A stretch of DNA of 64,000 nt, from NCBI GenBank assembly GCA_004282745.1, contig SHMT01000001.1, positions 62,001-126,000 of the forward strand, given 5' to 3'. Source of the DNA: Candidatus Scalindua sp. SCAELEC01. Lineage in GTDB: Bacteria; Planctomycetota; Brocadiia; Brocadiales; Scalinduaceae. This document shows positions 1 to 64,000 of this stretch, piece by piece. A program made the position numbers and the translations under genes. The stretch's first letter is position 1, and every line of letters starts with the position of its first letter. The notes below the pieces were generated by a model. That model was not told the DNA's origin. It ran no database searches and worked only from the letters and a program-made list of their open reading frames with translations.

Positions 1-3000
1 CACAGAATGAAATTGAGAGCCTGAAGAGTCGGATTACACGACTAGGAAAGCTTGAATTCATGATTGCCGCGCCACCTGAAAGTGTGGAATATAAGGAGGC
101 GCTTGCAGGTAAAACAGTCCCCGGATACTACAAACATTGGATAAAGATGAAGAAAGGTGAAGTGGGAGAAACTGAGGACTGGGTATTAGTTCGCAATAAG
201 AGTGAAATAACGGGTGAGCATCTTGATAGGGTTTTTCCTGATCGAAAAGATATTAAACCGGTCGTTGGGTTTGAATTTGATCAAATTGGAAAGGCAAAAT
301 TTGGACGGCTGACCGAACGGAACATTGGAAAACCTTTGGCAATAATATTAGACGGTGTCTTGTACTCAGCACCGGTAATACGTGATAGAATACCAGGTAA
401 GGGTATTATTGAGGGTAATTTTACTCAAGATGAGATAAATGATTTGATTGCAGTGATGAGGGCGGGAAGCCTTCCTGCTGATTTAGAGCTGGAGATGGAA
501 ACCACCGTTGGTCCAAGTTTAGGGGCAGATTCTATCAAAAAAGGCCTACTTGCCGGTTTAATAGGCGGTATTTTTGTTATCGTTTTCATGTGTATCTATT
601 ATTTAGGTGCAGGTGGAGTTGCCAATTTCGCTTTCGTTCTCAACATTGTTATGGTTGTTGGGGCACTCTCAATTTTGGATGCCACCCTTACTTTGCCTGG
701 TATCGCTGGCTTAGTGCTGATGATTGGTATGGCCGTAGACGCAAACGTATTGATATTTGAGAGGATACGGGAAGAAAAAAATAAGAATCGTGTGATAAAA
801 CTCGCTGTTAAGAATGGTTACGAAAGGGCATTTACAACGATTGTTGATTCAAATGTTACCACCTTAATAACGGCGATTATTTTATATGCAGTTGGTACTG
901 GTCCTGTAAAAGGATTTGCCGTTGTCTTGATTACCGGTCTGTTGATTAATATGTTTACGGCTGTGTTTGTTACTCGTGTAATTTTTGATATCTTTCTTGG
1001 TATAGGAGTAATGAAGGACTTTTCGATGTTACAATTTTTTAAGAAACCACAAACCTCTTTTGTTCGCTACCGTCGCATTACGATTATTACGTCGGTTGTC
1101 TTTATTGTTGTAGGTCTTTCAATATTTGGCGTAAGAGGTAAGAAAAATTATGATATAGACTTTACCGGTGGAACGTTAATTCATTTAAAATTGGATAAAC
1201 CGCTACCAGTAGGTACGGTAAGGGATAAATTGGCAGATTCTGGTTATGCGGATGCCGAGGTTCAGAGCATATGGGCTAGTGGAGATCTTAATAAATCATC
1301 AGATGAAACGACTGAATTTGGTATCAGAATAAAGAATTTGGGTAACGATAAAATAGTTCAGAAAATAACCAATGATTTGCAGCGTGTGATTGGCCCAAAG
1401 CTATTTTCCCGAGTTGATTTTGATACTACCTCAGGTTTTCGCTTAGTCTTCAATACTCCAGTGGACGAAACTTCGGTACAAAAGTATCTGTTAGATGCTG
1501 GGTATGGGCAGGATGATATTGCCTCTATTTATCCTTTGGGTGAGGGGAAAACTACGAAAAAATTTTCAATACATGTTTCCGGTTTAACCAATCAGAAATA
1601 CAGGATCGATAAAATAAAAAAGATTGCCTCTATACTTTCCGAAAACTTAAAGATAAAAGCAGAAAATCCGGTTTTTAGTGATATTAAAGAGGAACTCCCT
1701 GCTATATCTGATGGAACAAATGCTCCACAATTTGGAGTGGTGTTTTCAATGGATGTAGATCTGCGGAATCCTGTGGACCCCCTTGTCTTTCAAATAATGT
1801 TAAACAGGGAGGGATATGATACTATTGATGTCTCATCTAGGGAGACGGGCAGAAGGTCGTCGTTTCCAAAAAAGTTGCTCATTACAGGAGAACGGGATGT
1901 TCTCGAAACGATTAAGCAGATGGGGAAACCGATTAATGTACCTTCTCTATTGATTCTCGATAATTTGTCTGTACAGATTGAGTTAAAAGAAGATCTTGGA
2001 GAAGATGATCTGAGAGATTTATTGGCAGGTTCTGGTGATTTGAGAAAATCGATTGGTGAAATTTCGGGGATTGATTTGAATTCAGAAAAGTATGCTATCA
2101 ACATGAAAGCTTTGAATGCTGCAAAAATACAGGAAACTATCCGAGAAGATATTGCCGATATTTTTAGACAAAATCTTCACATCGATAAGACAAACGTAAC
2201 TTTTGATCTTCTTGCACGAGGCGAGAGCACGCTCAATGCCGATCCAAAATCAGGTGAAGAGGAGAGTAATAGGGAAGGCACAACTGCAGTTGATGAATCT
2301 TCTCGTAGTGTAGAAGTTATGCCGATAACGCTGAAAATGGACCACCCCGTTAAGCTGGCAAAGATCCAAGAGGCACTATCGATGGCTGGATATCCCGATG
2401 CACTAATGGAGGGATATGAAGAGGGGAAGGAATATGAATCGGTTAATCTTAACACAAGCGTTTCAGAATTCGATGATATGAAGGTTAAGGTCGCTGCGGC
2501 ATTTTCGATTGCAGACCCATTTAAGAGGGTCGTTAGTATCGGTTCTACTGTGGCTGCCGAAATGAAAAGTAGAGCAACTCTTGCCCTGATTTTTGCTTGC
2601 CTTGCTATAATAATCTATATCTGGTTTAGATTTGGTGAGCTTAAGTTTGGTGTTGCTGCGGTACTTACACTTGTGCACGATGTCTTAATCACATTAGGAG
2701 CGGTTGCCGTTGCCGATCATTTTGGCAATATTTTTGGTGATATCAAGATCAGTTTGCCCATGATAGCGGCGTTTCTTACCTTAATTGGTTATTCACTGAA
2801 TGACACAATTGTGCTGTTTGACCGGATACGAGAAAATCTCTCCGGGAAACAGAAAAAGATTTCTCATGAATTAATAAATTCAAGTATTAATCAAAATTTG
2901 AACAGAACTATTCTCACATCACTTACAACTTTTGGTGTTGTCATGGTACTCTATTTTGTGGGAGGACCTGCGATTCATGGATTTGCTTTTGTTATGATGG

Positions 3001-3152
3001 TAGGAGTTGTTGTTGGAACCTATTCCTCAATTTTTATTGCAAGTCCCATTTTGCTTGAATGGGAATACATAAAGAATATTTTTAGAATATTTTTCTTAGC
3101 GGTGACATCTCCGTTCTGGTTCCCTGTAAGGCTTATGCGTAAGGGAAATTAA
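1..3152 (+). CDS. secDF: Protein translocase SecDF fusion, 5' end outside the window
   Basis: Membrane subunit that uses the proton motive force to help pull proteins through SecYEG. The frame is open back to base 3, so the first ATG (60) is internal and the N-terminus lies upstream. SecD is recognised by the loop 'LDGVLYSAPVI' and the TM4 motif 'DANVLIFERIREE'; SecF by 'DFTGGTLI' and 'GYSLNDTIVLFDRIREN'. Hydrophobic segments fall at about 540-1010, 1075-1130 and 2575-3110. The region between the first SecF helix and the remaining five (about 1150-2560) is some 470 residues instead of the usual 100 or so, and appears to hold five copies of the SecF periplasmic fold. Large fused SecDF proteins are known in Planctomycetota. 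Function is certain; the role of the expanded periplasmic part is not known. Confidence 0.95.
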   Translation, partial: QNEIESLKSRITRLGKLEFMIAAPPESVEYKEALAGKTVPGYYKHWIKMKKGEVGETEDWVLVRNKSEITGEHLDRVFPDRKDIKPVVGFEFDQIGKAKFGRLTERNIGKPLAIILDGVLYSAPVIRDRIPGKGIIEGNFTQDEINDLIAVMRAGSLPADLELEMETTVGPSLGADSIKKGLLAGLIGGIFVIVFMCIYYLGAGGVANFAFVLNIVMVVGALSILDATLTLPGIAGLVLMIGMAVDANVLIFERIREEKNKNRVIKLAVKNGYERAFTTIVDSNVTTLITAIILYAVGTGPVKGFAVVLITGLLINMFTAVFVTRVIFDIFLGIGVMKDFSMLQFFKKPQTSFVRYRRITIITSVVFIVVGLSIFGVRGKKNYDIDFTGGTLIHLKLDKPLPVGTVRDKLADSGYADAEVQSIWASGDLNKSSDETTEFGIRIKNLGNDKIVQKITNDLQRVIGPKLFSRVDFDTTSGFRLVFNTPVDETSVQKYLLDAGYGQDDIASIYPLGEGKTTKKFSIHVSGLTNQKYRIDKIKKIASILSENLKIKAENPVFSDIKEELPAISDGTNAPQFGVVFSMDVDLRNPVDPLVFQIMLNREGYDTIDVSSRETGRRSSFPKKLLITGERDVLETIKQMGKPINVPSLLILDNLSVQIELKEDLGEDDLRDLLAGSGDLRKSIGEISGIDLNSEKYAINMKALNAAKIQETIREDIADIFRQNLHIDKTNVTFDLLARGESTLNADPKSGEEESNREGTTAVDESSRSVEVMPITLKMDHPVKLAKIQEALSMAGYPDALMEGYEEGKEYESVNLNTSVSEFDDMKVKVAAAFSIADPFKRVVSIGSTVAAEMKSRATLALIFACLAIIIYIWFRFGELKFGVAAVLTLVHDVLITLGAVAVADHFGNIFGDIKISLPMIAAFLTLIGYSLNDTIVLFDRIRENLSGKQKKISHELINSSINQNLNRTILTSLTTFGVVMVLYFVGGPAIHGFAFVMMVGVVVGTYSSIFIASPILLEWEYIKNIFRIFFLAVTSPFWFPVRLMRKGN

Positions 3153-3201
3153 GAAAAGAAGGACCAGACCTTTTTTAATCATTAACTGCGAAAGGGGTAA
3201 A

Positions 3202-4074
3202 ATGAGAAGAGATACGCAAATCGGTGTGATTCTCGGTATGGTTATACTGGTAATTATTGGTGTGTTTCTCAGTACGAGATCATCTTTAAAAGAAGCTGAT
3301 ATGCCAGTCTTAGTTTTGCCCGAAGAGAGTTTGTCTGTGATTGAAGAGATAGACATTTTTGATCTGTCGCAGGAACCGAAAACTGAAAGTCTGGAACGAG
3401 AAATTGTCTCTGTTGATGAAAATGTGATAGCTGAGGAAATAACGGTAGATGGTGCAGATGAAGAACCGTTAAAATTTGGGACACTACTGGAAGGTAAATG
3501 GAAGGGTATTGTACCAGAACTCAGTGATCTGGAAAGCGAGCTTCCACCTAGTCAACAAACAGAAACGGCATTAGGAGGAAGATCTGATCTGCATGAGGGT
3601 GAAGAATCTGAATCAAATGTGGCAGATGAGTCAACTGATTTAACAGATGTTGCTTCGGTTGATACTAATTCGGAAGTCATTCATACGGTACGCTCTAACG
3701 AAAGTCTCGCTACTTTGTCAAAAAATTATTATGGTGATGAGACAAAATGGAGAGAGATTTTTGAGGCAAACAGGGATAAATTGTCAAATCCTAATGTGGT
3801 ATACGTTGGCCTTAAATTAAAGATACCGAATGTCAATGCGTTAACGGATGAGGCTGGAGGTGGTAGGAGTAAAAGACAATTTGCTCAAAGATCAAATGAT
3901 GAAACATTAGAGACAAGAAACTATAGAATACGTCGGGGTGATACTCTTCACAGTATTGCCAGCGAGTTCTATCATGACGGATCGCTATGGTGGAAAATAT
4001 ATGAAGCTAATGAGGATACGATTGAAGATAAGAATATCCTTATAATTGGTCATACTCTTGTTATTCCACCGTAA
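3202..4074 (+). CDS. Membrane-anchored protein with two LysM domains
   Basis: 290 residues. One N-terminal hydrophobic helix (about residues 8-25) should anchor it in the inner membrane. An acidic, low-complexity stretch (residues 30-155) follows, then two LysM domains at about 159-210 and 240-290, each with the pattern 'R..(E/D)(S/T)L..(L/I)(A/S)..(F/Y)Y' and ending in 'IPN' or 'IPP'. LysM binds N-acetylglucosamine-containing glycans such as peptidoglycan. There is no catalytic domain, so a structural or scaffold role in the envelope is the likely reading. The ATG is preceded by AAAGGGG. It starts 50 bp after secDF on the same strand and may be co-transcribed. Confidence 0.8.
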   Translation: MRRDTQIGVILGMVILVIIGVFLSTRSSLKEADMPVLVLPEESLSVIEEIDIFDLSQEPKTESLEREIVSVDENVIAEEITVDGADEEPLKFGTLLEGKWKGIVPELSDLESELPPSQQTETALGGRSDLHEGEESESNVADESTDLTDVASVDTNSEVIHTVRSNESLATLSKNYYGDETKWREIFEANRDKLSNPNVVYVGLKLKIPNVNALTDEAGGGRSKRQFAQRSNDETLETRNYRIRRGDTLHSIASEFYHDGSLWWKIYEANEDTIEDKNILIIGHTLVIPP

Positions 4075-4145
4075 ACCGAATAAGCCAGGTTTTTTAATAA
4101 TTTTTATACAAACACACAAGATACGGAAGCGAAAGGAAAGATAAC

Positions 4146-5303
4146 ATGACCTTGTTTTCTAGACAGAGTAATTATTGTGTTTTAAAGCTATTCTCATTTT
4201 TACTCTTAGTACTTACCATTTTTTTTGTCAATGTTAATCCTGCAAGATCGCAAATTGCTGACAGTCCCTACCCTATGTATTTGCATGATTTGAAACACAC
4301 AGGAAGAAGTGGACAGATGGCGCCTCAAGTGGGTGATATTAAGTGGAGTATCTCAACGGGAGGAGAAATTTGGTCATCTCCAATAGTAGGGACAAACAAT
4401 ACAATATTTGTCTCTTCAACGGATGGAAATCTCTTTGCTTTAAATTCGGATGGTACCGTTCGATGGAGTTATCAAACCGGAGGAGAGTTATTTAGCACAC
4501 CAGCAATTGGCGCTGATGGAACTGTTTATGTTGGTGACGCGAAGAAAAAACTCTTTGCCATATCCTCAAGTGGTAAGATTAAGTGGACCTATTATGTTGG
4601 TTCAGATGTGCATTCATCTCCTGCTATCGCTGAAGATGGCACCGTCTATGTCGGCGCTTGGAATGGTAGTCTCTACGCTATTAATGGTAACGGTACGCTT
4701 AAGTGGATGTATCGAACAGGGGCAAATATCTTATCATCATCTCCAGCTATTGGAGATGATGGGACCGTGTACATTGGGTCTTGGGATGGTCGTTTGTATG
4801 CGATTAGTCCCAAGGGGAAAATACTTTGGAGTTATCTTGCCGATTCCAAGATAGACACTTCACCATCACTTAGTGATAATGGGACATTATACTTTGGGTC
4901 CAACAAGGGTACTTTATACGCAATCGATTCTCAAGATAAAGGTAAATTACAGTGGAAATATATTATCGGTTCACGCATTCACTCCACTCCTGCAGTAGCT
5001 AAAGAGGGTACCGTGTATGTCGGTGCTAAAGATGGAAAATTATATGCAATAAACAGTGATGGCAAATTGGCCTGGACATATGACACGGGTGACATTATTA
5101 CCTCATCCGCAAGTATCAGTACAGATGGAACAATTGTTATCGGATCCTGGAATGGAAACTTGTATGCCTTGAATTCGAACGGATCTGTCAAATGGGAACG
5201 TGCGTTGAAGAGTTCAATAATTGGCTCTCCTATCATTGGATTAGAGGATACCGTATACGTAGGGTGTACAGACTGGAAGTTGTATGCGATTGGAAAAAAA
5301 TAG
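4146..5303 (+). CDS. Secreted PQQ-like beta-propeller repeat protein
   Basis: 385 residues with a signal peptide (hydrophobic residues 13-33, probable cut after 'ARSQIA'). The rest is a run of about eight to nine blades of roughly 40 residues, each with the pattern 'W.Y.(T/I)G..(I/L).(S/T)SPAI..DGTVYVG....LYAI'. This is the pyrrolo-quinoline-quinone-like repeat fold also seen in BamB. No quinoprotein dehydrogenase active-site motif is visible, so it is probably a binding or scaffold propeller rather than an enzyme. The start has a GAAAGGAAAG ribosome site. The gene is convergent with the next one and only 13 bp separate their ends. Confidence 0.8.
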   Translation: MTLFSRQSNYCVLKLFSFLLLVLTIFFVNVNPARSQIADSPYPMYLHDLKHTGRSGQMAPQVGDIKWSISTGGEIWSSPIVGTNNTIFVSSTDGNLFALNSDGTVRWSYQTGGELFSTPAIGADGTVYVGDAKKKLFAISSSGKIKWTYYVGSDVHSSPAIAEDGTVYVGAWNGSLYAINGNGTLKWMYRTGANILSSSPAIGDDGTVYIGSWDGRLYAISPKGKILWSYLADSKIDTSPSLSDNGTLYFGSNKGTLYAIDSQDKGKLQWKYIIGSRIHSTPAVAKEGTVYVGAKDGKLYAINSDGKLAWTYDTGDIITSSASISTDGTIVIGSWNGNLYALNSNGSVKWERALKSSIIGSPIIGLEDTVYVGCTDWKLYAIGKK

Positions 5304-5316
5304 ATCGATTTCGCCT

Positions 5317-6624
5317 CTAATATTCAAATGTTATTTTTTTCAATATCTTTAGATCTATCCCATATTCTTTTGTTAGTGTATCTTGGTCCAATTGGAAGAT
5401 CAGCCAGTAGTTGATGTCTTGGTTAGGTAATTGCATTTGATAGGCAATCTCGATACCTTTTGCCCCCATTGGGTTTTCGATGTCAGATCGAAAGAGAGTT
5501 AATATTTTATAGAGAGATTTCTCATCTCCACTGAACTTAATACCACTATACGTCGTTCCAATAAGAGATTTTGTAACTTCCTCCCTTTTTGGTAAGTAGG
5601 CGCTTATAACTCGTTTGTCACTATTGAGGATTAAGATGCCATTTATTCCAAAAATATTGGGGGTTCTGCTTATAAAATAGTCATGAATCTTCTTTTCTAT
5701 GGATCCAGAATCAAAAGGAAAAAGCAGGTTGGAAAGTGATTTAGAAATTATATGTGAATCTTGCTGAATTCGATTTTTGAAACTCTCTTTTTTGTAATCA
5801 AGAATACGAGCCCCTTTAGAAAAATAGGGTAAGCAGAAAAAAATACTTGCAACTATCAAAACAGATAAAATGGAAGCAGGAATTAGCCAATTGCGTATCC
5901 TCCTGTATTTCTTTTCCAATTCCTTGATTCTTGTCATGTTCCGGCTTAGCATTAAATACCCTTCCACATTGTGGTGCCCGTCATAGAGGACAGTAGTACT
6001 CGTTGAAATAAACAATGTCTCACCGGTTGGTTGCTCGATAGAGAGGAGCTCATCATTCAATGACTCTCCCGCTTGGATATTTTTCACGAATTTTTTAAAA
6101 TCTTTGGAGTTACTATACAATTCGATTATAGAGTTCCCTTTCATTTGTTGCCAGGTTCTGTTATGCAGCTGTTCTGCAGCTTTATTCCATACGAGAATAT
6201 TCCATTTCTTGTCAACCATTATAAGCGCATCAGGTATTTGGTCACAGAATTCACGCAGTCCATGTATAATCCGCGATGTCTCATCGAGTCGTTTGGCAAG
6301 TTTTTGTGTCATGTGAGGCGCTAGGGACGGATAATCGGTGAGAAAATCACCAATTCTGTCTGCTGGAATCATCACGGTTTTTGCTTCAGTCATTGCCCTG
6401 ACAGTGGCTGTCTTTCTTGACCGCAGAAGGAAGGACATTTCTCCCACCGTTTCACCAGGCTCAGTAATCTCTGCAATTTTTTTATCATCTTTAAGCACTT
6501 CAAGTTCGCCGCTAATGAGAATATGCATGTCTTGAGAATTATCCCCTTGCAGGAAAAGAATCTCTCCCGGTTGAAGTGTTCTTGCATATTTTTTGAAGTC
6601 AGATGTGTTTATAATGCCCTGCAT
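5317..6624 (-). CDS. cNMP-binding / PAS membrane sensor without an output domain
   Basis: 435 residues. Residues 15-100 form a cyclic-nucleotide-binding-type beta roll ('PGEILFLQGD', 'GETVGEMSFL'). Residues about 130-230 form a PAS domain ('ALIMVDKKWNILVWNKAAE'). One transmembrane helix follows at about 247-270, then a C-terminal part of some 165 residues that would lie in the periplasm. No DNA-binding, kinase, cyclase or GGDEF domain is present, so it is not a classical regulator. It begins 12 bp after the stop of the Mla lipoprotein gene and has a GAGAGGAC ribosome site, so it is the last gene of the mla operon. A role in sensing or controlling lipid transport is inferred from position only. 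Confidence 0.75.
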   Translation of the reverse strand: MQGIINTSDFKKYARTLQPGEILFLQGDNSQDMHILISGELEVLKDDKKIAEITEPGETVGEMSFLLRSRKTATVRAMTEAKTVMIPADRIGDFLTDYPSLAPHMTQKLAKRLDETSRIIHGLREFCDQIPDALIMVDKKWNILVWNKAAEQLHNRTWQQMKGNSIIELYSNSKDFKKFVKNIQAGESLNDELLSIEQPTGETLFISTSTTVLYDGHHNVEGYLMLSRNMTRIKELEKKYRRIRNWLIPASILSVLIVASIFFCLPYFSKGARILDYKKESFKNRIQQDSHIISKSLSNLLFPFDSGSIEKKIHDYFISRTPNIFGINGILILNSDKRVISAYLPKREEVTKSLIGTTYSGIKFSGDEKSLYKILTLFRSDIENPMGAKGIEIAYQMQLPNQDINYWLIFQLDQDTLTKEYGIDLKILKKITFEY

Positions 6625-6636
6625 CTTTTGTCCTCT

Positions 6637-7266
6637 CTACTTTTTTGATAAAGATGTAATGATGGTTGAGCAGATTTTCCTTGAAATGTCAGCCATAGCA
6701 AGACTCATTGCCTTTGCGACAAATTCTGGATGTTTCTCTTCACATTTCTTTGTTGTTGAAAACTGTTTCTGGAAAATAACTTTCTTGCTGACATCAGTTT
6801 CACGAGAATCCAAAAGGGTAATATTTACAGACAAAACAACATTCCATCCGCTGTCAGAGTCCCACTCCAAGAATTCATCAATTCCCCCCTCAACTTTGTG
6901 TGTATAGGGAATGCTGCTATTATAGGAAGTGACCGCTTGAAACCTGCCACTGTTTCGCATGTCTCGACCGAGATAGAAAGTTACGAGATCTGCAGGATTG
7001 TTTCTCCATCTATGATAACGGTACGATGTGCGTTTAAAGTCCCGATCACGGAAGATAATACGGTCGGTATTGTAAAGTGGCGCTATACTGAATCGTTCTA
7101 GCCTGAGTATTGATGATAAGGGTATATCTTTCCCCTTTTGTTCAAAAGGTAACGTTTCATATTCCAAGGTATAATAGTCAATTTTGTGACTAGGTTGTTT
7201 CAGTGTCAGACAACCCTGTAGTGTAATAACAAAAACCAAAATCAGTAGAGTACCAATACGGCGCAC
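6637..7266 (-). CDS. ABC-type transport auxiliary lipoprotein (PqiC/YmbA-like)
   Basis: 209 residues, GTG start after AAGGGGC. The N-terminus is a lipoprotein signal with lipobox 'LQGC' (Cys at residue 19), followed by 'YYTLEYE', typical of the family that accompanies MCE transporters. The protein should be a lipid-anchored periplasmic partner linking the MlaD-type protein to the opposite membrane. It sits between mlaD and the sensor gene in the same operon. The family assignment rests on the lipobox, size and context more than on a strong motif. Confidence 0.75.
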   Translation of the reverse strand: MRRIGTLLILVFVITLQGCLTLKQPSHKIDYYTLEYETLPFEQKGKDIPLSSILRLERFSIAPLYNTDRIIFRDRDFKRTSYRYHRWRNNPADLVTFYLGRDMRNSGRFQAVTSYNSSIPYTHKVEGGIDEFLEWDSDSGWNVVLSVNITLLDSRETDVSKKVIFQKQFSTTKKCEEKHPEFVAKAMSLAMADISRKICSTIITSLSKK

Positions 7267-7397
7267 ATGTGCCCCTTTCTATAATAAGTTAGAGTTTCGA
7301 ATTGAGTATTTAAACGGAATCGATACAGAGATAATTATTTTTTAATGAAAAATGACTGTTAGAAGAGAGAAAGGAACTATGTGGGTAAAGCTCTTCA

Positions 7398-8306
7398 TTA
7401 TTCGATCTCGTTCCCTCTATTCGTAACATTGAGTACTCTTCTGGGTGGTGCATCTCCAAATAGTAGTCTCGATGGTTGATCGTTGATTTGTTCAAGCAAG
7501 TTATTAAGATTATTGCTGGTTATTTCAAGTCTTTGACCTATAACATTGAGGTACTGGTTCAGATTGGTAATACCCATTCCGGTATTGTCCGCTAAGCCTG
7601 TAGCACTTTCCAAGAGGAGGTTGGTATTGTGAATTACTCCATCAAGAGAGTTAAAGGTATCTTCTATTTTTACCAATATTTTTTCCCAGCGTGCTGGAGT
7701 TAAGTTTTTGTTTAAACTCTTCAGTGACTCCTTAATGTCTGCGGAGATCCCCTTCAGGTCAAGGTCTAAGAATGCCTTGTCTACCTGTCCCAGAGATTTT
7801 TTGAAACTACCAGAGATGCCGGCAATATCGATAGTATTCAGCTTTTGAATAATATCGTCAATGCCGTGAAAAAATTCACTCATGTCTGATGGTCTTGATG
7901 CTAGCACCGGGTATTCTGTTGGAAATGTGAGTTTAGGGGAATAGTTTTCTACTCCTTCGGTTATCCGATCCAGTTCAATAAACATACTCCCCGTGATTCC
8001 CGCTGCTTTTAGTTGCGCAACCATATCGGTTTCCAGTCTAATGCCAGACATAATTTCCAGAACAGCTTCTATCAATCGTGCGTCTGATGCCAATCCCAAC
8101 TGTTTTACATAACCAATGTCGACACCTCTATATTTTACCGGAGAATCAACTTTCAGTCCCTGGACTGATTCATTAAAATAGACTGCATAAAATTCACCCT
8201 TGTGAAAAAAACGGCTCATACCAAGCCATATGATGGCTACTATTGCGATACAGATACCTCCAGCAATGAACAGACCGACAAGAAATTTTGTTTTCTGATT
8301 TATCAT
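7398..8306 (-). CDS. mlaD: MCE-domain lipid-transport substrate-binding protein (MlaD family)
   Basis: 302 residues. An N-terminal transmembrane anchor (about 9-30) is followed by an MCE domain (about 37-120) with the signatures 'FNESVQGLKVDSPVKYRG' and 'GITGSMFIELD'. A long helical C-terminal part follows (about 140-280), which in MCE proteins forms the hexameric tube for lipids. It is longer than E. coli MlaD (183 residues) and nearer in layout to the PqiB/Mce type with a helical tail. Downstream of mlaF with a 66 bp gap, same strand. Confidence 0.88.
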   Translation of the reverse strand: MINQKTKFLVGLFIAGGICIAIVAIIWLGMSRFFHKGEFYAVYFNESVQGLKVDSPVKYRGVDIGYVKQLGLASDARLIEAVLEIMSGIRLETDMVAQLKAAGITGSMFIELDRITEGVENYSPKLTFPTEYPVLASRPSDMSEFFHGIDDIIQKLNTIDIAGISGSFKKSLGQVDKAFLDLDLKGISADIKESLKSLNKNLTPARWEKILVKIEDTFNSLDGVIHNTNLLLESATGLADNTGMGITNLNQYLNVIGQRLEITSNNLNNLLEQINDQPSRLLFGDAPPRRVLNVTNRGNEIE

Positions 8307-8372
8307 GTAATTCGGTACGTTAAAAGGTTCCTATAATTTTTGGGATTACATGTGCTGCTAATTTACTCTATT

Positions 8373-9164
8373 CTACAAATTTAATGGTTCAACTTCACGG
8401 TTAAAAAATTGCTTAACATATGGATTCTGACTGTGGTCTCTCAGATATTGTGGTGTTCCATCCGCTATAATTCCCCTAATTCTCTTGTCAAGCATGATAA
8501 CCCGATGGGCAACCGTAAAAATACTGGGGAGTTCGTGGGTAACAATAACCATAGTAGTTCCTAATGTATGGTTAAGATGAATGATGAGGCGATCAAGCTC
8601 AGCAGATGTCACCGGATCAAGGCCGGCAGAAGGTTCGTCAAAAAATAAAATGCTTGGATTCAGGGACAATGCTCGTGCCAAACCAGCCCGTTTTCTCATT
8701 CCACCACTTATTTCCGAGGGGAGGTGATTTTCAAATCCAGAAAGATTTACCAGTGACAACTTCATCTTAACTAAAGTGTTGATATATTTATCGGTTAGAT
8801 TCGTGTATTGTTGTAGCGGTAGCGCTACGTTTTCGGCCAATGTCATGGAACTGAGAAGGCCGCTATTCTGGAACAGCACCCCATATTTTCGAAATACTTT
8901 TTGCAAATTTCTCCTATCTTTTCCGGTAATCTTAATGCCACCAATTTCAATTTCTCCAGAAATCGGGTCTATCAATCCGATGAGGTGTTTCAGAAGAGTA
9001 GATTTTCCACAACCACTACTGCCGAGAATAACAAATATCTCACCTTGAAAGACATCAAAGGTAACTTTATTGAGTACTATTTCATTATCGTAACCGGCAA
9101 CCAATTCTCGGACCTTAATGGCAACGGGCTTATTATCTGATTGTGTAATGTTTTCCGGTTCCAA
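8373..9164 (-). CDS. mlaF: MlaF-type ABC transporter ATPase
   Basis: 263 residues. Walker A 'GSSGCGKSTLLK', signature 'SGGMRKRAGLARAL' and Walker B 'ILFFDEPSAGLDP' are intact; the 'GGMRKR' signature is typical of the Mla/Ttg2A group. It powers lipid movement between the inner and outer membranes together with the neighbouring MlaE and MlaD. The start codon is TTG at 9164 with AGGT about 10 bases upstream; no ATG lies between it and the conserved 'IKVRELVAGYD'. Confidence 0.92.
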   Translation of the reverse strand: MEPENITQSDNKPVAIKVRELVAGYDNEIVLNKVTFDVFQGEIFVILGSSGCGKSTLLKHLIGLIDPISGEIEIGGIKITGKDRRNLQKVFRKYGVLFQNSGLLSSMTLAENVALPLQQYTNLTDKYINTLVKMKLSLVNLSGFENHLPSEISGGMRKRAGLARALSLNPSILFFDEPSAGLDPVTSAELDRLIIHLNHTLGTTMVIVTHELPSIFTVAHRVIMLDKRIRGIIADGTPQYLRDHSQNPYVKQFFNREVEPLNL

Positions 9165-9244
9165 TCGATTGTTACCTAAAATACGAATAGTAAATTTAAA
9201 TACCTAAATCCATAATCGAGTTACCGATAGTTACAAATCACCTG

Positions 9245-10393
9245 CTACCCCTCCCAATATCGAAGAATAACAACGAAAATTGAGTCGCTGACGACAATTA
9301 AAAAGATACTGCTCACTACTGCGGAAGTTGTTGCTCTCCCCACACTGGTTGCGCCTCCTTTTGCCTGGAATCCTCTTAAACAACCGATCCATGAAATAAG
9401 CAGGGCAAAGACAATACTCTTGAAGACCCCGAAGAATACATCGTAAAGGCTTAAGGTATTAATGGTCTGGGTAATATAACCGTTGATAGTAAGATCAAGC
9501 ATTGTTGTGCCAACAACTAAACCACCGAGAATGGCAAAGAGATCAGAAAAAAGGACAAGGAGAGGCACGACCAGACAGGTGGCGATTATGCGCGGCAACA
9601 CCAAGAAAATATGTGGGTCAATACCCATCGTAAATAGGGCATCGATCTCTTCCGAGATTTTCATTGTTCCTATCTCAGCGGCAAATGCGGAAGCCGATCG
9701 TCCCGCTACGATAATTGCCGTCATAATGGGTCCCAATTCCCGTGTCATTGACAGGCTAACCAAGGAAGCGACATAGATGTTTGCCCCAAACTGCTGTAGT
9801 TGGACCGATGACATAAAAGCCATTATCAGTCCGAGGAGAAAGCTAATCAAACCGACAATCGGCAGGGCGTTGAGACCAACCTTATGCATGTTTTCCATTA
9901 CATCGTTTATGCGTAGCATCCTGGTATTCCAGAAGAATCTGAAAAAAGAGAGAAAAGTATCTCCCAGAAAGGTGAACATGGAGGCCTGATCCTTTCCAAA
10001 CTCAATAGCGGTATCACCCAGACGGGTAAAGATGTCCGGCACCTTTCTCTGTTCAAAAGAGGTTTGTTGACCAAACGAATCAAAACGATTCATCGAAAGA
10101 ACTTTCTTTGCTATCTCATTTATATTGACAAAAGAGAAAGTCCCCCTTCTTTCACCCATCTGTGCCCTCAGTCCGACAAATAAGGCGACTCCAAAGTCAT
10201 CCAAAAAGTCTAGATTTTTGAGGTCCGCTACAAGATTAGTAGGCTGGTGTGTACGTATCAAACTGGTAAATTCCTTAATCAGTGAAGCCGTATTTTCGAG
10301 GCACAAACGATTGTACAAATAGATCGTAAGAGTGCCTGATTTCTCATAGTTGGAACGGTAGTAATGTGAAAGATCGATTTTCGGGGAGGTCAT
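9245..10393 (-). CDS. mlaE: MlaE-type permease with N-terminal STAS domain
   Basis: 382 residues. Residues about 20-125 look like a STAS domain ('NLVADLKNLDFLDDFGVALF'), the function that E. coli encodes separately as MlaB. Residues about 165-380 are the MlaE permease with the family motif 'LTRELGPIMTAIIVAGRSAS' (here 'MTRELGPIM') and 'EIGTMKISEEIDAL'. First gene of the five-gene mla operon. Fused STAS-MlaE proteins are common in this family. ATG start; the operon leader is 10394-10709. Confidence 0.92.
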   Translation of the reverse strand: MTSPKIDLSHYYRSNYEKSGTLTIYLYNRLCLENTASLIKEFTSLIRTHQPTNLVADLKNLDFLDDFGVALFVGLRAQMGERRGTFSFVNINEIAKKVLSMNRFDSFGQQTSFEQRKVPDIFTRLGDTAIEFGKDQASMFTFLGDTFLSFFRFFWNTRMLRINDVMENMHKVGLNALPIVGLISFLLGLIMAFMSSVQLQQFGANIYVASLVSLSMTRELGPIMTAIIVAGRSASAFAAEIGTMKISEEIDALFTMGIDPHIFLVLPRIIATCLVVPLLVLFSDLFAILGGLVVGTTMLDLTINGYITQTINTLSLYDVFFGVFKSIVFALLISWIGCLRGFQAKGGATSVGRATTSAVVSSIFLIVVSDSIFVVILRYWEG

Positions 10394-10709
10394 ATTGGTT
10401 TTTTGTCAACTGTCGAGCGACTCAAAAGTTCAAAAATGTAGGGAACCGAGATGTTCATGGAACACGAAGTAAGGACTCTCTTTACACATTGATATTTGAT
10501 TACCGTTTCCCGACAACGTCTATTGTTAATTTGCCAGATCAAAAACTATTCAGAACCGTTGTGTCATTGGGTGGAAAAAAACAGTCAGATTCTCACACTG
10601 TAAAGGATTTATGGTCGTTAATTGGGAGCAATTATACCATTTCTCTCTCTTTTTCTCACGAAAATAATCATACGTATTCAGGTCTCTCTCGGTAGTGTGA
10701 TATTTTTCA
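10394..10709. other. Leader between rlmN and mlaE
   Basis: About 316 bp between the 3' end of rlmN and the start of mlaE, both on the minus strand. It should carry the mla operon promoter, but I could not pick a convincing -35/-10 pair. A 109-codon open frame on the plus strand shows no family features or ribosome site and was not called. Confidence 0.4.
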
Positions 10710-11726
10710 TCAGCCACTTAATTGTCCACAGGCTGCAAGGATGTCGGCTCCTTTAGATCGTCGATAGAGTACCTGCGCCCCTAGGTCTTGCAGCTGTTTA
10801 TGGAATTCCATGACCCTCTCCTCGCTGGGACGTTCAAATGGGGATCCTGGAAAGGGATTGTAGGGAATGATGTTGATCTTGCACGGGATATGTCGAGTAA
10901 GCAGAAAAAGCTCCTTGGCGTCTTGCAGTGAGTCGGTAAGCCCTTTGATGATGACATAACTCAACGTGACTTTATCGCCTGAGATCTGTGTGTGCCGTCT
11001 GCAGGCATCCATCAATCCAGTAATAGGCCAGCGCTTGTTAATTGGCATTAATCGGCTGCGAACCGTATCATTTACTCCGTTGAGACTCACGGTTAGTCCG
11101 ACCCGTGCTTCAGTGACCTTGGGAATAAGCCTGGAGATTCCGACGGTAGAAATGGTGATTTTCTTTCTGGGAAATCCGATTCCCTGATCACAGGTAAAGA
11201 TCTCTATGGCTCTGAATACTCCATCGGGGTTATCCAAGGGCTCTCCCATACCCATGAAGACGATATTGGAGATTCGTTCTTCTTTTTTTAGGAGATTGGA
11301 GATCAACAGATATTGTGCTACAATTTCACCAGCGGTAAGACGCCTCTTCATGAGCTTCTTTGCAGTAAAGCAAAAGTTACAACCAAAATTGCAGCCTACC
11401 TCTGATGATGTGCATAGGGTTAGCCTCCCTTCTGATGGTATCAAGACAGATTCAACAGTCATATTATCACCAAGTTCGATGAGGAATTTTTGCGTCCCGT
11501 CTTGGCTTTGGTCGCGCTTCTTGATCTTGGGTAGGGGAAAGTTAAGCAGCTGGGGGAGTTCGGCTCGAAAACTTTTTGAAATATTTGTCATCAAACTGAA
11601 ATCGTATACACTCTTTTGGTAGGCCCATTTGTAGATCTGGCCTGCACGATAGGCCTCCTTTCCTTTGCCATGGAGCATACACTGCAGTTCGTTCAATGTT
11701 TGATCAAAAAAGTTTCTCGGTAGCAT
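10710..11726 (-). CDS. rlmN: Dual-specificity 23S rRNA / tRNA adenine C2 methyltransferase RlmN
   Basis: Radical SAM enzyme that methylates A2503 of 23S rRNA and A37 of some tRNAs. The cluster motif is 'CNFGCNFC' (CxxxCxxC). The methyl-accepting Cys lies in 'ADILAACGQL' near the C-terminus, and the second conserved Cys in 'SEVGC'. I place the start at the ATG at 11726, which overlaps the upstream stop as TAATG. It begins 'MLPRNFFDQTLNEL', matching the usual RlmN N-terminus and giving 338 residues; an ATG at 11786 inside the upstream gene would add 20 residues of unusual sequence. Translational coupling to the upstream gene is likely. Confidence 0.93.
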   Translation of the reverse strand: MLPRNFFDQTLNELQCMLHGKGKEAYRAGQIYKWAYQKSVYDFSLMTNISKSFRAELPQLLNFPLPKIKKRDQSQDGTQKFLIELGDNMTVESVLIPSEGRLTLCTSSEVGCNFGCNFCFTAKKLMKRRLTAGEIVAQYLLISNLLKKEERISNIVFMGMGEPLDNPDGVFRAIEIFTCDQGIGFPRKKITISTVGISRLIPKVTEARVGLTVSLNGVNDTVRSRLMPINKRWPITGLMDACRRHTQISGDKVTLSYVIIKGLTDSLQDAKELFLLTRHIPCKINIIPYNPFPGSPFERPSEERVMEFHKQLQDLGAQVLYRRSKGADILAACGQLSG

Positions 11727-13369
11727 TACATCACGCCCTTTACAAGGGAAAACAGTTCCCGTATGAAAGTTTCTGGATAGATGCAAAACGGGTAATCTCT
11801 CATGGTAACGATAGCGTTATAGCTTAATTTTTTTTCCACAGAAACCAACTCTCTTTCCTTTTCCTCAATTAAGGGTGAGATCTTTTCTCTCATCAAGATG
11901 GTAAGTTCTTTCAGTCGGTTATAGGCACGGTACTTTTCATCTCTATTTTGTATGTCTGTTATAATCAACTCTTTCTTCTCTCTGATCATAGATTGCATTG
12001 ACGAATCTCTCATGATTTCATCTGTCGTATAGTTTTCAGGATGATTTCTCATGTCCTTAATGGTATGTCTCAGACCTTCTCTCTCTTTTTCCGTAACACT
12101 CTGTTGTTCATAGGGTAGATGGAGTGTACCTGAAATGGTTGCATACGAGGGCGGTTCCACACCATAAAACTTTCTTATGATCTCATCGGTAATCAGATCA
12201 TATTTTGCTCCCCCAATTCCATGTACAAAGAGGTCTGACACAAACATCCTTGCATACAGTGTATTGATGATAGCTCGTGGACGTATGTTTAAGCCTGCGT
12301 CTTTTATATTTACCAGCGTCGTGAGGTTCTCTAAATGATTTCCACTGACGCTGAAATTCAGTTCCGCCACCATCTCTTTTTTGTACATCAACCGCATCTG
12401 GCTCTCTTTCCCTAGCGAGGCAAAAAGCCTTTCTCTCGGCATATCCTTTCCCCAAATCCAGAAAGGAAGTTCTACGATCTCTCCTTGTCTCTCCAAGTTT
12501 GGTAAGGGATTTGCCCTTGACCGAATCATCTTCTCTTTGCGATATCCATTGAGAGCGGTATTATAGGTATCAAAAAAAGTTCTCATATTTTCTGCTATGT
12601 GAAGGAAAAATTCGAAAAAAGGTTCACTCTTACATATGAGAGAGAGGGGGACTTCTTGATTGACGATGTTAAATCGTTGTGTGAATGCATATCTTGAGAA
12701 GGTTATGAGATCGCGACAATGTTTGGTCTCTTTGTGTAGTTTTATAAGGATATCCATAAATTCACTGAAAGCATATTTCATTTCAGCATTATGTATTGAG
12801 TGCATGACGCTCTTTCTCAACTCTTTTAATTTATCTAGATCGGTAGCCCTCATCTCTTCAAAGGGTAAATCAGCTGTTTTTGATATCAACGGAATTTCTT
12901 CAAGCGAAGAATGGTTGCCATTTATATGTGGAATTCTAAACAGAGGATTTCGACAGACCTCACTGTCAACAATGAGGTTGAGGCCTATACCCTGTACCTG
13001 TTGTGCGAGATTGTTCACGAGGCCATACTTGATCAGGATTCCAGGGTGTACAAGAGTTGGGGCATGTCCTGTTTGGATAATGGTAGTTCCGGGGGCATAA
13101 TCATCATTACGATGAAAGTGATTCTCCGCACCCGGTAGTCCTAACTCTGTACACAGTGACCACATCCTTTCGGTGTATTCTCTCGCTTTTTTGAGGGTCT
13201 CTGTCCGCACCCATTCACGAAACTGAGAGTAGGGTTTGCCGTTAATGTCAAAATGGTAAGATTGAAATCTCTCCTTATTTATATCAATTAATCCGGCAAG
13301 CTCTTCATAAGCAGGTTTCATGAATATCTCTTTGTTGTTCTTTGGAATCGTAAATGTTTCAAGTTTCAT
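11726..13369 (-). CDS. Conserved protein of unknown function, possibly BshC-like fold
   Basis: 547 residues, soluble, no signal peptide. Seen: 'ENHFHRNDDYAPGTTIIQTGHAPTLVHPG' region near residues 80-115 (only a part of it is strongly motif-like: 'TGHAPTLVHPG'), a following 'LIVDSEVCRNPLFRIP', a middle region with 'RPRAIINTLYARMFVSDLFV' near residue 340, and a coiled, charged C-terminus (about 430-520). The 'TG(H/Q)....(H/G)PG' block near the N-terminus resembles the layout of BshC, the cysteine-adding enzyme of bacillithiol synthesis, but I cannot confirm homology. Proteins of this type are, from memory, recurrent in Planctomycetota. Its stop overlaps the rlmN start. Confidence 0.7.
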   Translation of the reverse strand: MKLETFTIPKNNKEIFMKPAYEELAGLIDINKERFQSYHFDINGKPYSQFREWVRTETLKKAREYTERMWSLCTELGLPGAENHFHRNDDYAPGTTIIQTGHAPTLVHPGILIKYGLVNNLAQQVQGIGLNLIVDSEVCRNPLFRIPHINGNHSSLEEIPLISKTADLPFEEMRATDLDKLKELRKSVMHSIHNAEMKYAFSEFMDILIKLHKETKHCRDLITFSRYAFTQRFNIVNQEVPLSLICKSEPFFEFFLHIAENMRTFFDTYNTALNGYRKEKMIRSRANPLPNLERQGEIVELPFWIWGKDMPRERLFASLGKESQMRLMYKKEMVAELNFSVSGNHLENLTTLVNIKDAGLNIRPRAIINTLYARMFVSDLFVHGIGGAKYDLITDEIIRKFYGVEPPSYATISGTLHLPYEQQSVTEKEREGLRHTIKDMRNHPENYTTDEIMRDSSMQSMIREKKELIITDIQNRDEKYRAYNRLKELTILMREKISPLIEEKERELVSVEKKLSYNAIVTMRDYPFCIYPETFIRELFSLVKGVM

Positions 13370-13804
13370 AGAATGAGAACTCCATTCGTGTGAAGAATAA
13401 CGTGTATCAGTGCGTGAGAAATTCTCGTTAATAAATAAATGGTCATCTATGCTAAAACCGATTTGATTTTTTAAAAAACTAAATCTTGCTGAAGGTATCC
13501 CCGGACAAAAGGTGCCGAGGGCTTTACTCGCTCAATTCTATTTCGGAATTTTATCCGAAAACCATTATAAGATGAGTATATATCTCTCCTTTTTCTCCGG
13601 TACCACCGCAAGTATCCTATATTCAATATTTCTATTGAGCTCAAGATCGTTATCTTAAGGGTTTAATGGATATGATACTCGTATTCTACCATATTTTTTT
13701 AGTATGGCATTTTAATTAAACACTTGATTTTTGGCAATTATTAATCTAAATTTATAGCGTTTTTATGACCAATTTCTTATCACCATCATTTGAGAGGTTT
13801 GATT
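13370..13804. other. Divergent intergenic region with a family C repeat
   Basis: 435 bp between two divergently oriented genes. It holds the 130 bp family C repeat (13453-13582), a very AT-rich stretch before 13760, and the GAGAGG ribosome site for the gene at 13805. Confidence 0.6.
13453..13582. repeat. Family C upstream repeat, copy 1
   Basis: Shares ordered blocks with 49700-49806: 'TAAAACCGATTT', 'AAATCTTG(C/G)TGAAGGTAT', 'ACTCGCTC', 'TTTTATCC' and 'AAAACYATTATRARAT' followed by 'AGTATA'. The last block also occurs at 21222-21249. Lies upstream of a secreted-protein gene. Confidence 0.65.
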
Positions 13805-14851
13805 ATGTTGAAAGTGTTGATGACAGCCGTGACAGTATTTACTCTGAGTTCCTTTTCCATGAGTAATCAGGTGCTGGGCTCTTACAGTGTGCCGGATACC
13901 CAGCAACTTTCAGGTCAGGTGCAGCGAGTTGAGATTTATGATCATGGTTTGCAGGTTCCAATAAATTCTTTTGAATTACCTCCAGGTTGGCGTGTCAATC
14001 AACATATCGCAACCGACCTCAACGATGTCTGGAGAATGTATTCCTCCTATGTATTGGATTTGTTTGGACCCAATGGAGAAATCATAACCAATCTATTTCC
14101 CGTCGCGGTGTATCCTTCGCAGGGACAGAATTGGGAGCAGGTATGGCTGCAGCTCTTTCATGAGCGAGTTGGACATCTGGGGACCTTTCAATTCAGCCCA
14201 ACGATTCAGAGTCCACTGGCTCAGACGCTCTTCTCAAAGGCTAGTCAGGCGGGTATCCACGTTCTTGAACAAAATATTGGCGGGACCCTGCAAGGCAAAC
14301 AAGTGGAAGGTAAATTATTTACTCTCATGGCTGATACCGGTTATTCTTTGATCCTGTATCCTTCTGCGTTCCTTTGCCCAAAAGGACTATTATCCCAAAC
14401 CATTGAAACGATGCGCCAAATTGATGTGTCACAAATTCAGAATCCGCAATATCAAGCGCGGTCCCGACAGCTGATGGCGAAACGGTATCAGCAGCATCAA
14501 ACCCTTATGCGCAGCAGTCAGAATTGGTTTGAATCGCATATGGCATCCATGCGACAAGCGTCACGAATGCAATCGCAAAGCAACCAAGAGTTTTCGGTCT
14601 ATCTAAAATCCAGTGGGCCAACAAGTGCTCGTGATAATAATACCTTCACACCAAATGATCAGTTTACCGAATACCTCCGCGAAAGCACGACCTTCGATGA
14701 CCCGTATAGTGGCCACCGGATCTCACAGCCTGGACAGTACGAGTATTGGTACACTGACCGTCTCGGTAACTACCATGGCACCAATGATCCCAACTTTGAT
14801 CCAAACAGCCTGATAGGAAACTGGTACGGGATCACACCACTTGGGCAGTAA
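13805..14851 (+). CDS. Secreted protein of unknown function, Gln/Asn/Ser-rich C-terminus
   Basis: 348 residues from the ATG at 13805, chosen because GAGAGG lies 7 bases upstream; a TTG at 13790 would add 5 residues. The N-terminus is a signal peptide (hydrophobic to about residue 20). The middle (residues 40-200) has a globular look with 'LPPGWRVNQHI' and 'FPVAVYPSQGQNWEQVW'. The last 130 residues are rich in Gln, Ser, Tyr and Asp with no recognised domain. The base composition appears more GC-rich than in its neighbours, which could mean later acquisition. Not recognised. Confidence 0.7.
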   Translation: MLKVLMTAVTVFTLSSFSMSNQVLGSYSVPDTQQLSGQVQRVEIYDHGLQVPINSFELPPGWRVNQHIATDLNDVWRMYSSYVLDLFGPNGEIITNLFPVAVYPSQGQNWEQVWLQLFHERVGHLGTFQFSPTIQSPLAQTLFSKASQAGIHVLEQNIGGTLQGKQVEGKLFTLMADTGYSLILYPSAFLCPKGLLSQTIETMRQIDVSQIQNPQYQARSRQLMAKRYQQHQTLMRSSQNWFESHMASMRQASRMQSQSNQEFSVYLKSSGPTSARDNNTFTPNDQFTEYLRESTTFDDPYSGHRISQPGQYEYWYTDRLGNYHGTNDPNFDPNSLIGNWYGITPLGQ

Positions 14852-14853
14852 AA

Positions 14854-17505
14854 TCAATATCCATCATCACTCTCCAACCTCTCTTTCAATTTATGAAGCG
14901 TGTTGAGGGCGTCAAGAGGTGTGGTTTTTGAGATATCAAGGCTCTTTAACTCGTCAATTATCTGGTTTTCAGGTGGATTAAAGAGCGGGAGCTGTATGGG
15001 TTGGATCTCTCTCCTGTTTTTGGCCTTTTTAAGAGTCGCAAATTTTGGTTTTCCGTTGATGTCGAGTGTTTCAGCCTCAAGATTGTCCAGTATTACCTTT
15101 GCTCTTTGGATTACCTCTTTCGGCATTCCAGCCAATCTCGCGACATGAATACCATAGCTTTTGTCTGCACCACCCTCAACAATCTTTCGTAAAAAGATTA
15201 TCTCTTCCTCCCATTCTCTCACGGCAATGTTATAGTTTTTGATGCCGGGAAAAAGCAGTTCTAACTCTGCAAGCTCGTGATAGTGTGTGGCAAAGAGTGT
15301 CCTTGATTTGAGATGTTCATAGATATATTCCGTTAAAGCCCATGCGATGCTAACACCATCAAAGGTACTGGTACCTCGGCCAACCTCGTCCAGTATTATC
15401 AGACTCCGTTTTGTTGCATTGTTGAGTATGTTCGCGGCCTCATTCATCTCAACCATAAATGTGCTCTGACCTTTTGCTAACTCATCCATTGCCCCAACTC
15501 TCGTAAAAATCCTGTCAACAACCCCTACCGTCGCCTCTTTTGCAGGGATGAAACTTCCCATCTGAGCCATTAAGACAAGCAAGGCTACCTGTCTGATATA
15601 GGTGCTTTTCCCTGCCATGTTCGGTCCGGTAATGATCATGATTTGGGTCTCTTCGCCATCAATATCAATGTCATTCGGAACAAATTTTTCATTAACTAAT
15701 ATCTTTTCTAAGACTGGATGCCTACCATCAATAATCGTGAGTTCAGGCTCATCCGTAATAATAGGGCGTGTATATCCATTTTCTACCGCGATATTTGCTA
15801 AAGTAAAGATGCAATCTAAATGGGCGACCACCTCGGCCATTTTCTGGATACGTTCCGTAAACGCGTTTATTTTCTCTCTAATTTCTTGGAAGATCTGATA
15901 TTCAAGGTCCTTTGCCCGATCATCAGCCGTAAGCACTTTTGTTTCATACTCCTTAAGTTCCGGAGTTATATATCTCTCGGCATTCTTGAGCGTCTGTTTC
16001 CGTATATATGTCTCGGGAATATTACATTTGTGGACATTTGTTATCTCAAGGTAATATCCAAAAACCCGATTGTAACCAACTTTTAATGAATTTATACCCG
16101 TTCTCTCTATCTCTTCTGCCTGAAAGTTTGCTATCCAACCCTTTCCACTTCTGCTAATATTACGTAACTCGTCCAGATCACAGTTGTAGCCATCTTGTAT
16201 CATTCCCCCTTCACGAATAGTGAAGGGAGGTTCAGATAGTATTGTGGTACTAATAAGTACCCTAACCTCGTCTAATACATCCAATGTCTCGTAAAGTGCC
16301 GTTAAGATAGAGGAATTGCAAACAGAGATCATTCTCTTTATTTTTGGTAAGAGAGAGAGTGATAGTGAGAGGGAGAGAAGGTCTCTTGCATTTGCTCTCC
16401 CAAAGCTGATCTTTGATGTAATCCTTTCCAAATCATAAATATCCTTTAAGAGTTCTCTCACATCTCTGCAAAGATTACTATTTTCATAGAGCTCTGCTAC
16501 TCCATCTTGTCTCAATTTTATCTCCTGAGATATACTCAACGGACTTACTAACCAGCTTTTGAGTAACCTGCCTCCCATGGGTGTCTTCGTTTTATCCATA
16601 ATGCTTAATAGGGAGCCCTCTTTTTGACGGGTTCTTGAGGTCTTAACCAACTCTAAGCTGTGTTGTGTTGAATAGTCTAAGATCAAGTTGTTATTACTGG
16701 AAAATTTTTCAAGACGGTTGATATGGTTTAGTGATGTCTTCTGTGTTTCGTTCAGGTAGTTTATCAAGGCGCCTGCGGCACTTATGGAAGGGCCGCTCTC
16801 TTCACATCCAAATCCTTCGAGTGACACAGTAGAAAAATGATTGAGAAGTTTCGCGTAGGCAGAATCTCTCGAAAATTCCCAATCTGCACGATAGGTAACC
16901 ATCGTGTTAAACTCTCCGGATAGCCTCTTTGAGATGTCATACTCATGAAAGGAGATATTTTCTGGTAGTATACACTCAGATGGGTTTATCCGAGTCAACT
17001 CATCCATTAAGCGCTCTTTCTGAATATCTTGTACCATGAATTTTCCGGTAGAGACATCAACCCATGATAAACCGACAGTGTCATCATGGAGAAAAATGGA
17101 TAAGAGATAGTTATTGTCTGTGTCATTCAGCATTGCATCTTCTGTAAGGGTACCGGGCGTAATAACCCTTACAACACCACGCTCTACAATCCCCTTTTCT
17201 CCTCCTCCCGTAGCAGCTGTTTTTCTTACATTGTCTACCATCTGTTCACATACGGCAACCTTGTAACCAGTTTGAATCAACTTCTGGATATAAGAATCGG
17301 CAGCGTGGTGAGGAACTCCGGCCATTGGAATAGCATTTTCCCCCTTAGACCTTGAGGTCAACGTGATCCCGAGAATCTTCGCTGCAACCTTGGCATCATC
17401 AAAGAACATTTCGTAGAAATCTCCCATGCGAAAAAACAGCAATGCGTCTTCGTGTTTTCTCTTAATACTCATATACTGTTTCATCATGGGGCTTAAATTA
17501 ACCAT
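14854..17505 (-). CDS. mutS: DNA mismatch repair protein MutS
   Basis: 883 residues from the ATG at 17505, preceded at short spacing by GAGGGAG; a GTG at 17517 is also possible. It recognises mismatches and recruits MutL. The mismatch-reading motif 'GDFYEMFFDDA' is near the N-terminus, Walker A 'GPNMAGKSTYIRQ' and 'DEVGRGTSTFDG' are in the C-terminal ATPase, followed by 'FATHYHELAEL'. Length and domain order are those of MutS1. Convergent with the preceding gene, with only 2 bp between. Confidence 0.97.
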   Translation of the reverse strand: MVNLSPMMKQYMSIKRKHEDALLFFRMGDFYEMFFDDAKVAAKILGITLTSRSKGENAIPMAGVPHHAADSYIQKLIQTGYKVAVCEQMVDNVRKTAATGGGEKGIVERGVVRVITPGTLTEDAMLNDTDNNYLLSIFLHDDTVGLSWVDVSTGKFMVQDIQKERLMDELTRINPSECILPENISFHEYDISKRLSGEFNTMVTYRADWEFSRDSAYAKLLNHFSTVSLEGFGCEESGPSISAAGALINYLNETQKTSLNHINRLEKFSSNNNLILDYSTQHSLELVKTSRTRQKEGSLLSIMDKTKTPMGGRLLKSWLVSPLSISQEIKLRQDGVAELYENSNLCRDVRELLKDIYDLERITSKISFGRANARDLLSLSLSLSLLPKIKRMISVCNSSILTALYETLDVLDEVRVLISTTILSEPPFTIREGGMIQDGYNCDLDELRNISRSGKGWIANFQAEEIERTGINSLKVGYNRVFGYYLEITNVHKCNIPETYIRKQTLKNAERYITPELKEYETKVLTADDRAKDLEYQIFQEIREKINAFTERIQKMAEVVAHLDCIFTLANIAVENGYTRPIITDEPELTIIDGRHPVLEKILVNEKFVPNDIDIDGEETQIMIITGPNMAGKSTYIRQVALLVLMAQMGSFIPAKEATVGVVDRIFTRVGAMDELAKGQSTFMVEMNEAANILNNATKRSLIILDEVGRGTSTFDGVSIAWALTEYIYEHLKSRTLFATHYHELAELELLFPGIKNYNIAVREWEEEIIFLRKIVEGGADKSYGIHVARLAGMPKEVIQRAKVILDNLEAETLDINGKPKFATLKKAKNRREIQPIQLPLFNPPENQIIDELKSLDISKTTPLDALNTLHKLKERLESDDGY

Positions 17506-17845
17506 TTTCTCCCTCACTGTCTTCGAGATTTATAACCATAGTATTTGAAAGGTCCTTGAAGTATAAAGAGTTAAGTTGTTAAAAAAGTAGTTCCGGTTTG
17601 GATACTCGAGAATGTTTTTCTAGAATAACCCTACGATACCAAATTGTCAAGGTCTACATCACTCGTTTGGAGAGTATTTTTCTTTCGCAAGTCGATCAGG
17701 AAAAGGATAAAATGAATTGTATTTCTACTTCTTATATTATGGAAGTTCCGAGATAAACAAAGCTCGCGATATGAGCAGGTAGTTCTTAAACAATTTATTT
17801 CATTTTTGTATTATGCAGATTAAATTTTAGAATGGAGAAGAGCGA
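17506..17845. other. Divergent intergenic region between mutS and phhB
   Basis: About 340 bp with no open frame of note. It must hold promoters for both divergent genes. I see no convincing repeat or conserved RNA here. Confidence 0.4.
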
Positions 17846-18178
17846 ATGTCCCAATTAGCCAGTAAACAATGTATACCCTGCAAGGGCGGAATACCGCCCT
17901 TAAAAGGAGAGGAACTGAAGCGACTTCATGAACAGATAGAGGGGTGGAACGTGATAGAAGAACACCATCTATCCAAGACATACAAATTCCCGAATTTTGC
18001 AAAAGCGCTTGAATTTGTCAATAAGGTGGGGGCGGTATCAGAACAAGAAGGGCACCACCCAAATATCTTCTTCACCTGGGGAAAGGTGCGTATCGAGAGT
18101 TATACTCACAAGATTGATGGCCTTACAGAGAGCGACTTCATCCTTGCCGCGAAGTTTGACGCGATACCTATGCCCTAG
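17846..18178 (+). CDS. phhB: 4a-hydroxytetrahydrobiopterin dehydratase (pterin carbinolamine dehydratase)
   Basis: 110 residues. It dehydrates 4a-carbinolamine pterins in pterin recycling, and related proteins also act in molybdopterin metabolism. The active-site pattern '(E)GHHPNI' with 'KVRIESYTHKIDGLTESDF' matches the PCD/DCoH family, and the length is normal. The start has a GGAGAAG ribosome site. No aromatic amino acid hydroxylase is in the window, so the substrate in this organism is not shown. Confidence 0.92.
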   Translation: MSQLASKQCIPCKGGIPPLKGEELKRLHEQIEGWNVIEEHHLSKTYKFPNFAKALEFVNKVGAVSEQEGHHPNIFFTWGKVRIESYTHKIDGLTESDFILAAKFDAIPMP

Positions 18179-18209
18179 TTTTTACATAAGAAATGGAACA
18201 GGATGCTAT

Positions 18210-19511
18210 TTATTTCAATCGGTTAAAGACAGCGCGCTTTGCCAGCATGGTCTGCGATACACCCCTGGCGAACATGAGAAGTGTTAAGGCCAACCATAAG
18301 GCATGGTTTCCTAATAGTGTATGCAAAAGATAGTATGTCGGGAGAAAAAAGAGAAACGTGGAGATAAGCATTGTGTTTCTCATCGCCTTTGAAGCGGTAA
18401 TGCCTATATAGATTCCGTCCCAGATAAAGGGTATGGTATTAATAATGGGAGAGATAATTATCCATCCCAGAAAAGGGATCGCTGCCGTTATTACCTCTTG
18501 ATTATCGGTTATTATCTGAAGGAGCTCCCTTCCAAAGAGATAGAAAACGACTACGAACAGAATACTCAATCCCATTGCCCACTGGAAAGATCTTTTAATG
18601 GCATATCGAAAATTTCTCTCATCTTTGGCACCAAAATATTTACCAACAATTGATTCGGCAGCATTCGCAAAACCGTCAATCCCAAAAGCGATTACCATAA
18701 AAAGCTCGAGCAAGATAATATTTGCAGAACCTATTACTACTCCCTCTTTTGCAGATTGGACTTTAAAGAATGAGAAAACAAACATCAGGCAGAGGGTGCG
18801 TATAATGATGTCAGAATTTACCGCGAGAAATCTTTTCATCTTGTCAATATCGAGAAGGTGTGAACTGTTCCAAGAGGGGAGCATATGTCGGTAGTCCTTG
18901 TAAAAAAGGGCGAGAGCTATGATAAGACCACAGTACTGTGCAAGCAACGTGCCCAGTGCTACGCCATTAGACTTCATCCCCAAATCCTGTACAAACCAAA
19001 AACTGAAACCGATATTGAGCAGGTTTATGGTGATAGCAAGAAACATGGGGTATCGTGCATTTTGCATACCGAAAAACCAACCGGTAACGGCAAACAGGGA
19101 CATTGTTGCAGGTGCGGCAAGGATCCTGATAGCAAAGTAATCTCCTACATGTGATTTTACTTCAGGGGTTGTATCAATGATGCACAAACTTAATGTGAGA
19201 AGGGGGGTCTTGAGGGCAATCAAGATGAGGGACCCCGTTAAGGCAACCAACAATGCTCTCCCGAGAATTAAGAGACACTCTCGCTGGTCACGTTTCCCAT
19301 ATTCCTGTGCGGTAAAACCACTTGTTCCCATCCGTAAGAACCCAAAGCTCCAATAGATGAAGTTAAATATCATCACTCCAAAACCAATCGTAAGGATATA
19401 TTCTGCTGAATCAAGGTGCCCCATTAAGGCTACGTCAACGATGCTTAAAAGGGGGACAGAGAGGTTGCTGATGATGTTTGGGATTGCAAGTCTGAGAATT
19501 TCTCTGTTCAT
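18210..19511 (-). CDS. MATE family multidrug/sodium exporter (DinF-like)
   Basis: About 433 residues from the ATG at 19511; a TTG at 19532 would add 7. Twelve hydrophobic segments and the N-terminal pattern 'ILRLAIPNIISNL...VDVALMGHLDS' identify a MATE transporter of the DinF subgroup, which expels organic cations or other compounds using Na+ or H+. The substrate cannot be told from sequence. Convergent with phhB. Confidence 0.9.
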   Translation of the reverse strand: MNREILRLAIPNIISNLSVPLLSIVDVALMGHLDSAEYILTIGFGVMIFNFIYWSFGFLRMGTSGFTAQEYGKRDQRECLLILGRALLVALTGSLILIALKTPLLTLSLCIIDTTPEVKSHVGDYFAIRILAAPATMSLFAVTGWFFGMQNARYPMFLAITINLLNIGFSFWFVQDLGMKSNGVALGTLLAQYCGLIIALALFYKDYRHMLPSWNSSHLLDIDKMKRFLAVNSDIIIRTLCLMFVFSFFKVQSAKEGVVIGSANIILLELFMVIAFGIDGFANAAESIVGKYFGAKDERNFRYAIKRSFQWAMGLSILFVVVFYLFGRELLQIITDNQEVITAAIPFLGWIIISPIINTIPFIWDGIYIGITASKAMRNTMLISTFLFFLPTYYLLHTLLGNHALWLALTLLMFARGVSQTMLAKRAVFNRLK

Positions 19512-19742
19512 ATCTGCTTTGGAGCGGATCAAAAATAACCTGGTACTCTTATAGAGCCAGAATTTATCTGGTAGGCGATAATCTATAAGCGTTAGGCAAG
19601 TTACTCAATTCATGGAGTTACTTATATGGAAAATGCTTGAGCACTTTCTTTTTATTCCATTATACTCTTATCCTCTGCTTGGGGTTTAGAAAAAATAACT
19701 CGTTACATTTGCATCTTCTTTTATTTATTGTTTAGCCTTGAG

Positions 19743-19768
19743 TTCTAGGCCGTTGCTCCTGCCTAGAA
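19743..19768. terminator. Stem-loop downstream of pdaD
   Basis: TTCTAGGC, a 10-base spacer, then GCCTAGAA: a perfect 8 bp stem. It lies about 67 nt past the pdaD stop on the minus strand and could end that transcript, though a strong U tract is missing. Confidence 0.4.
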
Positions 19769-19789
19769 TCGAAGACCTGTATATTTAAA

Positions 19790-19819
19790 CTCAAACACAG
19801 GGTTTTCGTTCAGACACTA
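19790..19819. repeat. Palindromic-element end unit (solo)
   Basis: Nearly identical to the right end of the 45182-45330 element: 'CTCAAACACAGGG' then 'TTTTCGTTCAGACACTA'. Lies 16 nt beyond the pdaD stop (minus strand). Confidence 0.75.
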
Positions 19820-19834
19820 TTTATACACAATGAT

Positions 19835-20404
19835 TTAAAGAAGGAATACTGCAGCGGCAACCACCGTAGACCATAACCCCTCCTTATTACCTCTTGCTGA
19901 TTGGGTAGTGTTTCTTGTCTTAACGATTTTGCCACTCATGCGATAGATCTCTTTGCGTTCATCGTAGTTCTTTTCCGGATCAAATTCAATACCGAGTGTA
20001 CTGGCAAGCATGGTAGCGGCCAAGTCTTCCGCATAGTCACCAGATATTTCGTCTGTCTCTCCATGTGCGTGATGTTCGCTGAGATAACCGTAGTGGTTGG
20101 GTTCAGCAGGTATTGCTAGTCCCACGGATGCCGATATCATCCTGTTGGGCTCGTTTGTTGAGTTAAGGCTCATAACACAGAATACTATCTGCCCGGGGTT
20201 TAAGAGTTTAATCCCTTGAGCCTTTGATATAATCTTGCAGTTTGGTGGAAAGATACTGGAGACCCGGACCAGGTTACATTTCTCTATTCCTGCCTTTCGT
20301 AGTGCAAGTTCAAGTGACTGCAACTTTTCTTTATGTTTGCCGACACCGTTTGTGAAAAAAACTTTTTTTGGAATTAAATTTATGCCCTCTCTAATTTTTT
20401 GCAT
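19835..20404 (-). CDS. pdaD: Pyruvoyl-dependent arginine decarboxylase
   Basis: 189 residues. It makes agmatine from arginine, the first step of a polyamine route. The proenzyme cleaves itself between two serines to form the pyruvoyl group; the motif 'RVSSIFPP' places these at Ser49-Ser50. Further family blocks are 'GQIVFCVMS' and 'HAHGETDE'. It is of the archaeal PvlArgDC type, and bacterial copies are sporadic. It overlaps the upstream gene by 25 bp, so translation is probably coupled. Confidence 0.92.
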
Positions 20405-20688
20405 GCTTTTCTTTCTACCGATTCAACCTTGCCAGTGATCCTATTGGTTTGGCCTTTATGGTCATCTATTGTTATTGTTGTTAAAACGCGATCTGAGTTT
20501 TGCAATACACTTTTGTGGCACGTCTCAATGAGTTTGATTACCTTGTCCCACTCACCTTCTAAAATAGTACCCATCGCATGGAGTTTGTAGTTTAAGCCAC
20601 TTTCATCTACAATCTTTAAAATTTTGGCTATATGAGTACTTAAATTACTTCCTTCACCAATTGGTACAATAGTAAAATTAACTACCAT
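20380..20688 (-). CDS. MTH1187 / YkoF-type thiamine-binding family protein
   Basis: 102 residues, normal for the family (COG0011). The N-terminus '[19 protein letters not shown]' and '[17 protein letters not shown]' are its signatures. The family forms ferredoxin-like tetramers and some members bind thiamine or its precursors. AGGGAG precedes the ATG. It is translationally overlapped with pdaD, so the two genes form a small operon; a metabolic reason for that pairing is not clear. Confidence 0.88.
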
Positions 20689-20798
20689 GATATTCTCCCT
20701 GAGGAACAGATCAAAAATGACTTGCTATTTTCTCCTTCTCCCTTGAATGGTGACCCTGCCCGCCACTACTCTCCTTCCTTTTGCTGGCGAGAAACCGA

Positions 20799-20826
20799 TT
20801 GACTTTTCTCTGTATAAAGTTAGAAT
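20799..20826 (+). promoter_or_regulatory. Sigma-70-type promoter of tRNA-Leu
   Basis: TTGACT (20799-20804), 16 bp, TAGAAT (20821-20826), then 19 bases to the first base of the tRNA. Close to consensus at both boxes. Confidence 0.65.
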
Positions 20827-20845
20827 ACACTCCATTTCATACTGA

Positions 20846-20931
<86 letters not shown>

Positions 20932-20933
20932 TA

Positions 20934-21115
20934 TATACCCATCACAAATTGGTTTTAGGTTTTCGGAACCCGATTTCATATGAAACTTAGACTTTTCTCA
21001 ATCTCAAAATCCTCGACTTAGTATTACTAAGCCTCTGGTTTTGTTCAATCGAAAAATGAAAATTTCAAGTAAACTCCGGCCCAGAAAGTCCTAATACCAT
21101 TTTGCAATGGGTATA
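20934..21115. repeat. Palindromic element with 26 bp terminal inverted repeats
   Basis: Left end 20934-20959 and right end 21090-21115 are inverted repeats matching at 22 of 26 positions. The interior carries 'ATCCTCG', a perfect palindrome CTTAGTATTACTAAG and 'CCTCTGGT...TGTTCAATC', which is shared with the interior of the element at 33775-33997. It starts 2 nt after the tRNA. Confidence 0.75.
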
Positions 21116-21221
21116 GTCCCCTCTTTTTTATCAGATACTTACGACTTTTACAAGCCTAAAAATCCGGTAACCAGACCGTCACCGGAAGGGAATTTGAGAT
21201 TGTTGGATAATGGCTGGGATA

Positions 21222-21249
21222 TACTAAAACCAATATGAGATGAGTATAA
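21222..21249 (+). repeat. Family C upstream repeat, partial copy
   Basis: 'TAAAACCAATATGAGAT' followed by 'GAGTATAA' matches the 3' block of the copies at 13453 and 49700. It lies 50-75 bp upstream of mnmE. Confidence 0.5.
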
Positions 21250-21297
21250 GAGAAAATGTTTTTTCTCTATCTGGTCCGTTAGAGAGCTGTAATAAGA

Positions 21298-22617
21298 ATG
21301 AATAGAGAGACAATCGCTTCTATCGTCACGCCTATAGGGGAGGGGGGGATAGGTGTTGTACAGGTATCAGGGCCCCGTTCACGAGAGATAGTCAACACCG
21401 TTTTTAGAGGGAAGAGGAGCGTAGACCTGAGAACGGTACCATCGAGGACCCTTCATTACGGAAAGATATATATGCATGAGAGGGCCGTTGATGAAGTGAT
21501 CGTCAATACTCTACGAGAAGAGGATAGCTACACGGGTGAGGATTTAGTTGAGGTGAATTGCCATGGTGGTATTCAGGCGGTTAAAAAGACGCTTGAATGT
21601 ATGCTCTCTGCCGGGGCTCAGGAGGCTGATTGGGAAGCGCTTACGGAACGAGCGCGTATGAATGGAAAGATTGATCTCATACAAGCAGAGGCGTATGGAG
21701 AGATACCTCAAGCGAAGACAAGGTTGAGTGCCAAAGTCCTCGTTGACCAATATCATGGCGTACTCTCTTCTTTTATCAGAGGTCTTATTAAGAATATGGG
21801 GTATGGAAAGAGTGAACAGCAGCTTCCTCATATCCGTGAGAGATTGAGTGAAATACTAGAGACCGCAGCTTTTGGACGTGCGATTACCTCACCGAGAAGG
21901 CTGGTAATTGCTGGCAGGCCAAATGTGGGAAAATCGACGCTCATTAACGCTCTCTTAAAAGAGGAGAGGTCTATTGTTCATGGAGAACCCGGCACCACAC
22001 GTGATGCAATTGATGTCCTGGTCGAAGTTTCTGGCATCCCCTTTACCATTGTTGATACTGCCGGTATGAGAGAGACAATAGATACGGTAGAAAAACTTGG
22101 TGTCTCGGAAACCAGGAACCAATTAAGGGCGGCAGACACGATACTGTATCTGCTTGACAGTTCTATTCCCATTGAGAACGAAGATAGAGAATTGTTCGAA
22201 TCTATCATGGAGATATCTAGGGATTCTCAGAAATGCAGTGACTCCCGGAGAAATAGCGTCATTATCGTGGTAAATAAGATGGATCTGTCACAGAAATTAG
22301 ACACATCAGTTCTTGGGAGAGAACACGCTTTCCCCCTATGCAGGATAAGTGCCCTTCAATATCAAGGTTTTTCAGCACTTGAAGAGGCGTTAACGGGAGA
22401 GTTTTCGGAGTTCATACAATACACTCCTAAAAGAGCGATAATTTTTACCGGTCGTCAACAGAAACACCTATCGAGGGCCTTCGAAATATCAGAGAAGTGT
22501 GTGTGTTGCATACAGGAGAACAAAGGCTTGGGAAATGTTTCAAATTACGTGAGTGAAATAAAACGAGAGCTTCAACGGTGCATAGGAGAGTATCGTTTTT
22601 CGGATTTCTCTCCCTAG
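21298..22617 (+). CDS. mnmE: tRNA modification GTPase MnmE, C-terminus short
   Basis: 439 residues. With MnmG it installs the cmnm5 group on U34 of tRNAs. The N-terminal folate-binding domain ('IASIVTPIGEGGIGVVQVSG', 'YTGEDLVEVNCHGG') and the G domain ('GRPNVGKSTLINALL', 'GTTRD', 'DTAGMRET', 'NKMD') are present. The protein ends at 'RCIGEYRFSDFSP', so the last 20-25 residues with the catalytic 'FC(I/V)GK' motif are missing. None of the three downstream frames supplies it. The 'PGEFT.RAFLNG' block also diverges to 'ADWEALTERARMNG'. A repeat end unit starts 6 nt after the stop. Activity is therefore uncertain. Confidence 0.88.
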   Translation: MNRETIASIVTPIGEGGIGVVQVSGPRSREIVNTVFRGKRSVDLRTVPSRTLHYGKIYMHERAVDEVIVNTLREEDSYTGEDLVEVNCHGGIQAVKKTLECMLSAGAQEADWEALTERARMNGKIDLIQAEAYGEIPQAKTRLSAKVLVDQYHGVLSSFIRGLIKNMGYGKSEQQLPHIRERLSEILETAAFGRAITSPRRLVIAGRPNVGKSTLINALLKEERSIVHGEPGTTRDAIDVLVEVSGIPFTIVDTAGMRETIDTVEKLGVSETRNQLRAADTILYLLDSSIPIENEDRELFESIMEISRDSQKCSDSRRNSVIIVVNKMDLSQKLDTSVLGREHAFPLCRISALQYQGFSALEEALTGEFSEFIQYTPKRAIIFTGRQQKHLSRAFEISEKCVCCIQENKGLGNVSNYVSEIKRELQRCIGEYRFSDFSP

Positions 22618-22623
22618 TTTTCG

Positions 22624-22652
22624 TCAAACACCGGGTTTCCGTTCAGGTACCA
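22624..22652. repeat. Palindromic-element end unit (diverged)
   Basis: 'TCAAACACCGGGTTTCCG' plus 'TTCAGGTACCA' resembles the end unit at 19790 and 45300. It sits between the convergent mnmE and uracil-DNA glycosylase genes, 6 nt after the mnmE stop. Confidence 0.55.
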
Positions 22653-22653
22653 C

Positions 22654-23478
22654 CTAAGAGCTGTTGGATCCCGATTTTAGAAAGTCGCGGATCTTTTTCA
22701 TATCTTCCCAGGTCTTTCTCTTTTCACCGGGATTTCGCAGCAGGTATGCGGGATGGTAGGTAGCTACCAGCTTTGTCCCCCGAAATTCATGAAACTTTCC
22801 CCGCAATGCACCGATCGAGAGAGTTGAGTTGAGTAGTGCCTGTGCTGCAAATGTTCCGAGAGCACAAATGATCTTCGGGTGGATGAGGTCAATTTGCTGA
22901 AATAGATAGGGCTTACAGGAGATAATTTCATTGGGAGAGGGGTTTCTGTTCTCAGGTGGACGGCACTTTAATACGTTGGCGATATACACGTCGTCTCTCT
23001 TTAAGTCTATGGCTTCGATAATTTTGGTAAGGAGTTGTCCCGCTTTCCCTACGAATGGTTCACCTTTGATATCTTCATAGTAACCCGGAGCCTCACCAAC
23101 AAACATGAGGCCTGCTTTGGTTGATCCCGTTCCAAAAACAACGTTTGTCCTGCTCTCCGAAAGCCCGCATTGTGTGCACTGTTTTGCCTCTTCTTCTAAA
23201 CTCTTCAGCACAGAAACCTTATCTACCTGGGTATATTCAGCCTCTTCGATGCTCTCGTTTTTATTACTAGGAGTTGTCTGATTGGTCTGTTGTTTAGTGA
23301 GGACATTTTTATTAATTACAGGTTTCTGCACGTCGGAAGAAGAAACGGGAAAATGGCTTACGCCAAAGGTTCTCTCTAGGTCAACTTTGTGATAAAGGAT
23401 ATTGAGAAGTGATACGGTTTCCGAATTTATCTCTTCTCTTTTTGCGGATTGAAATGAGGAAGTTGTTTTCTTGCACAT
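22654..23478 (-). CDS. Type-4 (Fe-S) uracil-DNA glycosylase
   Basis: 274 residues. It removes uracil from DNA. Motif A 'GEAPG' (128-132), motif B 'HPAYLLR' near the C-terminus, and cluster cysteines at 101 and 104 ('CTQCGLSESR') plus 'NVLKCRPPENRNP' mark the family 4 enzymes with a 4Fe-4S cluster. The first 95 residues are a low-complexity extension of the type seen in proteins once labelled phage SPO1 DNA polymerase-related; it has no recognised fold. Confidence 0.9.
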   Translation of the reverse strand: MCKKTTSSFQSAKREEINSETVSLLNILYHKVDLERTFGVSHFPVSSSDVQKPVINKNVLTKQQTNQTTPSNKNESIEEAEYTQVDKVSVLKSLEEEAKQCTQCGLSESRTNVVFGTGSTKAGLMFVGEAPGYYEDIKGEPFVGKAGQLLTKIIEAIDLKRDDVYIANVLKCRPPENRNPSPNEIISCKPYLFQQIDLIHPKIICALGTFAAQALLNSTLSIGALRGKFHEFRGTKLVATYHPAYLLRNPGEKRKTWEDMKKIRDFLKSGSNSS

Positions 23479-23838
23479 GCAATCTTTATGTGAGTCTTCA
23501 CCTTAAAGGTTAATAAGTCAAATTGGTACACTGTTTTGTGCGTTAGCAGATACTCAGAATGACGTTATGCAATGGCATGGATGTTTTTGCCTGTCGGCCT
23601 ACAGGCCATTCGGACGAGGTTGCAGTCTTGACAGAGTTGTGCCAGCCCGACCCGTCCGAGCGGTTGCACGAACGTGATGGAAAGTATATCGGAATGGTGA
23701 TACTATGTCAAAAACTCTTTTTCCTTGAAATTATTATAAAGCCAATTAAAATAATGAGAAATTACGTGGTAGTTCTCAGTATTTTTTCACGCTGCTGGAT
23801 AAGATCGTGAAGACGGCAGTAAGTGGACTGATTATCAA
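23479..23838. other. Intergenic region upstream of thiS
   Basis: About 360 bp. It contains a repeat fragment (23591-23618) with a GGCCT-AC-AGGCC stem. No TPP riboswitch core (no CTGAGA block, no ACCTGATCTGG-type block) is seen, although thiS follows. Confidence 0.5.
23591..23618 (-). repeat. Fragment of the 33775-type palindromic element
   Basis: Read on the minus strand, 'CTCGTCCGAATGGCCTG' followed by 'TAGGCCGACAG' resembles 33813-33840 and 57305-57335. It includes a short perfect palindrome. Confidence 0.5.
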
Positions 23839-24039
23839 ATGCAAGTTACCGTGAATGATGAAAAAAGAGAGTGTTCTGATGGAACCTCCGTTGCCGAGCT
23901 GCTGGAAGACTTGGGAATTGATATGCGGTACGTTGCCGTTGAAAAGAATCGTCAAATAATTCCACGTACACAATTTAATGAGATAAAATTACAGGAGAGT
24001 GACACTTTAGAAGTTGTCACCTTCGTTGGTGGTGGGTGA
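23839..24039 (+). CDS. thiS: Sulfur carrier protein ThiS
   Basis: 66 residues, beta-grasp fold. The C-terminus 'VVTFVGGG' ends in the Gly-Gly that is adenylated and converted to a thiocarboxylate to donate sulfur for the thiazole of thiamine. Followed 3 nt later by thiG. Confidence 0.93.
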   Translation: MQVTVNDEKRECSDGTSVAELLEDLGIDMRYVAVEKNRQIIPRTQFNEIKLQESDTLEVVTFVGGG

Positions 24040-24042
24040 TAT

Positions 24043-24813
24043 ATGGAAGATTCAAGGCTCAAACTCGGTAAACACAGCTTTAACTCCAGACTATTTGTTG
24101 GTACCGGAAAATATCAGACGTTTTCGCTTATGAAAGAGGCTTTAGAAGCGAGTGGTACTGAGGTCGTTACGGTAGCAGTGAGACGGGCGAATATTGGCGG
24201 TAAGGCCGGAGAATCGCTACTCGATCATATAGACAGAGAAAAATATACTATCCTGCCGAACACCGCAGGCTGCTACTCATCTGATGAAGCGGTAAGGACC
24301 GCGCTCCTATCCAGGGAGTTGGGGATTTCCGACATGGTAAAACTGGAGGTCTTGGGAGATGAAAACACCCTTTTGCCCGATCCTATCGAAACGTTAAAGG
24401 CTACCGAAATATTGGTGAAAGAGGGGTTTACTCTGCTCGTTTACACATCGGATGATCCGATTGCAGCCAGAAGACTGGAAGAGGCAGGTGCAACGAGCGT
24501 TATGCCTGCAGGTTCTCCAATTGGGTCGGGGCAGGGAGTGTTAAATCCAAATAACATAAGGATTATTCTTGAGACCCTGACGGTACCTGTTATTATCGAT
24601 GCGGGTGTTGGTACAGCATCTGACGTGAGCATTGCCATGGAATTGGGATGTGAGGGGGTTTTATTAAATACCGGTATTGCTCAGGCAAAGGTGCCGGTGT
24701 CGATGGCAAAGGCTATGAAGTTGGCTTGCGAATCCGGGCGTTTGGCATATCTATCAGGCAGGATACCGAAAAAGTTGTATGCTAATGCCAGCAGTCCATT
24801 AAAAGACTTCTAA
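24043..24813 (+). CDS. thiG: Thiazole synthase ThiG
   Basis: 256 residues, TIM barrel. It joins DXP, dehydroglycine and the ThiS thiocarboxylate into thiazole phosphate. Family blocks: '[11 protein letters not shown]', 'VTVAVRR', 'LPNTAGC', '[11 protein letters not shown]' and '[10 protein letters not shown]' (here '[10 protein letters not shown]'). Length is normal. Other thiamine genes (thiH/thiO, thiF) are not in the window. Confidence 0.96.
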
Positions 24814-24909
24814 ATAATTGTTGTATTTTTGTGTGGTTAATTGGTACTATAACGGTCGCACAGTAAGAAAAAAACTTATTTTTTCAACCACGATTATCAC
24901 TATATTAAA

Positions 24910-25422
24910 ATGAGTCAAGCACTTGAAGCTAAAGTAGAACCAGAAACTGTTTTGGAATGGATAAAGAGGATTGGAAGCGATTCGTCATCAACTGTTCCCC
25001 TGCTACAGGCTGTTCAATCTGAATATGGATATTTGCCGAGGGCGGCGATGGATTTGATAGTGAAAAACTCCGACATAACCGGCAGGCAGGTTTACGGGGT
25101 TGCGACCTTTTACTCCCAATTTAGATTAAAGCCAGTCGGGCGACACATTATTAAAATATGCCATGGAACAGCCTGCCATGTTTCAGGCGCTGACCGGCTC
25201 AACACTTCTCTTCGGCATTTGTTAAATATTGACGATGAAGAGCAGGATACCGCTGAAAACGGCAGCTATACAATCGAACAGGTCGCCTGTATTGGATGCT
25301 GTAGTCAGGCGCCGGTGATGGTTATATCCGACGAGGTTTCAGGAAACCTTACCGGGGCTAATGCTCAGAGGGCATTGAAAAAGCATGCCAAAAAGAGCGA
25401 AGAGGTTGTCGCTAATCTGTAA
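24910..25422 (+). CDS. NuoE/HydC-type [2Fe-2S] subunit of a flavoprotein NAD(P)H complex
   Basis: 170 residues. Thioredoxin-like ferredoxin of the 24 kDa complex I type, with cluster cysteines in 'CHGTACHVSG' (residues about 83-92) and 'CIGCCSQAP' (about 128-136). It forms the electron-input module with the next gene. Since nuoA-D and nuoH-N are absent here and a GltD-containing subunit follows, this is not complex I but a soluble complex of the HydABC / Stn / NADP-reducing hydrogenase kind. Confidence 0.88.
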   Translation: MSQALEAKVEPETVLEWIKRIGSDSSSTVPLLQAVQSEYGYLPRAAMDLIVKNSDITGRQVYGVATFYSQFRLKPVGRHIIKICHGTACHVSGADRLNTSLRHLLNIDDEEQDTAENGSYTIEQVACIGCCSQAPVMVISDEVSGNLTGANAQRALKKHAKKSEEVVANL

Positions 25423-25538
25423 AAAGTGTTGATGGTAAGTTATATCTTAATCCATTTTGTCTGAGACGGTGTCGTAGTATTATCTGTCCTATCAGCAAAT
25501 GCTGGTGGTTTACCCAATTATTTATTGAAAGTTGAATA

Positions 25539-27317
25539 ATGGATGCAAATAATCTTAACGTAATTGTTGGAGAAGGGACTTGCGGAATTGCGGCTGGTTC
25601 AAAAGAGGTGATAGAGGCCTTTCAGAAATACGCTCCCGAAATAAACATCAAGAGTGTCGGTTGTGTCGGTATGTGTCATCAGGAGGTAATCGCTGAGATA
25701 AATGATAACAACGGCAATCGGTATATCTATGGTCAAGTCACAAAGAAAACGGTTCCACAAATCATAAAGTTTCATAAAGGAGAAGGTGAGCCTCTTGATG
25801 AGAATTTAATATACTCACCGGAAAAACAGGACTCTCACAAGTGGCAGTATCTGGGGCATCAAACCAGGATAGCCCTCCGAAATGTCGGAAATCTGGACCC
25901 CACTTCAATCTCCGACTATGAGAAGAGGGACGGATACAAAGCAATTAAGAAAATCGTTGCAGAGATGACGCCTGATCAGGTTATCGAGGAGATAAGAATT
26001 TCCGGTATCAGAGGCCGCGGTGGAGCAGGATTTCCAACCCATGTCAAGTGGGATTTTGCGAGAAAGTCTGAAGGAGATGTAAAATATCTGATCTGTAATG
26101 GTGATGAGGGAGACCCGGGAGCCTTTATGGATCGCTCTCTTTTGGAAGGAGACCCCCATAATGTGATTGAAGGTATGCTGATAGCTGCCTATGCCATCGG
26201 AGCTACCAAGGGATATGCGTATGTGCGTGCAGAATATCCTCTGGCGGTGAAAAATTTCGGAAAAGCTATCGAGGATGCTCATGCATTGGGTGTTCTCGGT
26301 GAAAATATTCAGGGAAGCGGGTTCTCCTTTGACATCAAGATTAAGGAAGGGGCAGGCGCTTTTGTCTGCGGAGAAGAGACGGCCCTGATTGCCTCGATTG
26401 AGGGAGACAGAGGTATGCCGAGATGTAAACCTCCGTTTCCGGCGGTGAAAGGTTTGTTTGGCAAGCCGACCATTATCAACAATGTTGAAACCCTGGCTAA
26501 TCTGCCATGGATAATTAATAATGGAGGGAAGGCCTATGCTGCTTACGGTACAGAGGATTCCAAAGGAACAAAGGTGTTTGCTCTGGCTGGGGCCATTAAA
26601 AAGGGGGGATTGGTTGAAGTCCCGATGGGTACAAAGATCCGTGATGTATTGGAAGATATCGGTGGTGGGTCTTCATCAGGGAAACCGTTTAAGGCGGTAC
26701 AGCTTGGTGGACCATCCGGAGGCTGTATCCCGGAAAGCCTTTTTGATACGACAATTGAATATGCTTCGATAAATGCAACAGGGGCAATTATGGGATCGGG
26801 TGGAATGATCGTGATGGATGGGTCTACCTGTATGGTTGATCTCGCCAAGTATTTTCTCAGTTTTACCCAGCTGGAATCGTGCGGGAAATGTACATTCTGT
26901 AGAATTGGTACTTTGAGGATGAGGGAGCTTTTGACGAAGATTTGTGACGGGGAGGCTGAAATGTCAGACTTGGACACCCTTGATGAGTTGGCCGAGCAGA
27001 TCACCAAGTCTAGTCTGTGCGGATTGGGGCAGACGGCGCCAAATCCGGTCGTCACTACGTTAAGGTATTTCCGCGGTGAGTATGAGGCGCACATTAAAGA
27101 TAAAAGTTGCCCTGCCGCTGTATGTAAAAGCTTGATAACCCATACTATTGTCCCTGCCGATTGTACAGGGTGTTCCTTATGTGAAATTCAGTGTCCGGTT
27201 GGTGCAATAACGGGAGAAAAGAAAGTAAAAGGTTCCTATGCTATTATTCAGGCAAAATGTATAAACTGCGGAATGTGTTTCGAGGTCTGTAACTCGAAAG
27301 CTATTCAGGTGAAATAA
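25539..27317 (+). CDS. NuoF/HydB-type FMN and Fe-S subunit
   Basis: 592 residues. An N-terminal thioredoxin-like ferredoxin domain (about 1-90, 'GTCG', 'CVGMCHQE') is followed by the 51 kDa-type domain with NADH/FMN site 'GRGGAGFPTHVKWDFA' and 'YLICNGDEGDPGAFMDR', then the 4Fe-4S motif 'ESCGKCTFCRIGT' and two C-terminal ferredoxin clusters ('CTGCSLCEIQCPVGAI', 'CINCGMCFEVCNSKAI'). This is the domain order of HydB/HndC/StnB. It should oxidise or form NAD(P)H at FMN and pass electrons to its partners. The stop is followed within 2 nt by a repeat end unit. Confidence 0.92.
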   Translation: MDANNLNVIVGEGTCGIAAGSKEVIEAFQKYAPEINIKSVGCVGMCHQEVIAEINDNNGNRYIYGQVTKKTVPQIIKFHKGEGEPLDENLIYSPEKQDSHKWQYLGHQTRIALRNVGNLDPTSISDYEKRDGYKAIKKIVAEMTPDQVIEEIRISGIRGRGGAGFPTHVKWDFARKSEGDVKYLICNGDEGDPGAFMDRSLLEGDPHNVIEGMLIAAYAIGATKGYAYVRAEYPLAVKNFGKAIEDAHALGVLGENIQGSGFSFDIKIKEGAGAFVCGEETALIASIEGDRGMPRCKPPFPAVKGLFGKPTIINNVETLANLPWIINNGGKAYAAYGTEDSKGTKVFALAGAIKKGGLVEVPMGTKIRDVLEDIGGGSSSGKPFKAVQLGGPSGGCIPESLFDTTIEYASINATGAIMGSGGMIVMDGSTCMVDLAKYFLSFTQLESCGKCTFCRIGTLRMRELLTKICDGEAEMSDLDTLDELAEQITKSSLCGLGQTAPNPVVTTLRYFRGEYEAHIKDKSCPAAVCKSLITHTIVPADCTGCSLCEIQCPVGAITGEKKVKGSYAIIQAKCINCGMCFEVCNSKAIQVK

Positions 27318-27318
27318 C

Positions 27319-27343
27319 GCTTGAACGGAAACCCGTAGTTGGG
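27319..27343. repeat. Palindromic-element end unit (solo, diverged)
   Basis: 'GCTTGAACGGAAACCCGTAG' resembles the left end of the 45182 element ('GTTTGAACGAAAACTACCC'). It starts 2 nt after the stop of the NuoF-like gene. Confidence 0.45.
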
Positions 27344-27395
27344 TCAAATTAAAGAAAAATTTTAATTTACATAAATAAAACTCCAGGTGTTGATA

Positions 27396-30350
27396 ATGAG
27401 TGAGAATGTAACAATAACATTAAATGGTAAAGAGATAGAGGTTCCCTCTGATGCAACGATCAGAGAGGCGGCAAAAAGCCAGGGAATTGAGATCCCGACC
27501 TTCTGTTTTGATGATAGATTAAAAGCGTATACGAGCTGTTTTCTGTGTGTTGTAGAGGTGGAGAAGGCAAAGAACATGATACCCGCCTGTAGTACAGCGG
27601 TTACTCCCGGTATGGTGATAAGGACCGACACTGAGGCTATTAGGAAAACTCGGAGAATGGCACTTGATTTGATACTGTCTGACCACAGCGGCGACTGCAT
27701 TGCCCCCTGTGAGGACACCTGCCCTTCAAACATCGATGTACAGGGCTACATAGCCCATATTTCAAACGGTAATTATCCTGCTGCAGTGAGATTGATAAAA
27801 GAGAGAAATCCTCTACCGGTCGTTTGTGGGAGAATTTGTCCTCATCCGTGCGAATCTCAATGTAGAAGAGGTCTTGTTGATGAACCGGTAGCCATTAATC
27901 CACTCAAGAGGTTTGCATCTGAATACGAGTTGAATTATGGTCCGTTTCTTCCCGAGACGAAACCGGATACTGGCAAAAAGGTGGCAATTGTGGGTGGAGG
28001 TCCAGCGGGGCTCTCTGCCGCCTATTTTTTGAGACAGCAGGGGCACGCGGTAGATCTCTACGAAGCTCTCCCCGAGTTGGGGGGAATGGCACGATACGGT
28101 ATCCCGAAATTCAGGTTGCCGTGGGACAAGCTGGATAAAGAGATCAGCGCAATCACTGATCTTGGCGTCTCTGTGTATAAAAATCAGAGATTAGGTAAGG
28201 ACTTTACTATTGATGATCTCAAAAACGGTGGTGCCGGAGCGGTACTGTTGGCCATAGGTGCACACAGGGCCAAAAAAATGGGGATAAAAAATGAAGAGGT
28301 AGAGGGCGTAATCGGGGGGATTGATTTTCTCCGCAAGGTCGTGCTCGATGAACCGGTAAAAACGGGAAGAAGCGTTGCTGTCTTAGGTGGTGGCGACACC
28401 GCGATGGATTGTGCACGGGTTGCCAGGCGATGTGGCGTAGAAAATGTCACCTTGATCTACCGTAGGTCACAAGAAGAGATGCCGGCACTCCAGCATGAGC
28501 AGGATGAGACCATGGAGGAGGGTGTGGAGTTCCGGTTCCTGACTGCTCCGGTAGAGGTACTTGAGGAAAACGGAGTAGCGAAAGGGTTGCGAGTGGTATC
28601 CATGAAGCTTGGAGACCCTGATGATTCTGGCAGAAGAAGACCTGAACCAATTGAAGGGAGTGAAGAAGATCTTGAATTTGATCTGATTATCGCTGCGATA
28701 GGACAGGATCCTGACCTCTCCTGTGTGGAAAAAGAGAAGAGTATACCCGACTGTACCCGATGGAATACCTTTAAATATGACGAAAAATCAATGGTGACAT
28801 CTGTAGAGGGTGTCTTTACGGCCGGCGATTGTGCTTTTGGGCCTGACACGGTAATTCGTGCTGTGTCGGAGGGAAAGCAGGCGGCAAAAGCGATCAATCT
28901 CCTCTTTAGCGGAGCCAAAGTTGAAATTAAAAAGGAGTATCAAATTACCAAGGGGAGATTGAAAGACCTCAATATGGCAGATTATTCACCTAGATATGTA
29001 CATCAGAAACGAGCGTTGGAGGCTACATATCCTGCCAAAGTTCGTATGGGAGAGGGTGGTTATAACGCCATTAATGTCGGGATTAGTGAAGCTCATGCCC
29101 TCGCGGAAGCCACTCGCTGCATTGAGTGTGGTTGTGCGGCCCGTTTTGATTGCGATCTGAGGGATTACTCAACCGAGTACGGTATTGGCGATGTGAAATT
29201 TAAGGGCGACAGGAGAGAGTACCATGTTGATACCAGACACCCCTTAATCTGCATTGAAGCAGACAAATGTATTACGTGCGGTAGTTGCGTAAGGGTCTGT
29301 AGTGAAGTGAGAAATATTTCGGCCCTCTCTTTTGTGAACAGAGGTTTTTCCACGAAGATCGCCCCAAATTTTGAGGACCCACTGCAAAAAACGGACTGTG
29401 ACGCCTGTGGGATGTGCATTGATTTATGTCCAACCGGCGCTATCGCTGAAAATACCGGCAAGGAATATGGACCCTGGCAGACCGAAACAGTTATCAGTAG
29501 CTGTACTTCCTGTCAGAGGGGTTGTGCCATAAAGGTACATACCAACGAGGGTTTGATAACCAAAATCGAGAGCGTCGATAATGATCCTGTCAACGGCGCC
29601 CTTATTTGCAGGGAGGGTAGATTCTCAAACCAACTGCAGGACAAGGGTATTAAGTTTGATGATAAAGAACTGGAAGGGCGGCTGAACAGCTCAAAAGGCA
29701 TCTTGGACACTGCGAATGAATTGGCCGTTATTGTATCTCCCCGATTGACCGTTGAGGCCCTTTTTACCGCAAAAAATCTCTGTGATGAGAAAAAGGGTAC
29801 CCTCTATTATCTACCGAGTGAGAAAGCTGAACTGAACAAATTTCCACACGCCAAACTAAAAAACAGTGCCAATGCTGCCTTTCTCGGAAAACTTGCGGCA
29901 AAACCGTGGGACAACTCTGAAGCGGACTGCATTTTACTGGTAGGCGTATGCCTGGAGGCGAAACCCCTTGCATCTACGAAAATCATTGCGATGAGTAATT
30001 TCAAGTGTGGTGTTGATGCAGACGTACAAATACCACTGGCAGATCCGTTAAGGAGTGAAGGCGCAGTGATTACGGATAAGGGGTACCTTGCATTCCTCAA
30101 CACAAACCTTCCTGTTGGTGGGGATTCGACACCTTACAACCTTATGGCAAAGATAGGTGGCTTAAAGGGTTTTAGCGATATCTCTTCGGTTCGAAAGCAG
30201 TTGGCAGAAAAATATCCCGAACTTAATGGTTTACTCAATGGGGGAACCGAAAGGCTTGTGAAAACTAATTTGGAACCTCATATAGTGGATGTCGCTCCTG
30301 ACTGTCGTGAAGTCGCCTTTGAAAAACTCTGTGAAAGTAAGGGATTGTAA
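27396..30350 (+). CDS. Large Fe-S flavoprotein: 2Fe-2S, GltD-like FAD domain, ferredoxins, NuoG-like tail
   Basis: 984 residues from the ATG at 27396; a GTG at 27387 is possible. Order: NuoG-type 2Fe-2S domain (about 1-85, '[12 protein letters not shown]'); GltD/NfnB-like Fe-S domain ('[15 protein letters not shown]', '[16 protein letters not shown]'); FAD site '[15 protein letters not shown]'; NAD(P) site '[19 protein letters not shown]'; '[14 protein letters not shown]' (to about 505); 4Fe-4S motifs '[11 protein letters not shown]' and '[16 protein letters not shown]' (570-690); then '[12 protein letters not shown]' and a degenerate molybdopterin-oxidoreductase-like end. No H-cluster. With the two genes before it, it forms a likely electron-bifurcating NAD(P)H/ferredoxin complex resembling StnABC of Sporomusa. 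That function is inferred. Confidence 0.85.
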
Positions 30351-30362
30351 CTCTTAGCTAAA

Positions 30363-31184
30363 ATGCTTGCAAAAAGAATAATTCCTTGCCTTGATGTTAA
30401 AGACGGGAGAGTGGTAAAAGGGACGAAATTTCTCGATTTAATAGATTCCGGTGATCCCGTGGAGATAGCCGAATTATATGACAAGCAGTGTGCCGATGAG
30501 ATAGTGTTTCTCGATATTACAGCCTCTCATGAAAAGAGAGACATCATTCTTGATGTAGTTCGGAGGACGGCAGAAAAGGTATTCATGCCTCTTACGGTAG
30601 GTGGCGGGATCAGGACAATTGAGGATATTCGAACACTTCTGAATGCCGGTACTGACAAAATATCCATAAACACCACAGCAGTAAATGATCATGAATTTGT
30701 AAGCAAGGCATCAAGTCGTTTCGGTCGTCAATGTATCGTTGTGGCTATTGATGCTAAAAGGGTAGAGGCAGGATCACCAACCAAATTATCTCCGCAACAA
30801 AATCAATCAGAAATATTACAGACAGAAACCCCTCGGTGGGAGGTCTTCATCCATGGAGGACGTACTCCGACAGGGCTCGATGTGATAGAGTGGGCAAAGG
30901 AGGTCGAGTATCGAGGGGCAGGTGAGATCCTTCTCACCAGCATGGATTGTGACGGCACGAAGGATGGATATGACCTGGAACTTACCAGGACCGTTTCCGA
31001 GAACCTTGAGATACCCGTTATCGCTTCCGGAGGTGCGGGAACACTTGACCATTTTTACGATGTATTTACCCTCGGCAAAGCAGATGCGGCCTTAGCCGCT
31101 TCCGTCTTCCATTTCAAAGAGTTCGAGATCGCTGAAGTTAAAACATTCCTGGCCGATAGGGGAATACCCATGAGGGTAGAATAG
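30363..31184 (+). CDS. hisF: Imidazole glycerol phosphate synthase subunit HisF
   Basis: 273 residues, TIM-barrel cyclase of histidine synthesis that works with HisH. The catalytic Asp near the N-terminus is in '[15 protein letters not shown]', the second in 'VVAIDAKR', with phosphate-binding 'IASGGAG'. It is about 15-20 residues longer than usual because of a loop '[16 protein letters not shown]' before '[15 protein letters not shown]'. It begins 12 nt after the preceding gene, without other his genes around it. Confidence 0.95.
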
Positions 31185-31296
31185 TATAACCCAACCTGGC
31201 CGAGGCAGAACCAAGAAGGATTAATTTCATATCTGTTCATGTTTGGTCAGGATTGGATGTGACTCATTCAAAAGGTAGCGATAATGGAGAGAATCT

Positions 31297-31908
31297 TTGA
31301 GCATTTCTGAAATGGTCTCTACCGCTGTAACACTCTTTTTGGTAATGGACCCTATTGGGAATATACCTGTATTCAACGGAGTTCTTTCGAGGATAGACGA
31401 GTCCCAACGATCAAGGGTTATTTGGCGTGAATTACTAATAGCCTTATCTATCCTGCTCATTTTCCTCTATACAGGGAACGTTATGATGGCGGTTTGTGGC
31501 TTGTCTCAATCGTCATTGAATATATCTGGAGGAGTTCTCTTGTTCATTATCGCATTAAAAATGATATTTCCGCACAACATTGAGACGCGCCGAGATAGTG
31601 GTTCTGACGCCCCCTTCATTGTTCCCCTGGCAATTCCACTTGTCGCCGGTCCATCAACAGTCGCATATATTCTTCTGCTGAGCGCAAATCAAGAACATTT
31701 CTATATCGAGTGGACCTTATCCCTACTTACTGCATGGGGGCTTTCAACAACGATACTGCTTCTATCATCCAGGATACTGACCATTATTGGTAAGCGGGGC
31801 GCAAAAGCCCTGGAAAGGCTCATGGGTATGATACTGGTAATTATGGCTACACAGATGTTTCTGGATGGAATTGCGCAATTCATTCTGTCGCTTCAGTTGG
31901 GCGGTTAA
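31297..31908 (+). CDS. MarC family integral membrane protein
   Basis: 203 residues with six hydrophobic segments and the family blocks 'LVMDPIGNIPVF' and 'VPLAIPLVAGPSTV'. I keep the TTG at 31297, since GGAGAG lies 5 bases before it; an ATG at 31312 lacks such a site. MarC proteins were once linked to antibiotic resistance, but their transport function is unproven. Confidence 0.88.
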   Translation: MSISEMVSTAVTLFLVMDPIGNIPVFNGVLSRIDESQRSRVIWRELLIALSILLIFLYTGNVMMAVCGLSQSSLNISGGVLLFIIALKMIFPHNIETRRDSGSDAPFIVPLAIPLVAGPSTVAYILLLSANQEHFYIEWTLSLLTAWGLSTTILLLSSRILTIIGKRGAKALERLMGMILVIMATQMFLDGIAQFILSLQLGG

Positions 31909-32333
31909 CAAGATAGGCTCAGCAATAACAGCACTTACTCAAGACAAACTCAAACAGCTTAGTAAGGCAATATGGTTTGCTTTGAATGTATAGGTATTTG
32001 CAAATGATGAGATAATGCATGAAGCCAACCACCAAGATCAATGCGATTTAATATTTATTGAAGCTGCCGATTTCTAACTTCCATTCAATGTGTTTTATTG
32101 ATAGTATAACGTTGATAGTGAAGCAGCTTACACCTAGCACGTAGATGGGCAGTGTTGGCTCAAACACAGGGTTTGCGTTCAAGCACTAGATAATAATGGC
32201 AACCATTTATTATTGAATTAATTATGTTTTTTATATAAACATCACTGCACAGGTGGTTGCGACTTATGCGGATTGTCATACAGGAAGATACATAAAAAAA
32301 ATTGTAATTTTAGCACTTCATAAGGAGAAAAAA
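31909..32333. other. Intergenic region upstream of rubrerythrin
   Basis: About 425 bp, AT-rich. It holds a palindromic-element end unit (32159-32189). The AAGGAG ribosome site for the rubrerythrin TTG start is at 32321-32326. Otherwise nothing recognised. Confidence 0.5.
32159..32189. repeat. Palindromic-element end unit
   Basis: 'CTCAAACACAGGG' then 'TTTGCGTTCAAGCACTAG' matches the unit at 19790 with three or four changes. Unlike most copies it is not close to a gene end (250 bp after marC). Confidence 0.65.
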
Positions 32334-32912
32334 TTGTCAAAGAGTATAAAAGGAACCCAAACCGAGAAAAATTTACTCACCGCTTTCGCTGGGGAATCTC
32401 AAGCGAGAAATAGATATACCTTTTTTGCAAGTAAAGCCAAAAAAGAGGGTTTAGTCCAAATTTCAGAAATATTTGAAGAAACTGCAAGCCAAGAAAAGGA
32501 ACATGCCAAACGGTTCTTTAAATTTCTTGAAGGTGGTGAGGTGGAAATTTCAGCGTCTTTTCCCGCAGGTACAATTGGAAGCACAGTAGAAAACCTCAGA
32601 GCAGCAGCGGCTGGTGAAAAATATGAATGGACAGAAATGTATCCAGGATTTGCCAAAATCGCAAAAGAAGAAGGATTTGAAGAAATAGCAAAAGCATTTG
32701 AGTCTATATCTGTGGCAGAGAAGCAACATGAAAAACGGTATAAGGATCTTGCCGATAACCTTGAGGCGGGTAGAGTATTTAAAAGAAATAACAAGGTAAC
32801 ATGGCGTTGCAGAAACTGCGGTTATTTGCACGAAGCTGATGAAGCGCCAAAATTATGCCCAGCTTGCCTTCATCCCCAGTCTTATTTTGAATTATTAGGT
32901 GAAAACTGGTAA
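32334..32912 (+). CDS. Rubrerythrin
   Basis: 193 residues from a TTG start at 32334, chosen because AAGGAG lies 7 bases upstream and the product then begins 'SKSIKGTQTEKNLLTAFAGE' as family members do. A GTG-type upstream start at 32253 would add 27 atypical residues. N-terminal ferritin-like di-iron domain ('GESQARNRYTFFA', 'EEKEHAKRF'-like 'QEKEHAKRF', 'SVAEKQHEKRY') and C-terminal rubredoxin-like site with 'CRNCGYLH' and 'CPACLHPQ'. It reduces hydrogen peroxide in anaerobes. Fits an oxygen-sensitive lifestyle. Confidence 0.95.
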   Translation: MSKSIKGTQTEKNLLTAFAGESQARNRYTFFASKAKKEGLVQISEIFEETASQEKEHAKRFFKFLEGGEVEISASFPAGTIGSTVENLRAAAAGEKYEWTEMYPGFAKIAKEEGFEEIAKAFESISVAEKQHEKRYKDLADNLEAGRVFKRNNKVTWRCRNCGYLHEADEAPKLCPACLHPQSYFELLGENW

Positions 32913-33050
32913 ACAAAGTGAAAATGCCCATTGATTGTATAACAGAAGTATCCAACCGACTGAAGACAGTAGCTTTCTTTCTCCAGAGTCGTTATTGCTA
33001 TCATCGTTTTAATTATTATTACAGATTTACACTTTGATTAAGAAGGCAAA

Positions 33051-33767
33051 ATGGATCAAATTAATATTCAATTTTACAAGACCAAGATCGGTGAGCTGCT
33101 ATTAGGCTCTTTTGATGGAAAATTATGTTTGCTTGATTATGTGCATAGGAGAATGAGGGTAACTGTTGATAATCGAATCAAAAAAGGTCTCGGGGCTGAT
33201 TTTGTAGAAAAAAATGATAGAATATTGTCAAAGGCAAGAGTGCAACTAGATGAGTATCTTAATGGAGAGAGAACAAGTTTTGATATCCCACTAGTATTAG
33301 TTGGGACTGATTTTCAGAAAAGTGTGTGGGAAGCTTTAATGACCGTTCATTACGGTATGACAGCCTCTTATTTAGATATAGCAAAGGTTATAAATAGAGA
33401 AAAAGCGGTGAGAGCGGTTGCAAGTGCAAATGGAGCAAATTCAATTAATTTGATTATCCCTTGTCATCGAATCATAGGAAGTAACGGGGAACTGGTTGGT
33501 TATGGTGGCGGTGTACCAGTAAAAAAGAGGTTATTGAAGCTTGAGCAGAATAACTCAGGCTTAAGCGATAATGAGAAATACAATTTTATTGGAGGGAAAA
33601 ACACCAAGTATGACGGTGTGTTCTTTACCGCGGTAAAAACAACCGGCATATACTGTAAGCCATCTTGCAGTGCAAAAAAACCCAAGAGGGAAAATGTCAT
33701 ATTTTATGATACAAAAAAAGAGACTGCGAAAAATGGTTATAGACCCTGTATGGTTTGTAAGCCATAA
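33051..33767 (+). CDS. Methylated-DNA-cysteine methyltransferase fused to a C-terminal Ada zinc domain
   Basis: 238 residues. Residues 1-165 are an Ogt/MGMT-type O6-alkylguanine transferase with acceptor Cys138 in 'IIPCHRIIG'. Residues 180-238 are the metal-binding methyl-phosphotriester domain of Ada ('DGVFFTAVKTTGIYCKPSC'), with Cys202, 206, 233 and 236 in exactly the C-x3-C-x26-C-x2-C spacing of E. coli Ada. The AraC-type DNA-binding part of Ada is missing and the domain order is reversed relative to Ada. It should repair alkylated bases and perhaps phosphotriesters. A palindromic element begins 7 nt after the stop. Confidence 0.9.
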   Translation: MDQINIQFYKTKIGELLLGSFDGKLCLLDYVHRRMRVTVDNRIKKGLGADFVEKNDRILSKARVQLDEYLNGERTSFDIPLVLVGTDFQKSVWEALMTVHYGMTASYLDIAKVINREKAVRAVASANGANSINLIIPCHRIIGSNGELVGYGGGVPVKKRLLKLEQNNSGLSDNEKYNFIGGKNTKYDGVFFTAVKTTGIYCKPSCSAKKPKRENVIFYDTKKETAKNGYRPCMVCKP

Positions 33768-33774
33768 AAACTCA

Positions 33775-33997
33775 CCTTAGGGGTCCAGGAAGGAATAACT
33801 TGTAGTTCTCTCCTGTCCGAATGGCTGGTAGGCCGGGCGGGCATCTCATTTTCAGGCCACCTTCGGCCGCTCTTCACTCGCAGTATCCTCGCTGTAGCTC
33901 AGGCTAAGCCTGTGGTACTGTTCGATCAGATCGATCAAATCTGACCTAAAACTGAGCGCGATAAAACAAACAAGTTATTTTTTCCAGCACCCTAAGG
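33775..33997. repeat. 223 bp palindromic (MITE-like) element with 28 bp inverted ends
   Basis: The left arm (33775-33803) and right arm (33970-33997) are imperfect inverted repeats built on 'CCTTAGG(G)...CCAGGAA...ATAACTTGT'. The interior has further self-complementary blocks ('CTCATTTTCAGG' against 'CCTAAAACTGAG') and shares 'ATCCTCG...TAAGCCT.TGGT..TGTTC.ATC' with 20934-21115. No open frame for a transposase. Begins 7 nt after the preceding stop. Confidence 0.8.
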
Positions 33998-34071
33998 TGC
34001 ATCAGGCCTTGTCAAAGTCAGCCACCGGGATGCAAACGTTAGATTCATGAAAAAAGATTAAACAAATTTCA

Positions 34072-34443
34072 ATGATTAGACTACTGACATTTATCAAAAC
34101 CAATTGGGTCGTTTTCACTCTGTTTACTCTTATTGTCATAACAACTTTATCGCTCTGGCCGTTGAAAGAATTACCATCGGTACCAGGGACTGATAAAGCC
34201 CATCATTTGATTGCATATGCCGTTCTGATGTTTCCAACAGCTCTCCGCAAACCAAAGAAATGGATACTATTCGGTTTGTTATTTATAGCCTATAGCGGTG
34301 CAATCGAATTGTTGCAACCATATGTAAACCGTTACGGAGAGTGGCTAGATATGGCAGCAAATATTTCAGGTTTAGTTTGTGGTTTGGTTATCGCAGAGCT
34401 GATAAATTATCTTTTCACGGCTACTTCAAATAGTTTCCGGTAA
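34072..34443 (+). CDS. VanZ-like membrane protein
   Basis: 123 residues with four hydrophobic segments. 'GTDKAHHLIAYAVLMF', 'SGAIELLQPYVNRYGEWLDMAAN' and a final glycine-containing helix are the VanZ/phosphotransbutyrylase-like family marks. Physiological role unknown. Separated from its neighbours by about 300 bp and 225 bp. Confidence 0.85.
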   Translation: MIRLLTFIKTNWVVFTLFTLIVITTLSLWPLKELPSVPGTDKAHHLIAYAVLMFPTALRKPKKWILFGLLFIAYSGAIELLQPYVNRYGEWLDMAANISGLVCGLVIAELINYLFTATSNSFR

Positions 34444-34667
34444 TTACTAAAATTAATTCGTCTTCGGGAAGATATGGCTTATTACGAAAAAAATGTTAAT
34501 TGGATAGAGAGAAAAAATTAACGTCCCTAGCAAACACACTACCATTGAGCCTGTGCTGAGATAGTGAGTCCTCTCGACACTATGTTAAAACGGGTAGAAA
34601 CCGCACAGTGAATACCTGGCCAATAAAAAAGTACTATTCAGTCGCAGGAACAGATGTCCTCTCAACC

Positions 34668-36305
34668 TTATTCATACTCTTTCAATAACGATTCCAGGGC
34701 CGCCTCTTTGCTTTCCTCATCATTTTCTACTATCTTTTCTACGTTATCGAGAAATGTGTAACTATCATCGATTTTGTCTCTGAGTATCAACTTTATGATA
34801 AGAGTGAAACTTATCTTCTTTATATACTCATCGGCATTGGGCAGATGAAGTGCTTCGATTCTGTTTTTTAACTCCCGGTTTTGGTAGATCAGGTCAAGGG
34901 AGGGGGTGAGTGTACCCGTAAAATCATCGAACAGGACACGATCTTTCTCTATACCAAGGTTATTTGCTGCAGCATCGATAACGGTTACCGTCATAGGGGC
35001 GGGACCACACAAATAGAAGGTGGTGTCAGGGGCAGGTATGACGTATTCCGTGAGCCAAGGTCCGATAAAGCCTGTTTTACCCAACCATCTCTCTCCGCTC
35101 TCATCAATCATCTTATCGTTGTAGATATTTCTCTTTAGCTCATCTGAAGCCCGATTAAGGCACTCTTTATCTACACTGTTCATCACTGCCGGGTCGTCTC
35201 CCTTAAACGCACCTGACAATACGGGGATAAATTCAAAATTTGGATATCTCTTCTCCCGGTTTAACCACCTTGATATATACCGTAACGGTATGTCCTGAAA
35301 TCTCCTTTCACCAAGGAAGAGCAATATTTTCTCCCGACGTCCTTCATTGAACCACTGTTCCATCAGGGCCAATATTGGGGCCAAACCGGCACCCCCTGCG
35401 ACAAAAACCGCATTGTGCTTCTCTCTCTTCAGGTGGAAATTCCCATAGGGGCCCGTAAACCGGATCCTGTCTCCAACCCATAAATTCCAGATTGATTCAT
35501 CTTGAAGGTAATCTTTTATACAGCGAGGTCCGATACACGGGACACCTCCCTCTTCAATCGGTACACGGGGGTTAATGGGTGCAATTCTCGTAACCAACCT
35601 TAGTATATCTTTGTTTGTTGAAGCAATTGAATAGGCACGATATATGTCCATTCCGGGAGTATAGGGAATAAATGCTCTGTCAATCTCTTTGCAATAACAT
35701 TGTATCTGTTCCCCAAATTGCTTGTAATGCTCCTCAGCATAATCATCGGGTAGTCGTATCTGTATATATTGCCCGGGAACAAAGTCAAATTTCTGAAATG
35801 GGTAGAGGTGTATTTCATACTTATCGCTGGTGAGTTGTATCTTTTTCACAACTCGTGCTGTATATTTTTTTACGTGTAAGGTTGACCTGGGGAGATAGAC
35901 ATCTATATCTTTATCTACCCGCACCTGACAGGAGAGTCTCGTATATCCGTCACCCTTGCCCTCTTCGAGAAACTCCCTCGTCTCTTTTCTTGCCCTACTG
36001 TCAAAGAGAGGGGTCTCGGTAGGTGCATAGGGGCCCATATTCGTAAGCAACTTAACCTTGCATTGTCCACATGTGGCATTTCCACCGCATCCGGATGAGA
36101 TATGAAACCCCTTGTTTTGGAGAACAGAGAGTAATTTTTCACCACCTTCAAAATCTAACTCCTTTTTGAAGGCATCATCACTATGAATAGTCAGATTCAG
36201 TCTCTTTCCCTTGCCAAATAGCTGGTATGTTATCTCGCTGAGACCGGACAGAGCGAGCATAAGTACGACAATAACGATTATGGTGAGTATGATAGGCGTT
36301 AGCAT
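34668..36305 (-). CDS. nqrF: Na+-translocating NADH:quinone reductase subunit F, extended
   Basis: 545 residues against about 407 in Vibrio. It takes electrons from NADH to FAD and a 2Fe-2S cluster. Seen: N-terminal helix (about 5-22); cluster motif 'GCGGNATCGQCKV' (Cys73, 79, 82) with a fourth Cys in 'LSCQVRV'; FAD site 'YRAYSIAS'; NADH site 'VAGGAGLAPILAL'; 'FYLCGPAPM'; and 'LFDDFTG', where most NqrF proteins end. Here another 83 mainly helical residues follow, and about 40-50 residues are inserted after 'FEFIPVLSGAFKGDD'. Last gene of the nqr operon, separated from nqrDE by a palindromic element. Confidence 0.93.
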   Translation of the reverse strand: MLTPIILTIIVIVVLMLALSGLSEITYQLFGKGKRLNLTIHSDDAFKKELDFEGGEKLLSVLQNKGFHISSGCGGNATCGQCKVKLLTNMGPYAPTETPLFDSRARKETREFLEEGKGDGYTRLSCQVRVDKDIDVYLPRSTLHVKKYTARVVKKIQLTSDKYEIHLYPFQKFDFVPGQYIQIRLPDDYAEEHYKQFGEQIQCYCKEIDRAFIPYTPGMDIYRAYSIASTNKDILRLVTRIAPINPRVPIEEGGVPCIGPRCIKDYLQDESIWNLWVGDRIRFTGPYGNFHLKREKHNAVFVAGGAGLAPILALMEQWFNEGRREKILLFLGERRFQDIPLRYISRWLNREKRYPNFEFIPVLSGAFKGDDPAVMNSVDKECLNRASDELKRNIYNDKMIDESGERWLGKTGFIGPWLTEYVIPAPDTTFYLCGPAPMTVTVIDAAANNLGIEKDRVLFDDFTGTLTPSLDLIYQNRELKNRIEALHLPNADEYIKKISFTLIIKLILRDKIDDSYTFLDNVEKIVENDEESKEAALESLLKEYE

Positions 36306-36446
36306 TGTGTCGATCCCTTGATTATATATGGTCTTTCCATTTTTAAGTCTTCTTTAGGCTGGACTTACAAGATAATCAGGATATAAAGTATGTCTATCCT
36401 GTTATTCTGTTAAACTAAACAATTGCACTGCGTGGCGGAAACTCAC

Positions 36447-36570
36447 AAGTTGAACTAAAACTGCCCAGATACAAGGCGCGTAATTATTTTGTAACCGGAA
36501 CGTACTCAAGTACGTGAGGATTACGAAATTATTACAGCAACGCGGTAGGTGGGTAGTTTTAGTTCAACTT
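36447..36570. repeat. 124 bp palindromic element inside the nqr operon
   Basis: The ends 36447-36467 and 36550-36570 are inverted repeats matching at 20 of 21 positions ('AAGTTGAACTAAAACT.CCCA'). The core, 'GGCGCGTAA...GTAACCGGAA', palindrome CGTACTCAAGTACG, then 'TGAGGATTACGAAATT', is the same as the reverse complement of 45182-45330, yet the outer arms differ. It lies 3 nt past the nqrDE stop. Confidence 0.85.
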
Positions 36571-36573
36571 TGT

Positions 36574-37992
36574 TTAAAAGATATTTATCATCCCGATACC
36601 CGTAAAGATTGCCGCCATGATTCCTAAAAGAAGTATTGCCAGGGAATCTTCATCCCATGAATTTGATGCAACAAACAGTTTTTGGCGCCGCAATACCGCA
36701 AGCCAGACACATACCATGAGCCAATGGAGGCCAAAGCCAAAGGCTGAAACAGTCGTAGCCCAAAAGGAGAGGCCTGATGGGATGGTAAAGGTAGAGCTTG
36801 CAAGGACGATACAGTTTACGGTAATGAGCTCAAGAAACTGCCCCATTTGCTGATATACGTCCATTGCAAAACGTCTGAGCAGTACTCCCAGAATCTGTAC
36901 AAACGTAGCAATGGTAACGATAAAGACCGTCAGGTAGAATATCTTTTCGAGACGCAGGGTAACGGGTGAGATTGCCGCAACGTAATCGCTTACGGTAAGT
37001 AATACCTTATTGTAAACCAGCCAGTTAAGGCTTGTCGATAAGGTGACGACGATGACGACTGCTACTCCCATTTTCCATGCGGCATCAATCTGTCTCGATT
37101 TGTTTAAAAGGGGACAGATTCCCAGGAGCTTACTCAATACGATACCATCAAAAAAGAGGGCGCTCAAAAACAGGGGGAATAGGAGTCTTAGTTGACTCTG
37201 TAAAGGTGAGAATGCCTTCAGGTTGAGGAGCAGACTCACGATAAGAACAGCTCCCACTGCCAAAGTGATGATAAATTTTCTCGATATCTTTGGTAGTTTT
37301 GGTTTTTGGGGAACAGGGGGTGTCTCCTCTACAGTCGTTTCAGCGGCTACCTGTTGGGGTTTGTCCTGTAATACAACGCCTGTCTTTACAAAGAGTGGCC
37401 TGAGCATGAGTCTCCATAATGCCAGAGCAAAAAAACCGCCTACAGGCGTTATCATTAATACCACTACGGGAAAATTCTCGGGAAGCACCCGAAAATTCAA
37501 GATTGTTCCAAATCCCAGAGGTTCTCTCATAAGGGCCAAGAAGATAAGGGCGATAGAGTATCCCATACACGCCTTAAGGATCTTTTTTTGCGCATCCCAG
37601 AATTGGTATGTTAGGCCTTCAGAAATTACGGCAAGGACGATGCAGTTTGTGGTAATAAGGTCAATATAGGCCTGAATACTAAAGGCAATCCTAGGTACTA
37701 TCGCCTGCGCTATCAGATTAAATATCGCAACAAAAACGGATATGATTATCATGAGGAGCGTTATCTTGTGATGGGTACCTGATGCCAGGATTAATTTCCT
37801 AAATGGATAGACGAGGCAAAAGCTGCCACAGGTAACAAAGATAACGCCAACGTTCATGGTAAGGGAGTTCTCCATCTTGTTGGTTACCGCAAGTGCTGAA
37901 CAGAATCCGAGTCCTGCAGCGGCTGTTATGATATAATTGTCCCGTAAAAAGAACTTTGCTACCTGTCTTATATATCTTTCAATCACATTCAT
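36574..37992 (-). CDS. Fused NqrD-NqrE subunit of Na+-NQR
   Basis: 472 residues. Residues 1-205 match NqrD/RnfE ('AAGLGFCSALAVTNK', 'ITTNCIVLA') and about 240-472 match NqrE/RnfA ('LGICPLLNKS', 'ELITVNCIVLAS', 'GFGLHW'). A linker with 'ETPPVPQKPKLPK' joins them and adds a helix. The four cysteines that hold the intramembrane Fe-S cluster between NqrD and NqrE in the Vibrio structure (one early and one mid-protein Cys in each half) all have counterparts. The two subunits are normally separate genes. Overlaps nqrC by 4 bp (ATGA). Confidence 0.9.
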   Translation of the reverse strand: MNVIERYIRQVAKFFLRDNYIITAAAGLGFCSALAVTNKMENSLTMNVGVIFVTCGSFCLVYPFRKLILASGTHHKITLLMIIISVFVAIFNLIAQAIVPRIAFSIQAYIDLITTNCIVLAVISEGLTYQFWDAQKKILKACMGYSIALIFLALMREPLGFGTILNFRVLPENFPVVVLMITPVGGFFALALWRLMLRPLFVKTGVVLQDKPQQVAAETTVEETPPVPQKPKLPKISRKFIITLAVGAVLIVSLLLNLKAFSPLQSQLRLLFPLFLSALFFDGIVLSKLLGICPLLNKSRQIDAAWKMGVAVVIVVTLSTSLNWLVYNKVLLTVSDYVAAISPVTLRLEKIFYLTVFIVTIATFVQILGVLLRRFAMDVYQQMGQFLELITVNCIVLASSTFTIPSGLSFWATTVSAFGFGLHWLMVCVWLAVLRRQKLFVASNSWDEDSLAILLLGIMAAIFTGIGMINIF

Positions 37993-38699
37993 TCTCTCAT
38001 TGCCTCTATTTCTTGCCAGAAGGTTTCCATTGCTTCATTAATCATCTCTTCCAAACCTTTACTTGTGTAGGAAGCACCCGTAATGGCATGTACTTCGTTG
38101 TTACCGACTGATTCTCGACCCCGCACAAAGGAGAGTTTCGGTTTTACGCTTTTCCCGACAAATTGTCTCTTAAATTCGTCATCAGTCATTCTGCCTCCAA
38201 GGCCTGGTGTCTCGGCGTGGTCCAGCACTTCTATCCCTTTTATTGTCTCCTTATCCGGCGCTACACAGAGAAAGAGTGAGATGTCGGCAGCCTTATTAAA
38301 TCCATAGCCAAATTTTGTTACTACAAAACCTGTTCCCTCCAAGTTTCCCTCTTTGTAATACCTGAAAAGTTTCTTCTCTTTTTTGTCTTTATGAAGACCT
38401 CTCATTGGTTGATCTGAGATGTCTGTTTGGGGTAGGTCCTCAACCGTAATGTTCTTTTCGAAAACCCTTTTGATATCTTCTTTATCAGGAGTGCTAAAGG
38501 TAAAGCCAATGAGTTGCTTCTCTTGAACTTTATAGGGAATTTCAAAGATATCAAGGACAGATTTTTTTAACTTTATCTCATGATAGTTCGCTATTCTCGG
38601 TGAAGTAGCAAAATAGACGATGAGCAACAGGGCACAGGGTATTGCCGTAATAAGGGAGATGGTGAAAACCCTTGTTACGATAGTTTTTAATTCATTCAT
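37989..38699 (-). CDS. nqrC: Na+-NQR subunit C, covalent FMN protein
   Basis: 236 residues. One N-terminal helix (about 10-30) and an FMN-binding domain with the attachment motif 'TGASYTS' (S/T-G-A-S/T-x-T), which carries phosphoester-linked FMN when modified by ApbE. 'EVLDHAETPGLGGRM' is another NqrC/RnfG mark. Starts about 48 bp after nqrB. Confidence 0.93.
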   Translation of the reverse strand: MNELKTIVTRVFTISLITAIPCALLLIVYFATSPRIANYHEIKLKKSVLDIFEIPYKVQEKQLIGFTFSTPDKEDIKRVFEKNITVEDLPQTDISDQPMRGLHKDKKEKKLFRYYKEGNLEGTGFVVTKFGYGFNKAADISLFLCVAPDKETIKGIEVLDHAETPGLGGRMTDDEFKRQFVGKSVKPKLSFVRGRESVGNNEVHAITGASYTSKGLEEMINEAMETFWQEIEAMRE

Positions 38700-38747
38700 A
38701 TTCTTACATGTTTTCGTTGTTCAAAGAGTAAGTTTCGGTCTCAATAA

Positions 38748-39848
38748 TTATCGATACTTTATCCTCAATACGATAGATTGGATCGGGATCCCTATAAGAT
38801 TCATAATCAAGATGGCATACATAACACCTTCAGTCATAGGGGTAAAATTTCTGATTACTACGGTAAAAAAACCACAACCGACACTAAATATCCACTTACT
38901 CGTCTGATTGTACGTTGTCGTAATGGGATCTGTAGCCATAAAGAATGCAGCAAAGATAAGACCTCCGCTCATGAGCTGTAGTATTGGGGGCACCACCGTT
39001 TCTCCCATGAGCAGTGAGAACAGGAGAGCAAAGAAAAATACACTCCCTAAAAAAGCAACGGGAATTCTCCAGTTTGCAATCCGTTTTCTACACAACCATA
39101 TTCCGCTTATGAGAATGGCTATCCGACACGTTTCTCCCAGGGAACCGGTACCTGTTCCGAGTAAGAGAGAGAGGTACGATGTTATCTCTCCTTTTTCCCT
39201 ATAGAGCATCAGGGGGGTTGCGTGGGTAACAGCATCTACTCCATATTGTAAAGATTCCAGGGTTGGAAGAGTTGTAAGGGGTTCTTGCCAGCCAAGGACA
39301 ATTACAGAGGGAAAACAGATTGTCAAGATCAAGCGACCCAAAAGGGCCGGGTTCACAAGATTATTTCCTACACCGCCGAGGATATTTCGAAAAAGTATGC
39401 TGATGCCTGCTCCCACGCCGATAAGCCAGAGAGGCGCCTGGGGCGGTAGGAATGCGGGGATAAAGAGACACGTTACAAATCCTCCCTCAGTGATCCTCGG
39501 CTCTCTAGCAAGGATGACCCACAATACATCTACAATAAAAACACCGACAACGAGAGAGACAATGATCTTGGGAACCACACAGAAAAATCCATAGAAGTAA
39601 ATGGCTGGGAGGACCCAACCGAAAACCAGCGCCACAATGACACCACCCATATACTGCTTAACATCCATTTGATTTCGAATGAAAGGCGGAGACTTAGCAG
39701 TCTCTTTCGAACTTCTCAAAAGTTCATCAAAGGCTTCGAAGAGTGCCCCGAAAAGAAAATTTACCTTGGGTCGTCTCTCTATAAATGATCCAACCCTGTT
39801 GAGATTTTTGTCTACAATAGGTTCAATATTTTTAATTGTTTTTTTCAT
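38748..39848 (-). CDS. nqrB: Na+-NQR subunit B
   Basis: 366 residues, ten or so membrane segments, the core ion-pumping subunit that also binds FMN and riboflavin. FMN attachment is expected at the Thr in 'VTHATPLMLYR'. Other family blocks: 'FRNILGGVGNNLVNPALLGR' and 'FFMATDPITTTYNQ'. Slightly shorter than Vibrio NqrB (about 415). Confidence 0.92.
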   Translation of the reverse strand: MKKTIKNIEPIVDKNLNRVGSFIERRPKVNFLFGALFEAFDELLRSSKETAKSPPFIRNQMDVKQYMGGVIVALVFGWVLPAIYFYGFFCVVPKIIVSLVVGVFIVDVLWVILAREPRITEGGFVTCLFIPAFLPPQAPLWLIGVGAGISILFRNILGGVGNNLVNPALLGRLILTICFPSVIVLGWQEPLTTLPTLESLQYGVDAVTHATPLMLYREKGEITSYLSLLLGTGTGSLGETCRIAILISGIWLCRKRIANWRIPVAFLGSVFFFALLFSLLMGETVVPPILQLMSGGLIFAAFFMATDPITTTYNQTSKWIFSVGCGFFTVVIRNFTPMTEGVMYAILIMNLIGIPIQSIVLRIKYR

Positions 39849-40013
39849 TATCGATATATTGCTACTTGGTAATTAGGAGCTTTTTAAGAGACTCAAAAAA
39901 AGGTAAACATTGCTTACGTTTAAAGTGCGTTAAAGTGGTAATCAAAAGCGCTATTTTAACTTTTGGCAATGTAGGTCACGTTAGGCACTTCAAACTTGGT
40001 TGCGGCTATGCCG

Positions 40014-41042
40014 TTATGACTTACACTCCTTTATAACCTGAAGGAGTTCCAGCTTTGAAGGGCAGATAAAGCTGCAGAGTCCGCACTCTATACATTTTTC
40101 TAGACGATAAAGGCGTGCCCTCTCTCTCTCTCCTCGGGTATGACAATGCCAGAACAGGGCGGGTTCTAGATCGACAGGACAGATATCGTCACAATGATTA
40201 CAGTATAGGCAGCGTCTCACTTCACCCATGAGGTTTGTCGTAAAAAGCAACTTGTCTAATTGCATATAAGGAAATGGTGTCTTGTAATCTTTTTCCTCAA
40301 GGACAACAATACTTTTTGTAGACCAGTTTAGGCCCTGACTAAAATCTTTCACTTCATATCCATTGAGAGGTCCGTCAAGAAAAGCACGGTAGTCGATATC
40401 TTCTTTAACATTTCCCTCCACTATTAATCGAAGAGGAGTCCCCGGTGTCACCTTAAGAATTTTGTTTTCCACTAACCCCGTTCCGGATATAGGTATGAGG
40501 CGGGTACTGTGTTTGTTCCCTTCAATATGGTATTTAAATATACCGGAAACAGCCTGAGCATCTAAAATAAGAACACCTACTTCAACGCTATCTTGACCAA
40601 AGGGAAGGTCTAACCCCAGGATATCATTCAATAATAAGACAGGGTCGTCATGGGGATATATAGGGTCTCGGAGGTATGAGTGTATCCAATCACCATTCCC
40701 TTTTAATGCCTCTACCTCTCTCATCAGCTCTCTTTCGTTGGTACTTATGACTACATGGCAATGCGGTCCATCGAAGAGTTGCGTTCGTATGCTGTTTAGT
40801 TGGAAAAAGAGTTCCTGTGCACTATTCTCTATGGCTATTGAGTTTGGAAGCGTCCATGGCTCAGTAGGGCAAAGGTTAATGACGATATGCTCAACCTTTG
40901 TATTTGGTAATGGTATCTTAAATGTCTCAGCTGTGTCATCATATATGACCGGTTCTACCTTTTTTGAGAATGTAATAGGATATGCCTCAATAAGATTGAA
41001 ACCTTTTTTATACACCTTTTTGTCACTCTTACTTTTCTTCAT
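40014..41042 (-). CDS. NqrA/RnfC-like subunit with two ferredoxin motifs
   Basis: 342 residues from the ATG at 41042; a TTG at 41048 adds two. It takes the place of NqrA at the head of the nqr operon. The central part has the NqrA/RnfC layout, but the C-terminus carries 'CLYCNHCDDICPV' and 'CIECGLCSFICPS', the two 4Fe-4S motifs of RnfC, which true NqrA has lost. The N-terminus is 60-90 residues shorter than in NqrA or RnfC and seems to lack the barrel domain. It could let ferredoxin-like centres feed into an otherwise NQR-type pump. The 165 bp gap to nqrB shows nothing else. Confidence 0.85.
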   Translation of the reverse strand: MKKSKSDKKVYKKGFNLIEAYPITFSKKVEPVIYDDTAETFKIPLPNTKVEHIVINLCPTEPWTLPNSIAIENSAQELFFQLNSIRTQLFDGPHCHVVISTNERELMREVEALKGNGDWIHSYLRDPIYPHDDPVLLLNDILGLDLPFGQDSVEVGVLILDAQAVSGIFKYHIEGNKHSTRLIPISGTGLVENKILKVTPGTPLRLIVEGNVKEDIDYRAFLDGPLNGYEVKDFSQGLNWSTKSIVVLEEKDYKTPFPYMQLDKLLFTTNLMGEVRRCLYCNHCDDICPVDLEPALFWHCHTRGERERARLYRLEKCIECGLCSFICPSKLELLQVIKECKS

Positions 41043-41144
41043 AAACAAGGTATTCTTCTGCTTTTTGGAACGCGATGAAATCTTCTTTTACGTTGTTAGA
41101 ATATTTTTTAACATATATTCTGGTTTTTTCAAAATAAAAAACAG

Positions 41145-41363
41145 GTGTTAGCCAGAATAGGAGTTCTTTTTATTGTAAATATAATCCTGATTCTCTCTGC
41201 AGTCTGGTTCCTTGGAAGGGTATTTGCTCGATTCTTGGTCAAAAAATGTAGGGGCTGTTTCCCAAAAACGGCCTGTATAGATGAAGAACACGAAAACCTC
41301 TACGAAGGGATTGTTCCTCATTACTATTTTTTAAGCATATTTATGCCTTTACAATGTCGGTAG
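41145..41363 (+). CDS. Small cysteine-containing membrane protein, possibly NqrM-like
   Basis: 72 residues from a GTG start with ACAGG directly before it (weak). One membrane helix (about 6-30) is followed by a short basic stretch and three close cysteines in 'KKCRGCFPKTACIDEE'. This is the layout of NqrM (one helix then clustered Cys), the maturation factor that supplies iron to the NqrD/E cluster, and the gene is divergent from the nqr operon. No motif proves it. May be a chance reading frame. Confidence 0.4.
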   Translation: MLARIGVLFIVNIILILSAVWFLGRVFARFLVKKCRGCFPKTACIDEEHENLYEGIVPHYYFLSIFMPLQCR

Positions 41364-41473
41364 GAAATAGTAAATTGAGACATACCCAAATACTGAAAAA
41401 AACCGAAAATCAAATTGGTTTTGGTATATATGACGGTAGAAGTTGTAAATCATAATCCGAGGAGTTGAAACCA

Positions 41474-41722
41474 ATGGCCGATTATTTTGTTTGTCCAAAT
41501 TGTGGGACGGAAGTACCTGGAAAAGCCAAGGCCTGCCTTGAATGCGGTTCCGATGAAAATACTGGCTGGTCTGAGGAGACAATTTATGATGGCCTTGGTC
41601 TTCATGGGGATGATGAGAGAGCAAATGCACGGCCGTCTGTCTCTCTCTTTCAAAATAGGTATTTTTTATACCTCGTCGTGATCCTTACCCTTTTGATGTT
41701 TTTATTGATTTCTGTTCTTTAG
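41474..41722 (+). CDS. Zinc-ribbon protein with C-terminal membrane helix
   Basis: 82 residues from the ATG at 41474 (AGGAG nine bases upstream; a TTG at 41465 is an alternative). 'YFVCPNCGTEVPGKAKACLECG' carries two CxxC pairs of a zinc ribbon, then 'TIYDGLGLHGDD', and a hydrophobic tail (about 62-80) that should insert in the membrane. Small proteins of this make-up are widespread and of unknown function. 10 bp before the next gene. Confidence 0.75.
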   Translation: MADYFVCPNCGTEVPGKAKACLECGSDENTGWSEETIYDGLGLHGDDERANARPSVSLFQNRYFLYLVVILTLLMFLLISVL

Positions 41723-41732
41723 TACTACGATT

Positions 41733-42338
41733 ATGAGTTTGTCAACCGGTGAAGAACAGGCTTGGAAGATCCTTGCAGACCTAAATCCTGAAGATGTATC
41801 CAAAAGAGCAGAGGTGGCTTTTGATAAGGGACCATGCCATTATGTGCTGAGATCATTTGGCTTGGATATTCTTGTTTTCCCTACTGAGAAGAAGATACGG
41901 AACAACTCTCCCACCGGTGAGATTTTGCTCAATAAACTGAGTTATTTTTCAAAGATTTCAATCCTCTGCTATTTGAATAGCGCAAAGGATATTCTTCCCA
42001 CAGGAAAGTTAGAAAAACCTGAAGACTTGAGTGCTGGGCAGATCTATCTAAAAGGGTCTCATATTCTTCCGCTTGATGAGATTGCGAAAAAATATGGGGA
42101 TGACATTAAGGGCTTCTTGAAACGAGGTAAGGAACTTGGTGGAGAACCCTTAGGATATGGAGATGCATCACTGAGGCTCTTTCCTTTTTCAAGAATTCCC
42201 GTTACCCTACTACTCTGGAAGAGTGACGACGAGTACCCCCCCAGGGCCGACCTCCTCTTCGACTCCACCTGCAAGCTCCACCTACCAGAGGATATTGTCT
42301 GGTCAACAGCCATGATGAGTGTTCTTATGATGCTGTAA
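41733..42338 (+). CDS. DUF3786 family protein
   Basis: 201 residues, soluble. The C-terminal block 'RIPVTLLLWKSDDEYPPRADLLFDS' followed by 'LPEDIVWSTAMM' is the mark of DUF3786. In other bacteria the family is found in anaerobes, often near corrinoid or Fe-S proteins; no function is established. Probably co-transcribed with the zinc-ribbon gene. Confidence 0.8.
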   Translation: MSLSTGEEQAWKILADLNPEDVSKRAEVAFDKGPCHYVLRSFGLDILVFPTEKKIRNNSPTGEILLNKLSYFSKISILCYLNSAKDILPTGKLEKPEDLSAGQIYLKGSHILPLDEIAKKYGDDIKGFLKRGKELGGEPLGYGDASLRLFPFSRIPVTLLLWKSDDEYPPRADLLFDSTCKLHLPEDIVWSTAMMSVLMML

Positions 42339-42373
42339 ATGAGAGACTGAAGGGCGCTCCAATTATCACATGT

Positions 42374-42592
42374 TTATCCCGCGCAACCACAACCACCGGA
42401 ACTACATCCTGGTGAGGACGGAGGTACTCCTCCACTTGAAGACGCTTCTGATGAGCCACCGCTTGCAAACACGGAGAAGAGTTTCTCCATAGATTTCCCC
42501 CCGCATTCGGGACATACGGCACTTTCGTTACTCTTTTGTAATATCTCGAAACTTTTATCACACTTTTTACATCTATACTCGTATAAGGGCAT
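42374..42592 (-). CDS. FmdB family zinc-ribbon protein with Cys/Gly tail
   Basis: 72 residues. 'MPLYEYRCKKCDKSFEILQK' and 'CPECGGKSMEKLFS' are the FmdB zinc ribbon. The C-terminus is Ser/Gly-rich and ends in 'GCSSGGCGCAG', adding three cysteines. FmdB proteins are thought to be regulators or chaperones, but evidence is thin. Follows the NifS-like gene by 32 bp in the same direction. Confidence 0.88.
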   Translation of the reverse strand: MPLYEYRCKKCDKSFEILQKSNESAVCPECGGKSMEKLFSVFASGGSSEASSSGGVPPSSPGCSSGGCGCAG

Positions 42593-42624
42593 TGTTCTTC
42601 TCCACTAAACAGTAAAAATTTTAC

Positions 42625-43812
42625 TTAGGTCTGTTGCTCTCTCTTTAATTCATCCTCATACAGAGGGGACATCTGCCAGCATCGGTCAACTACCTTTGGC
42701 AATGTTTCCAGAAAATAATCAACGTCTTCTTCATTATTGTCCTTACCAAGACTTACGGTTATAGATCCGTGGCACACGTCAGGTGGTACACCAATGGCGG
42801 TAAGCACATGTGAGGCCTGAAGGTCAGGGGAACTACAGGCAGAACCGCTCGCAGTGGAGATGCCATTGTAGTTTAAGAGCAAGACAAGGGTCTCACCTTC
42901 TGCAAAGGATATCCAAAAGCTTACATGTCCAGGAAGTCTGTTCGTGAGATGTCCGGTAAAATGGAGATATTTCACTCTCTTTGGGAGTTCCTCGATTATC
43001 CTGTCTCGAAGCGGTATGAGATGGTTAATTCTGGAATCCATCTCGCTCTTGGCAATTTCAGCAGCTTTACCCATTCCGACAATCCCGGGTACATTATCAG
43101 TGCCCGGTCTCCGACCGCCTTCCTGTGCACCCCCGCTCATGATGGGGACAATGTCAATATCTTCTCTCAGGTACAATGCAGCGATACCTTTGGGGCCGTA
43201 AAAAGGTTGCGAAGCCAAACTTAAGGCGTCCACCCCAAATTGTGAAACGTTAACGGGGATAATCCCCGCGGTAGCTACGGCATCTGAGTGGAATATGACC
43301 TCCCTATTCTTCGTAATACGCCCTATCTCTTCAATAGGTTGGATTACGCCGATTTCATTATTTGCATGCATGATTGAAACGAGGATTGTGTCATCGGTAA
43401 TCGCCTGAGCGACATCGTCCGGGTTTACCACACCCTCTTTGTCTACCTTCAGATACGTTACCCGAAAGCCCTCTTTTTCCAATTCACGTGCCGTGTATAA
43501 TACGGAAAAATGCTCGATTTCTGAGATTACGATATGCTTTCCTTTTGCTTTATTGGCATGGGCAATGCCCCTTAATGCTAAATTGTTCGCTTCACTTCCG
43601 GTAGATGTGAAGATTATCTCATCGGATTTCGCCTGAATAAGATCTGCAATTTTACTCCTTGATTCATCAACTGCCTTTTTCGCCTTCAGCCCATATCCAT
43701 GTAGATGAGATGATGGACTCCCGAAATTTTCCGAAAAAAAAGGCAGCATCTCTTCAACTACTTTCTGGTCTGTTGCTGTGGCAGACATGTGGTCGAGATA
43801 GACACTTCTCAT
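42625..43812 (-). CDS. NifS/IscS-like protein lacking the PLP lysine
   Basis: 395 residues, class V aminotransferase fold. Kept: 'STGSEANNLAL', His101 in 'SEIEHFSV', 'HANNEIG', Asp177, and the loop cysteine Cys326 in 'SGSACSSP'. Lost: the lysine that binds PLP. Where IscS/NifS have 'SGHK..GPKG', this protein reads 'ASQPFYGPKG' (Pro203), checked at codon level (CAA CCT). The Gln that contacts PLP ('DAVQ') is Ala180, and the usual Arg before 'SLG' near the C-terminus is Thr. It should therefore not work as a normal desulfurase. Archaeoglobus IscS is a known case of lysine loss. Lies between trx and fmdB. Confidence 0.88.
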   Translation of the reverse strand: MRSVYLDHMSATATDQKVVEEMLPFFSENFGSPSSHLHGYGLKAKKAVDESRSKIADLIQAKSDEIIFTSTGSEANNLALRGIAHANKAKGKHIVISEIEHFSVLYTARELEKEGFRVTYLKVDKEGVVNPDDVAQAITDDTILVSIMHANNEIGVIQPIEEIGRITKNREVIFHSDAVATAGIIPVNVSQFGVDALSLASQPFYGPKGIAALYLREDIDIVPIMSGGAQEGGRRPGTDNVPGIVGMGKAAEIAKSEMDSRINHLIPLRDRIIEELPKRVKYLHFTGHLTNRLPGHVSFWISFAEGETLVLLLNYNGISTASGSACSSPDLQASHVLTAIGVPPDVCHGSITVSLGKDNNEEDVDYFLETLPKVVDRCWQMSPLYEDELKREQQT

Positions 43813-43857
43813 GATAGTACTTTCCCTTTCTAACTATTCTGTAGAATTTTCGAGATG

Positions 43858-44187
43858 TTATAGAATTCCGTCCAATGTTTGTGTCAGTTTGCTTTTGCTT
43901 GTTACGCCAACTAATGTCTCCTTTACTTCGCCACCACTGAAGATCAATAAGGTCGGCACAGACATAATACCGTATTTGACAGCCAACTCTTTGTTATCAC
44001 CAGCATCAATATCTGCTTTTACAAACTTAACCCTGCCATCGAAATCCTTGGATAATTCATCTAGAATAGGTGAAACTGTTTTACATGGACCGCACCATAC
44101 TGCGAAAAAGTCAACGAGTACGGGAACTTTAGATTGAAGTACTACTTGATCAAAGTCGTTGCTCGTAACGGCATCAATATTTGACAT
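43858..44187 (-). CDS. trxA: Thioredoxin
   Basis: 109 residues from the ATG at 44187, which has AAGGGAG nine bases upstream; an ATG at 44196 abuts that site. Active site 'FFAVWCGPCKTVSP', cis-proline region 'MSVPTLLIF'. Standard length. It is 45 bp upstream of the NifS-like gene in the same direction. Confidence 0.94.
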   Translation of the reverse strand: MSNIDAVTSNDFDQVVLQSKVPVLVDFFAVWCGPCKTVSPILDELSKDFDGRVKFVKADIDAGDNKELAVKYGIMSVPTLLIFSGGEVKETLVGVTSKSKLTQTLDGIL

Positions 44188-44524
44188 CTTTACCATCTCC
44201 CTTGAAAAGGTTATTTTGTATTAATTAAATTTTATATTATACAGAATTTTAATCAAAAGAAAAACATAATGTGTTGAGTCTAAGATTGTTGTAAACGTTT
44301 GCGGGTTCACGGAAGGATTTCTGATTTCAAATTTCAGATTGCATACCGTTCTCTTGAAGAATTGTGTGAAAGAAAAGTGGTTGCATTCCCATGATGGTTT
44401 TCATAGTATTATTTCAATTTGGGAATCTTAATCTATTTTAGTTGATACAATTCACGATACGGGTCCGGTCAGAAATCAGCTTTCATTTGACCGAACCCTA
44501 AGAGGAAAAAGAGGGAAAGTCTTT
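44188..44524. other. Divergent intergenic region trx / HExxH protein
   Basis: About 337 bp, AT-rich, holding promoters for both directions and the hairpin at 44461-44498. No open frame worth calling. Confidence 0.4.
44461..44498 (+). promoter_or_regulatory. Inverted repeat in the leader of the HExxH gene
   Basis: GGGTCCGGTCA, 16 bases, TGACCGAACCC: 10 of 11 positions pair (with one G-U-type change). It ends 26 bases before the start codon, so it may be an operator or a leader hairpin. Confidence 0.45.
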
Positions 44525-45154
44525 ATGGGTACTCATGCAAACATAATTATAGTTGATGGTTTTGAAAACAGAGATGCTATATACAAGATGGTTGAGGATA
44601 CTGCCCGTGAACTGGGCATAAGTGAGAAACTGAAAGAGATAACAATCAAACATACCCCGTCTGATTCTCCAATAGATATGAACTATCTTGATCCAGGAGA
44701 GGAAGCATTGGTGTTGGAGATTGTCGATGATCTGGATAATCTCGACGGGCGGGTCGTACACGAACTCATGCATGTCTTTGATCAGTTGGAGGAAGGGTTT
44801 AAGTTCAGCGAGGAAAGTGTGCCGACAGATGGGACCGGTGCATATCGCAGGTATAAATATTTGTGGAATGTATTTATTGATGGGCGTCTTATCAAGGGGG
44901 GGAAACCTGCCTATAATACTAAGGAGGAGAGAGAGAAAGAGATCGAAGAGTGTTATCCGGAACTGAGTGAGGATTTGAGGAAGAGGGTGTTTCTGTTTCT
45001 CTGGGACCTGGATCCTCTGAGTCATGAACAGATCGTTAAAATGAGCCATGACCTCTTTTCGAGCGCCAAGGAGCTGAAGTCACTTGCTGATTCAAGAGGA
45101 GAGAGAGTTAGGAGTTTTGCTACACTAGAAGAGTTAAAGAACTTCAAACGGTAG
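44525..45154 (+). CDS. Unknown protein with an HExxH motif (putative metallopeptidase)
   Basis: 209 residues, no signal peptide, charged. 'VVHELMHVFDQLEEGF' (His79-Glu80-x-x-His83) is a zincin-type zinc site predicted inside a helix. The next part 'YRRYKYLWNVFIDGRLI' could belong to a substrate groove. The rest has no recognised domain. AGAGGGAAAG precedes the start. A cytosolic metalloprotease is the simplest guess; whether it is active cannot be told. Confidence 0.7.
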   Translation: MGTHANIIIVDGFENRDAIYKMVEDTARELGISEKLKEITIKHTPSDSPIDMNYLDPGEEALVLEIVDDLDNLDGRVVHELMHVFDQLEEGFKFSEESVPTDGTGAYRRYKYLWNVFIDGRLIKGGKPAYNTKEEREKEIEECYPELSEDLRKRVFLFLWDLDPLSHEQIVKMSHDLFSSAKELKSLADSRGERVRSFATLEELKNFKR

Positions 45155-45517
45155 ATGGCGTTTGAATGAAAACTACCTGTCTAGTGTTTGAACGAAAACT
45201 ACCCATTTACTACGTTGCTGCAACAATTTCGAAATCCTCAAGTACAATTGTACTTTCCGGTTACGATATTGTTACGCGCCTTGTACCTGGGCACTTTTCA
45301 TTCAAACACAGGGTTTTCGTTCAGACACTATCTACTGCTTTGAATTGCCATTTTTCATCTCTCCTGCAATAAATATTTATTTCGTAATTGAAATTCATTA
45401 GATTACGGCCAATTTTATCAATATACTGAAGGGAAATGAAATAGTATTAAATGCGATAACGGTGAAACAGGTAAATCGTATCGCATTTCTCATGACGTGG
45501 AGAATAGAGAGAAATAT
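45155..45517. other. Intergenic region with a complete palindromic element
   Basis: About 363 bp. The palindromic element takes up 45182-45330. The remainder is AT-rich leader for the ABC exporter operon. Confidence 0.5.
45182..45330. repeat. 149 bp palindromic (MITE-like) element, family A
   Basis: Ends are inverted repeats: 'TAGTGTTTGAACGAAAAC' on the left against 'GTTTTCGTTCAGACACTA' on the right. The core reads 'ACGTTGCTGCAACAATTTCG', 'AAATCCTC', palindrome AAGTACAATTGTACTT, 'TCCGGTTACGATATTGTTA'. It is the same core, reversed, as 36447-36570. The right end is a tandem of two 'TTTTCRTTCARACAC' units. It starts 27 nt after the preceding stop. Confidence 0.85.
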
Positions 45518-46555
45518 ATGAGGGAAGAGAAGGTCGCGATAGAAGCGAGCGATTTGCGAAAAGAGTTTTCGGTAGACGAATCAGGGAAAGGGTTTTTGGG
45601 AAAGATCAGGGCTCTTTTTCATAGACGACGAAGAGAGATTGTAGCTGTCGATGGGATAAACTTTCAGATAAAGCCTGGAGAATTTGTCGGTTATGTTGGT
45701 GAAAATGGTGCAGGTAAGTCTACGACCATAAAAATGTTAACGGGAATTCTCGTACCCTCATCCGGTAGCGCTGTGGTGAACGGAATTGTCCCGTATGAGA
45801 ACCGGAAAAAGAATGCAGCCAGGATAGGTGTTGTGTTTGGCCAACGAACACAGCTCTGGTGGGACCTGCCGGTCAGGGAATCATTTGAGATGTTGAGGGT
45901 GATATTTCGCGTGACTAAACCGAACTTTTTATACCAGATGGAACGTCTGGAAAGGGCCTTAGACCTCAAGCCGCTCTTGAAGATGCCTGTCCGCAAATTA
46001 TCTCTTGGACAAAGGATGAGGTGTGATATGGCGGCAGCTCTCATACACAATCCTCCGGTACTGTTTCTGGACGAACCTACCATTGGTCTTGATGTACTCG
46101 TAAAAGATGCAATAAGGAAATTCCTCCTGGAAATTAATCGGGAAGAGGGAACGACCATAATTCTTACCACACATGATATGAACGACATTGAACAGATGTG
46201 TAAACGCCTTATTATCCTCGATGAAGGAAACATTATCTTTGATGGTGATACGGAGTCTCTAAAACAGCAGTTTGTACATGAAAAGGTAATTGAGGTCGAA
46301 TTTCACCAGGACGAAGTTACGGTTAAAGGGTTGCCGGGTGTTACCGTTATAAACGAGGAGGGATGTAAGAAGTGGCTGAAGTTTGATAATGAGAACACCA
46401 GCGTAGGTGAAGTTGTCAGTCTTCTTGCTACGAACTACAAGGTAAAGGACCTTTCTGTAAGAGAGCCATCAGTTGAGAGCATTATTAAGAATATTTACAG
46501 CGACAGTGTTGTATTACCAACGCCGATTGAAAAGATTGCTTTACCGGTTGATTGA
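45518..46555 (+). CDS. ABC-2 type exporter ATPase (COG4586 group)
   Basis: 345 residues from the ATG at 45518 (GAGAG seven bases before); a GTG at 45497 is possible. Walker A 'GENGAGKST', signature 'LSLGQRMRCDMAAAL', Walker B 'VLFLDEPTIGLD' and the group-specific Q-loop 'GVVFGQRTQLWWDLPV' identify the ATPase that pairs with COG4587 and COG3694 permeases. In other bacteria such systems export drugs or viologens. It is followed by both permeases. Confidence 0.93.
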   Translation: MREEKVAIEASDLRKEFSVDESGKGFLGKIRALFHRRRREIVAVDGINFQIKPGEFVGYVGENGAGKSTTIKMLTGILVPSSGSAVVNGIVPYENRKKNAARIGVVFGQRTQLWWDLPVRESFEMLRVIFRVTKPNFLYQMERLERALDLKPLLKMPVRKLSLGQRMRCDMAAALIHNPPVLFLDEPTIGLDVLVKDAIRKFLLEINREEGTTIILTTHDMNDIEQMCKRLIILDEGNIIFDGDTESLKQQFVHEKVIEVEFHQDEVTVKGLPGVTVINEEGCKKWLKFDNENTSVGEVVSLLATNYKVKDLSVREPSVESIIKNIYSDSVVLPTPIEKIALPVD

Positions 46556-46576
46556 TGAGTAATAGTGCCGTTTTGG

Positions 46577-46624
46577 CTTAGGGTGCAGGAAAGAATAACA
46601 AGTTATTTTTTCCTGCACCCTAAG
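46577..46624. repeat. 48 bp near-perfect palindrome between ABC exporter genes
   Basis: CTTAGGGTGCAGGAAA pairs perfectly with TTTCCTGCACCCTAAG, with a second inner stem ATAAC-AA-GTTAT. The arms are the same sequence as the ends of the 223 bp element at 33775-33997, with the interior absent. It starts 21 nt after the ATPase stop. As RNA it would be a strong hairpin inside the operon. Confidence 0.85.
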
Positions 46625-46642
46625 GAGAGCAATTATCAATAA

Positions 46643-47446
46643 ATGATGAATCCCACAGTATTTTTTAAATTTGTTTCAATATCATTTCAGAAACAGATAA
46701 CATACCGGTTCGATTACTTCGTAGGGATCGTAAACGGTTTTCTGTATGTCTTCATCTTTACTTCATTGTGGAGGGCCTTGTATGCACAGTCCGAGGTAAA
46801 AGAGCACAACGGTTTTACCTTAACATCGATTATTACGTACGCAGTTGTTGTTATGGCCGTCAGAATAGCCTTTACCATGGACGATTCGATTATCCATAAA
46901 AAAGTTGATGATGGTTCTATAGCAACAGAGCTCATAAGGCCAACCTCCTTTGTGTTTATGAATCTGGCAGAGAATATGGGCCACTCTCTCTTCCATTTTC
47001 TGGCGAGGACCTTTCCCATCGTTATTATTTCCGTTTTTCTCTATGATATCTCTATTCCGTTTGAGCCGCTCAGGCTGATTGGATTCCTTCTCTCAGCCAT
47101 TTTAGGGTATCTGTTACTTTCTATGCTACACTTTATGGTGGGTTTGCTTGCATTCTGGTTTGTTGAGATCTTTCCGTTCATGCTCTTTAAGTATTCTCTG
47201 TTTACGTTCTTTGCCGGTGGAATCGTCCCGATTGATTTCTTTCCGGAAAGGCTCAAACCTTTGATACATCTCCTTCCTTTTAAACACATGCTCTATTCAC
47301 CTACCGTTATCCTTATCGGACGAGTACCGTTGACGGAAATCCATACGATACTCATTACACAGGGGATATGGCTTTTGATAATGGCAGGCATTGGGAAACT
47401 GATGTGGAACGCAGGGAAGAACAAATTAATTATTCAGGGAGGGTAG
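46643..47446 (+). CDS. ABC-2 exporter permease, COG4587 type
   Basis: 267 residues with six hydrophobic segments. 'YRFDYFVGIVNGFLYVFIF' near the N-terminus and 'FFAGGIVPIDFFPERLKPL' near the C-terminus are characteristic of the first permease of this exporter type. The next gene starts 2 bp after its stop. Confidence 0.88.
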   Translation: MMNPTVFFKFVSISFQKQITYRFDYFVGIVNGFLYVFIFTSLWRALYAQSEVKEHNGFTLTSIITYAVVVMAVRIAFTMDDSIIHKKVDDGSIATELIRPTSFVFMNLAENMGHSLFHFLARTFPIVIISVFLYDISIPFEPLRLIGFLLSAILGYLLLSMLHFMVGLLAFWFVEIFPFMLFKYSLFTFFAGGIVPIDFFPERLKPLIHLLPFKHMLYSPTVILIGRVPLTEIHTILITQGIWLLIMAGIGKLMWNAGKNKLIIQGG

Positions 47447-47448
47447 CT

Positions 47449-48249
47449 ATGGAGACGATAAAAATTTATCTTGCCATTATCACGACCTCGATACGAGCCA
47501 GGATGGAGTATAAGACCAGTTTTCTCTTCTACATATTTGCTATACTGGTATTTTATCTTGGTCAAATTGGTCTTCTCCTCGTAGTCTTAAACCGTTTCCA
47601 TAAAATACAGGGTTGGTCATTGGGGGAAATGGCTTTTTTGTACACCCTCCTTGCTTTAGCTCATGGAGTTACCAATCTTATTTTCTCTCAATTGATCCAT
47701 TTCGACCAAATGATTATTACCGGGGAATTTGACAGGATATTGGTACGGCCACTTAGTCCGCTGGGACAGGTTATTTTTTCCAGGTTTGAGATATCAACGG
47801 TGGCCCATCTTATTATGGGATTTGTCGCCCTCTGGTTTAGTACACACATCTCCGGTATAGAGTGGACGTTCAAGAAGATAGCGCTCTTTCCCTTAATCGT
47901 GATTGGCGGCGTCTTAATTGCCGGTGCCATCCGTCTCATGGTTTCGGCGGTAGCCTTCTGGACACTGAGAAATCGGTCGCTGGTTCATACGGCCGTGTTC
48001 TCAAGTAGGGAGTTTATTGTATACCCTGTGAGCATCTACAATACAGGTGTCCAGTTCTTCTTGACCTTCGTGTTTCCTATTGCGTTTATAAATTTCTATC
48101 CGGCGCATCTTTTTTTGGATCGATCGGGAGATGATCTTTTGCACCCGGCTTTACAGATGGGTACGCCGATTGTGGGGATCACCCTTTTTGTGATTTCGCT
48201 CTTAGCGTGGAAATCAGGGGTAAATCATTACCAAAGTTCAGGTTCTTAA
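47449..48249 (+). CDS. ABC-2 exporter permease, COG3694 type
   Basis: 267 residues from the ATG at 47449, which has GGAGGG five bases upstream; a longer frame from 47368 would overlap the previous gene by 79 bp and lacks such a site. Six hydrophobic segments, 'RARMEYKTSFLFYIF' near the N-terminus. Second permease of the exporter. Convergent with galE, 9 bp between stops. Confidence 0.9.
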   Translation: METIKIYLAIITTSIRARMEYKTSFLFYIFAILVFYLGQIGLLLVVLNRFHKIQGWSLGEMAFLYTLLALAHGVTNLIFSQLIHFDQMIITGEFDRILVRPLSPLGQVIFSRFEISTVAHLIMGFVALWFSTHISGIEWTFKKIALFPLIVIGGVLIAGAIRLMVSAVAFWTLRNRSLVHTAVFSSREFIVYPVSIYNTGVQFFLTFVFPIAFINFYPAHLFLDRSGDDLLHPALQMGTPIVGITLFVISLLAWKSGVNHYQSSGS

Positions 48250-48258
48250 ACTAAGGGC

Positions 48259-49293
48259 TTACTGCTCTATCTTAAAATTGATCTCTTTCAGATGCTTCTG
48301 CCAGTCCAAGGCAGTGGATAAAGAGTCTTCAAGTGAGTACCTGCATCTCCAGTCGAGTAAACTGTTTGATTTGTCCACGTTGGCATAAATTGCCGGTACA
48401 TCCCCTGCACGTCTTGGGGCAAATTCATAGCTAAGATCATCCCCGGTAATTTTTTCAAATGTGTTTACCAGTTCCATTACCGAGTTTCCTTTTCCTGTAC
48501 CAATGTTAAAGACTGAGACATCCTCATCTTGTCTGTCGATATACTGAAGAGCCTTAACGTGTGCATGTGCCAGGTCTGAAACATGGATAAAATCTCGAAT
48601 ACAGGTGCCGTCAGGCGTATCATAATCATTTCCAAAAATAGAGAGTTTGTCCCGAATACCAACTGCCGTTTGAGTAATGAAGGGGACAAGATTATTTGGT
48701 ATCCCAATGGGAAGTTCTCCAATCTGTATCGACTCGTGTGCCCCGATTGGGTTAAAATAACGAAGGAGTACCGATTTTATTTTTGATGAAAGAGCAGTGT
48801 CGGATATAATCTGTTCCGAAATAATCTTTGTCTGTCCATAGGGGCAATTTGGTTTCTGAAGGGGCGTGTTTTCGTCTACCTGTATGGTGTCCTTCGGAAC
48901 ACCATACACCGTACATGATGAAGAGAATACAAGGTCGTTTACCCCCTGTTCGCTCATTAAGTCTAATAGGGAAAGCAATGAACCCAGGTTGTTTTGATAA
49001 TATAAGATCGGTTTCTCTACCGATTCACCGACAGCCTTAAAGGCCGCAAAATGAATCACACCCTGTATAGTATCGTGGTCCTGGAAAACGGTACGAAAAG
49101 CATCTTTGTCACCACAATCAATCTGGTAAAACTCAGGTCTATGGCCCACGATCTTTTCAAGCCAGGAAAGTACCTCGGAGTATGAGTTGGAAAGATTATC
49201 GACAATGATGGGAATATATCCATTGTTTACTAACTCGACGACAGTGTGTGAACCGATATAACCCAATCCTCCCGTTACGACTATTTTTTTCAT
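48259..49293 (-). CDS. galE: UDP-glucose 4-epimerase GalE
   Basis: 344 residues, short-chain dehydrogenase fold. It interconverts UDP-glucose and UDP-galactose for surface sugars. NAD site 'VTGGLGYIGSHTVVEL', catalytic 'Y-G-Q-T-K' in 'CPYGQTKIISE', and 'RYFNPIGAHES'. Normal length. Confidence 0.95.
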   Translation of the reverse strand: MKKIVVTGGLGYIGSHTVVELVNNGYIPIIVDNLSNSYSEVLSWLEKIVGHRPEFYQIDCGDKDAFRTVFQDHDTIQGVIHFAAFKAVGESVEKPILYYQNNLGSLLSLLDLMSEQGVNDLVFSSSCTVYGVPKDTIQVDENTPLQKPNCPYGQTKIISEQIISDTALSSKIKSVLLRYFNPIGAHESIQIGELPIGIPNNLVPFITQTAVGIRDKLSIFGNDYDTPDGTCIRDFIHVSDLAHAHVKALQYIDRQDEDVSVFNIGTGKGNSVMELVNTFEKITGDDLSYEFAPRRAGDVPAIYANVDKSNSLLDWRCRYSLEDSLSTALDWQKHLKEINFKIEQ

Positions 49294-50256
49294 AGTATCT
49301 CCGTTTTCAGTTTATTAGGACAATGTAATGGCATTTCAATTTTGTATCTTCTCTTAAACAGGTTAATCAGTAGGGAAATCCAGGAAAAGAACTAGGAGAA
49401 CAGGTAATTGATATAATGCCAAAACCCTTATTAGTGTATTTTCGGAAAGTTAAGAAAAACCTTTAAAATTCCCATTACCTAAACCTGGACAATCCTGTAC
49501 CAACAAATGGTTTGATATTTAATAGATACTCAACGCTAATTGCTCATTTTACCGTTTCCATTGTAACATTTCGGATCGTGAAATAATCAAGAAAACAGTA
49601 ATAGTGGTGTTCTCCTTCGAATATCCTAGCTTTTTTCATTGAAATATCAACCTGTTATTGTGGCTTTTGAGCGATCTTTCGTTGGCTGACCGTATATAAT
49701 AAAACCGATTTAGTTTTCGGTTTTACCGGAAACCAAATCTTGGTGAAGGTATACTCGCTCCTTTTTTTCTCGGATTTTATCCTAAAACTATTATGAAATC
49801 AGTATAAAATAGGTACATCGAGTATAAAAAAACTACCCTCCCCATCTCATAACATCTGCACATATGGTTGAGAGATACCACTGTTCAGCTCTTACACGAG
49901 ATATCTATGAGTTTAAGAGACGAATGAGGTTGCGCGGTATCTTATTTGCGCTTTCCGTCATACATTTTCTCTTTGGTTCTCACTATGCTGTCAAAACAAG
50001 TGTGCGTCTATGTTAGTAGGGTTTTCCCTATTAACACGTTAGGCTTCGTATGTACAGGTTGAGTGTTAAAAAATAAATGTATTACCTCACTCTTAAGGGG
50101 AAGAGTACCAATATCTTCAATAGACGTAGATAGGCAATGTTCACTCACCTCAAACTTCTGGCCAAAATTGATTGGCAACGAACTATAATTGTTTTGGAGG
50201 GTTAGGAGGAGTAAGCACTTTATATACTTAAATACATTTTACCAAAAGGGAGGATT
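49294..50256. other. Long intergenic region upstream of the BNR-repeat gene
   Basis: 963 bp, AT-rich, without a credible gene. It holds a family C repeat (49700-49806), a short inverted repeat GCCAA-N6-TTGGC (50161-50176), a TATAAT box at 50184-50189 without a clear -35, and AAGGGAGG before the next start. A 31-codon frame near 49924 is not supported. Confidence 0.45.
49700..49806. repeat. Family C upstream repeat, copy 2
   Basis: Shares 'TAAAACCGATTTAG', 'AAATCTTGGTGAAGGTAT', 'ACTCGCTC', 'TTTTATCCTAAAAC' and 'ATTATGAAATCAGTATAA' in order with 13453-13582. Lies about 450 bp upstream of the secreted repeat protein. Confidence 0.65.
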
Positions 50257-53200
50257 ATGAAAGCAAGAGGTAAGTTAGAAATCGTAAGGTGGATTTTTTT
50301 CTTTGTAGTAAGTGTATGTGTGTCGTCCAGTATTGGTTCAGTACAGGCAGGTCCAGGCCTTAAAGACTTGAGGTTGGATTCCGGAAATACATCAGGCAAT
50401 GGCGATTCCTGGGAATCCCAGATAAGCAGTGACGGTAACGGAAACGTTTATGTGGTATGGGAAGATGATCGAAACGGACCGCCTAACATCTATTTTAATC
50501 ATTCAGAAGATTACGGTATGACGTGGCAGGCAAGTGACACAAGGCTTGATACGGGTAATGCTCTAGGTCTAGATGGTTCTTATGATCCCCAGATCAGCAG
50601 TGATGACACAGGTCATGTTTATGTGACCTGGGAGGATTCTCTAAACGGTGGGTATGAAAAACGAGACATTTATTTTAACTATTCAGAAGATTACGGAGCA
50701 ACGTGGCAGAGAAGCGACATAAGGCTTGATACAGGCGATGCACCAGGTGCAAATCACTCTTTTGGGTCCCAAATAAGCAGTGACAGTAACGGGCACGTAT
50801 ATGTGACATGGCAGGATTCTCGAAACGGAGGACACAAAAGTCCTGACACCTATCTAAATAACAAAGGTGACATTTATTTTAACTATTCAGAAGATTACGG
50901 AGCAACGTGGCAGACAAGCGACATAAGGCTTGATACGGGTGATGCACCAGGTGTAAATGGTTCTTATGCTCCCGAGATGAGTAGTGACGGTAACGGTCAT
51001 GTATATGTAACCTGGCATGATGATCGAAATGGAGAATATTGTGCTGACATCTATTTTAATTATTCGGAAGATTACGGAGCGACGTGGCAGACAAGAGACA
51101 TAAGGCTTGATACAGGTGATGCACCAGGTGCAAATCACTCTTTTTGGCCCCAAATAAGCAGTGACGGTAACGGTCACGTATATGTGGCATGGCAGGATAA
51201 TCGAAATGATAATCATGACAACGATTTTTATAAAGATGACATCTATTTTAATTATTCAGATGATTACGGTGTAACGTGGCAGACAAACGACATAAGGCTT
51301 GATACGGGTGATGCTCCAGGAGCAGATGGTTCTTTTGGTCCTCAGATAAGCAGTGACGGTAACGGTCGCGTATATGTAGTTTGGGTAGATTATCGAAATG
51401 GAGAATATATAGGTGACATCTATTTTAACTATTCAAAAGATTACGGAGAGACGTGGCAGACAATAGACATAAGGCTTGATACGGATCATGAGTCAAATGC
51501 AAATGGTTCTTCTGGTCCCCAGATAAGCAGTGACGGTAACGGGCACGTATATGTGACATGGGAAGATAATAGAAACGAAACTTTCCCCTTTTTCGATGTA
51601 AAATCCGACATTTACTTTAACTATTCGGAAGATTACGGAGAGACGTGGCAGACGAGCAACATAAGGCTTGATACGGGTGATGTTTCAGGTGCAAATGGTT
51701 TATATTCTCCCCAGATAAGCAACGATGGTAACGGGCATGTATATGTGACATGGCAAGATTATCGAAACGAATTTTCTGACATCTATATTAATTATTCAGG
51801 TGATTACGGAGTGACGTGGCAGACAAACGATATAAGGCTTGATACAGACACTCTAATAAAACGTTTAGGTTATTCTAGTGATGCCCAGATAAGCAGTGAC
51901 GGTAAAGGGCACGTATATGTTACGTGGGAGGATGATCGAAACGGTAGTGGTGATATCTATTTTAACTATTCGGAAGATTACGGAGAGACGTGGCAGGCGA
52001 GCGACATAAGGCTAGATACGGGAGATTTACCAGGTGCATATGGCTCATATAATCCCCAGATAAGCAGTGACGGTAACGGTCACGCCTATGTGACTTGGAA
52101 CGATTATCGTAACGGTAGTAGTGATATCTATTTTAACTATTCGGAAGATTACGGAGAGACGTGGCAGGCAAGTGACATAAGGCTTGATACGGGAGATACG
52201 CCAGGTGCAAATTACTCTTTTGGGCTCCAGATAAGCAGTGATGGTAACGGTCACGTATATGTGACTTGGCATGATTCTCGAAACGGTGGTCATAACATCT
52301 ATTTTAACTATTCGGAAGATTACGGAGAGACGTGGCAGGCGAGCGACATAAGGCTTGATACGGGAGGTGCACCAGAAGCAAATGGTTCTTATGATTCCCA
52401 GATAAGTAGTGACGGTGACGGGCACGTATATGTGACATGGCGGGATTATCGTAACGGTAGTAGTGATATCTATTTTAACTATTCGGACGATTACGGAGTT
52501 ATGTGGCAGGCAAGCGACATAAGGCTTGATACAGGTGCTGTACCAGGTGCGAATTCTTCTATACCCCCGCAGATAAGCAGTGATAGTAACGGTCACGTAT
52601 ATGTGACTTGGCACGATTCTCGAAACGGTGGTCGTGACATCTATTTTAACTATTCGGACGATTACGGCGAGACGTGGCAGACGAGCGATATAAGGCTTGA
52701 TAGGGGTGATACTCCAGGTGAATATGGATCTTATAATCCCCAGATAAGCAGTGACGATGAAGGGCATGTATATGTTACTTGGCAAGATTCTCGAAATGGA
52801 GAATATATAGGTGACATCTATTTTAATTATTCGGACATCTATTTTAACTATTCGGAAGATTACGGAGCGACGTGGCAGGCGAGTGACATAAAGCTTGATA
52901 CGAGTGATGCACCAGGTGCAAATGGATCTTATGCTTATGTGCCTCGGATTAGCAGTGACGGTAACGGGCATGTATATGTTACCTGGCAGGATATGAGAAA
53001 CGCTCGTTATTTTTATAACACAATCTATTTTAACTATTTTTTCGTAGATGAAAGAGCAAATGTAAATGATTTCCTTAAGGTCAGTTCTATAAAGGGCACT
53101 TACCATTGGTCTTCAGATACAACCGATTGTCCTGACGGTTTTGTCGGGAAGCTTATGTTTGATGTTAAAATAAAGAACACGAGTAATAAGTTACTTTCTG

Positions 53201-53424
53201 ACTTAGCAATTCAGGTTGAGGAATTGGCAGGAGGAAACATTTTGAAGGTTTCTGAAGAAGAGCTAGGAAGCGAGGGAGTACTCCTAACACTTCCACTAAA
53301 AGACAACTATTCAGATGGAGAACTCTGCCCAGGTGAGGTGGTTATTGTACCGCTTGTGATCTGTTTGAAGGAGTGGAAGCCGTTTGAGCTGTTTATTGAT
53401 GTTTTGGGCAAGCCAGGTTCGTAA
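50257..53424 (+). CDS. Secreted BNR/sialidase-type repeat protein, 15 repeats
   Basis: 1055 residues. Signal peptide (hydrophobic residues 12-30, cut near 'VQAGPG'). Then about 15 tandem repeats of some 57-68 residues with the core 'ISSDGNGHVYVTWQDSRNG', 'DIYFNYSEDYG.TWQ' and 'DIRLDTGDAPGANGSY'; the 'S.D.G.TW' part is a BNR (Asp-box) motif. The final 120 residues form a separate domain with two cysteines. Asp boxes occur in sialidases and in non-enzymatic propellers, and no sialidase catalytic residues are visible. Likely a surface or exported adhesin-like propeller. Repeats are more similar to each other at DNA level than expected from coding alone, suggesting recent expansion. Confidence 0.85.
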   Translation: MKARGKLEIVRWIFFFVVSVCVSSSIGSVQAGPGLKDLRLDSGNTSGNGDSWESQISSDGNGNVYVVWEDDRNGPPNIYFNHSEDYGMTWQASDTRLDTGNALGLDGSYDPQISSDDTGHVYVTWEDSLNGGYEKRDIYFNYSEDYGATWQRSDIRLDTGDAPGANHSFGSQISSDSNGHVYVTWQDSRNGGHKSPDTYLNNKGDIYFNYSEDYGATWQTSDIRLDTGDAPGVNGSYAPEMSSDGNGHVYVTWHDDRNGEYCADIYFNYSEDYGATWQTRDIRLDTGDAPGANHSFWPQISSDGNGHVYVAWQDNRNDNHDNDFYKDDIYFNYSDDYGVTWQTNDIRLDTGDAPGADGSFGPQISSDGNGRVYVVWVDYRNGEYIGDIYFNYSKDYGETWQTIDIRLDTDHESNANGSSGPQISSDGNGHVYVTWEDNRNETFPFFDVKSDIYFNYSEDYGETWQTSNIRLDTGDVSGANGLYSPQISNDGNGHVYVTWQDYRNEFSDIYINYSGDYGVTWQTNDIRLDTDTLIKRLGYSSDAQISSDGKGHVYVTWEDDRNGSGDIYFNYSEDYGETWQASDIRLDTGDLPGAYGSYNPQISSDGNGHAYVTWNDYRNGSSDIYFNYSEDYGETWQASDIRLDTGDTPGANYSFGLQISSDGNGHVYVTWHDSRNGGHNIYFNYSEDYGETWQASDIRLDTGGAPEANGSYDSQISSDGDGHVYVTWRDYRNGSSDIYFNYSDDYGVMWQASDIRLDTGAVPGANSSIPPQISSDSNGHVYVTWHDSRNGGRDIYFNYSDDYGETWQTSDIRLDRGDTPGEYGSYNPQISSDDEGHVYVTWQDSRNGEYIGDIYFNYSDIYFNYSEDYGATWQASDIKLDTSDAPGANGSYAYVPRISSDGNGHVYVTWQDMRNARYFYNTIYFNYFFVDERANVNDFLKVSSIKGTYHWSSDTTDCPDGFVGKLMFDVKIKNTSNKLLSDLAIQVEELAGGNILKVSEEELGSEGVLLTLPLKDNYSDGELCPGEVVIVPLVICLKEWKPFELFIDVLGKPGS

Positions 53425-54510
53425 AAACGCTTGAAGATTGAGTATGGGTAAGCGTTCAGAGGTTTAGAGTTCACCGTTCAGGGTTATCGGCCTTTATATT
53501 TCAGATTCAGCCCTCCCTTTGCAATGGATAAATGCAGAATTCGGATTATTATTCTGTTTTCTTAGTAATAAGGATCACCATACGTAACCAAGAGTGTAGA
53601 GCGTATTTTATGCACCGAAAACTGGATATACAAGAAATTACTTTTTCAAGCCCTTAATCTTCCTTTTGCTCTTTGCCTGCCAGTGCAAGTCCACACGTAG
53701 AGAGAAAGCTTCCAGCCAAGTCCATGCTCTTCACCATCTCTATACCATCCTGGTAGGTACGAGTGCGGTGAACTTTTTTTTCGACTCTCATGAGCAGCTT
53801 TGTAACTCCAATAGTTATAAATTACTTATTGACACCTGGTGCATAAAATGATAATAGCTATCCTTAGTATTACCAAGTAATTCATTTATGTCTTAACCTT
53901 ATTTACGATAATTGTATTTGTCGGTTTATTAAATGAAGCTGCTTTTGTTCAATCTTTCATTTTTCTCTATTCTTTCCCATTATCTGCATTTGAAGCAGAA
54001 AACAAATAATACAAATTACGTTTTAGTAAGTTTTGAACGCTTCACATTAAGTACAGTAACCGTTCATTATGCTCGTTTAAGGAGGATGGAAACGCGCAAA
54101 TTTTTTTCTCCAATTATGTAACGTTTTGCAGGCAATTCAACATTAAATTCTTTTATTGGCAAAGGCAAACTCTGGGTGATCAGGGGACGCAAAGTAAGGG
54201 TCTTTACACATTTGTGAGAATGGTTGAACGAAAACAACCCATTTATTTCGTTGCTGTAAAAAGTCAGACATCCTCTCGTACATTGGGACTCAAGTATTTG
54301 ACTCCTCGTACATTCCGGTTTAAGGGGATATCTTTGGCTTGAAGTAGAGATTTGATCCAGTTATGTAAAACAGAATTGCTAATAGCAATTTAGAATAGTT
54401 AGTAAGATTTAAATCATTATTGGCAATTTGTATGATAAATGGAGATGATGAACAACGAGGAAACAGTAAGGAATTATTACTCTGAAATTCTTTGAGCAAG
54501 GGATCAATAA
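53425..54510. other. Long intergenic region
   Basis: About 1.09 kb without a supported gene. It holds a degenerate palindromic element (54222-54326). Two open frames of about 60 codons (near 53666 and 53933) have no ribosome site or recognisable sequence. The stretch may be decayed coding or mobile DNA. Confidence 0.45.
54222..54326. repeat. Degenerate family A palindromic element
   Basis: Starts 'GGTTGAACGAAAACAACCC' and 'ATTTATTTCGTTGCTGTAA', close to the left part of 45182-45330, then 'ACATCCTCTCGTACATT' and 'CTCCTCGTACATTCCGGTT'. The central palindrome is replaced by two direct CTCGTACATT repeats and the right arm is not recognisable. Confidence 0.6.
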
Positions 54511-55410
54511 ATGAAGAGAAAAAGACGTCTACTTTTTATATGTATAATTTTATGCTTATTAATAGCCTTTTCTATTTATGCCATTCTGATATCCATAGAT
54601 AAGAGAGTGCCGAAAGAGAGACAAAAAGTGGTTTCCAAGTTGCCGGACAGAGTGCTAGTAAAGGGGCAGACTATTAACCAGTATCAAAATAACAAGTTGC
54701 TCTATACCCTCAGGATAGGAAGTCTTCGAATTTCCCACAAAAAAATAGGATTTATAAAACTTGGTTTTCTTAAAATAGCGCAGATAGATGATCTCAAAAT
54801 AGATTACTTTTTAGATGATTTATCTAACTATAGTGCGGAATCACCACCAAGCGGTGGAGGTGAAGGTAATGAAACAGTGACACCTTTAAGCAGTGTTGTT
54901 AAAGGTGATAATATACTCACTCCCCAGTCTAAAGGACATGATCGTGAGCAAAAGAGTATGATGCAGCAGCATGCAACTACGAATGGAGCAACAGAAACTT
55001 TGAACAATGAGGATGGAGGTGAAGATTCATCCATATTCAACTATATTGAGAACAATCCTGAATTAGAAGCAATGATACGGCAGCACAAAATCAAAGGAGT
55101 AGAGATCGAAGGTGTTGAAATTACGTTTCATAGAGGCGAGGAGATTGTTTGTACCGTTTCAAGTGTGAGTGCGAGGATTGATTATAAAAATAGAGATTTC
55201 ATATTAAGGGGTAATACCAAGATAGTGGCTGGAAACAGAACGCTGATGGCACATCAGGTAAACTGGAAAAATAGTGGTAACAAGTTCTCTGTAAAGGGGA
55301 GATACAATTTACTGAATGGGGATGTTGTTGAAAAGGGAGAATGTATGCAAGTTGATTATCTCTTGAGGACGATTGAACCTTGCAGTAATGAACCTGGGCA
55401 TAATACATAA
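54511..55410 (+). CDS. Membrane-anchored protein, possibly LptC-like
   Basis: 299 residues. An N-terminal hydrophobic helix (6-28) is followed by a beta-rich part (40-95), a Gly/Ser/Glu-rich linker (110-170) and a second beta-rich part (190-290) with 'VSARIDYKNRDFILRGNTKI' and 'KGRYNLLNGD'. That alternation resembles LptC/LptA-type proteins of lipopolysaccharide export, where 'F.L.G.v.i' strands repeat, but the linker is unusual. AGCAAGGGA precedes the start. Tentative. Confidence 0.6.
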   Translation: MKRKRRLLFICIILCLLIAFSIYAILISIDKRVPKERQKVVSKLPDRVLVKGQTINQYQNNKLLYTLRIGSLRISHKKIGFIKLGFLKIAQIDDLKIDYFLDDLSNYSAESPPSGGGEGNETVTPLSSVVKGDNILTPQSKGHDREQKSMMQQHATTNGATETLNNEDGGEDSSIFNYIENNPELEAMIRQHKIKGVEIEGVEITFHRGEEIVCTVSSVSARIDYKNRDFILRGNTKIVAGNRTLMAHQVNWKNSGNKFSVKGRYNLLNGDVVEKGECMQVDYLLRTIEPCSNEPGHNT

Positions 55411-55504
55411 GTAAATGGGAACTCACACTAAATTCGAATTAAAGGAATTTAGTATCACATTTGAGAAAAGGTAAAAATTTAGAGGTTTTGGAGGGGGGAG
55501 AAAA

Positions 55505-56239
55505 GTGGCGAAAATGTATAAATGACCAGCTATTATTCTTTTATCTGTTCTGTTCTGCTGCTCTTGGAGAACGGAAACGTTTGCGGACTGTGATTCCCTT
55601 GTGAATGAGGGCAAGGAGTGCCTAAGCAACCTTGATTTTGTCTGTGCACATACAAAATTTATCACTGCATTGGGAGAGTGTCCGGAGAGTGAGGAGGCGA
55701 ATTTCTTTGCCTCACTGACTTTGATCGCGGGACTTCTCGATACTCCCGAACTCAAGACCTTGCTTGATAGATTTGGAGTAGAGTCTCATGGTAGGGATAT
55801 CCTGAGCTGGACGGCGGGTGTCCCGAGAGATATCGATGGTAAAATTGTGTTTCCTTCAGATTCTCCTAAAGGTGGTGAGGTAGTAGAGTATTTGAAAACG
55901 GATCTCCTTCCACACGTAGAAGTGGCACTCGCGAGTCTGGATAAAGTAGGGAACAGTTTTTCTTCCCTCATTACGTTTAAGAGAGACGCAGAACTCACGG
56001 AGATGGAGGTTGACTACGGAGATGCCGCTTTTTATCGGGCAGGTTTACTGTTTGTGAAGTCCATTATAAACCTGATTAGTTCTTACGATCTTGATCTGGA
56101 TATTGATGACACTGTCATGCAATTTCGTGATGGTACATTCAGTTGCATAGCAGACGTGTTGGGTAATTATGTAAATTTACTCCAACTTATGCAACCCCAC
56201 TCCTTAAGGGAATTTGGAGATTCCTTTGAATACTCTTAA
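55505..56239 (+). pseudogene. Secreted unknown protein interrupted by TGA at codon 7
   Basis: The frame begins GTG GCG AAA ATG TAT AAA and then meets TGA (55523-55525). It continues open as 'PAIILLSVLFCCSWRTETFA', a good signal peptide, and about 215 further residues. A strong purine-rich ribosome site (GGGGGGAG) lies just before the GTG, so the upstream part belongs to the gene. Without the stop, translation could begin only at the GTG at 55601, after the signal peptide. The remainder is mainly helical with no recognised domain. Either a nonsense mutation (for example CGA to TGA) or a sequence error. Confidence 0.65.
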
Positions 56240-57290
56240 CGGGAGTAGTTATTCTGTGAATTCAACTATCTATAAAAATTATCTGTATGTTGCAGAACGG
56301 TTTTTTCCGACAACGGGAATTCGTATATACGATATAAAAGATATAAAAAATATCCAAGATGTAAATTATATCCCATTGGGCGAGAATCCCTACCATCTAG
56401 ATGTTGTAAATGGTCATCTCTTTGTCGTAGATGAGGTTTGGCCGGGAACGGGTTCACATATTTATTCGTATTCTTTGAGCGATCCTGAAAATCCAGAACT
56501 TGAAGATGTGATGGATTGCTCTAATTCTGGTGGAAGAGCTTTTGAAATTACCAAAGGGTTTTGTATTGTCGCATCGAGAAATGGTAAAGCTGTCGATGTG
56601 TCAAATCCAAGTTCAATGAAAACATTTGGAGAGTTCACTGACCAGGGTGGCACACTCTATAATATGCCTTATGATGTAGCCTTTCATAAAGATTTAATAC
56701 TCATTGGTGGAGACGAGCATGTCCTCGTGGTAAAGAAGGATTCAACTCGTCCTGCTGATTCAGACGGAGATGGCATCCAAGACTCTCTGGATGCTTTCCC
56801 TACCGACCCAAGAGAGTGGGTGGATACAGACATGGATGAAATCGGAAATAACGCAGATCCTGACGATGATCCTGACGATGATAATGATGGTCTTTTGGAC
56901 AGAGACGAGTTGAAATACAAGACAAACCCAAGATCGAAAGATACTGATGGTGACGGAATGCCTGATGGATTGGAGATAGAATTCGGTCTTGATCCACGAA
57001 AAGACGATAGTCAAGGAGATAAAGATGGGGATGGTATTACAAATCTGCAAGAATATAAAGACGGTACAGATCCTACGGTTATGGATATTGTACATGTTGA
57101 CTTCGACTACATAGGGACCAAAAAAGGCACAGTTCATAAACCATTCAATACGGTTGAAGAGGCCAAAGAAAAAGTTGCCGTTGGCGGTGAGATTATCATT
57201 AAGGCTGGCACAACTGACGAGACACCAGCAATTGAAAAAGAGGTAATTATTGATACCTCAGGTGGTGAGGCCGTTATTGGGAAACAATGA
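56214..57290 (+). CDS. LVIVD-type and calcium-binding TSP3-repeat protein, probably a fragment
   Basis: 358 residues from a TTG at 56214, without a signal peptide. Residues about 15-180 look like LVIVD beta-propeller repeats ('NYLYVAERFF...IRIYDIKD'). Residues 185-300 are Asp-rich thrombospondin type 3 calcium repeats ('DSDGDGIQDSLDAFPTDP', 'DTDGDGMPDGLEIEFGLDP'). The last 60 begin a parallel beta-helix ('KPFNTVEEAKEKV..GGEI') and then stop. It overlaps the previous frame by 26 bp; the two could be one secreted protein split by a frameshift. A repeat fragment starts 14 nt after its stop, so the 3' end may also be lost. Confidence 0.65.
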   Translation: MEIPLNTLNGSSYSVNSTIYKNYLYVAERFFPTTGIRIYDIKDIKNIQDVNYIPLGENPYHLDVVNGHLFVVDEVWPGTGSHIYSYSLSDPENPELEDVMDCSNSGGRAFEITKGFCIVASRNGKAVDVSNPSSMKTFGEFTDQGGTLYNMPYDVAFHKDLILIGGDEHVLVVKKDSTRPADSDGDGIQDSLDAFPTDPREWVDTDMDEIGNNADPDDDPDDDNDGLLDRDELKYKTNPRSKDTDGDGMPDGLEIEFGLDPRKDDSQGDKDGDGITNLQEYKDGTDPTVMDIVHVDFDYIGTKKGTVHKPFNTVEEAKEKVAVGGEIIIKAGTTDETPAIEKEVIIDTSGGEAVIGKQ

Positions 57291-57304
57291 GAAGAGTTTA
57301 GATT

Positions 57305-57346
57305 CTCGTCCGAATGGTCTGATGGCCGGGCGGGTACGATTTCAGG
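57305..57346 (+). repeat. Fragment of the 33775-type palindromic element
   Basis: 'CTCGTCCGAATGGTCTGAT' then 'GGCCGGGCGGG' and 'GATTTCAGG' follows the left half of the 33775-33997 element ('TGTCCGAATGGCTGGTAGG'...). Starts 14 nt after the previous stop. Confidence 0.6.
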
Positions 57347-57461
57347 ATTGGGATATAAGAGCAAAGTCGGTAGTTTAGAGTATGCAAAAGGTATTGATTG
57401 TAGATTCAAGATAAGATTGAAATATTGTTGATAAATTTTTTATTAAAAGGAGGAGGGAAAA

Positions 57462-58349
57462 ATGGTGTATCGAAAACAGATGGTTGTTGTAGCAGCATTA
57501 TCGTTGATGGTTATATGTTTGGTAGAAAGTAATGCCGTTTTTGCTGAAAACGGAACTGGCACAACTGGTGGAGGTGCGGTACATAAAGAGAGCGTCGAGG
57601 CGGCATGTGACTTTATCGGTATCTGTACGACTACGCCTGAGGTGAATTTACATATATTTTCACACGATGAGGTCTCTTCATCAATTCGACTCGAAGGGAA
57701 TAGTAAGTTGGATGGCTCTTACCGGGAATACACTACTATTACAAGAGATAACAGTTCTTTACGGTTTTTTGATGATGATAAAGGTGAAGTGGTAACCATG
57801 AAGGAGAATGGCAACGTTGGTATTGGTAAGCCGAATCCTGAATATAAGCTTGATGTTGACGGTACTACCCGGACGAAGATAATTAGAATTACCGGAGGTT
57901 CGGATCTCTCAGAGCAATTTGATATTGGAAGGCCGCACAATCTTAAGGAGTATATCAAAAATGGAGAGTTTAAGATTACTCCTGGTATGGTTGCATGCAT
58001 TGACACGAAAAATCCTGGGAAACTATTAGTCAGCCATAAGGCATACGACCGAACGGTAGCAGGCATTATTAGCGGTGCAGGTGGAGTACGTCCAGGTATG
58101 CTCATGGGGCAGACGGGTACTACTGCGGATGGTGAATTTCCGGTCGCCTTGACAGGCCGTGTATATTGTAAGGCCGATGCTATGGTTGCGCCCATTCAAC
58201 CTGGTGACCTTCTCACTACGTCTGATACTCCAGGGCATGTCATGAAGGTGGGTGACCATGACAGGGCTCAAGGTGCCATAATCGGAAAGGCGATGTCTTC
58301 ATTGGATAAAGGCAAGGGGCTCGTTTTAGTCCTTGTAAGCCTGCAGTAA
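57462..58349 (+). CDS. Secreted fibre-like protein of unknown function
   Basis: 295 residues. Signal peptide (10-28, cut near 'VFAENG'). Contains 'NVGIGKPNPEYKLDVDGTTR', a motif seen in many phage tail-fibre and trimeric surface proteins, and a C-terminal domain with 'VALTGRVYCKADAMVAPIQ' and 'GDLLTTSDTPGHVMKVGD' that recurs in the same kind of exported protein. Likely a structural surface protein. AGGAGGG precedes the ATG. A stem-loop AAAGGCT-CGT-AAGCCTTT overlaps its end. Confidence 0.75.
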   Translation: MVYRKQMVVVAALSLMVICLVESNAVFAENGTGTTGGGAVHKESVEAACDFIGICTTTPEVNLHIFSHDEVSSSIRLEGNSKLDGSYREYTTITRDNSSLRFFDDDKGEVVTMKENGNVGIGKPNPEYKLDVDGTTRTKIIRITGGSDLSEQFDIGRPHNLKEYIKNGEFKITPGMVACIDTKNPGKLLVSHKAYDRTVAGIISGAGGVRPGMLMGQTGTTADGEFPVALTGRVYCKADAMVAPIQPGDLLTTSDTPGHVMKVGDHDRAQGAIIGKAMSSLDKGKGLVLVLVSLQ

Positions 58350-58364
58350 AGGCTCGTAAGCCTT
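58347..58364 (+). terminator. Stem-loop at the end of the fibre-like gene
   Basis: AAAGGCT, three or four loop bases, AGCCTTT just at the stop codon. No U tract follows, so its role as a terminator is uncertain. Confidence 0.35.
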
Positions 58365-58520
58365 TATGGTGGAACTGCTTGTTGTTTGACCGCAGGAATT
58401 CCGTTATTGAGTGTTAAGAGTGCTTGAAGGGAAACTCTGCGGTTCTATCACTAAATAACACATAATCTGTCTCGTTCTCAAAATAAAGCACCCTTTATAT
58501 TTTTTATTCAGAACAAGGAA

Positions 58521-59240
58521 ATGAAAAAAATAGTAATATCTGACATTCATGGCAACATGGAGGCTCTGAATAGGGTGTGGGAATATATCGATACAGTGGA
58601 AGGAGAGAGGGAAATTATCTGTCTTGGTGACACGGTAGGGTATGGCCCAAATCCTGCCGAGTGCATGGAAATGATAGGATTACGAACTGACAAGATATGC
58701 CTGGGGAATCATGATTATGCTATGGTAAGTAATGAACTTGATTATCAGATTAACCAATACGCACTTGAAGCGATTGAGTGGACGAGGGATAAATTAGATG
58801 ACGGGCTTCGGAATTCTATCAGGGAATTTAGTGAGCAGATAGATGGAGATAATGTTTTATACGTCCATGCATCGCCAGATAATCCGATGGAATGGAAGTA
58901 TATATCGAATAAAAGAGACGCAGAGTCGAGTATGAAGAAAATGGACAAATCTCTCTGCTTTGTTGGTCATTCACATATTCCCGGTGTATATACAGACTAC
59001 GCACTCCACCGTAAAAAGAGGGGTACGGAGCTGTCGAGAGAGGGGAAGAGTATTGTTAATGTGGGAAGTGTTGGGCAACCTCGTGATGGTTCTCCCTTAC
59101 TTTCGTTTGCCGTGTTTGATGACGTTGAGTGGAGTGTTGAGATCGTTAGATTAGAATATGATGTTGGGAAAACGATGGGCAAGATGGAAAGAGCGGGTTT
59201 ACCACTCTTCCTGGCCCAGAGGCTTAAGGTGGGGAGGTGA
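58521..59240 (+). CDS. Calcineurin-like metallophosphoesterase (YfcE/MJ0936 type)
   Basis: 239 residues. Metal-site motifs in order: 'SDIHGN', 'GDTVGYGP', 'GNHD', 'VHASP', 'GHSHIP' and 'NVGSVGQPRDG'. The set fits the small Ser/Thr-type or cyclic-nucleotide phosphodiesterase group (PF12850). Substrate unknown. Soluble, alone in its transcription unit. Confidence 0.9.
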   Translation: MKKIVISDIHGNMEALNRVWEYIDTVEGEREIICLGDTVGYGPNPAECMEMIGLRTDKICLGNHDYAMVSNELDYQINQYALEAIEWTRDKLDDGLRNSIREFSEQIDGDNVLYVHASPDNPMEWKYISNKRDAESSMKKMDKSLCFVGHSHIPGVYTDYALHRKKRGTELSREGKSIVNVGSVGQPRDGSPLLSFAVFDDVEWSVEIVRLEYDVGKTMGKMERAGLPLFLAQRLKVGR

Positions 59241-59531
59241 CCTTTCATTAGATCACCTCAAACTTTAGCCTCTTTATAAAAAAAGTATAACTTGGCGTTG
59301 AGTTGGTAATCACTACGACCACGCTATAAAATCTGGAAGATTGCCTGCTGAATCGAAGAGCAGCTCTTTTGCGGGTGATGTTTGGTCTATACAATCAAAC
59401 TCTTGTGGGTCATCTGTTATTATTTTATGACGAATATGTATCGTATGGGTTGGGGGAGTGAGATTTTTTTCTGTTGTTATGTCCATCTCATATCAGATTT
59501 ATCATATTGGAAGTACAAATATACCATAGTT
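59241..59531. other. Intergenic region between converging genes
   Basis: About 290 bp between the ends of the phosphoesterase and DUF502 genes. Nothing recognised; a 64-codon frame overlapping the DUF502 end has no ribosome site. Confidence 0.4.
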
Positions 59532-60221
59532 TTATGCATCTGCTTTGGCTTCAGGTTTCTTGGTATGAAAATCTAACTCATCAGGGACAAGTATTCCGCC
59601 AGAGACTATCAATTTCATTCCTTCCTCAATTGTCATATTTGTTTCTATAATCTCCTCTTCCGGAAGATAGATGAGAAAACCTGAAGTGGGATTTGGTGTT
59701 GTGGGGATGAAGATGCTCGTAAGTTCTGTCCCTTCATTGTTTGTCATACTACCCGTGACAAATGCAACTACTTTCATTCCAACACGGGGGTAATCAATAA
59801 GAACTACCCGTTTAAATGCCTTTCTGCTTGGCAGGCCGATAAGTTCAATCATTTGCTTACAAGATTTATAAATATTCTTTATGATAGGCATCTTGTCCAA
59901 TATCACTTCAAAATATTTTATTAAGAGCCTGCCGAAGAAATTGGTAGCAAAGACACCGATAAAATAGAGCGCTATGAAGACGAGTACAAATGCAACAGAT
60001 GTAACGACAAATTCATCGACTGAGCTATTTCGTAAAGCAAAACCATAAAAGAGGAACACCTTTCGTACTAAAGGGGAGAGTATTCCTCCTACCAATCCAA
60101 GCAAGAATTTAATGATAATAAAGGTAACGTATATTGGCAAGATAACGAGAAGGCCTGTAAGCACCTTTCTCCTCACGTTGCTCTTAAAGGGGCTTTCCAT
60201 AAGTATTTTCTTTTTTTTCAT
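59532..60221 (-). CDS. DUF502 family membrane protein
   Basis: 229 residues from the ATG at 60221; a GTG at 60263 would add 14 residues and overlap the upstream gene by 11 bp. Two membrane helices (about 20-45 and 65-95), then 'KMPIIKNIYKSCKQMIEL' and 'YPRVGMKVVAFVTGSM', with 'IFIPTTPNPTSGFLIYLP', all typical of DUF502. Function is unknown; the family is often near isoprenoid or envelope genes, as here. Confidence 0.88.
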   Translation of the reverse strand: MKKKKILMESPFKSNVRRKVLTGLLVILPIYVTFIIIKFLLGLVGGILSPLVRKVFLFYGFALRNSSVDEFVVTSVAFVLVFIALYFIGVFATNFFGRLLIKYFEVILDKMPIIKNIYKSCKQMIELIGLPSRKAFKRVVLIDYPRVGMKVVAFVTGSMTNNEGTELTSIFIPTTPNPTSGFLIYLPEEEIIETNMTIEEGMKLIVSGGILVPDELDFHTKKPEAKADA

Positions 60222-60252
60222 TTGATATGATCTTCTTTCGTTTGAGCGTTTT

Positions 60253-62001
60253 TTATGATTCACAAAAGCGCCATATTACTACCATTATGCCTGCGAGAAT
60301 AAAGTTGAAATCGGTAATAATCTCACAGGTTAATCCACTTGGTATGAGGCGCTTATGGTAGAGGTATAAATATCCACAGGCGTAAAGAACGCAGGGGAGA
60401 AGATAAAAAGAGAGTGTTGAACATAAGCCAATTATCGGGCTTACTATTAAGAGTATTGCTAACACTATTGAAATTACAATCAGGAGTTGTTTCGTACTTC
60501 TCTTCCCTATTGCAATAGGGATTGTTTCCTTTCCCACGATCTTGTCACCCTGTACATCGTCTACACCAAGGAGTGTTGTCCGTATGAAGGCCATACTAAA
60601 GGAAAAAAACAGTACAACGGGTAGCGCTTGAGAATGGCGGACGGATGATCCGAAAAATGGAATTAATCCTGTACTTACCGCCCAGGCCATGCTAATAAAT
60701 ATCTCTTTTGAACCCGGAATTTGTTCCAGACTACGATACCTGACAAATTTAGGGAGATTCTTCGGGATTACTGATATTTTGTAGGCTATTCCGAATATGG
60801 CTGCAAAGAAAATACAGAAAAACACCTGAATGCTGAGTATAAATCCTAATACGAAAGAGACAATTGCCGCCATAATACCGAGAACTACAAAAAGAATTTT
60901 GTATCGATTATAGAGTTTTGCTCTCGAAGGTACGTTTAATGCAACTGCCTCTTTGTATGCAAAATGGTTAAGAACATACATAGAAAAGAGAAACAGGCTT
61001 GCAATGGCACAGAAACTCAATTTAGAGTTTACGCCTAGGAGTACGGATCCCGTATAACTGAGACTTGCAGCACCTAAACCGAGATACATTAAACTTCCAA
61101 TGAAGACGGTTCCCGCTTTTGTTGCAAACATTCGTAGGGTACTTACCTTTTCAGTCTGGAATGCTTGCACTTTCTCTACAACCTGCTGTATTAACCAGTT
61201 AGGTGTTGACGCTCCGGCAGTTACACCAATTACTTTGTACTTTAGAAGCTTGTCTCTTTCTAACTCTTTTTCCGTTTCAACCAAGAAAGTGGGAGTTCCT
61301 TCTTTCGCAGATATTTCTACCAACCGGTTTGTATTGGCGCTCCCGCGACCTCCTACAACAATCATGGCATCAACGGAATTGCTCAGCGTAATTATCTCTT
61401 CTTGTCGTCTCGATGTTGAACTGCAAATTGTTTCAAATACTTCGTGATGCTTATATCGTTCTTTTAGCCTGGCTACGGTTAATGCATATGTTTGCATGTC
61501 TTGTGTTGTCTGAGCCACAATGCAGACTTTTTCCATATCTGGCAAGCGTGGGACCTCTTCAACTGAAGATATTACATATCCATTACCATTTGCGTATCCA
61601 AGTAAACCCACTACTTCCGCATGCCCCTCATCGCCAACAATGATGGTGGAGTAACCCTCCTTCGCATGCTGCCCGATAATTGTTTGTACCCGCATTACTC
61701 TGGGACAGGTTGCATCGCAGATGTTTGCACCCGATTCTGTTAATTCTTGCCTCTTCTGAGGTGTTATTCCATGTGCCCTAATAACTACGGTACTTTTAGA
61801 AAGATCTGTTTCTCCTTTCAGGGTTTCTATCCCTTTGTTTTTCAACATCTCAAGTACTTGCGGATTATGTATGAGTGGTCCCTCAGTAAAAACAGCCCCA
61901 TCATCATCGTTTTTCTTTTTATCAGAGGCGTCCAGGACCATGTCCAAAGCTTTACGAACACCCATACAAAAGCCAGCGGTTTTTGCTACGATAACTCCCA
62001 T
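60253..62001 (-). CDS. IspH fused to a UbiA-type prenyltransferase domain
   Basis: 582 residues. Residues 1-285 are 4-hydroxy-3-methylbut-2-enyl diphosphate reductase (IspH), the last step to IPP and DMAPP, with Fe-S cysteines at 12 ('AGFCMGVRKA'), 99 ('CDATCPRV') and about 193 ('ETICSSTSRRQ'). Residues about 295-582 are a nine-helix UbiA-type membrane domain. Its second Asp motif is intact ('DDVQGDKIVGKETIPI'), but the first ('N(D)xxDxxxD') is reduced to 'LNHFAYKEA'. Fusion would tether isoprenoid supply to a membrane prenyl-transfer site. GAGGT precedes the ATG. Confidence 0.92.
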   Translation of the reverse strand: MGVIVAKTAGFCMGVRKALDMVLDASDKKKNDDDGAVFTEGPLIHNPQVLEMLKNKGIETLKGETDLSKSTVVIRAHGITPQKRQELTESGANICDATCPRVMRVQTIIGQHAKEGYSTIIVGDEGHAEVVGLLGYANGNGYVISSVEEVPRLPDMEKVCIVAQTTQDMQTYALTVARLKERYKHHEVFETICSSTSRRQEEIITLSNSVDAMIVVGGRGSANTNRLVEISAKEGTPTFLVETEKELERDKLLKYKVIGVTAGASTPNWLIQQVVEKVQAFQTEKVSTLRMFATKAGTVFIGSLMYLGLGAASLSYTGSVLLGVNSKLSFCAIASLFLFSMYVLNHFAYKEAVALNVPSRAKLYNRYKILFVVLGIMAAIVSFVLGFILSIQVFFCIFFAAIFGIAYKISVIPKNLPKFVRYRSLEQIPGSKEIFISMAWAVSTGLIPFFGSSVRHSQALPVVLFFSFSMAFIRTTLLGVDDVQGDKIVGKETIPIAIGKRSTKQLLIVISIVLAILLIVSPIIGLCSTLSFYLLPCVLYACGYLYLYHKRLIPSGLTCEIITDFNFILAGIMVVIWRFCES

Positions 62002-62515
62002 ATTTACCTCAATCTTATTCCTGATCTATGCATTTGAAATGCACTGTTTGATATCTCTTGCGTAATTTTATCAATACACAATTTTCTTGTCAAAGAAATT
62101 AAGATTTGATAAAATCAAATCGATGTTTTTCCACTGCCAAATTTTGCAGGTGTCCATATTGAAATAAGGTACACGTTGGAGGTTGTTGTTTTTCACAATT
62201 TGGATGTTTTAGTATGTATCGAGCATCTTTCCTCTCTTTCGTTGATCTTGCCCGTTCCAGCCAGACAATCATTTTTACAGGGATAGGCCCTGCGGACAAC
62301 AGACGGGTTTTCGGTGGGCCTCTGGTGTAACCGGTAAAAATAAGGTGGGTACGGTCCATATAACCGTTGTGTATGGAAAATGCATGTCTATAACACTTTG
62401 ACTCCCAGTTCGGTACTGGTTGGCCGCTCAGTGTGGTGTCATCTTCATTGGAGTTGAAGGAGAGTTCTGTTGCGATAGCAACAACGTGTCTAAAAAACAG
62501 AGTAGGAGGGAATTG
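62002..62515. other. Intergenic region upstream of the nitroreductase
   Basis: About 514 bp. An antisense frame of 158 codons (62099-62575) crosses the nitroreductase start and shows no family features. The region otherwise holds the AGGAGGG ribosome site at 62504-62510 and, presumably, divergent promoters. Confidence 0.4.
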
Positions 62516-63022
62516 GTGGATTTTTATGATGTTATTCGCAAAAGAAGGAGTATCAGATCGTACAAACCGGATCAAATTGAGGAAGATAAACTGAATCGGA
62601 TACTGAATGCTGCAATGCTTGCACCTTCCGCAGCAAATAGGCAGCCTGTATATTTCGTGGTAGTAAAGAACGATGAAACAAAACGAAGATTAAAGGACGC
62701 TTATTCACAGAAATGGTTTTATACTGCCCCCATTATCATATGTGCCTGTGCGCTGCCTGATGGTGCATGGAAGAGAGGGGACGGTAAACCGTATGTTGAT
62801 GTGGATGTGACCATAGCTATGGACCATTTAATTCTTGCTGCTTTTAACGAGGGACTAGGTACGTGCTGGATCGCAGCCTTTAAATCAAAAATTGTAAAAG
62901 AAGTCCTCTGCATCCCTGATAACGTTGAACCCTTAATATTGACTCCTGTGGGCTATCCAGAGGAGATACCTGAGCCAACGTATAGAAAACCATTAACGGA
63001 AATGATTAGGGAAATCGAGTGA
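62516..63022 (+). CDS. Nitroreductase family flavoprotein
   Basis: 168 residues from the GTG at 62516, chosen because AGGAGGG lies five bases upstream and the product then begins 'DFYDVIRKRRSIRSYKPD', the usual family start. An ATG at 62420 would add 32 odd residues. FMN-contact blocks: 'RRSIRSY', 'APSAANRQP', 'GLGTCWIAAF', 'PVGYPEE'. Reduces nitro- or quinone-type compounds with NAD(P)H; the true substrate is unknown. Overlaps the next gene by GTGA. Confidence 0.9.
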   Translation: MDFYDVIRKRRSIRSYKPDQIEEDKLNRILNAAMLAPSAANRQPVYFVVVKNDETKRRLKDAYSQKWFYTAPIIICACALPDGAWKRGDGKPYVDVDVTIAMDHLILAAFNEGLGTCWIAAFKSKIVKEVLCIPDNVEPLILTPVGYPEEIPEPTYRKPLTEMIREIE

Positions 63023-64000
63023 ATGTTCTTCTTTTATCCATGCCAGATACCGCACCTCACTTCAATGGGAAGAGGTGGAAAGCTCCAAATCTTGCCATAT
63101 CATCAATCGCCGGCAACATAAAAAATCATAACGTATTTATCGCAGACTTAGTCTTGAGACGTGACAAAATTGAGGAGAGTGTTTTAGAACTCTTGCAGAA
63201 ATATAGACCTTCGATTGTAGGCCTCAGTGCAATGAGTTTCCAATTCGACACATCCCGGAAAGTTGCTCAACTCATAAAAGATGAAAACAGAGAGATAAAG
63301 ACCGTCTTGGGTGGTTATCATGCAACCTTAATGAGTGATGAAATTGCTGATAGTGGATGTTCTGAACCATTTGACTTTCTTGTGAGAGGCGAAGGGGATT
63401 TAAGCTTTAATGAGCTTCTAGAGGCCTATGAACAGAAACGGGATCTGAAGAGTGTTTCAGGTATCTCGTATAAAAAAGAGGGAAAATTTATTCATAATAG
63501 CCCTCGGCCGCTTGAGAACTTACATGACATCAAATTACCAGCAAGGGCAAAGAGGGTCTATAAGGGGTATCAATACTATAGCTTTGCATTAGATATCATT
63601 GAGACATCCAGGGGGTGTACCATGCCATGTAACTTCTGCAGTATAGACAAGATGTATGGCAAAAGTTTTCGGGAGTATAGTATTGAAAGGGTGATGCAAG
63701 ATATTGGCGATGCTAAAAAACATGGTGCAAACTTCATTATCATAGCAGACGATAATTTTTCTCTCAATGTGAAAAGATTTGAAGATATTTGTGATGCGAT
63801 TGTTGATTATGGGCACAACGATATACGTTACATCATCCAGGCGAGCAGTGCGGGGATAGCATCGTCAGAAAAATTAGCAGAAAAGATGGCAAGGGCGGGA
63901 TTCAGGATTGTCTTTCTTGGCATTGAAAATGTTTCAAAGGAAAATTTGAAGAACCTGCAAAAGGGGAACATCATTGAAAAGACAAAGATTGCCGTTAAGA
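63019..64000 (+). CDS. B12-binding-domain radical SAM enzyme, 3' end outside the window
   Basis: At least 327 residues; the frame runs off the window. GTG start at 63019 overlapping the nitroreductase stop (GTGA). Residues 1-140 are a cobalamin-binding-type domain ('IVGLSAMSFQFDTSRKVA', 'TVLGGYHATLM'). Then the radical SAM motif 'ETSRGCTMPCNFCSID' (CxxxCxxC) and 'FIIIADDNF'. This class includes methyltransferases and cyclases acting on lipids, hopanoids and tetrapyrroles; the product cannot be named from this part. Probably co-transcribed with the nitroreductase. Confidence 0.9.
   Translation, partial: MNVLLLSMPDTAPHFNGKRWKAPNLAISSIAGNIKNHNVFIADLVLRRDKIEESVLELLQKYRPSIVGLSAMSFQFDTSRKVAQLIKDENREIKTVLGGYHATLMSDEIADSGCSEPFDFLVRGEGDLSFNELLEAYEQKRDLKSVSGISYKKEGKFIHNSPRPLENLHDIKLPARAKRVYKGYQYYSFALDIIETSRGCTMPCNFCSIDKMYGKSFREYSIERVMQDIGDAKKHGANFIIIADDNFSLNVKRFEDICDAIVDYGHNDIRYIIQASSAGIASSEKLAEKMARAGFRIVFLGIENVSKENLKNLQKGNIIEKTKIAVK

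Follow-up and report, generated by a model that had tools for sequence, protein, structure and literature searches.

Two palindromic elements, at 36447–36570 and 45182–45330 of the window (the 64,000-nucleotide stretch analyzed here, G000:C88:62001–126000, G000 being the host assembly of 4.59 Mb in 104 contigs, 98.6% complete), raise the question of how elements with a like core can carry different outer arms that still pair within each element. An earlier note had read this combination as covariation, pointing to a selected DNA or RNA structure or to ends recognized as single-stranded hairpins. Both elements were indeed found at these positions, and the likeness of their cores was borne out: when one of them is reversed, they align over 118 bp with 81% identity. 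The arms differ and each is complementary to its own partner (AAGTTGAACTAAAACT/AGTTTTAGTTCAACTT in the 36447 element, TAGTGTTTGAACGAAAAC/GTTTTCGTTCAGACACTA in the 45182 element), and the centers differ as well (GTACTCAAGTAC and GTACAATTGTAC, respectively). However, the terminal arms are not unrelated, but represent diverged versions of one end sequence. Palindrome folding of both elements exceeds chance, with a z of −6.62 for 36334–36570 folded as DNA and of −6.82 for 45182–45330 folded as RNA; in neither case was any of 200 shuffles equally stable. An Rfam scan of the window gave nothing at threshold except one tRNA.

The 36447–36570 element (plus strand) belongs to a subfamily with AAG-type ends and is 86–95% identical to the other copies listed, the best 40 of 384 candidates scored. 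Its apex motif, GGAACGTACTCAAGTACGTGA, was located by pattern match at 36497–36517 (plus strand; G000:C88:98497–98517). The copy probably continues leftwards into 36334–36446 (plus strand), a partial palindrome (TTTAGGCTGGACTTACAAGATAATCAGGAT...ATCCTGTTATTCTGT) that is common to other AAG-type loci and has eight genome-wide matches, most of them at 78–84% and several adjoining collapsed AAG-type ends. The 45182–45330 element (minus strand; GTG...CAC proper at 45184–45328) is a B-type copy, the best 40 of 413 candidates scored being mostly 95–99% identical. Its apex, read from the sequence, is GGAAAGTACAATTGTACTTGA on the minus strand (45238–45258), and one of its sides bears two end copies in tandem, as is usual on one side of family members. 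This copy (C88 107182) is flanked by target-site repeats, TGTCTA on the left (45178–45183), with one mismatch to TATCTA on the right (45329–45334). The window also holds a degenerate partial copy at 54221–54290 (minus strand, 78.6% over 70 bp; C88:116221–116290) and an isolated fragment of a tandem end at 19791–19823 (minus strand, 97% over 33 bp; shown as C88:81791–81819).

Using both window elements as blastn queries, we found 78 family places in 768 kb (four G000 contigs), about one per 10 kb, which extrapolates to roughly 460 places in G000. The exact ends TAGTGTYTGAAYGAAAAC occur 163 + 159 times across G000, the reversed pattern not once. In an alignment of 60 loci, 30 chosen with each window element as query, the ends fall into at least three types: B (GTGTTTGAACGAAAAC), G (GTGGTTGAACCAAAAC) and AAG (CAAGTTGAACTAAAAC). 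B copies are 95–99% identical to one another, and the non-B copies are older. By class of neighboring gene pair, 56 copies divide into 30 codirectional, 14 divergent and 12 convergent; none of the 56 lies inside an ORF, a count by which genic insertion cannot be judged, as the insertion itself would break a callable ORF. The palindrome family is also present in G001, a congener of G000, and an element-derived pattern run against the named genome collection returned only contigs of Candidatus Scalindua sp. RBC_AMX3 among the matches listed. The whole element had no match in phages at E 0.01, nor the B-type element in plasmids at E 1; its 43-bp core, searched up to E 10, matched mainly Enterobacterales records, 25 from plasmids and 15 from the phage collection, with a best E of 3e-4 and most matches weak. 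Two viral contigs matching ACGTACN4GTACGTGAGGA were set aside as low-complexity or coding by eye.

Short, non-coding and dispersed in many copies, with terminal inverted repeats and one clear empty site, the family has the hallmarks of MITEs; target duplications accompany the B and G types and are missing from the 36447 AAG-type copy. Among 55 copies fitted end to end on the four contigs (from the 78 places, 63 of them at least 60 bp long), 30 are flanked by exact 6-bp direct repeats just beyond GTG...CAC, compared to 4.75% when the left flank of one copy was set against the right flank of another, and 29 of the 30 repeats read TANNTA. Exact repeats flank 22 of 30 B copies and 8 of 25 G copies, the two types that this count covers; since the site ends in TA, the register is ambiguous for two of five duplication positions. 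As the 36447 copy has no detectable target duplication (three mismatches), it is assigned to the family by homology. An empty site was recognized at G000:C101:95069, where a copy splits a dispersed repeat; copies of that repeat without the insertion (four listed) contain AAGTTA once. In addition, 260-bp composites at four loci (G000:C101:121114–121373, 121532–121791 and 123338–123597; C99:6835–7094) carry a nested 107-bp insert at an identical internal position, indicating that the unit is mobile without an intact hairpin, which is interrupted in these composites.

Other repeats and a possible cargo were seen alongside. The dispersed repeat around G000:C101:95069 (...GAGAACAACAAGTTATTTTTTCCTGGGCCC) is a separate one with at least five copies, and the nested unit of about 107 bp is a second MITE (TATACTCATCTCATAATGG...ATCGGTTTTAGTATA) with TA flanks. 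At G000:C88:130533–131217, a full copy and a partial right end, each with TAGATA flanks, enclose an ORF that looks hemerythrin-like by eye, as if the ORF had been carried along.

These palindromes are very probably MITEs whose ends are bound in trans by a DDE transposase of the ISNCY family, with insertion at TANNTA and duplication of 6 bp. Both in their ends, GTGTYTGAACGAAAAC, and in their TANNTA duplication, the elements agree with full-length ISNCY elements in other genera of the order. Full-length ISNCY transposases of Brocadiales score 416–470 bits (cut-off 325) and their genes sit between GTGTCTGAACGAAAAC-type ends; both ends could be read at 11 of these loci, and by reading, 6 of the 11 have exact TANNTA repeats, including all five in genomes G026 and G042. 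Searched in 59 relatives, the B element matched, besides G000 and G001, only three Brocadiaceae-type genomes, and these in its end sequence alone; at one of them the matching end borders a relic encoding the C-terminus of an ISNCY transposase. This protein, as a 119-aa ISNCY probe, had matches in 17 of the 59 genomes and none in G000 or G001. For a cognate intact transposase in G000, the family model gave two sub-cut-off fragments only (39.5 and 12.2 bits), one of them beside a different end (GTTTTTGTACGGAAAT), so that the partner is lost, extinct or absent from the assembly. A search for autonomous copies on the four contigs showed end motifs beyond the known copies to be no commoner than in shuffled sequence, relics excepted. 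From the family, its ends, the duplication, one empty site and matching autonomous elements in relatives, we infer that these copies were moved by an ISNCY-type transposase, of which the host assembly keeps only a relic. ISNCY relics at two G000 loci (L168 and L169, on C1 and C96) lie near a different end type, TANNTA-GTTTTTGTACGGAAAT, and another Brocadiales genome (G024, locus L123, about 380–520) contains a different short element with the same ISNCY-type ends. The ISNCY family NF033593 corresponds to the ISDol1 group.

An ISNCY DDE transposase supplied in trans would bind both ends of an element and insert it at a TANNTA site, duplicating 6 bp. The different yet complementary arms would then be versions of a terminal inverted repeat, changing together because both ends must fit one transposase.

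Covariation was assessed on a tree of the 132 distinct sequences among 160 copies (17 of them from G001; sampled unevenly, loci outside the four contigs being best hits) against 1000 event-shuffled nulls. At paired columns of the arms, 28 same-branch double changes occurred (null mean 8.0, maximum 17), 26 of which keep the pair; the core had 22 (null mean 10.7, maximum 19), with 18 keeping the pair, and the middle section six (null 2.05, maximum 8), while slid partners, as a control, gave 1–11. The claim of covariation thus holds in aggregate, in the arms as in the core, but hardly pair by pair, with 2 of 51 pairs at E <0.05 (arm 4–123 and core 39–86) and no significant pair in an all-pairs test. 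The earlier note had named an absence of significant covariation in a larger copy set as the result that would speak against it, and this outcome was narrowly avoided. Covariation is real but modest. Its reading as a selected structure is plausible for the core but not for the arms, in which covariation is expected from the binding of both ends by one transposase. This account does not cover the core covariation, and the constraint on the interior has a cause other than end recognition.

Alternatively, complementarity may have been renewed by mutation rather than selection, via strand switching within a quasipalindrome or through conversion among copies, which we regard as possible though not probable. 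Indeed, 21 of 25 changes at broken arm pairs restore pairing and 41 of 56 double changes fall on tip branches, and the core covariation could stem from strand-switch quasipalindrome repair or inter-copy conversion. However, the mismatches at the apex (GGA versus GA) have stayed unrepaired and are the most conserved columns, and locus-specific ends in one orthologous pair (L181/C88:3289) speak against conversion of whole copies.

That pair joins G000 with G001, in which some copies occupy the same places as in G000. We compared six such pairs, four intact (about 82–88% identical, by fits 86.6–88.2%, one flank hardly alignable) and two degenerate; clearly, old copies persist in place. Such persistence would also suit a selected RNA structure, with copies acting as transcript hairpins in mRNA stability or processing and covariation reflecting this local function, a reading that we consider unlikely. 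It draws on the four intact copies at orthologous places, on the L181/C88:3289 pair, in which four double changes (0.88 expected) all maintain pairing, and on the 33 one-sided changes in the four intact pairs, 21 of which leave a standard pair; ERIC RNA is, moreover, credited with control of mRNA stability in PMC2229807. On the tree, however, one-sided changes mostly break pairs (93 of 139 in the arms, 131 of 206 in the core). Among the other orthologous pairs, L183 has one double change that keeps the pair, L186 has none paired on both sides, and L185 lacks double changes altogether, with 6 of its 11 single changes breaking pairing; the degenerate pairs L192 and L198 show no excess over expectation. 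In total, 22 double changes were counted (12.1 expected), 11 of which preserve pairing, and the excess lies in L181. In-place compensation is thus suggested by a single pair, L181/C88:3289.

Recognition of single-stranded hairpins by a Y1 transposase of the TnpA-REP or IS200/IS605 kind, which acts without target duplication, is very improbable, as the long hairpins and eight Y1_Tnp matches in the genome are outweighed by the 6-bp duplications, the empty site and the match to a DDE-type ISNCY element, and none of the eight genes, checked as candidate REP-associated partners, is linked to a copy (no copy in their 1.5-kb flanks; in longer stretches, two genes have their nearest copies at 6653 and 2625 bp and the other six have none). 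The apparent arm covariation is explained in that arms which differ yet remain complementary are required of the terminal repeats, as a pair, in a transposon of double-stranded DNA.

Returning to the ISNCY-type MITE reading, the constraint on the interior centers on the hairpin apex, a mismatched GGARC-NTAC-N4-GTAN-GTGA (consensus) that is the slowest-changing part of the element. The most conserved columns are CCGGA / TGAGGATT around GTACN4GTAC, which pair imperfectly. With 54 tip and 4 internal changes in its 24 columns, the apex differs from the rest of the core (238 and 89 in 52 columns) by an odds ratio of 5.0 (p 4e-4). The apex varied least in the lineages that multiplied, suggesting that it plays a part in propagation. 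Most likely, the hairpin of the interior, and its mismatched apex in particular, would be kept for propagation of the element, as a DNA hairpin or as a transcript.

In an untargeted search of plasmids, the window element matched an E. coli intergenic repeat over 34 bp (91%, E 2e-3). Of 5426 E. coli genomes, 5375 carry this repeat (AACCGGAGCGTACACAAGTACGTGAGGATTTCGA; loci L172, L246 and L248), at 1–8 places each (median 5). The pattern GGARCNTACN4GTANGTGA, picked afterwards with ERIC in mind, occurs 46 + 45 times in G000, 1 + 5 times in G001 and 5 + 4 times in one E. coli record, with one occurrence in the other 390 of 392 planctomycetes and none of the reversed pattern. Several of the E. coli matches contain the ERIC primer sequences, and ERIC is one of the repeats with this apex. 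Folds of the Scalindua element and of ERIC both place GA opposite GA beneath the apex stem. Judged from the sequences, the apex likeness may reflect homology or convergence. Tentatively, and with considerable doubt, we propose that an apex with paired GA mismatches could be a module conserved across phyla in otherwise unrelated mobile palindromes, including ERIC, that differ in ends and transposases, and needed for their propagation. ERIC is used worldwide for strain typing and, to our knowledge, its core has no accepted function. A shared apex module, if real, would give this unexplained core a role that is testable in E. coli and inferable elsewhere.

A very abundant repeat of an anammox bacterium is thereby explained as ISNCY-type MITEs, its covarying arms become explicable without a single-strand transposase, and its conserved tip is linked to ERIC. 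We found no prior description of a Scalindua palindrome family in titles and abstracts of the open-access literature, although such a search is weak as evidence of absence; as far as literature and database searches reach, ISNCY-type MITEs are new for this lineage.

Among known systems, ISNCY insertion sequences (NCBIfam NF033593) share the terminal repeat GTGTYTGAACGAAAAC and the 6-bp TANNTA duplication with the Scalindua element, but measure about 1.88 kb, whereas the latter is about 145 bp long and non-coding, with a tandem end on one side and an unrelated interior. ERIC of E. coli is likewise an intergenic imperfect palindrome with a similar apex (GGAGC-TTAC-N4-GTAA-GTGA) and a tandem GA/GA mismatch, and is described as MITE-like with target duplication in PMC2229807. 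The Scalindua element has this apex but neither the arms and ends of ERIC nor its length of 127 bp; its apex stem reads CGTAC instead of CTTAC, and it belongs to another phylum. Its likeness to the unnamed E. coli repeat is limited to the apex, none being seen outside. REP elements with RAYT resemble it in being palindromic, intergenic and multicopy, but the Scalindua element has target duplications and lacks RAYT linkage. Finally, Chunjie, RUP (which uses IS630 according to PMC2229807) and other bacterial MITEs are also non-autonomous, with inverted ends and target duplications, but have other ends and other transposase families.

What the first reader, a model, noticed from the sequence alone, without database searches (positions are those of the whole stretch)
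40014..41042. NqrA position occupied by a protein with RnfC ferredoxin motifs
The operon has nqrF (absent from Rnf) but its first gene encodes two 4Fe-4S motifs as in RnfC. Published views on NQR origin hold that NqrA lost these clusters when NqrF was recruited. This gene set looks like a mosaic or an intermediate: it may accept electrons from NADH through NqrF and from ferredoxin through the NqrA-like subunit. That would be an unusual dual-input sodium pump.
Basis: partly seen in the sequence, partly recalled or inferred. Interest (0 to 1): 0.75.

Follow-up and report, generated by a model that had tools for sequence, protein, structure and literature searches.

The report
Sodium pump retaining ancestral iron-sulfur subunit
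An anammox bacterium carries a sodium-pump (NQR-type) operon whose NqrA subunit still has the two iron-sulfur clusters of its RNF ancestor although the NADH-oxidising NqrF is already present, and relatives in two phyla form a graded series that suggests in what order the modern pump's parts were lost and gained.

Summary
In detail: on the - strand (41042-34668) a Scalindua-like anammox genome carries A-B-C-DE(fused)-F. A is a 342-aa protein with two intact 4Fe-4S motifs, and F is a complete NqrF. The genome has no other NqrA, RnfC or NqrB/RnfD, and no RnfB was seen. The operon is a conserved trait of anammox bacteria (45 of 62 Brocadiales genomes; two deeper ones have an untruncated version), so it is not a recent mosaic.

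A is not a captured RnfC. Trees of A, of B, and of B+D+E, plus reciprocal rooting with the D/E paralogs, place it in the NQR lineage. Cluster-bearing NqrA, also found in other Planctomycetota and in Desulfobacterota, forms a paraphyletic grade; cluster-less NqrA is one nested clade. Relatives keep the NqrA loop and NqrB N-terminal stretch that interlock in Vibrio NQR. The FMN/NAD loop erodes stepwise and is gone in the window protein.

So these are stem-group NQRs: the clusters outlived NqrF recruitment. "Dual input from ferredoxin" is not supported: in RNF, ferredoxin enters through RnfB and RnfC is the exit. I favour NADH in at NqrF and electrons out through the A clusters, most likely to menaquinone. 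The acceptor is inferred.

The parts
40014..41042 (-). NqrA-position subunit: truncated, cluster-bearing NqrA/RnfC homolog (342 aa from ATG; TTG at 41048 possible)
   Evidence: ORF; families; alignments; trees
40179..40211 (-). first 4Fe-4S motif CLYCNHCDDIC (residues 280-290 of the 344-aa reading)
   Evidence: read from sequence; conserved in orthologs
40062..40094 (-). second 4Fe-4S motif CIECGLCSFIC (residues 319-329)
   Evidence: read from sequence; conserved in orthologs
38748..39848 (-). NqrB/RnfD (366 aa) with the NQR-type N-terminal stretch (LFGALFEAFDELLRSSKETAKSPPFIRNQMDVKQ) that RNF and A-less sets lack; FMN motif DAVTHATPL
   Evidence: PF03116 252 bits; only copy in the genome
37989..38699 (-). 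NqrC/RnfG (236 aa), FMN motif ITGASYTS
   Evidence: PF04205
36574..37992 (-). fused NqrD-NqrE (472 aa), four intramembrane-cluster cysteines present
   Evidence: two PF02508 domains; sequence
34668..36305 (-). NqrF (545 aa): N-terminal TM helix, 2Fe-2S, FAD and NADH motifs, plus a Brocadiales-specific C-terminal extension
   Evidence: TIGR01941 172 bits; alignment and tree

Best explanation
It is a stem-group NQR: an NQR-lineage, redox-driven Na+ (or H+) pump that takes electrons from NADH at NqrF and passes them through the NqrDE 2Fe-2S cluster, FMN(C), FMN(B) and riboflavin(B). Its A subunit still carries the two 4Fe-4S clusters of RnfC but has lost the FMN/NAD+ site, so A can no longer reduce NAD+ the RnfC way. 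The clusters most likely form a short exit wire from riboflavin to an acceptor at the A/B surface, most probably menaquinone. In an autotroph that needs NADH the complex may also run backwards. Crown NQR later dropped the clusters and reduces quinone directly from riboflavin. SHOWN: gene content, motif conservation, phylogenetic placement, order of feature loss. INFERRED: that clusters are assembled, ion coupling, direction, the acceptor.
For: A conserved operon in anammox bacteria; no NqrA, RnfC or second NqrB/RnfD in the 98.6%-complete genome and no RnfB seen. Untruncated cluster-bearing A + NqrF operons in a deeper Brocadiales family (L029, L030), other Planctomycetota (L050, L053, L056, L063) and Desulfobacterota (L094, L103-L105). 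Tree of B: NqrF-bearing complexes one clade against RNF (100/100), cluster-less NQR one nested clade (100/93), cluster-bearing a grade. Same for A, with and without cluster columns (one clade for cluster-bearing A rejected, delta lnL 93.9). B+D+E concatenation agrees (NQR-not-nested rejected, p 0.0002). Reciprocal D/E paralog rooting puts the root inside RNF and cluster-bearing sets at the base. Shared derived features: the NqrA loop matching Vibrio R330-N379 and the NqrB N-terminal extension, which interlock in Vibrio NQR (PMC9325719). FMN/NAD loop intact in RNF, half-eroded in L029/L030/L049/L050/L094, deleted in L053/L058/L063, L103-105 and NQR, absent in anammox. Gly140 of the NqrB quinone site (role: PMC4014512) is present in all A-bearing NQRs sampled and absent from RNF. 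Two ApbE flavin transferases in the genome.
Against: No biochemistry. The A fold could not be modelled confidently (pLDDT 50). The anammox version lacks the NqrA regions photolabelled by ubiquinone in Vibrio (L32-M39, F131-K138), has a shortened NqrB-binding loop, and Gly141 is replaced with a one-residue insertion nearby, so its quinone site must differ or be absent. Its branch is very long (1.2-3.6 changes per site), so its exact place within the stem is unsure. The NqrD half alone puts L103-105 inside NQR, weakly (93/51).
Confidence: 0.6

Rival explanations
1. Fe-S side port: the A clusters exchange electrons with a soluble partner (ferredoxin or another carrier), so NADH, quinone and ferredoxin pools meet in one pump (a re-cast form of the reader's dual input).
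For: Clusters are conserved while the FMN/NAD+ module that covered them in RnfC is eroded or lost; canonical quinone-contact regions are missing in the anammox A (one search compared); anammox bacteria fix CO2 by the Wood-Ljungdahl pathway (PMC6828613), which by general knowledge needs reduced ferredoxin.
Against: No ferredoxin gene in the operon and no RnfB. In RNF the RnfC clusters are the exit. By coupling logic (inference), electron entry from ferredoxin at A down to NAD+ would be downhill for electrons and ions alike, i.e. wasteful; NADH-to-ferredoxin in the forward direction would be uphill for both.
Confidence: 0.2
2. The clusters are structural relics that hold the C-terminal domain of A together; electrons leave directly from riboflavin to quinone as in Vibrio NQR.
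For: NqrB Gly140 and the N-terminal stretch are present; cluster-less NqrA keeps the same position, and Vibrio NQR works without them.
Against: All eight cysteines kept across a broad, old and fast-evolving grade, whereas crown NqrA lost most of them; crown NqrA shows that the clusters are not needed for folding.
Confidence: 0.2
3. Independent hybrid: an anammox RNF operon lost RnfB, captured an nqrF and truncated its own RnfC.
For: RnfC is the best NCBIfam hit for the window A; anammox RNF operons exist in the sister family Brocadiaceae.
Against: A does not join anammox RnfC (p 2e-5); B and D/E group with NQR, not with anammox RNF; NqrB N-terminal extension present.
Confidence: 0.05

Closest known systems
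Na+-NQR (Vibrio cholerae type, NqrABCDEF)
   Same: Gene order, NqrF with 2Fe-2S/FAD/NADH sites, NqrB N-terminal extension and Gly140, FMN motifs, phylogenetic lineage
   Different: A keeps two 4Fe-4S motifs; the anammox A lacks the N-terminal domain and most of the NqrB-binding loop; D and E are fused; NqrF is extended
RNF complex (RnfABCDGE)
   Same: Homologous four-subunit core; C-terminal two-cluster ferredoxin domain of RnfC in the A position
   Different: No RnfB; NqrF instead; FMN/NAD+ loop and N-terminal barrel-sandwich domain of RnfC lost; core subunits group with NQR
Anammox Na-NQR annotated in Ca. Jettenia ecosi (PMC6828613)
   Same: [quoted passage not shown] by that description and the taxon probably the same locus type (its sequence was not checked here)
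   Different: In the passages read, the paper does not remark on clusters in A or on its RnfC-like nature
A-less B-C-D-E-F sets (L033, L035, L090, L092, L093, L096-L098, L111-L114, L136)
   Same: NqrF-bearing RNF/NQR core, same clade as NQR
   Different: No A subunit beside the operon and no NqrB N-terminal extension

Membership tests
Na+-NQR | NqrF with NADH/FAD/2Fe-2S sites in the operon | tested here: met
   TIGR01941 172 bits (below the 295-bit cut-off), motifs intact
Na+-NQR | NQR-lineage core subunits (NqrB, NqrD/E) | tested here: met
   Trees
Na+-NQR | NqrB N-terminal stretch and Gly140 | tested here: met
   Gly141 is not kept
Na+-NQR | NqrA without redox cofactors | tested here: not met
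   Two complete 4Fe-4S motifs. So it is filed as stem-group NQR, not as canonical NQR
Na+-NQR | NADH:quinone activity coupled to Na+ | not testable with these tools
   Needs membranes or purified complex
RNF | RnfB ferredoxin-oxidising subunit | tested here: not met
   None in the operon; of two PF04060 hits elsewhere in the genome one is a DUF3786 protein, the other was not examined
RNF | RnfC with FMN/NAD+ site (Gly-rich loop, ECEPY motif) | tested here: not met
   Region absent or replaced in the window A
RNF | RnfC two 4Fe-4S clusters | tested here: met
   Motif level only
RNF | Phylogenetic placement with RnfC/RnfD | tested here: not met

The most novel reading that the evidence does not exclude
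Cluster-bearing NQRs are a third functional class of RNF/NQR pump: NADH enters at NqrF, and electrons leave by a two-cluster Fe-S wire in A to an acceptor that is neither NAD+ (RNF) nor riboflavin-site quinone (crown NQR). In anammox bacteria this pump is specialised, perhaps for reverse electron flow to NAD+ or for exchange with a low-potential carrier.
Probability: 0.35. Interest if true: 0.85.

Novelty: new variant of a known kind. Interest (0 to 1): 0.7.

Why it matters
The published model of NQR origin (PMC4014512) has RnfB lost, RnfC then losing its NAD/FMN sites and clusters, and NqrF recruited as the next step, in the Chlorobi/Bacteroidetes ancestor; reviews state that NqrA has no redox cofactors (PMC12174285). 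Living complexes that have NqrF and cluster-bearing NqrA turn that into a testable series: FMN/NAD site eroded first, clusters lost last and once, after NqrF was in place, with the deepest forms found here in Planctomycetota and Desulfobacterota. They also offer a natural system for asking what NqrA is for, which is unknown in modern NQR, and they change how the anammox 'Na-NQR' should be drawn in models of NADH supply.

Tried and rejected
Recently acquired RnfC: rejected (no nqrA elsewhere). RnfB hidden elsewhere: two PF04060 hits, neither beside an Rnf set; the C101 hit is a DUF3786 protein, the C58 hit was not examined. An unusual NqrB flavin motif (THAT) looked like a lost FMN site, but RNF and other sets vary at that position (TRAT, TQAT, TSAT). 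Extra cysteines in the Scalindua NqrF insertion looked like a further cluster but are not kept in Brocadiaceae. AlphaFold of A with 14 orthologs failed (pLDDT 50), so no fold search was made. Desulfuromonadales hits L014-L017 share only a short cysteine-rich stretch (26-30% identity) and were used only to reach that phylum.

Full report
WHAT IS THERE. On the - strand of a Scalindua-like anammox genome (best match Ca. Scalindua sediminis, 62% identity for A), 41042-34668 holds five genes: A (342 aa from ATG), B (NqrB/RnfD, 366 aa), C (NqrC/RnfG, 236 aa), a fused D-E (472 aa) and F (NqrF, 545 aa). Gaps are 165, 48, -4 and 268 bases. A carries two complete C-x2-C-x2-C-x3-CP motifs. Its match to RnfC starts only at model position about 150: the barrel-sandwich domain and the Gly-rich FMN/NADH loop of RnfC are missing, in this and in the aligned anammox orthologs. 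The genome (98.6% complete) has one NqrB/RnfD, no NqrA_N domain, no full RnfC and one pair of NqrD/E-type domains. No RnfB was seen; of two FeS-domain hits one is a DUF3786 protein, and the other, on contig C58, was not examined, but no RnfD or RnfA/E lies on that contig.

HOW WIDESPREAD. In 62 Brocadiales genomes the truncated cluster-bearing A occurs in 16 of 17 genomes of the window's own family (f1, Scalindua-like) and 29 of 33 genomes of family f4 (Brocadia/Kuenenia-like); two genomes of a deeper family (f2) have a full-length relative. The complete genome G034 lacks it, so it is not indispensable. Family f4 also has RNF-type RnfC/RnfD; most f1 genomes have only this complex. A Planctomycetota survey and a Desulfobacterota survey, read at the loci, found further A(+two clusters)-B-C-D-E-F operons: L050, L053, L056, L063, with partial L049 and L058, in Planctomycetota; L094, L103, L104, L105 in Desulfobacterota. 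Among the Desulfobacterota NqrF loci whose A position could be read, four had cluster-less A (L099-L102), four cluster-bearing A, and six no A at all (L090, L092, L093, L096-L098).

A GRADED SERIES. NCBIfam bits for RnfC / NqrA: L050 258/128, L029 241/128, L094 221/97, L056 148/93, L063 127/116, L053 103/123, L103 105/303, L105 88/301; window 100/54. Pfam shows the same drift from RnfC_N + Complex1_51K to NQRA_N + NQRA_2nd, with Fer4 present throughout until canonical NqrA. The FMN/NAD loop (GIVGLGGAGFPTHVKL...NGAECEPYLTCD in RNF) is half-eroded in L029, L030, L049, L050 and L094 (e.g. GVSSLGTSGIPTPHNSS...INGTTSEPFSLP), carries a shared three-residue deletion in L053, L058, L063, L103-105 and all canonical NqrA, and is gone in anammox A.

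TREES. All were rooted on RNF unless stated. B: RNF 100/100, canonical NQR one clade 100/93, cluster-bearing sets a grade. A: canonical NqrA (Planctomycetota, Desulfobacterota, Bacteroidota, Pseudomonadota) one clade 100/100, sister to L103-105 (100/100), nested in cluster-bearing A; unchanged without the cluster columns, and one clade for all cluster-bearing A is rejected (delta lnL 93.9). B+D+E: canonical NQR again nested in a cluster-bearing grade; making it non-nested is rejected (p 0.0002). Joint D/E paralog tree, which roots itself: NqrF-bearing complexes nest within RNF in both halves, with cluster-bearing sets branching early. Joining anammox A with anammox RnfC is rejected (p 2e-5). 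Limits: the anammox branch is very long, so its exact place in the stem is open; the D half alone weakly puts L103-105 within NQR; references outside the two phyla are few and Chlamydiae are missing. AU p-values are model-bound, and the groups were named after seeing a first tree.

TWO INTERLOCKING FEATURES. Cluster-bearing A proteins other than the anammox ones share with NqrA, and RnfC lacks, a loop before the cluster region that corresponds to Vibrio NqrA R330-N379 (numbering). NqrB of all A-bearing NQRs, anammox included, has an N-terminal extension absent from RNF and A-less sets. In the Vibrio structure exactly these two segments are intertwined and anchor NqrA to NqrB, and the NqrB stretch forms the inhibitor site (PMC9325719). 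NqrB Gly140, tied to quinone reactivity (PMC4014512), is present in the A-bearing NQRs and absent from RNF. Anammox A has shortened the loop and lost the segments that ubiquinone photolabels in Vibrio NqrA.

MECHANISM. Shown: gene content, motif conservation, lineage. From established knowledge (PMC12174285): electrons go from the input module to the D/E 2Fe-2S cluster, FMN(C), FMN(B), riboflavin(B), and in RNF on through the two RnfC clusters to FMN and NAD+. Inferred: with NqrF as input and the FMN/NAD site gone, the A clusters are the last wire, most likely to menaquinone at the A/B surface; crown NQR later shortened the path. A soluble partner at A remains possible, more so in anammox because its canonical quinone contacts are missing.

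KNOWN OR NEW. The anammox operon type has been annotated as Na-NQR with fused D/E (Ca. Jettenia ecosi, PMC6828613). I found no paper in the held library that notes clusters in NqrA or a cluster-bearing NQR grade; preprints and most subscription papers, including the Kuenenia complexome study, could not be read. Verdict: a new variant of a known kind, with direct bearing on how NQR arose.

Noticed in passing
L033, L035, L090, L092, L093, L096-L098, L111-L114, L136: NqrF-bearing B-C-D-E-F operons with no A/RnfC gene beside them, in Planctomycetota, Desulfobacterota and an Ilyobacter plasmid; one clade in the B and B+D+E trees; NqrB lacks the N-terminal extension. A five-subunit pump?
   Followed up: partly
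window 36574-37992: NqrD and NqrE are fused in one protein in all anammox operons examined that reach that far.
   Followed up: partly
window 34668-36305: Anammox NqrF has a C-terminal extension of about 65-90 residues not seen in other NqrF.
   Followed up: no
window 41733-42338 and L028:1480-2253: A DUF3786 gene lies just upstream of the operon on the other strand; a second DUF3786-like protein with an N-terminal RnfB-like cysteine motif lies elsewhere in the genome.
   Followed up: no
G005, G034, G015 (L038, L041, L034): Some Brocadiales have RnfC-RnfD-RnfG without adjacent RnfA/E/B; in G005 no RnfA/RnfE-type protein was found at all.
   Followed up: partly
L011:8971-9921; L045:3285-4361; G021:C1:688171-689102: Single damaged copies: a 30-residue internal deletion in A removing part of both clusters, a frame-broken A, and an NqrB split over two frames; assembly error or decay.
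   Followed up: no
window 24910-30350: NuoE/NuoF/NuoG-like gene set, the last with a GltD-like oxidoreductase domain, near the operon: probably a soluble NAD(P)-linked hydrogenase or dehydrogenase module.
   Followed up: no
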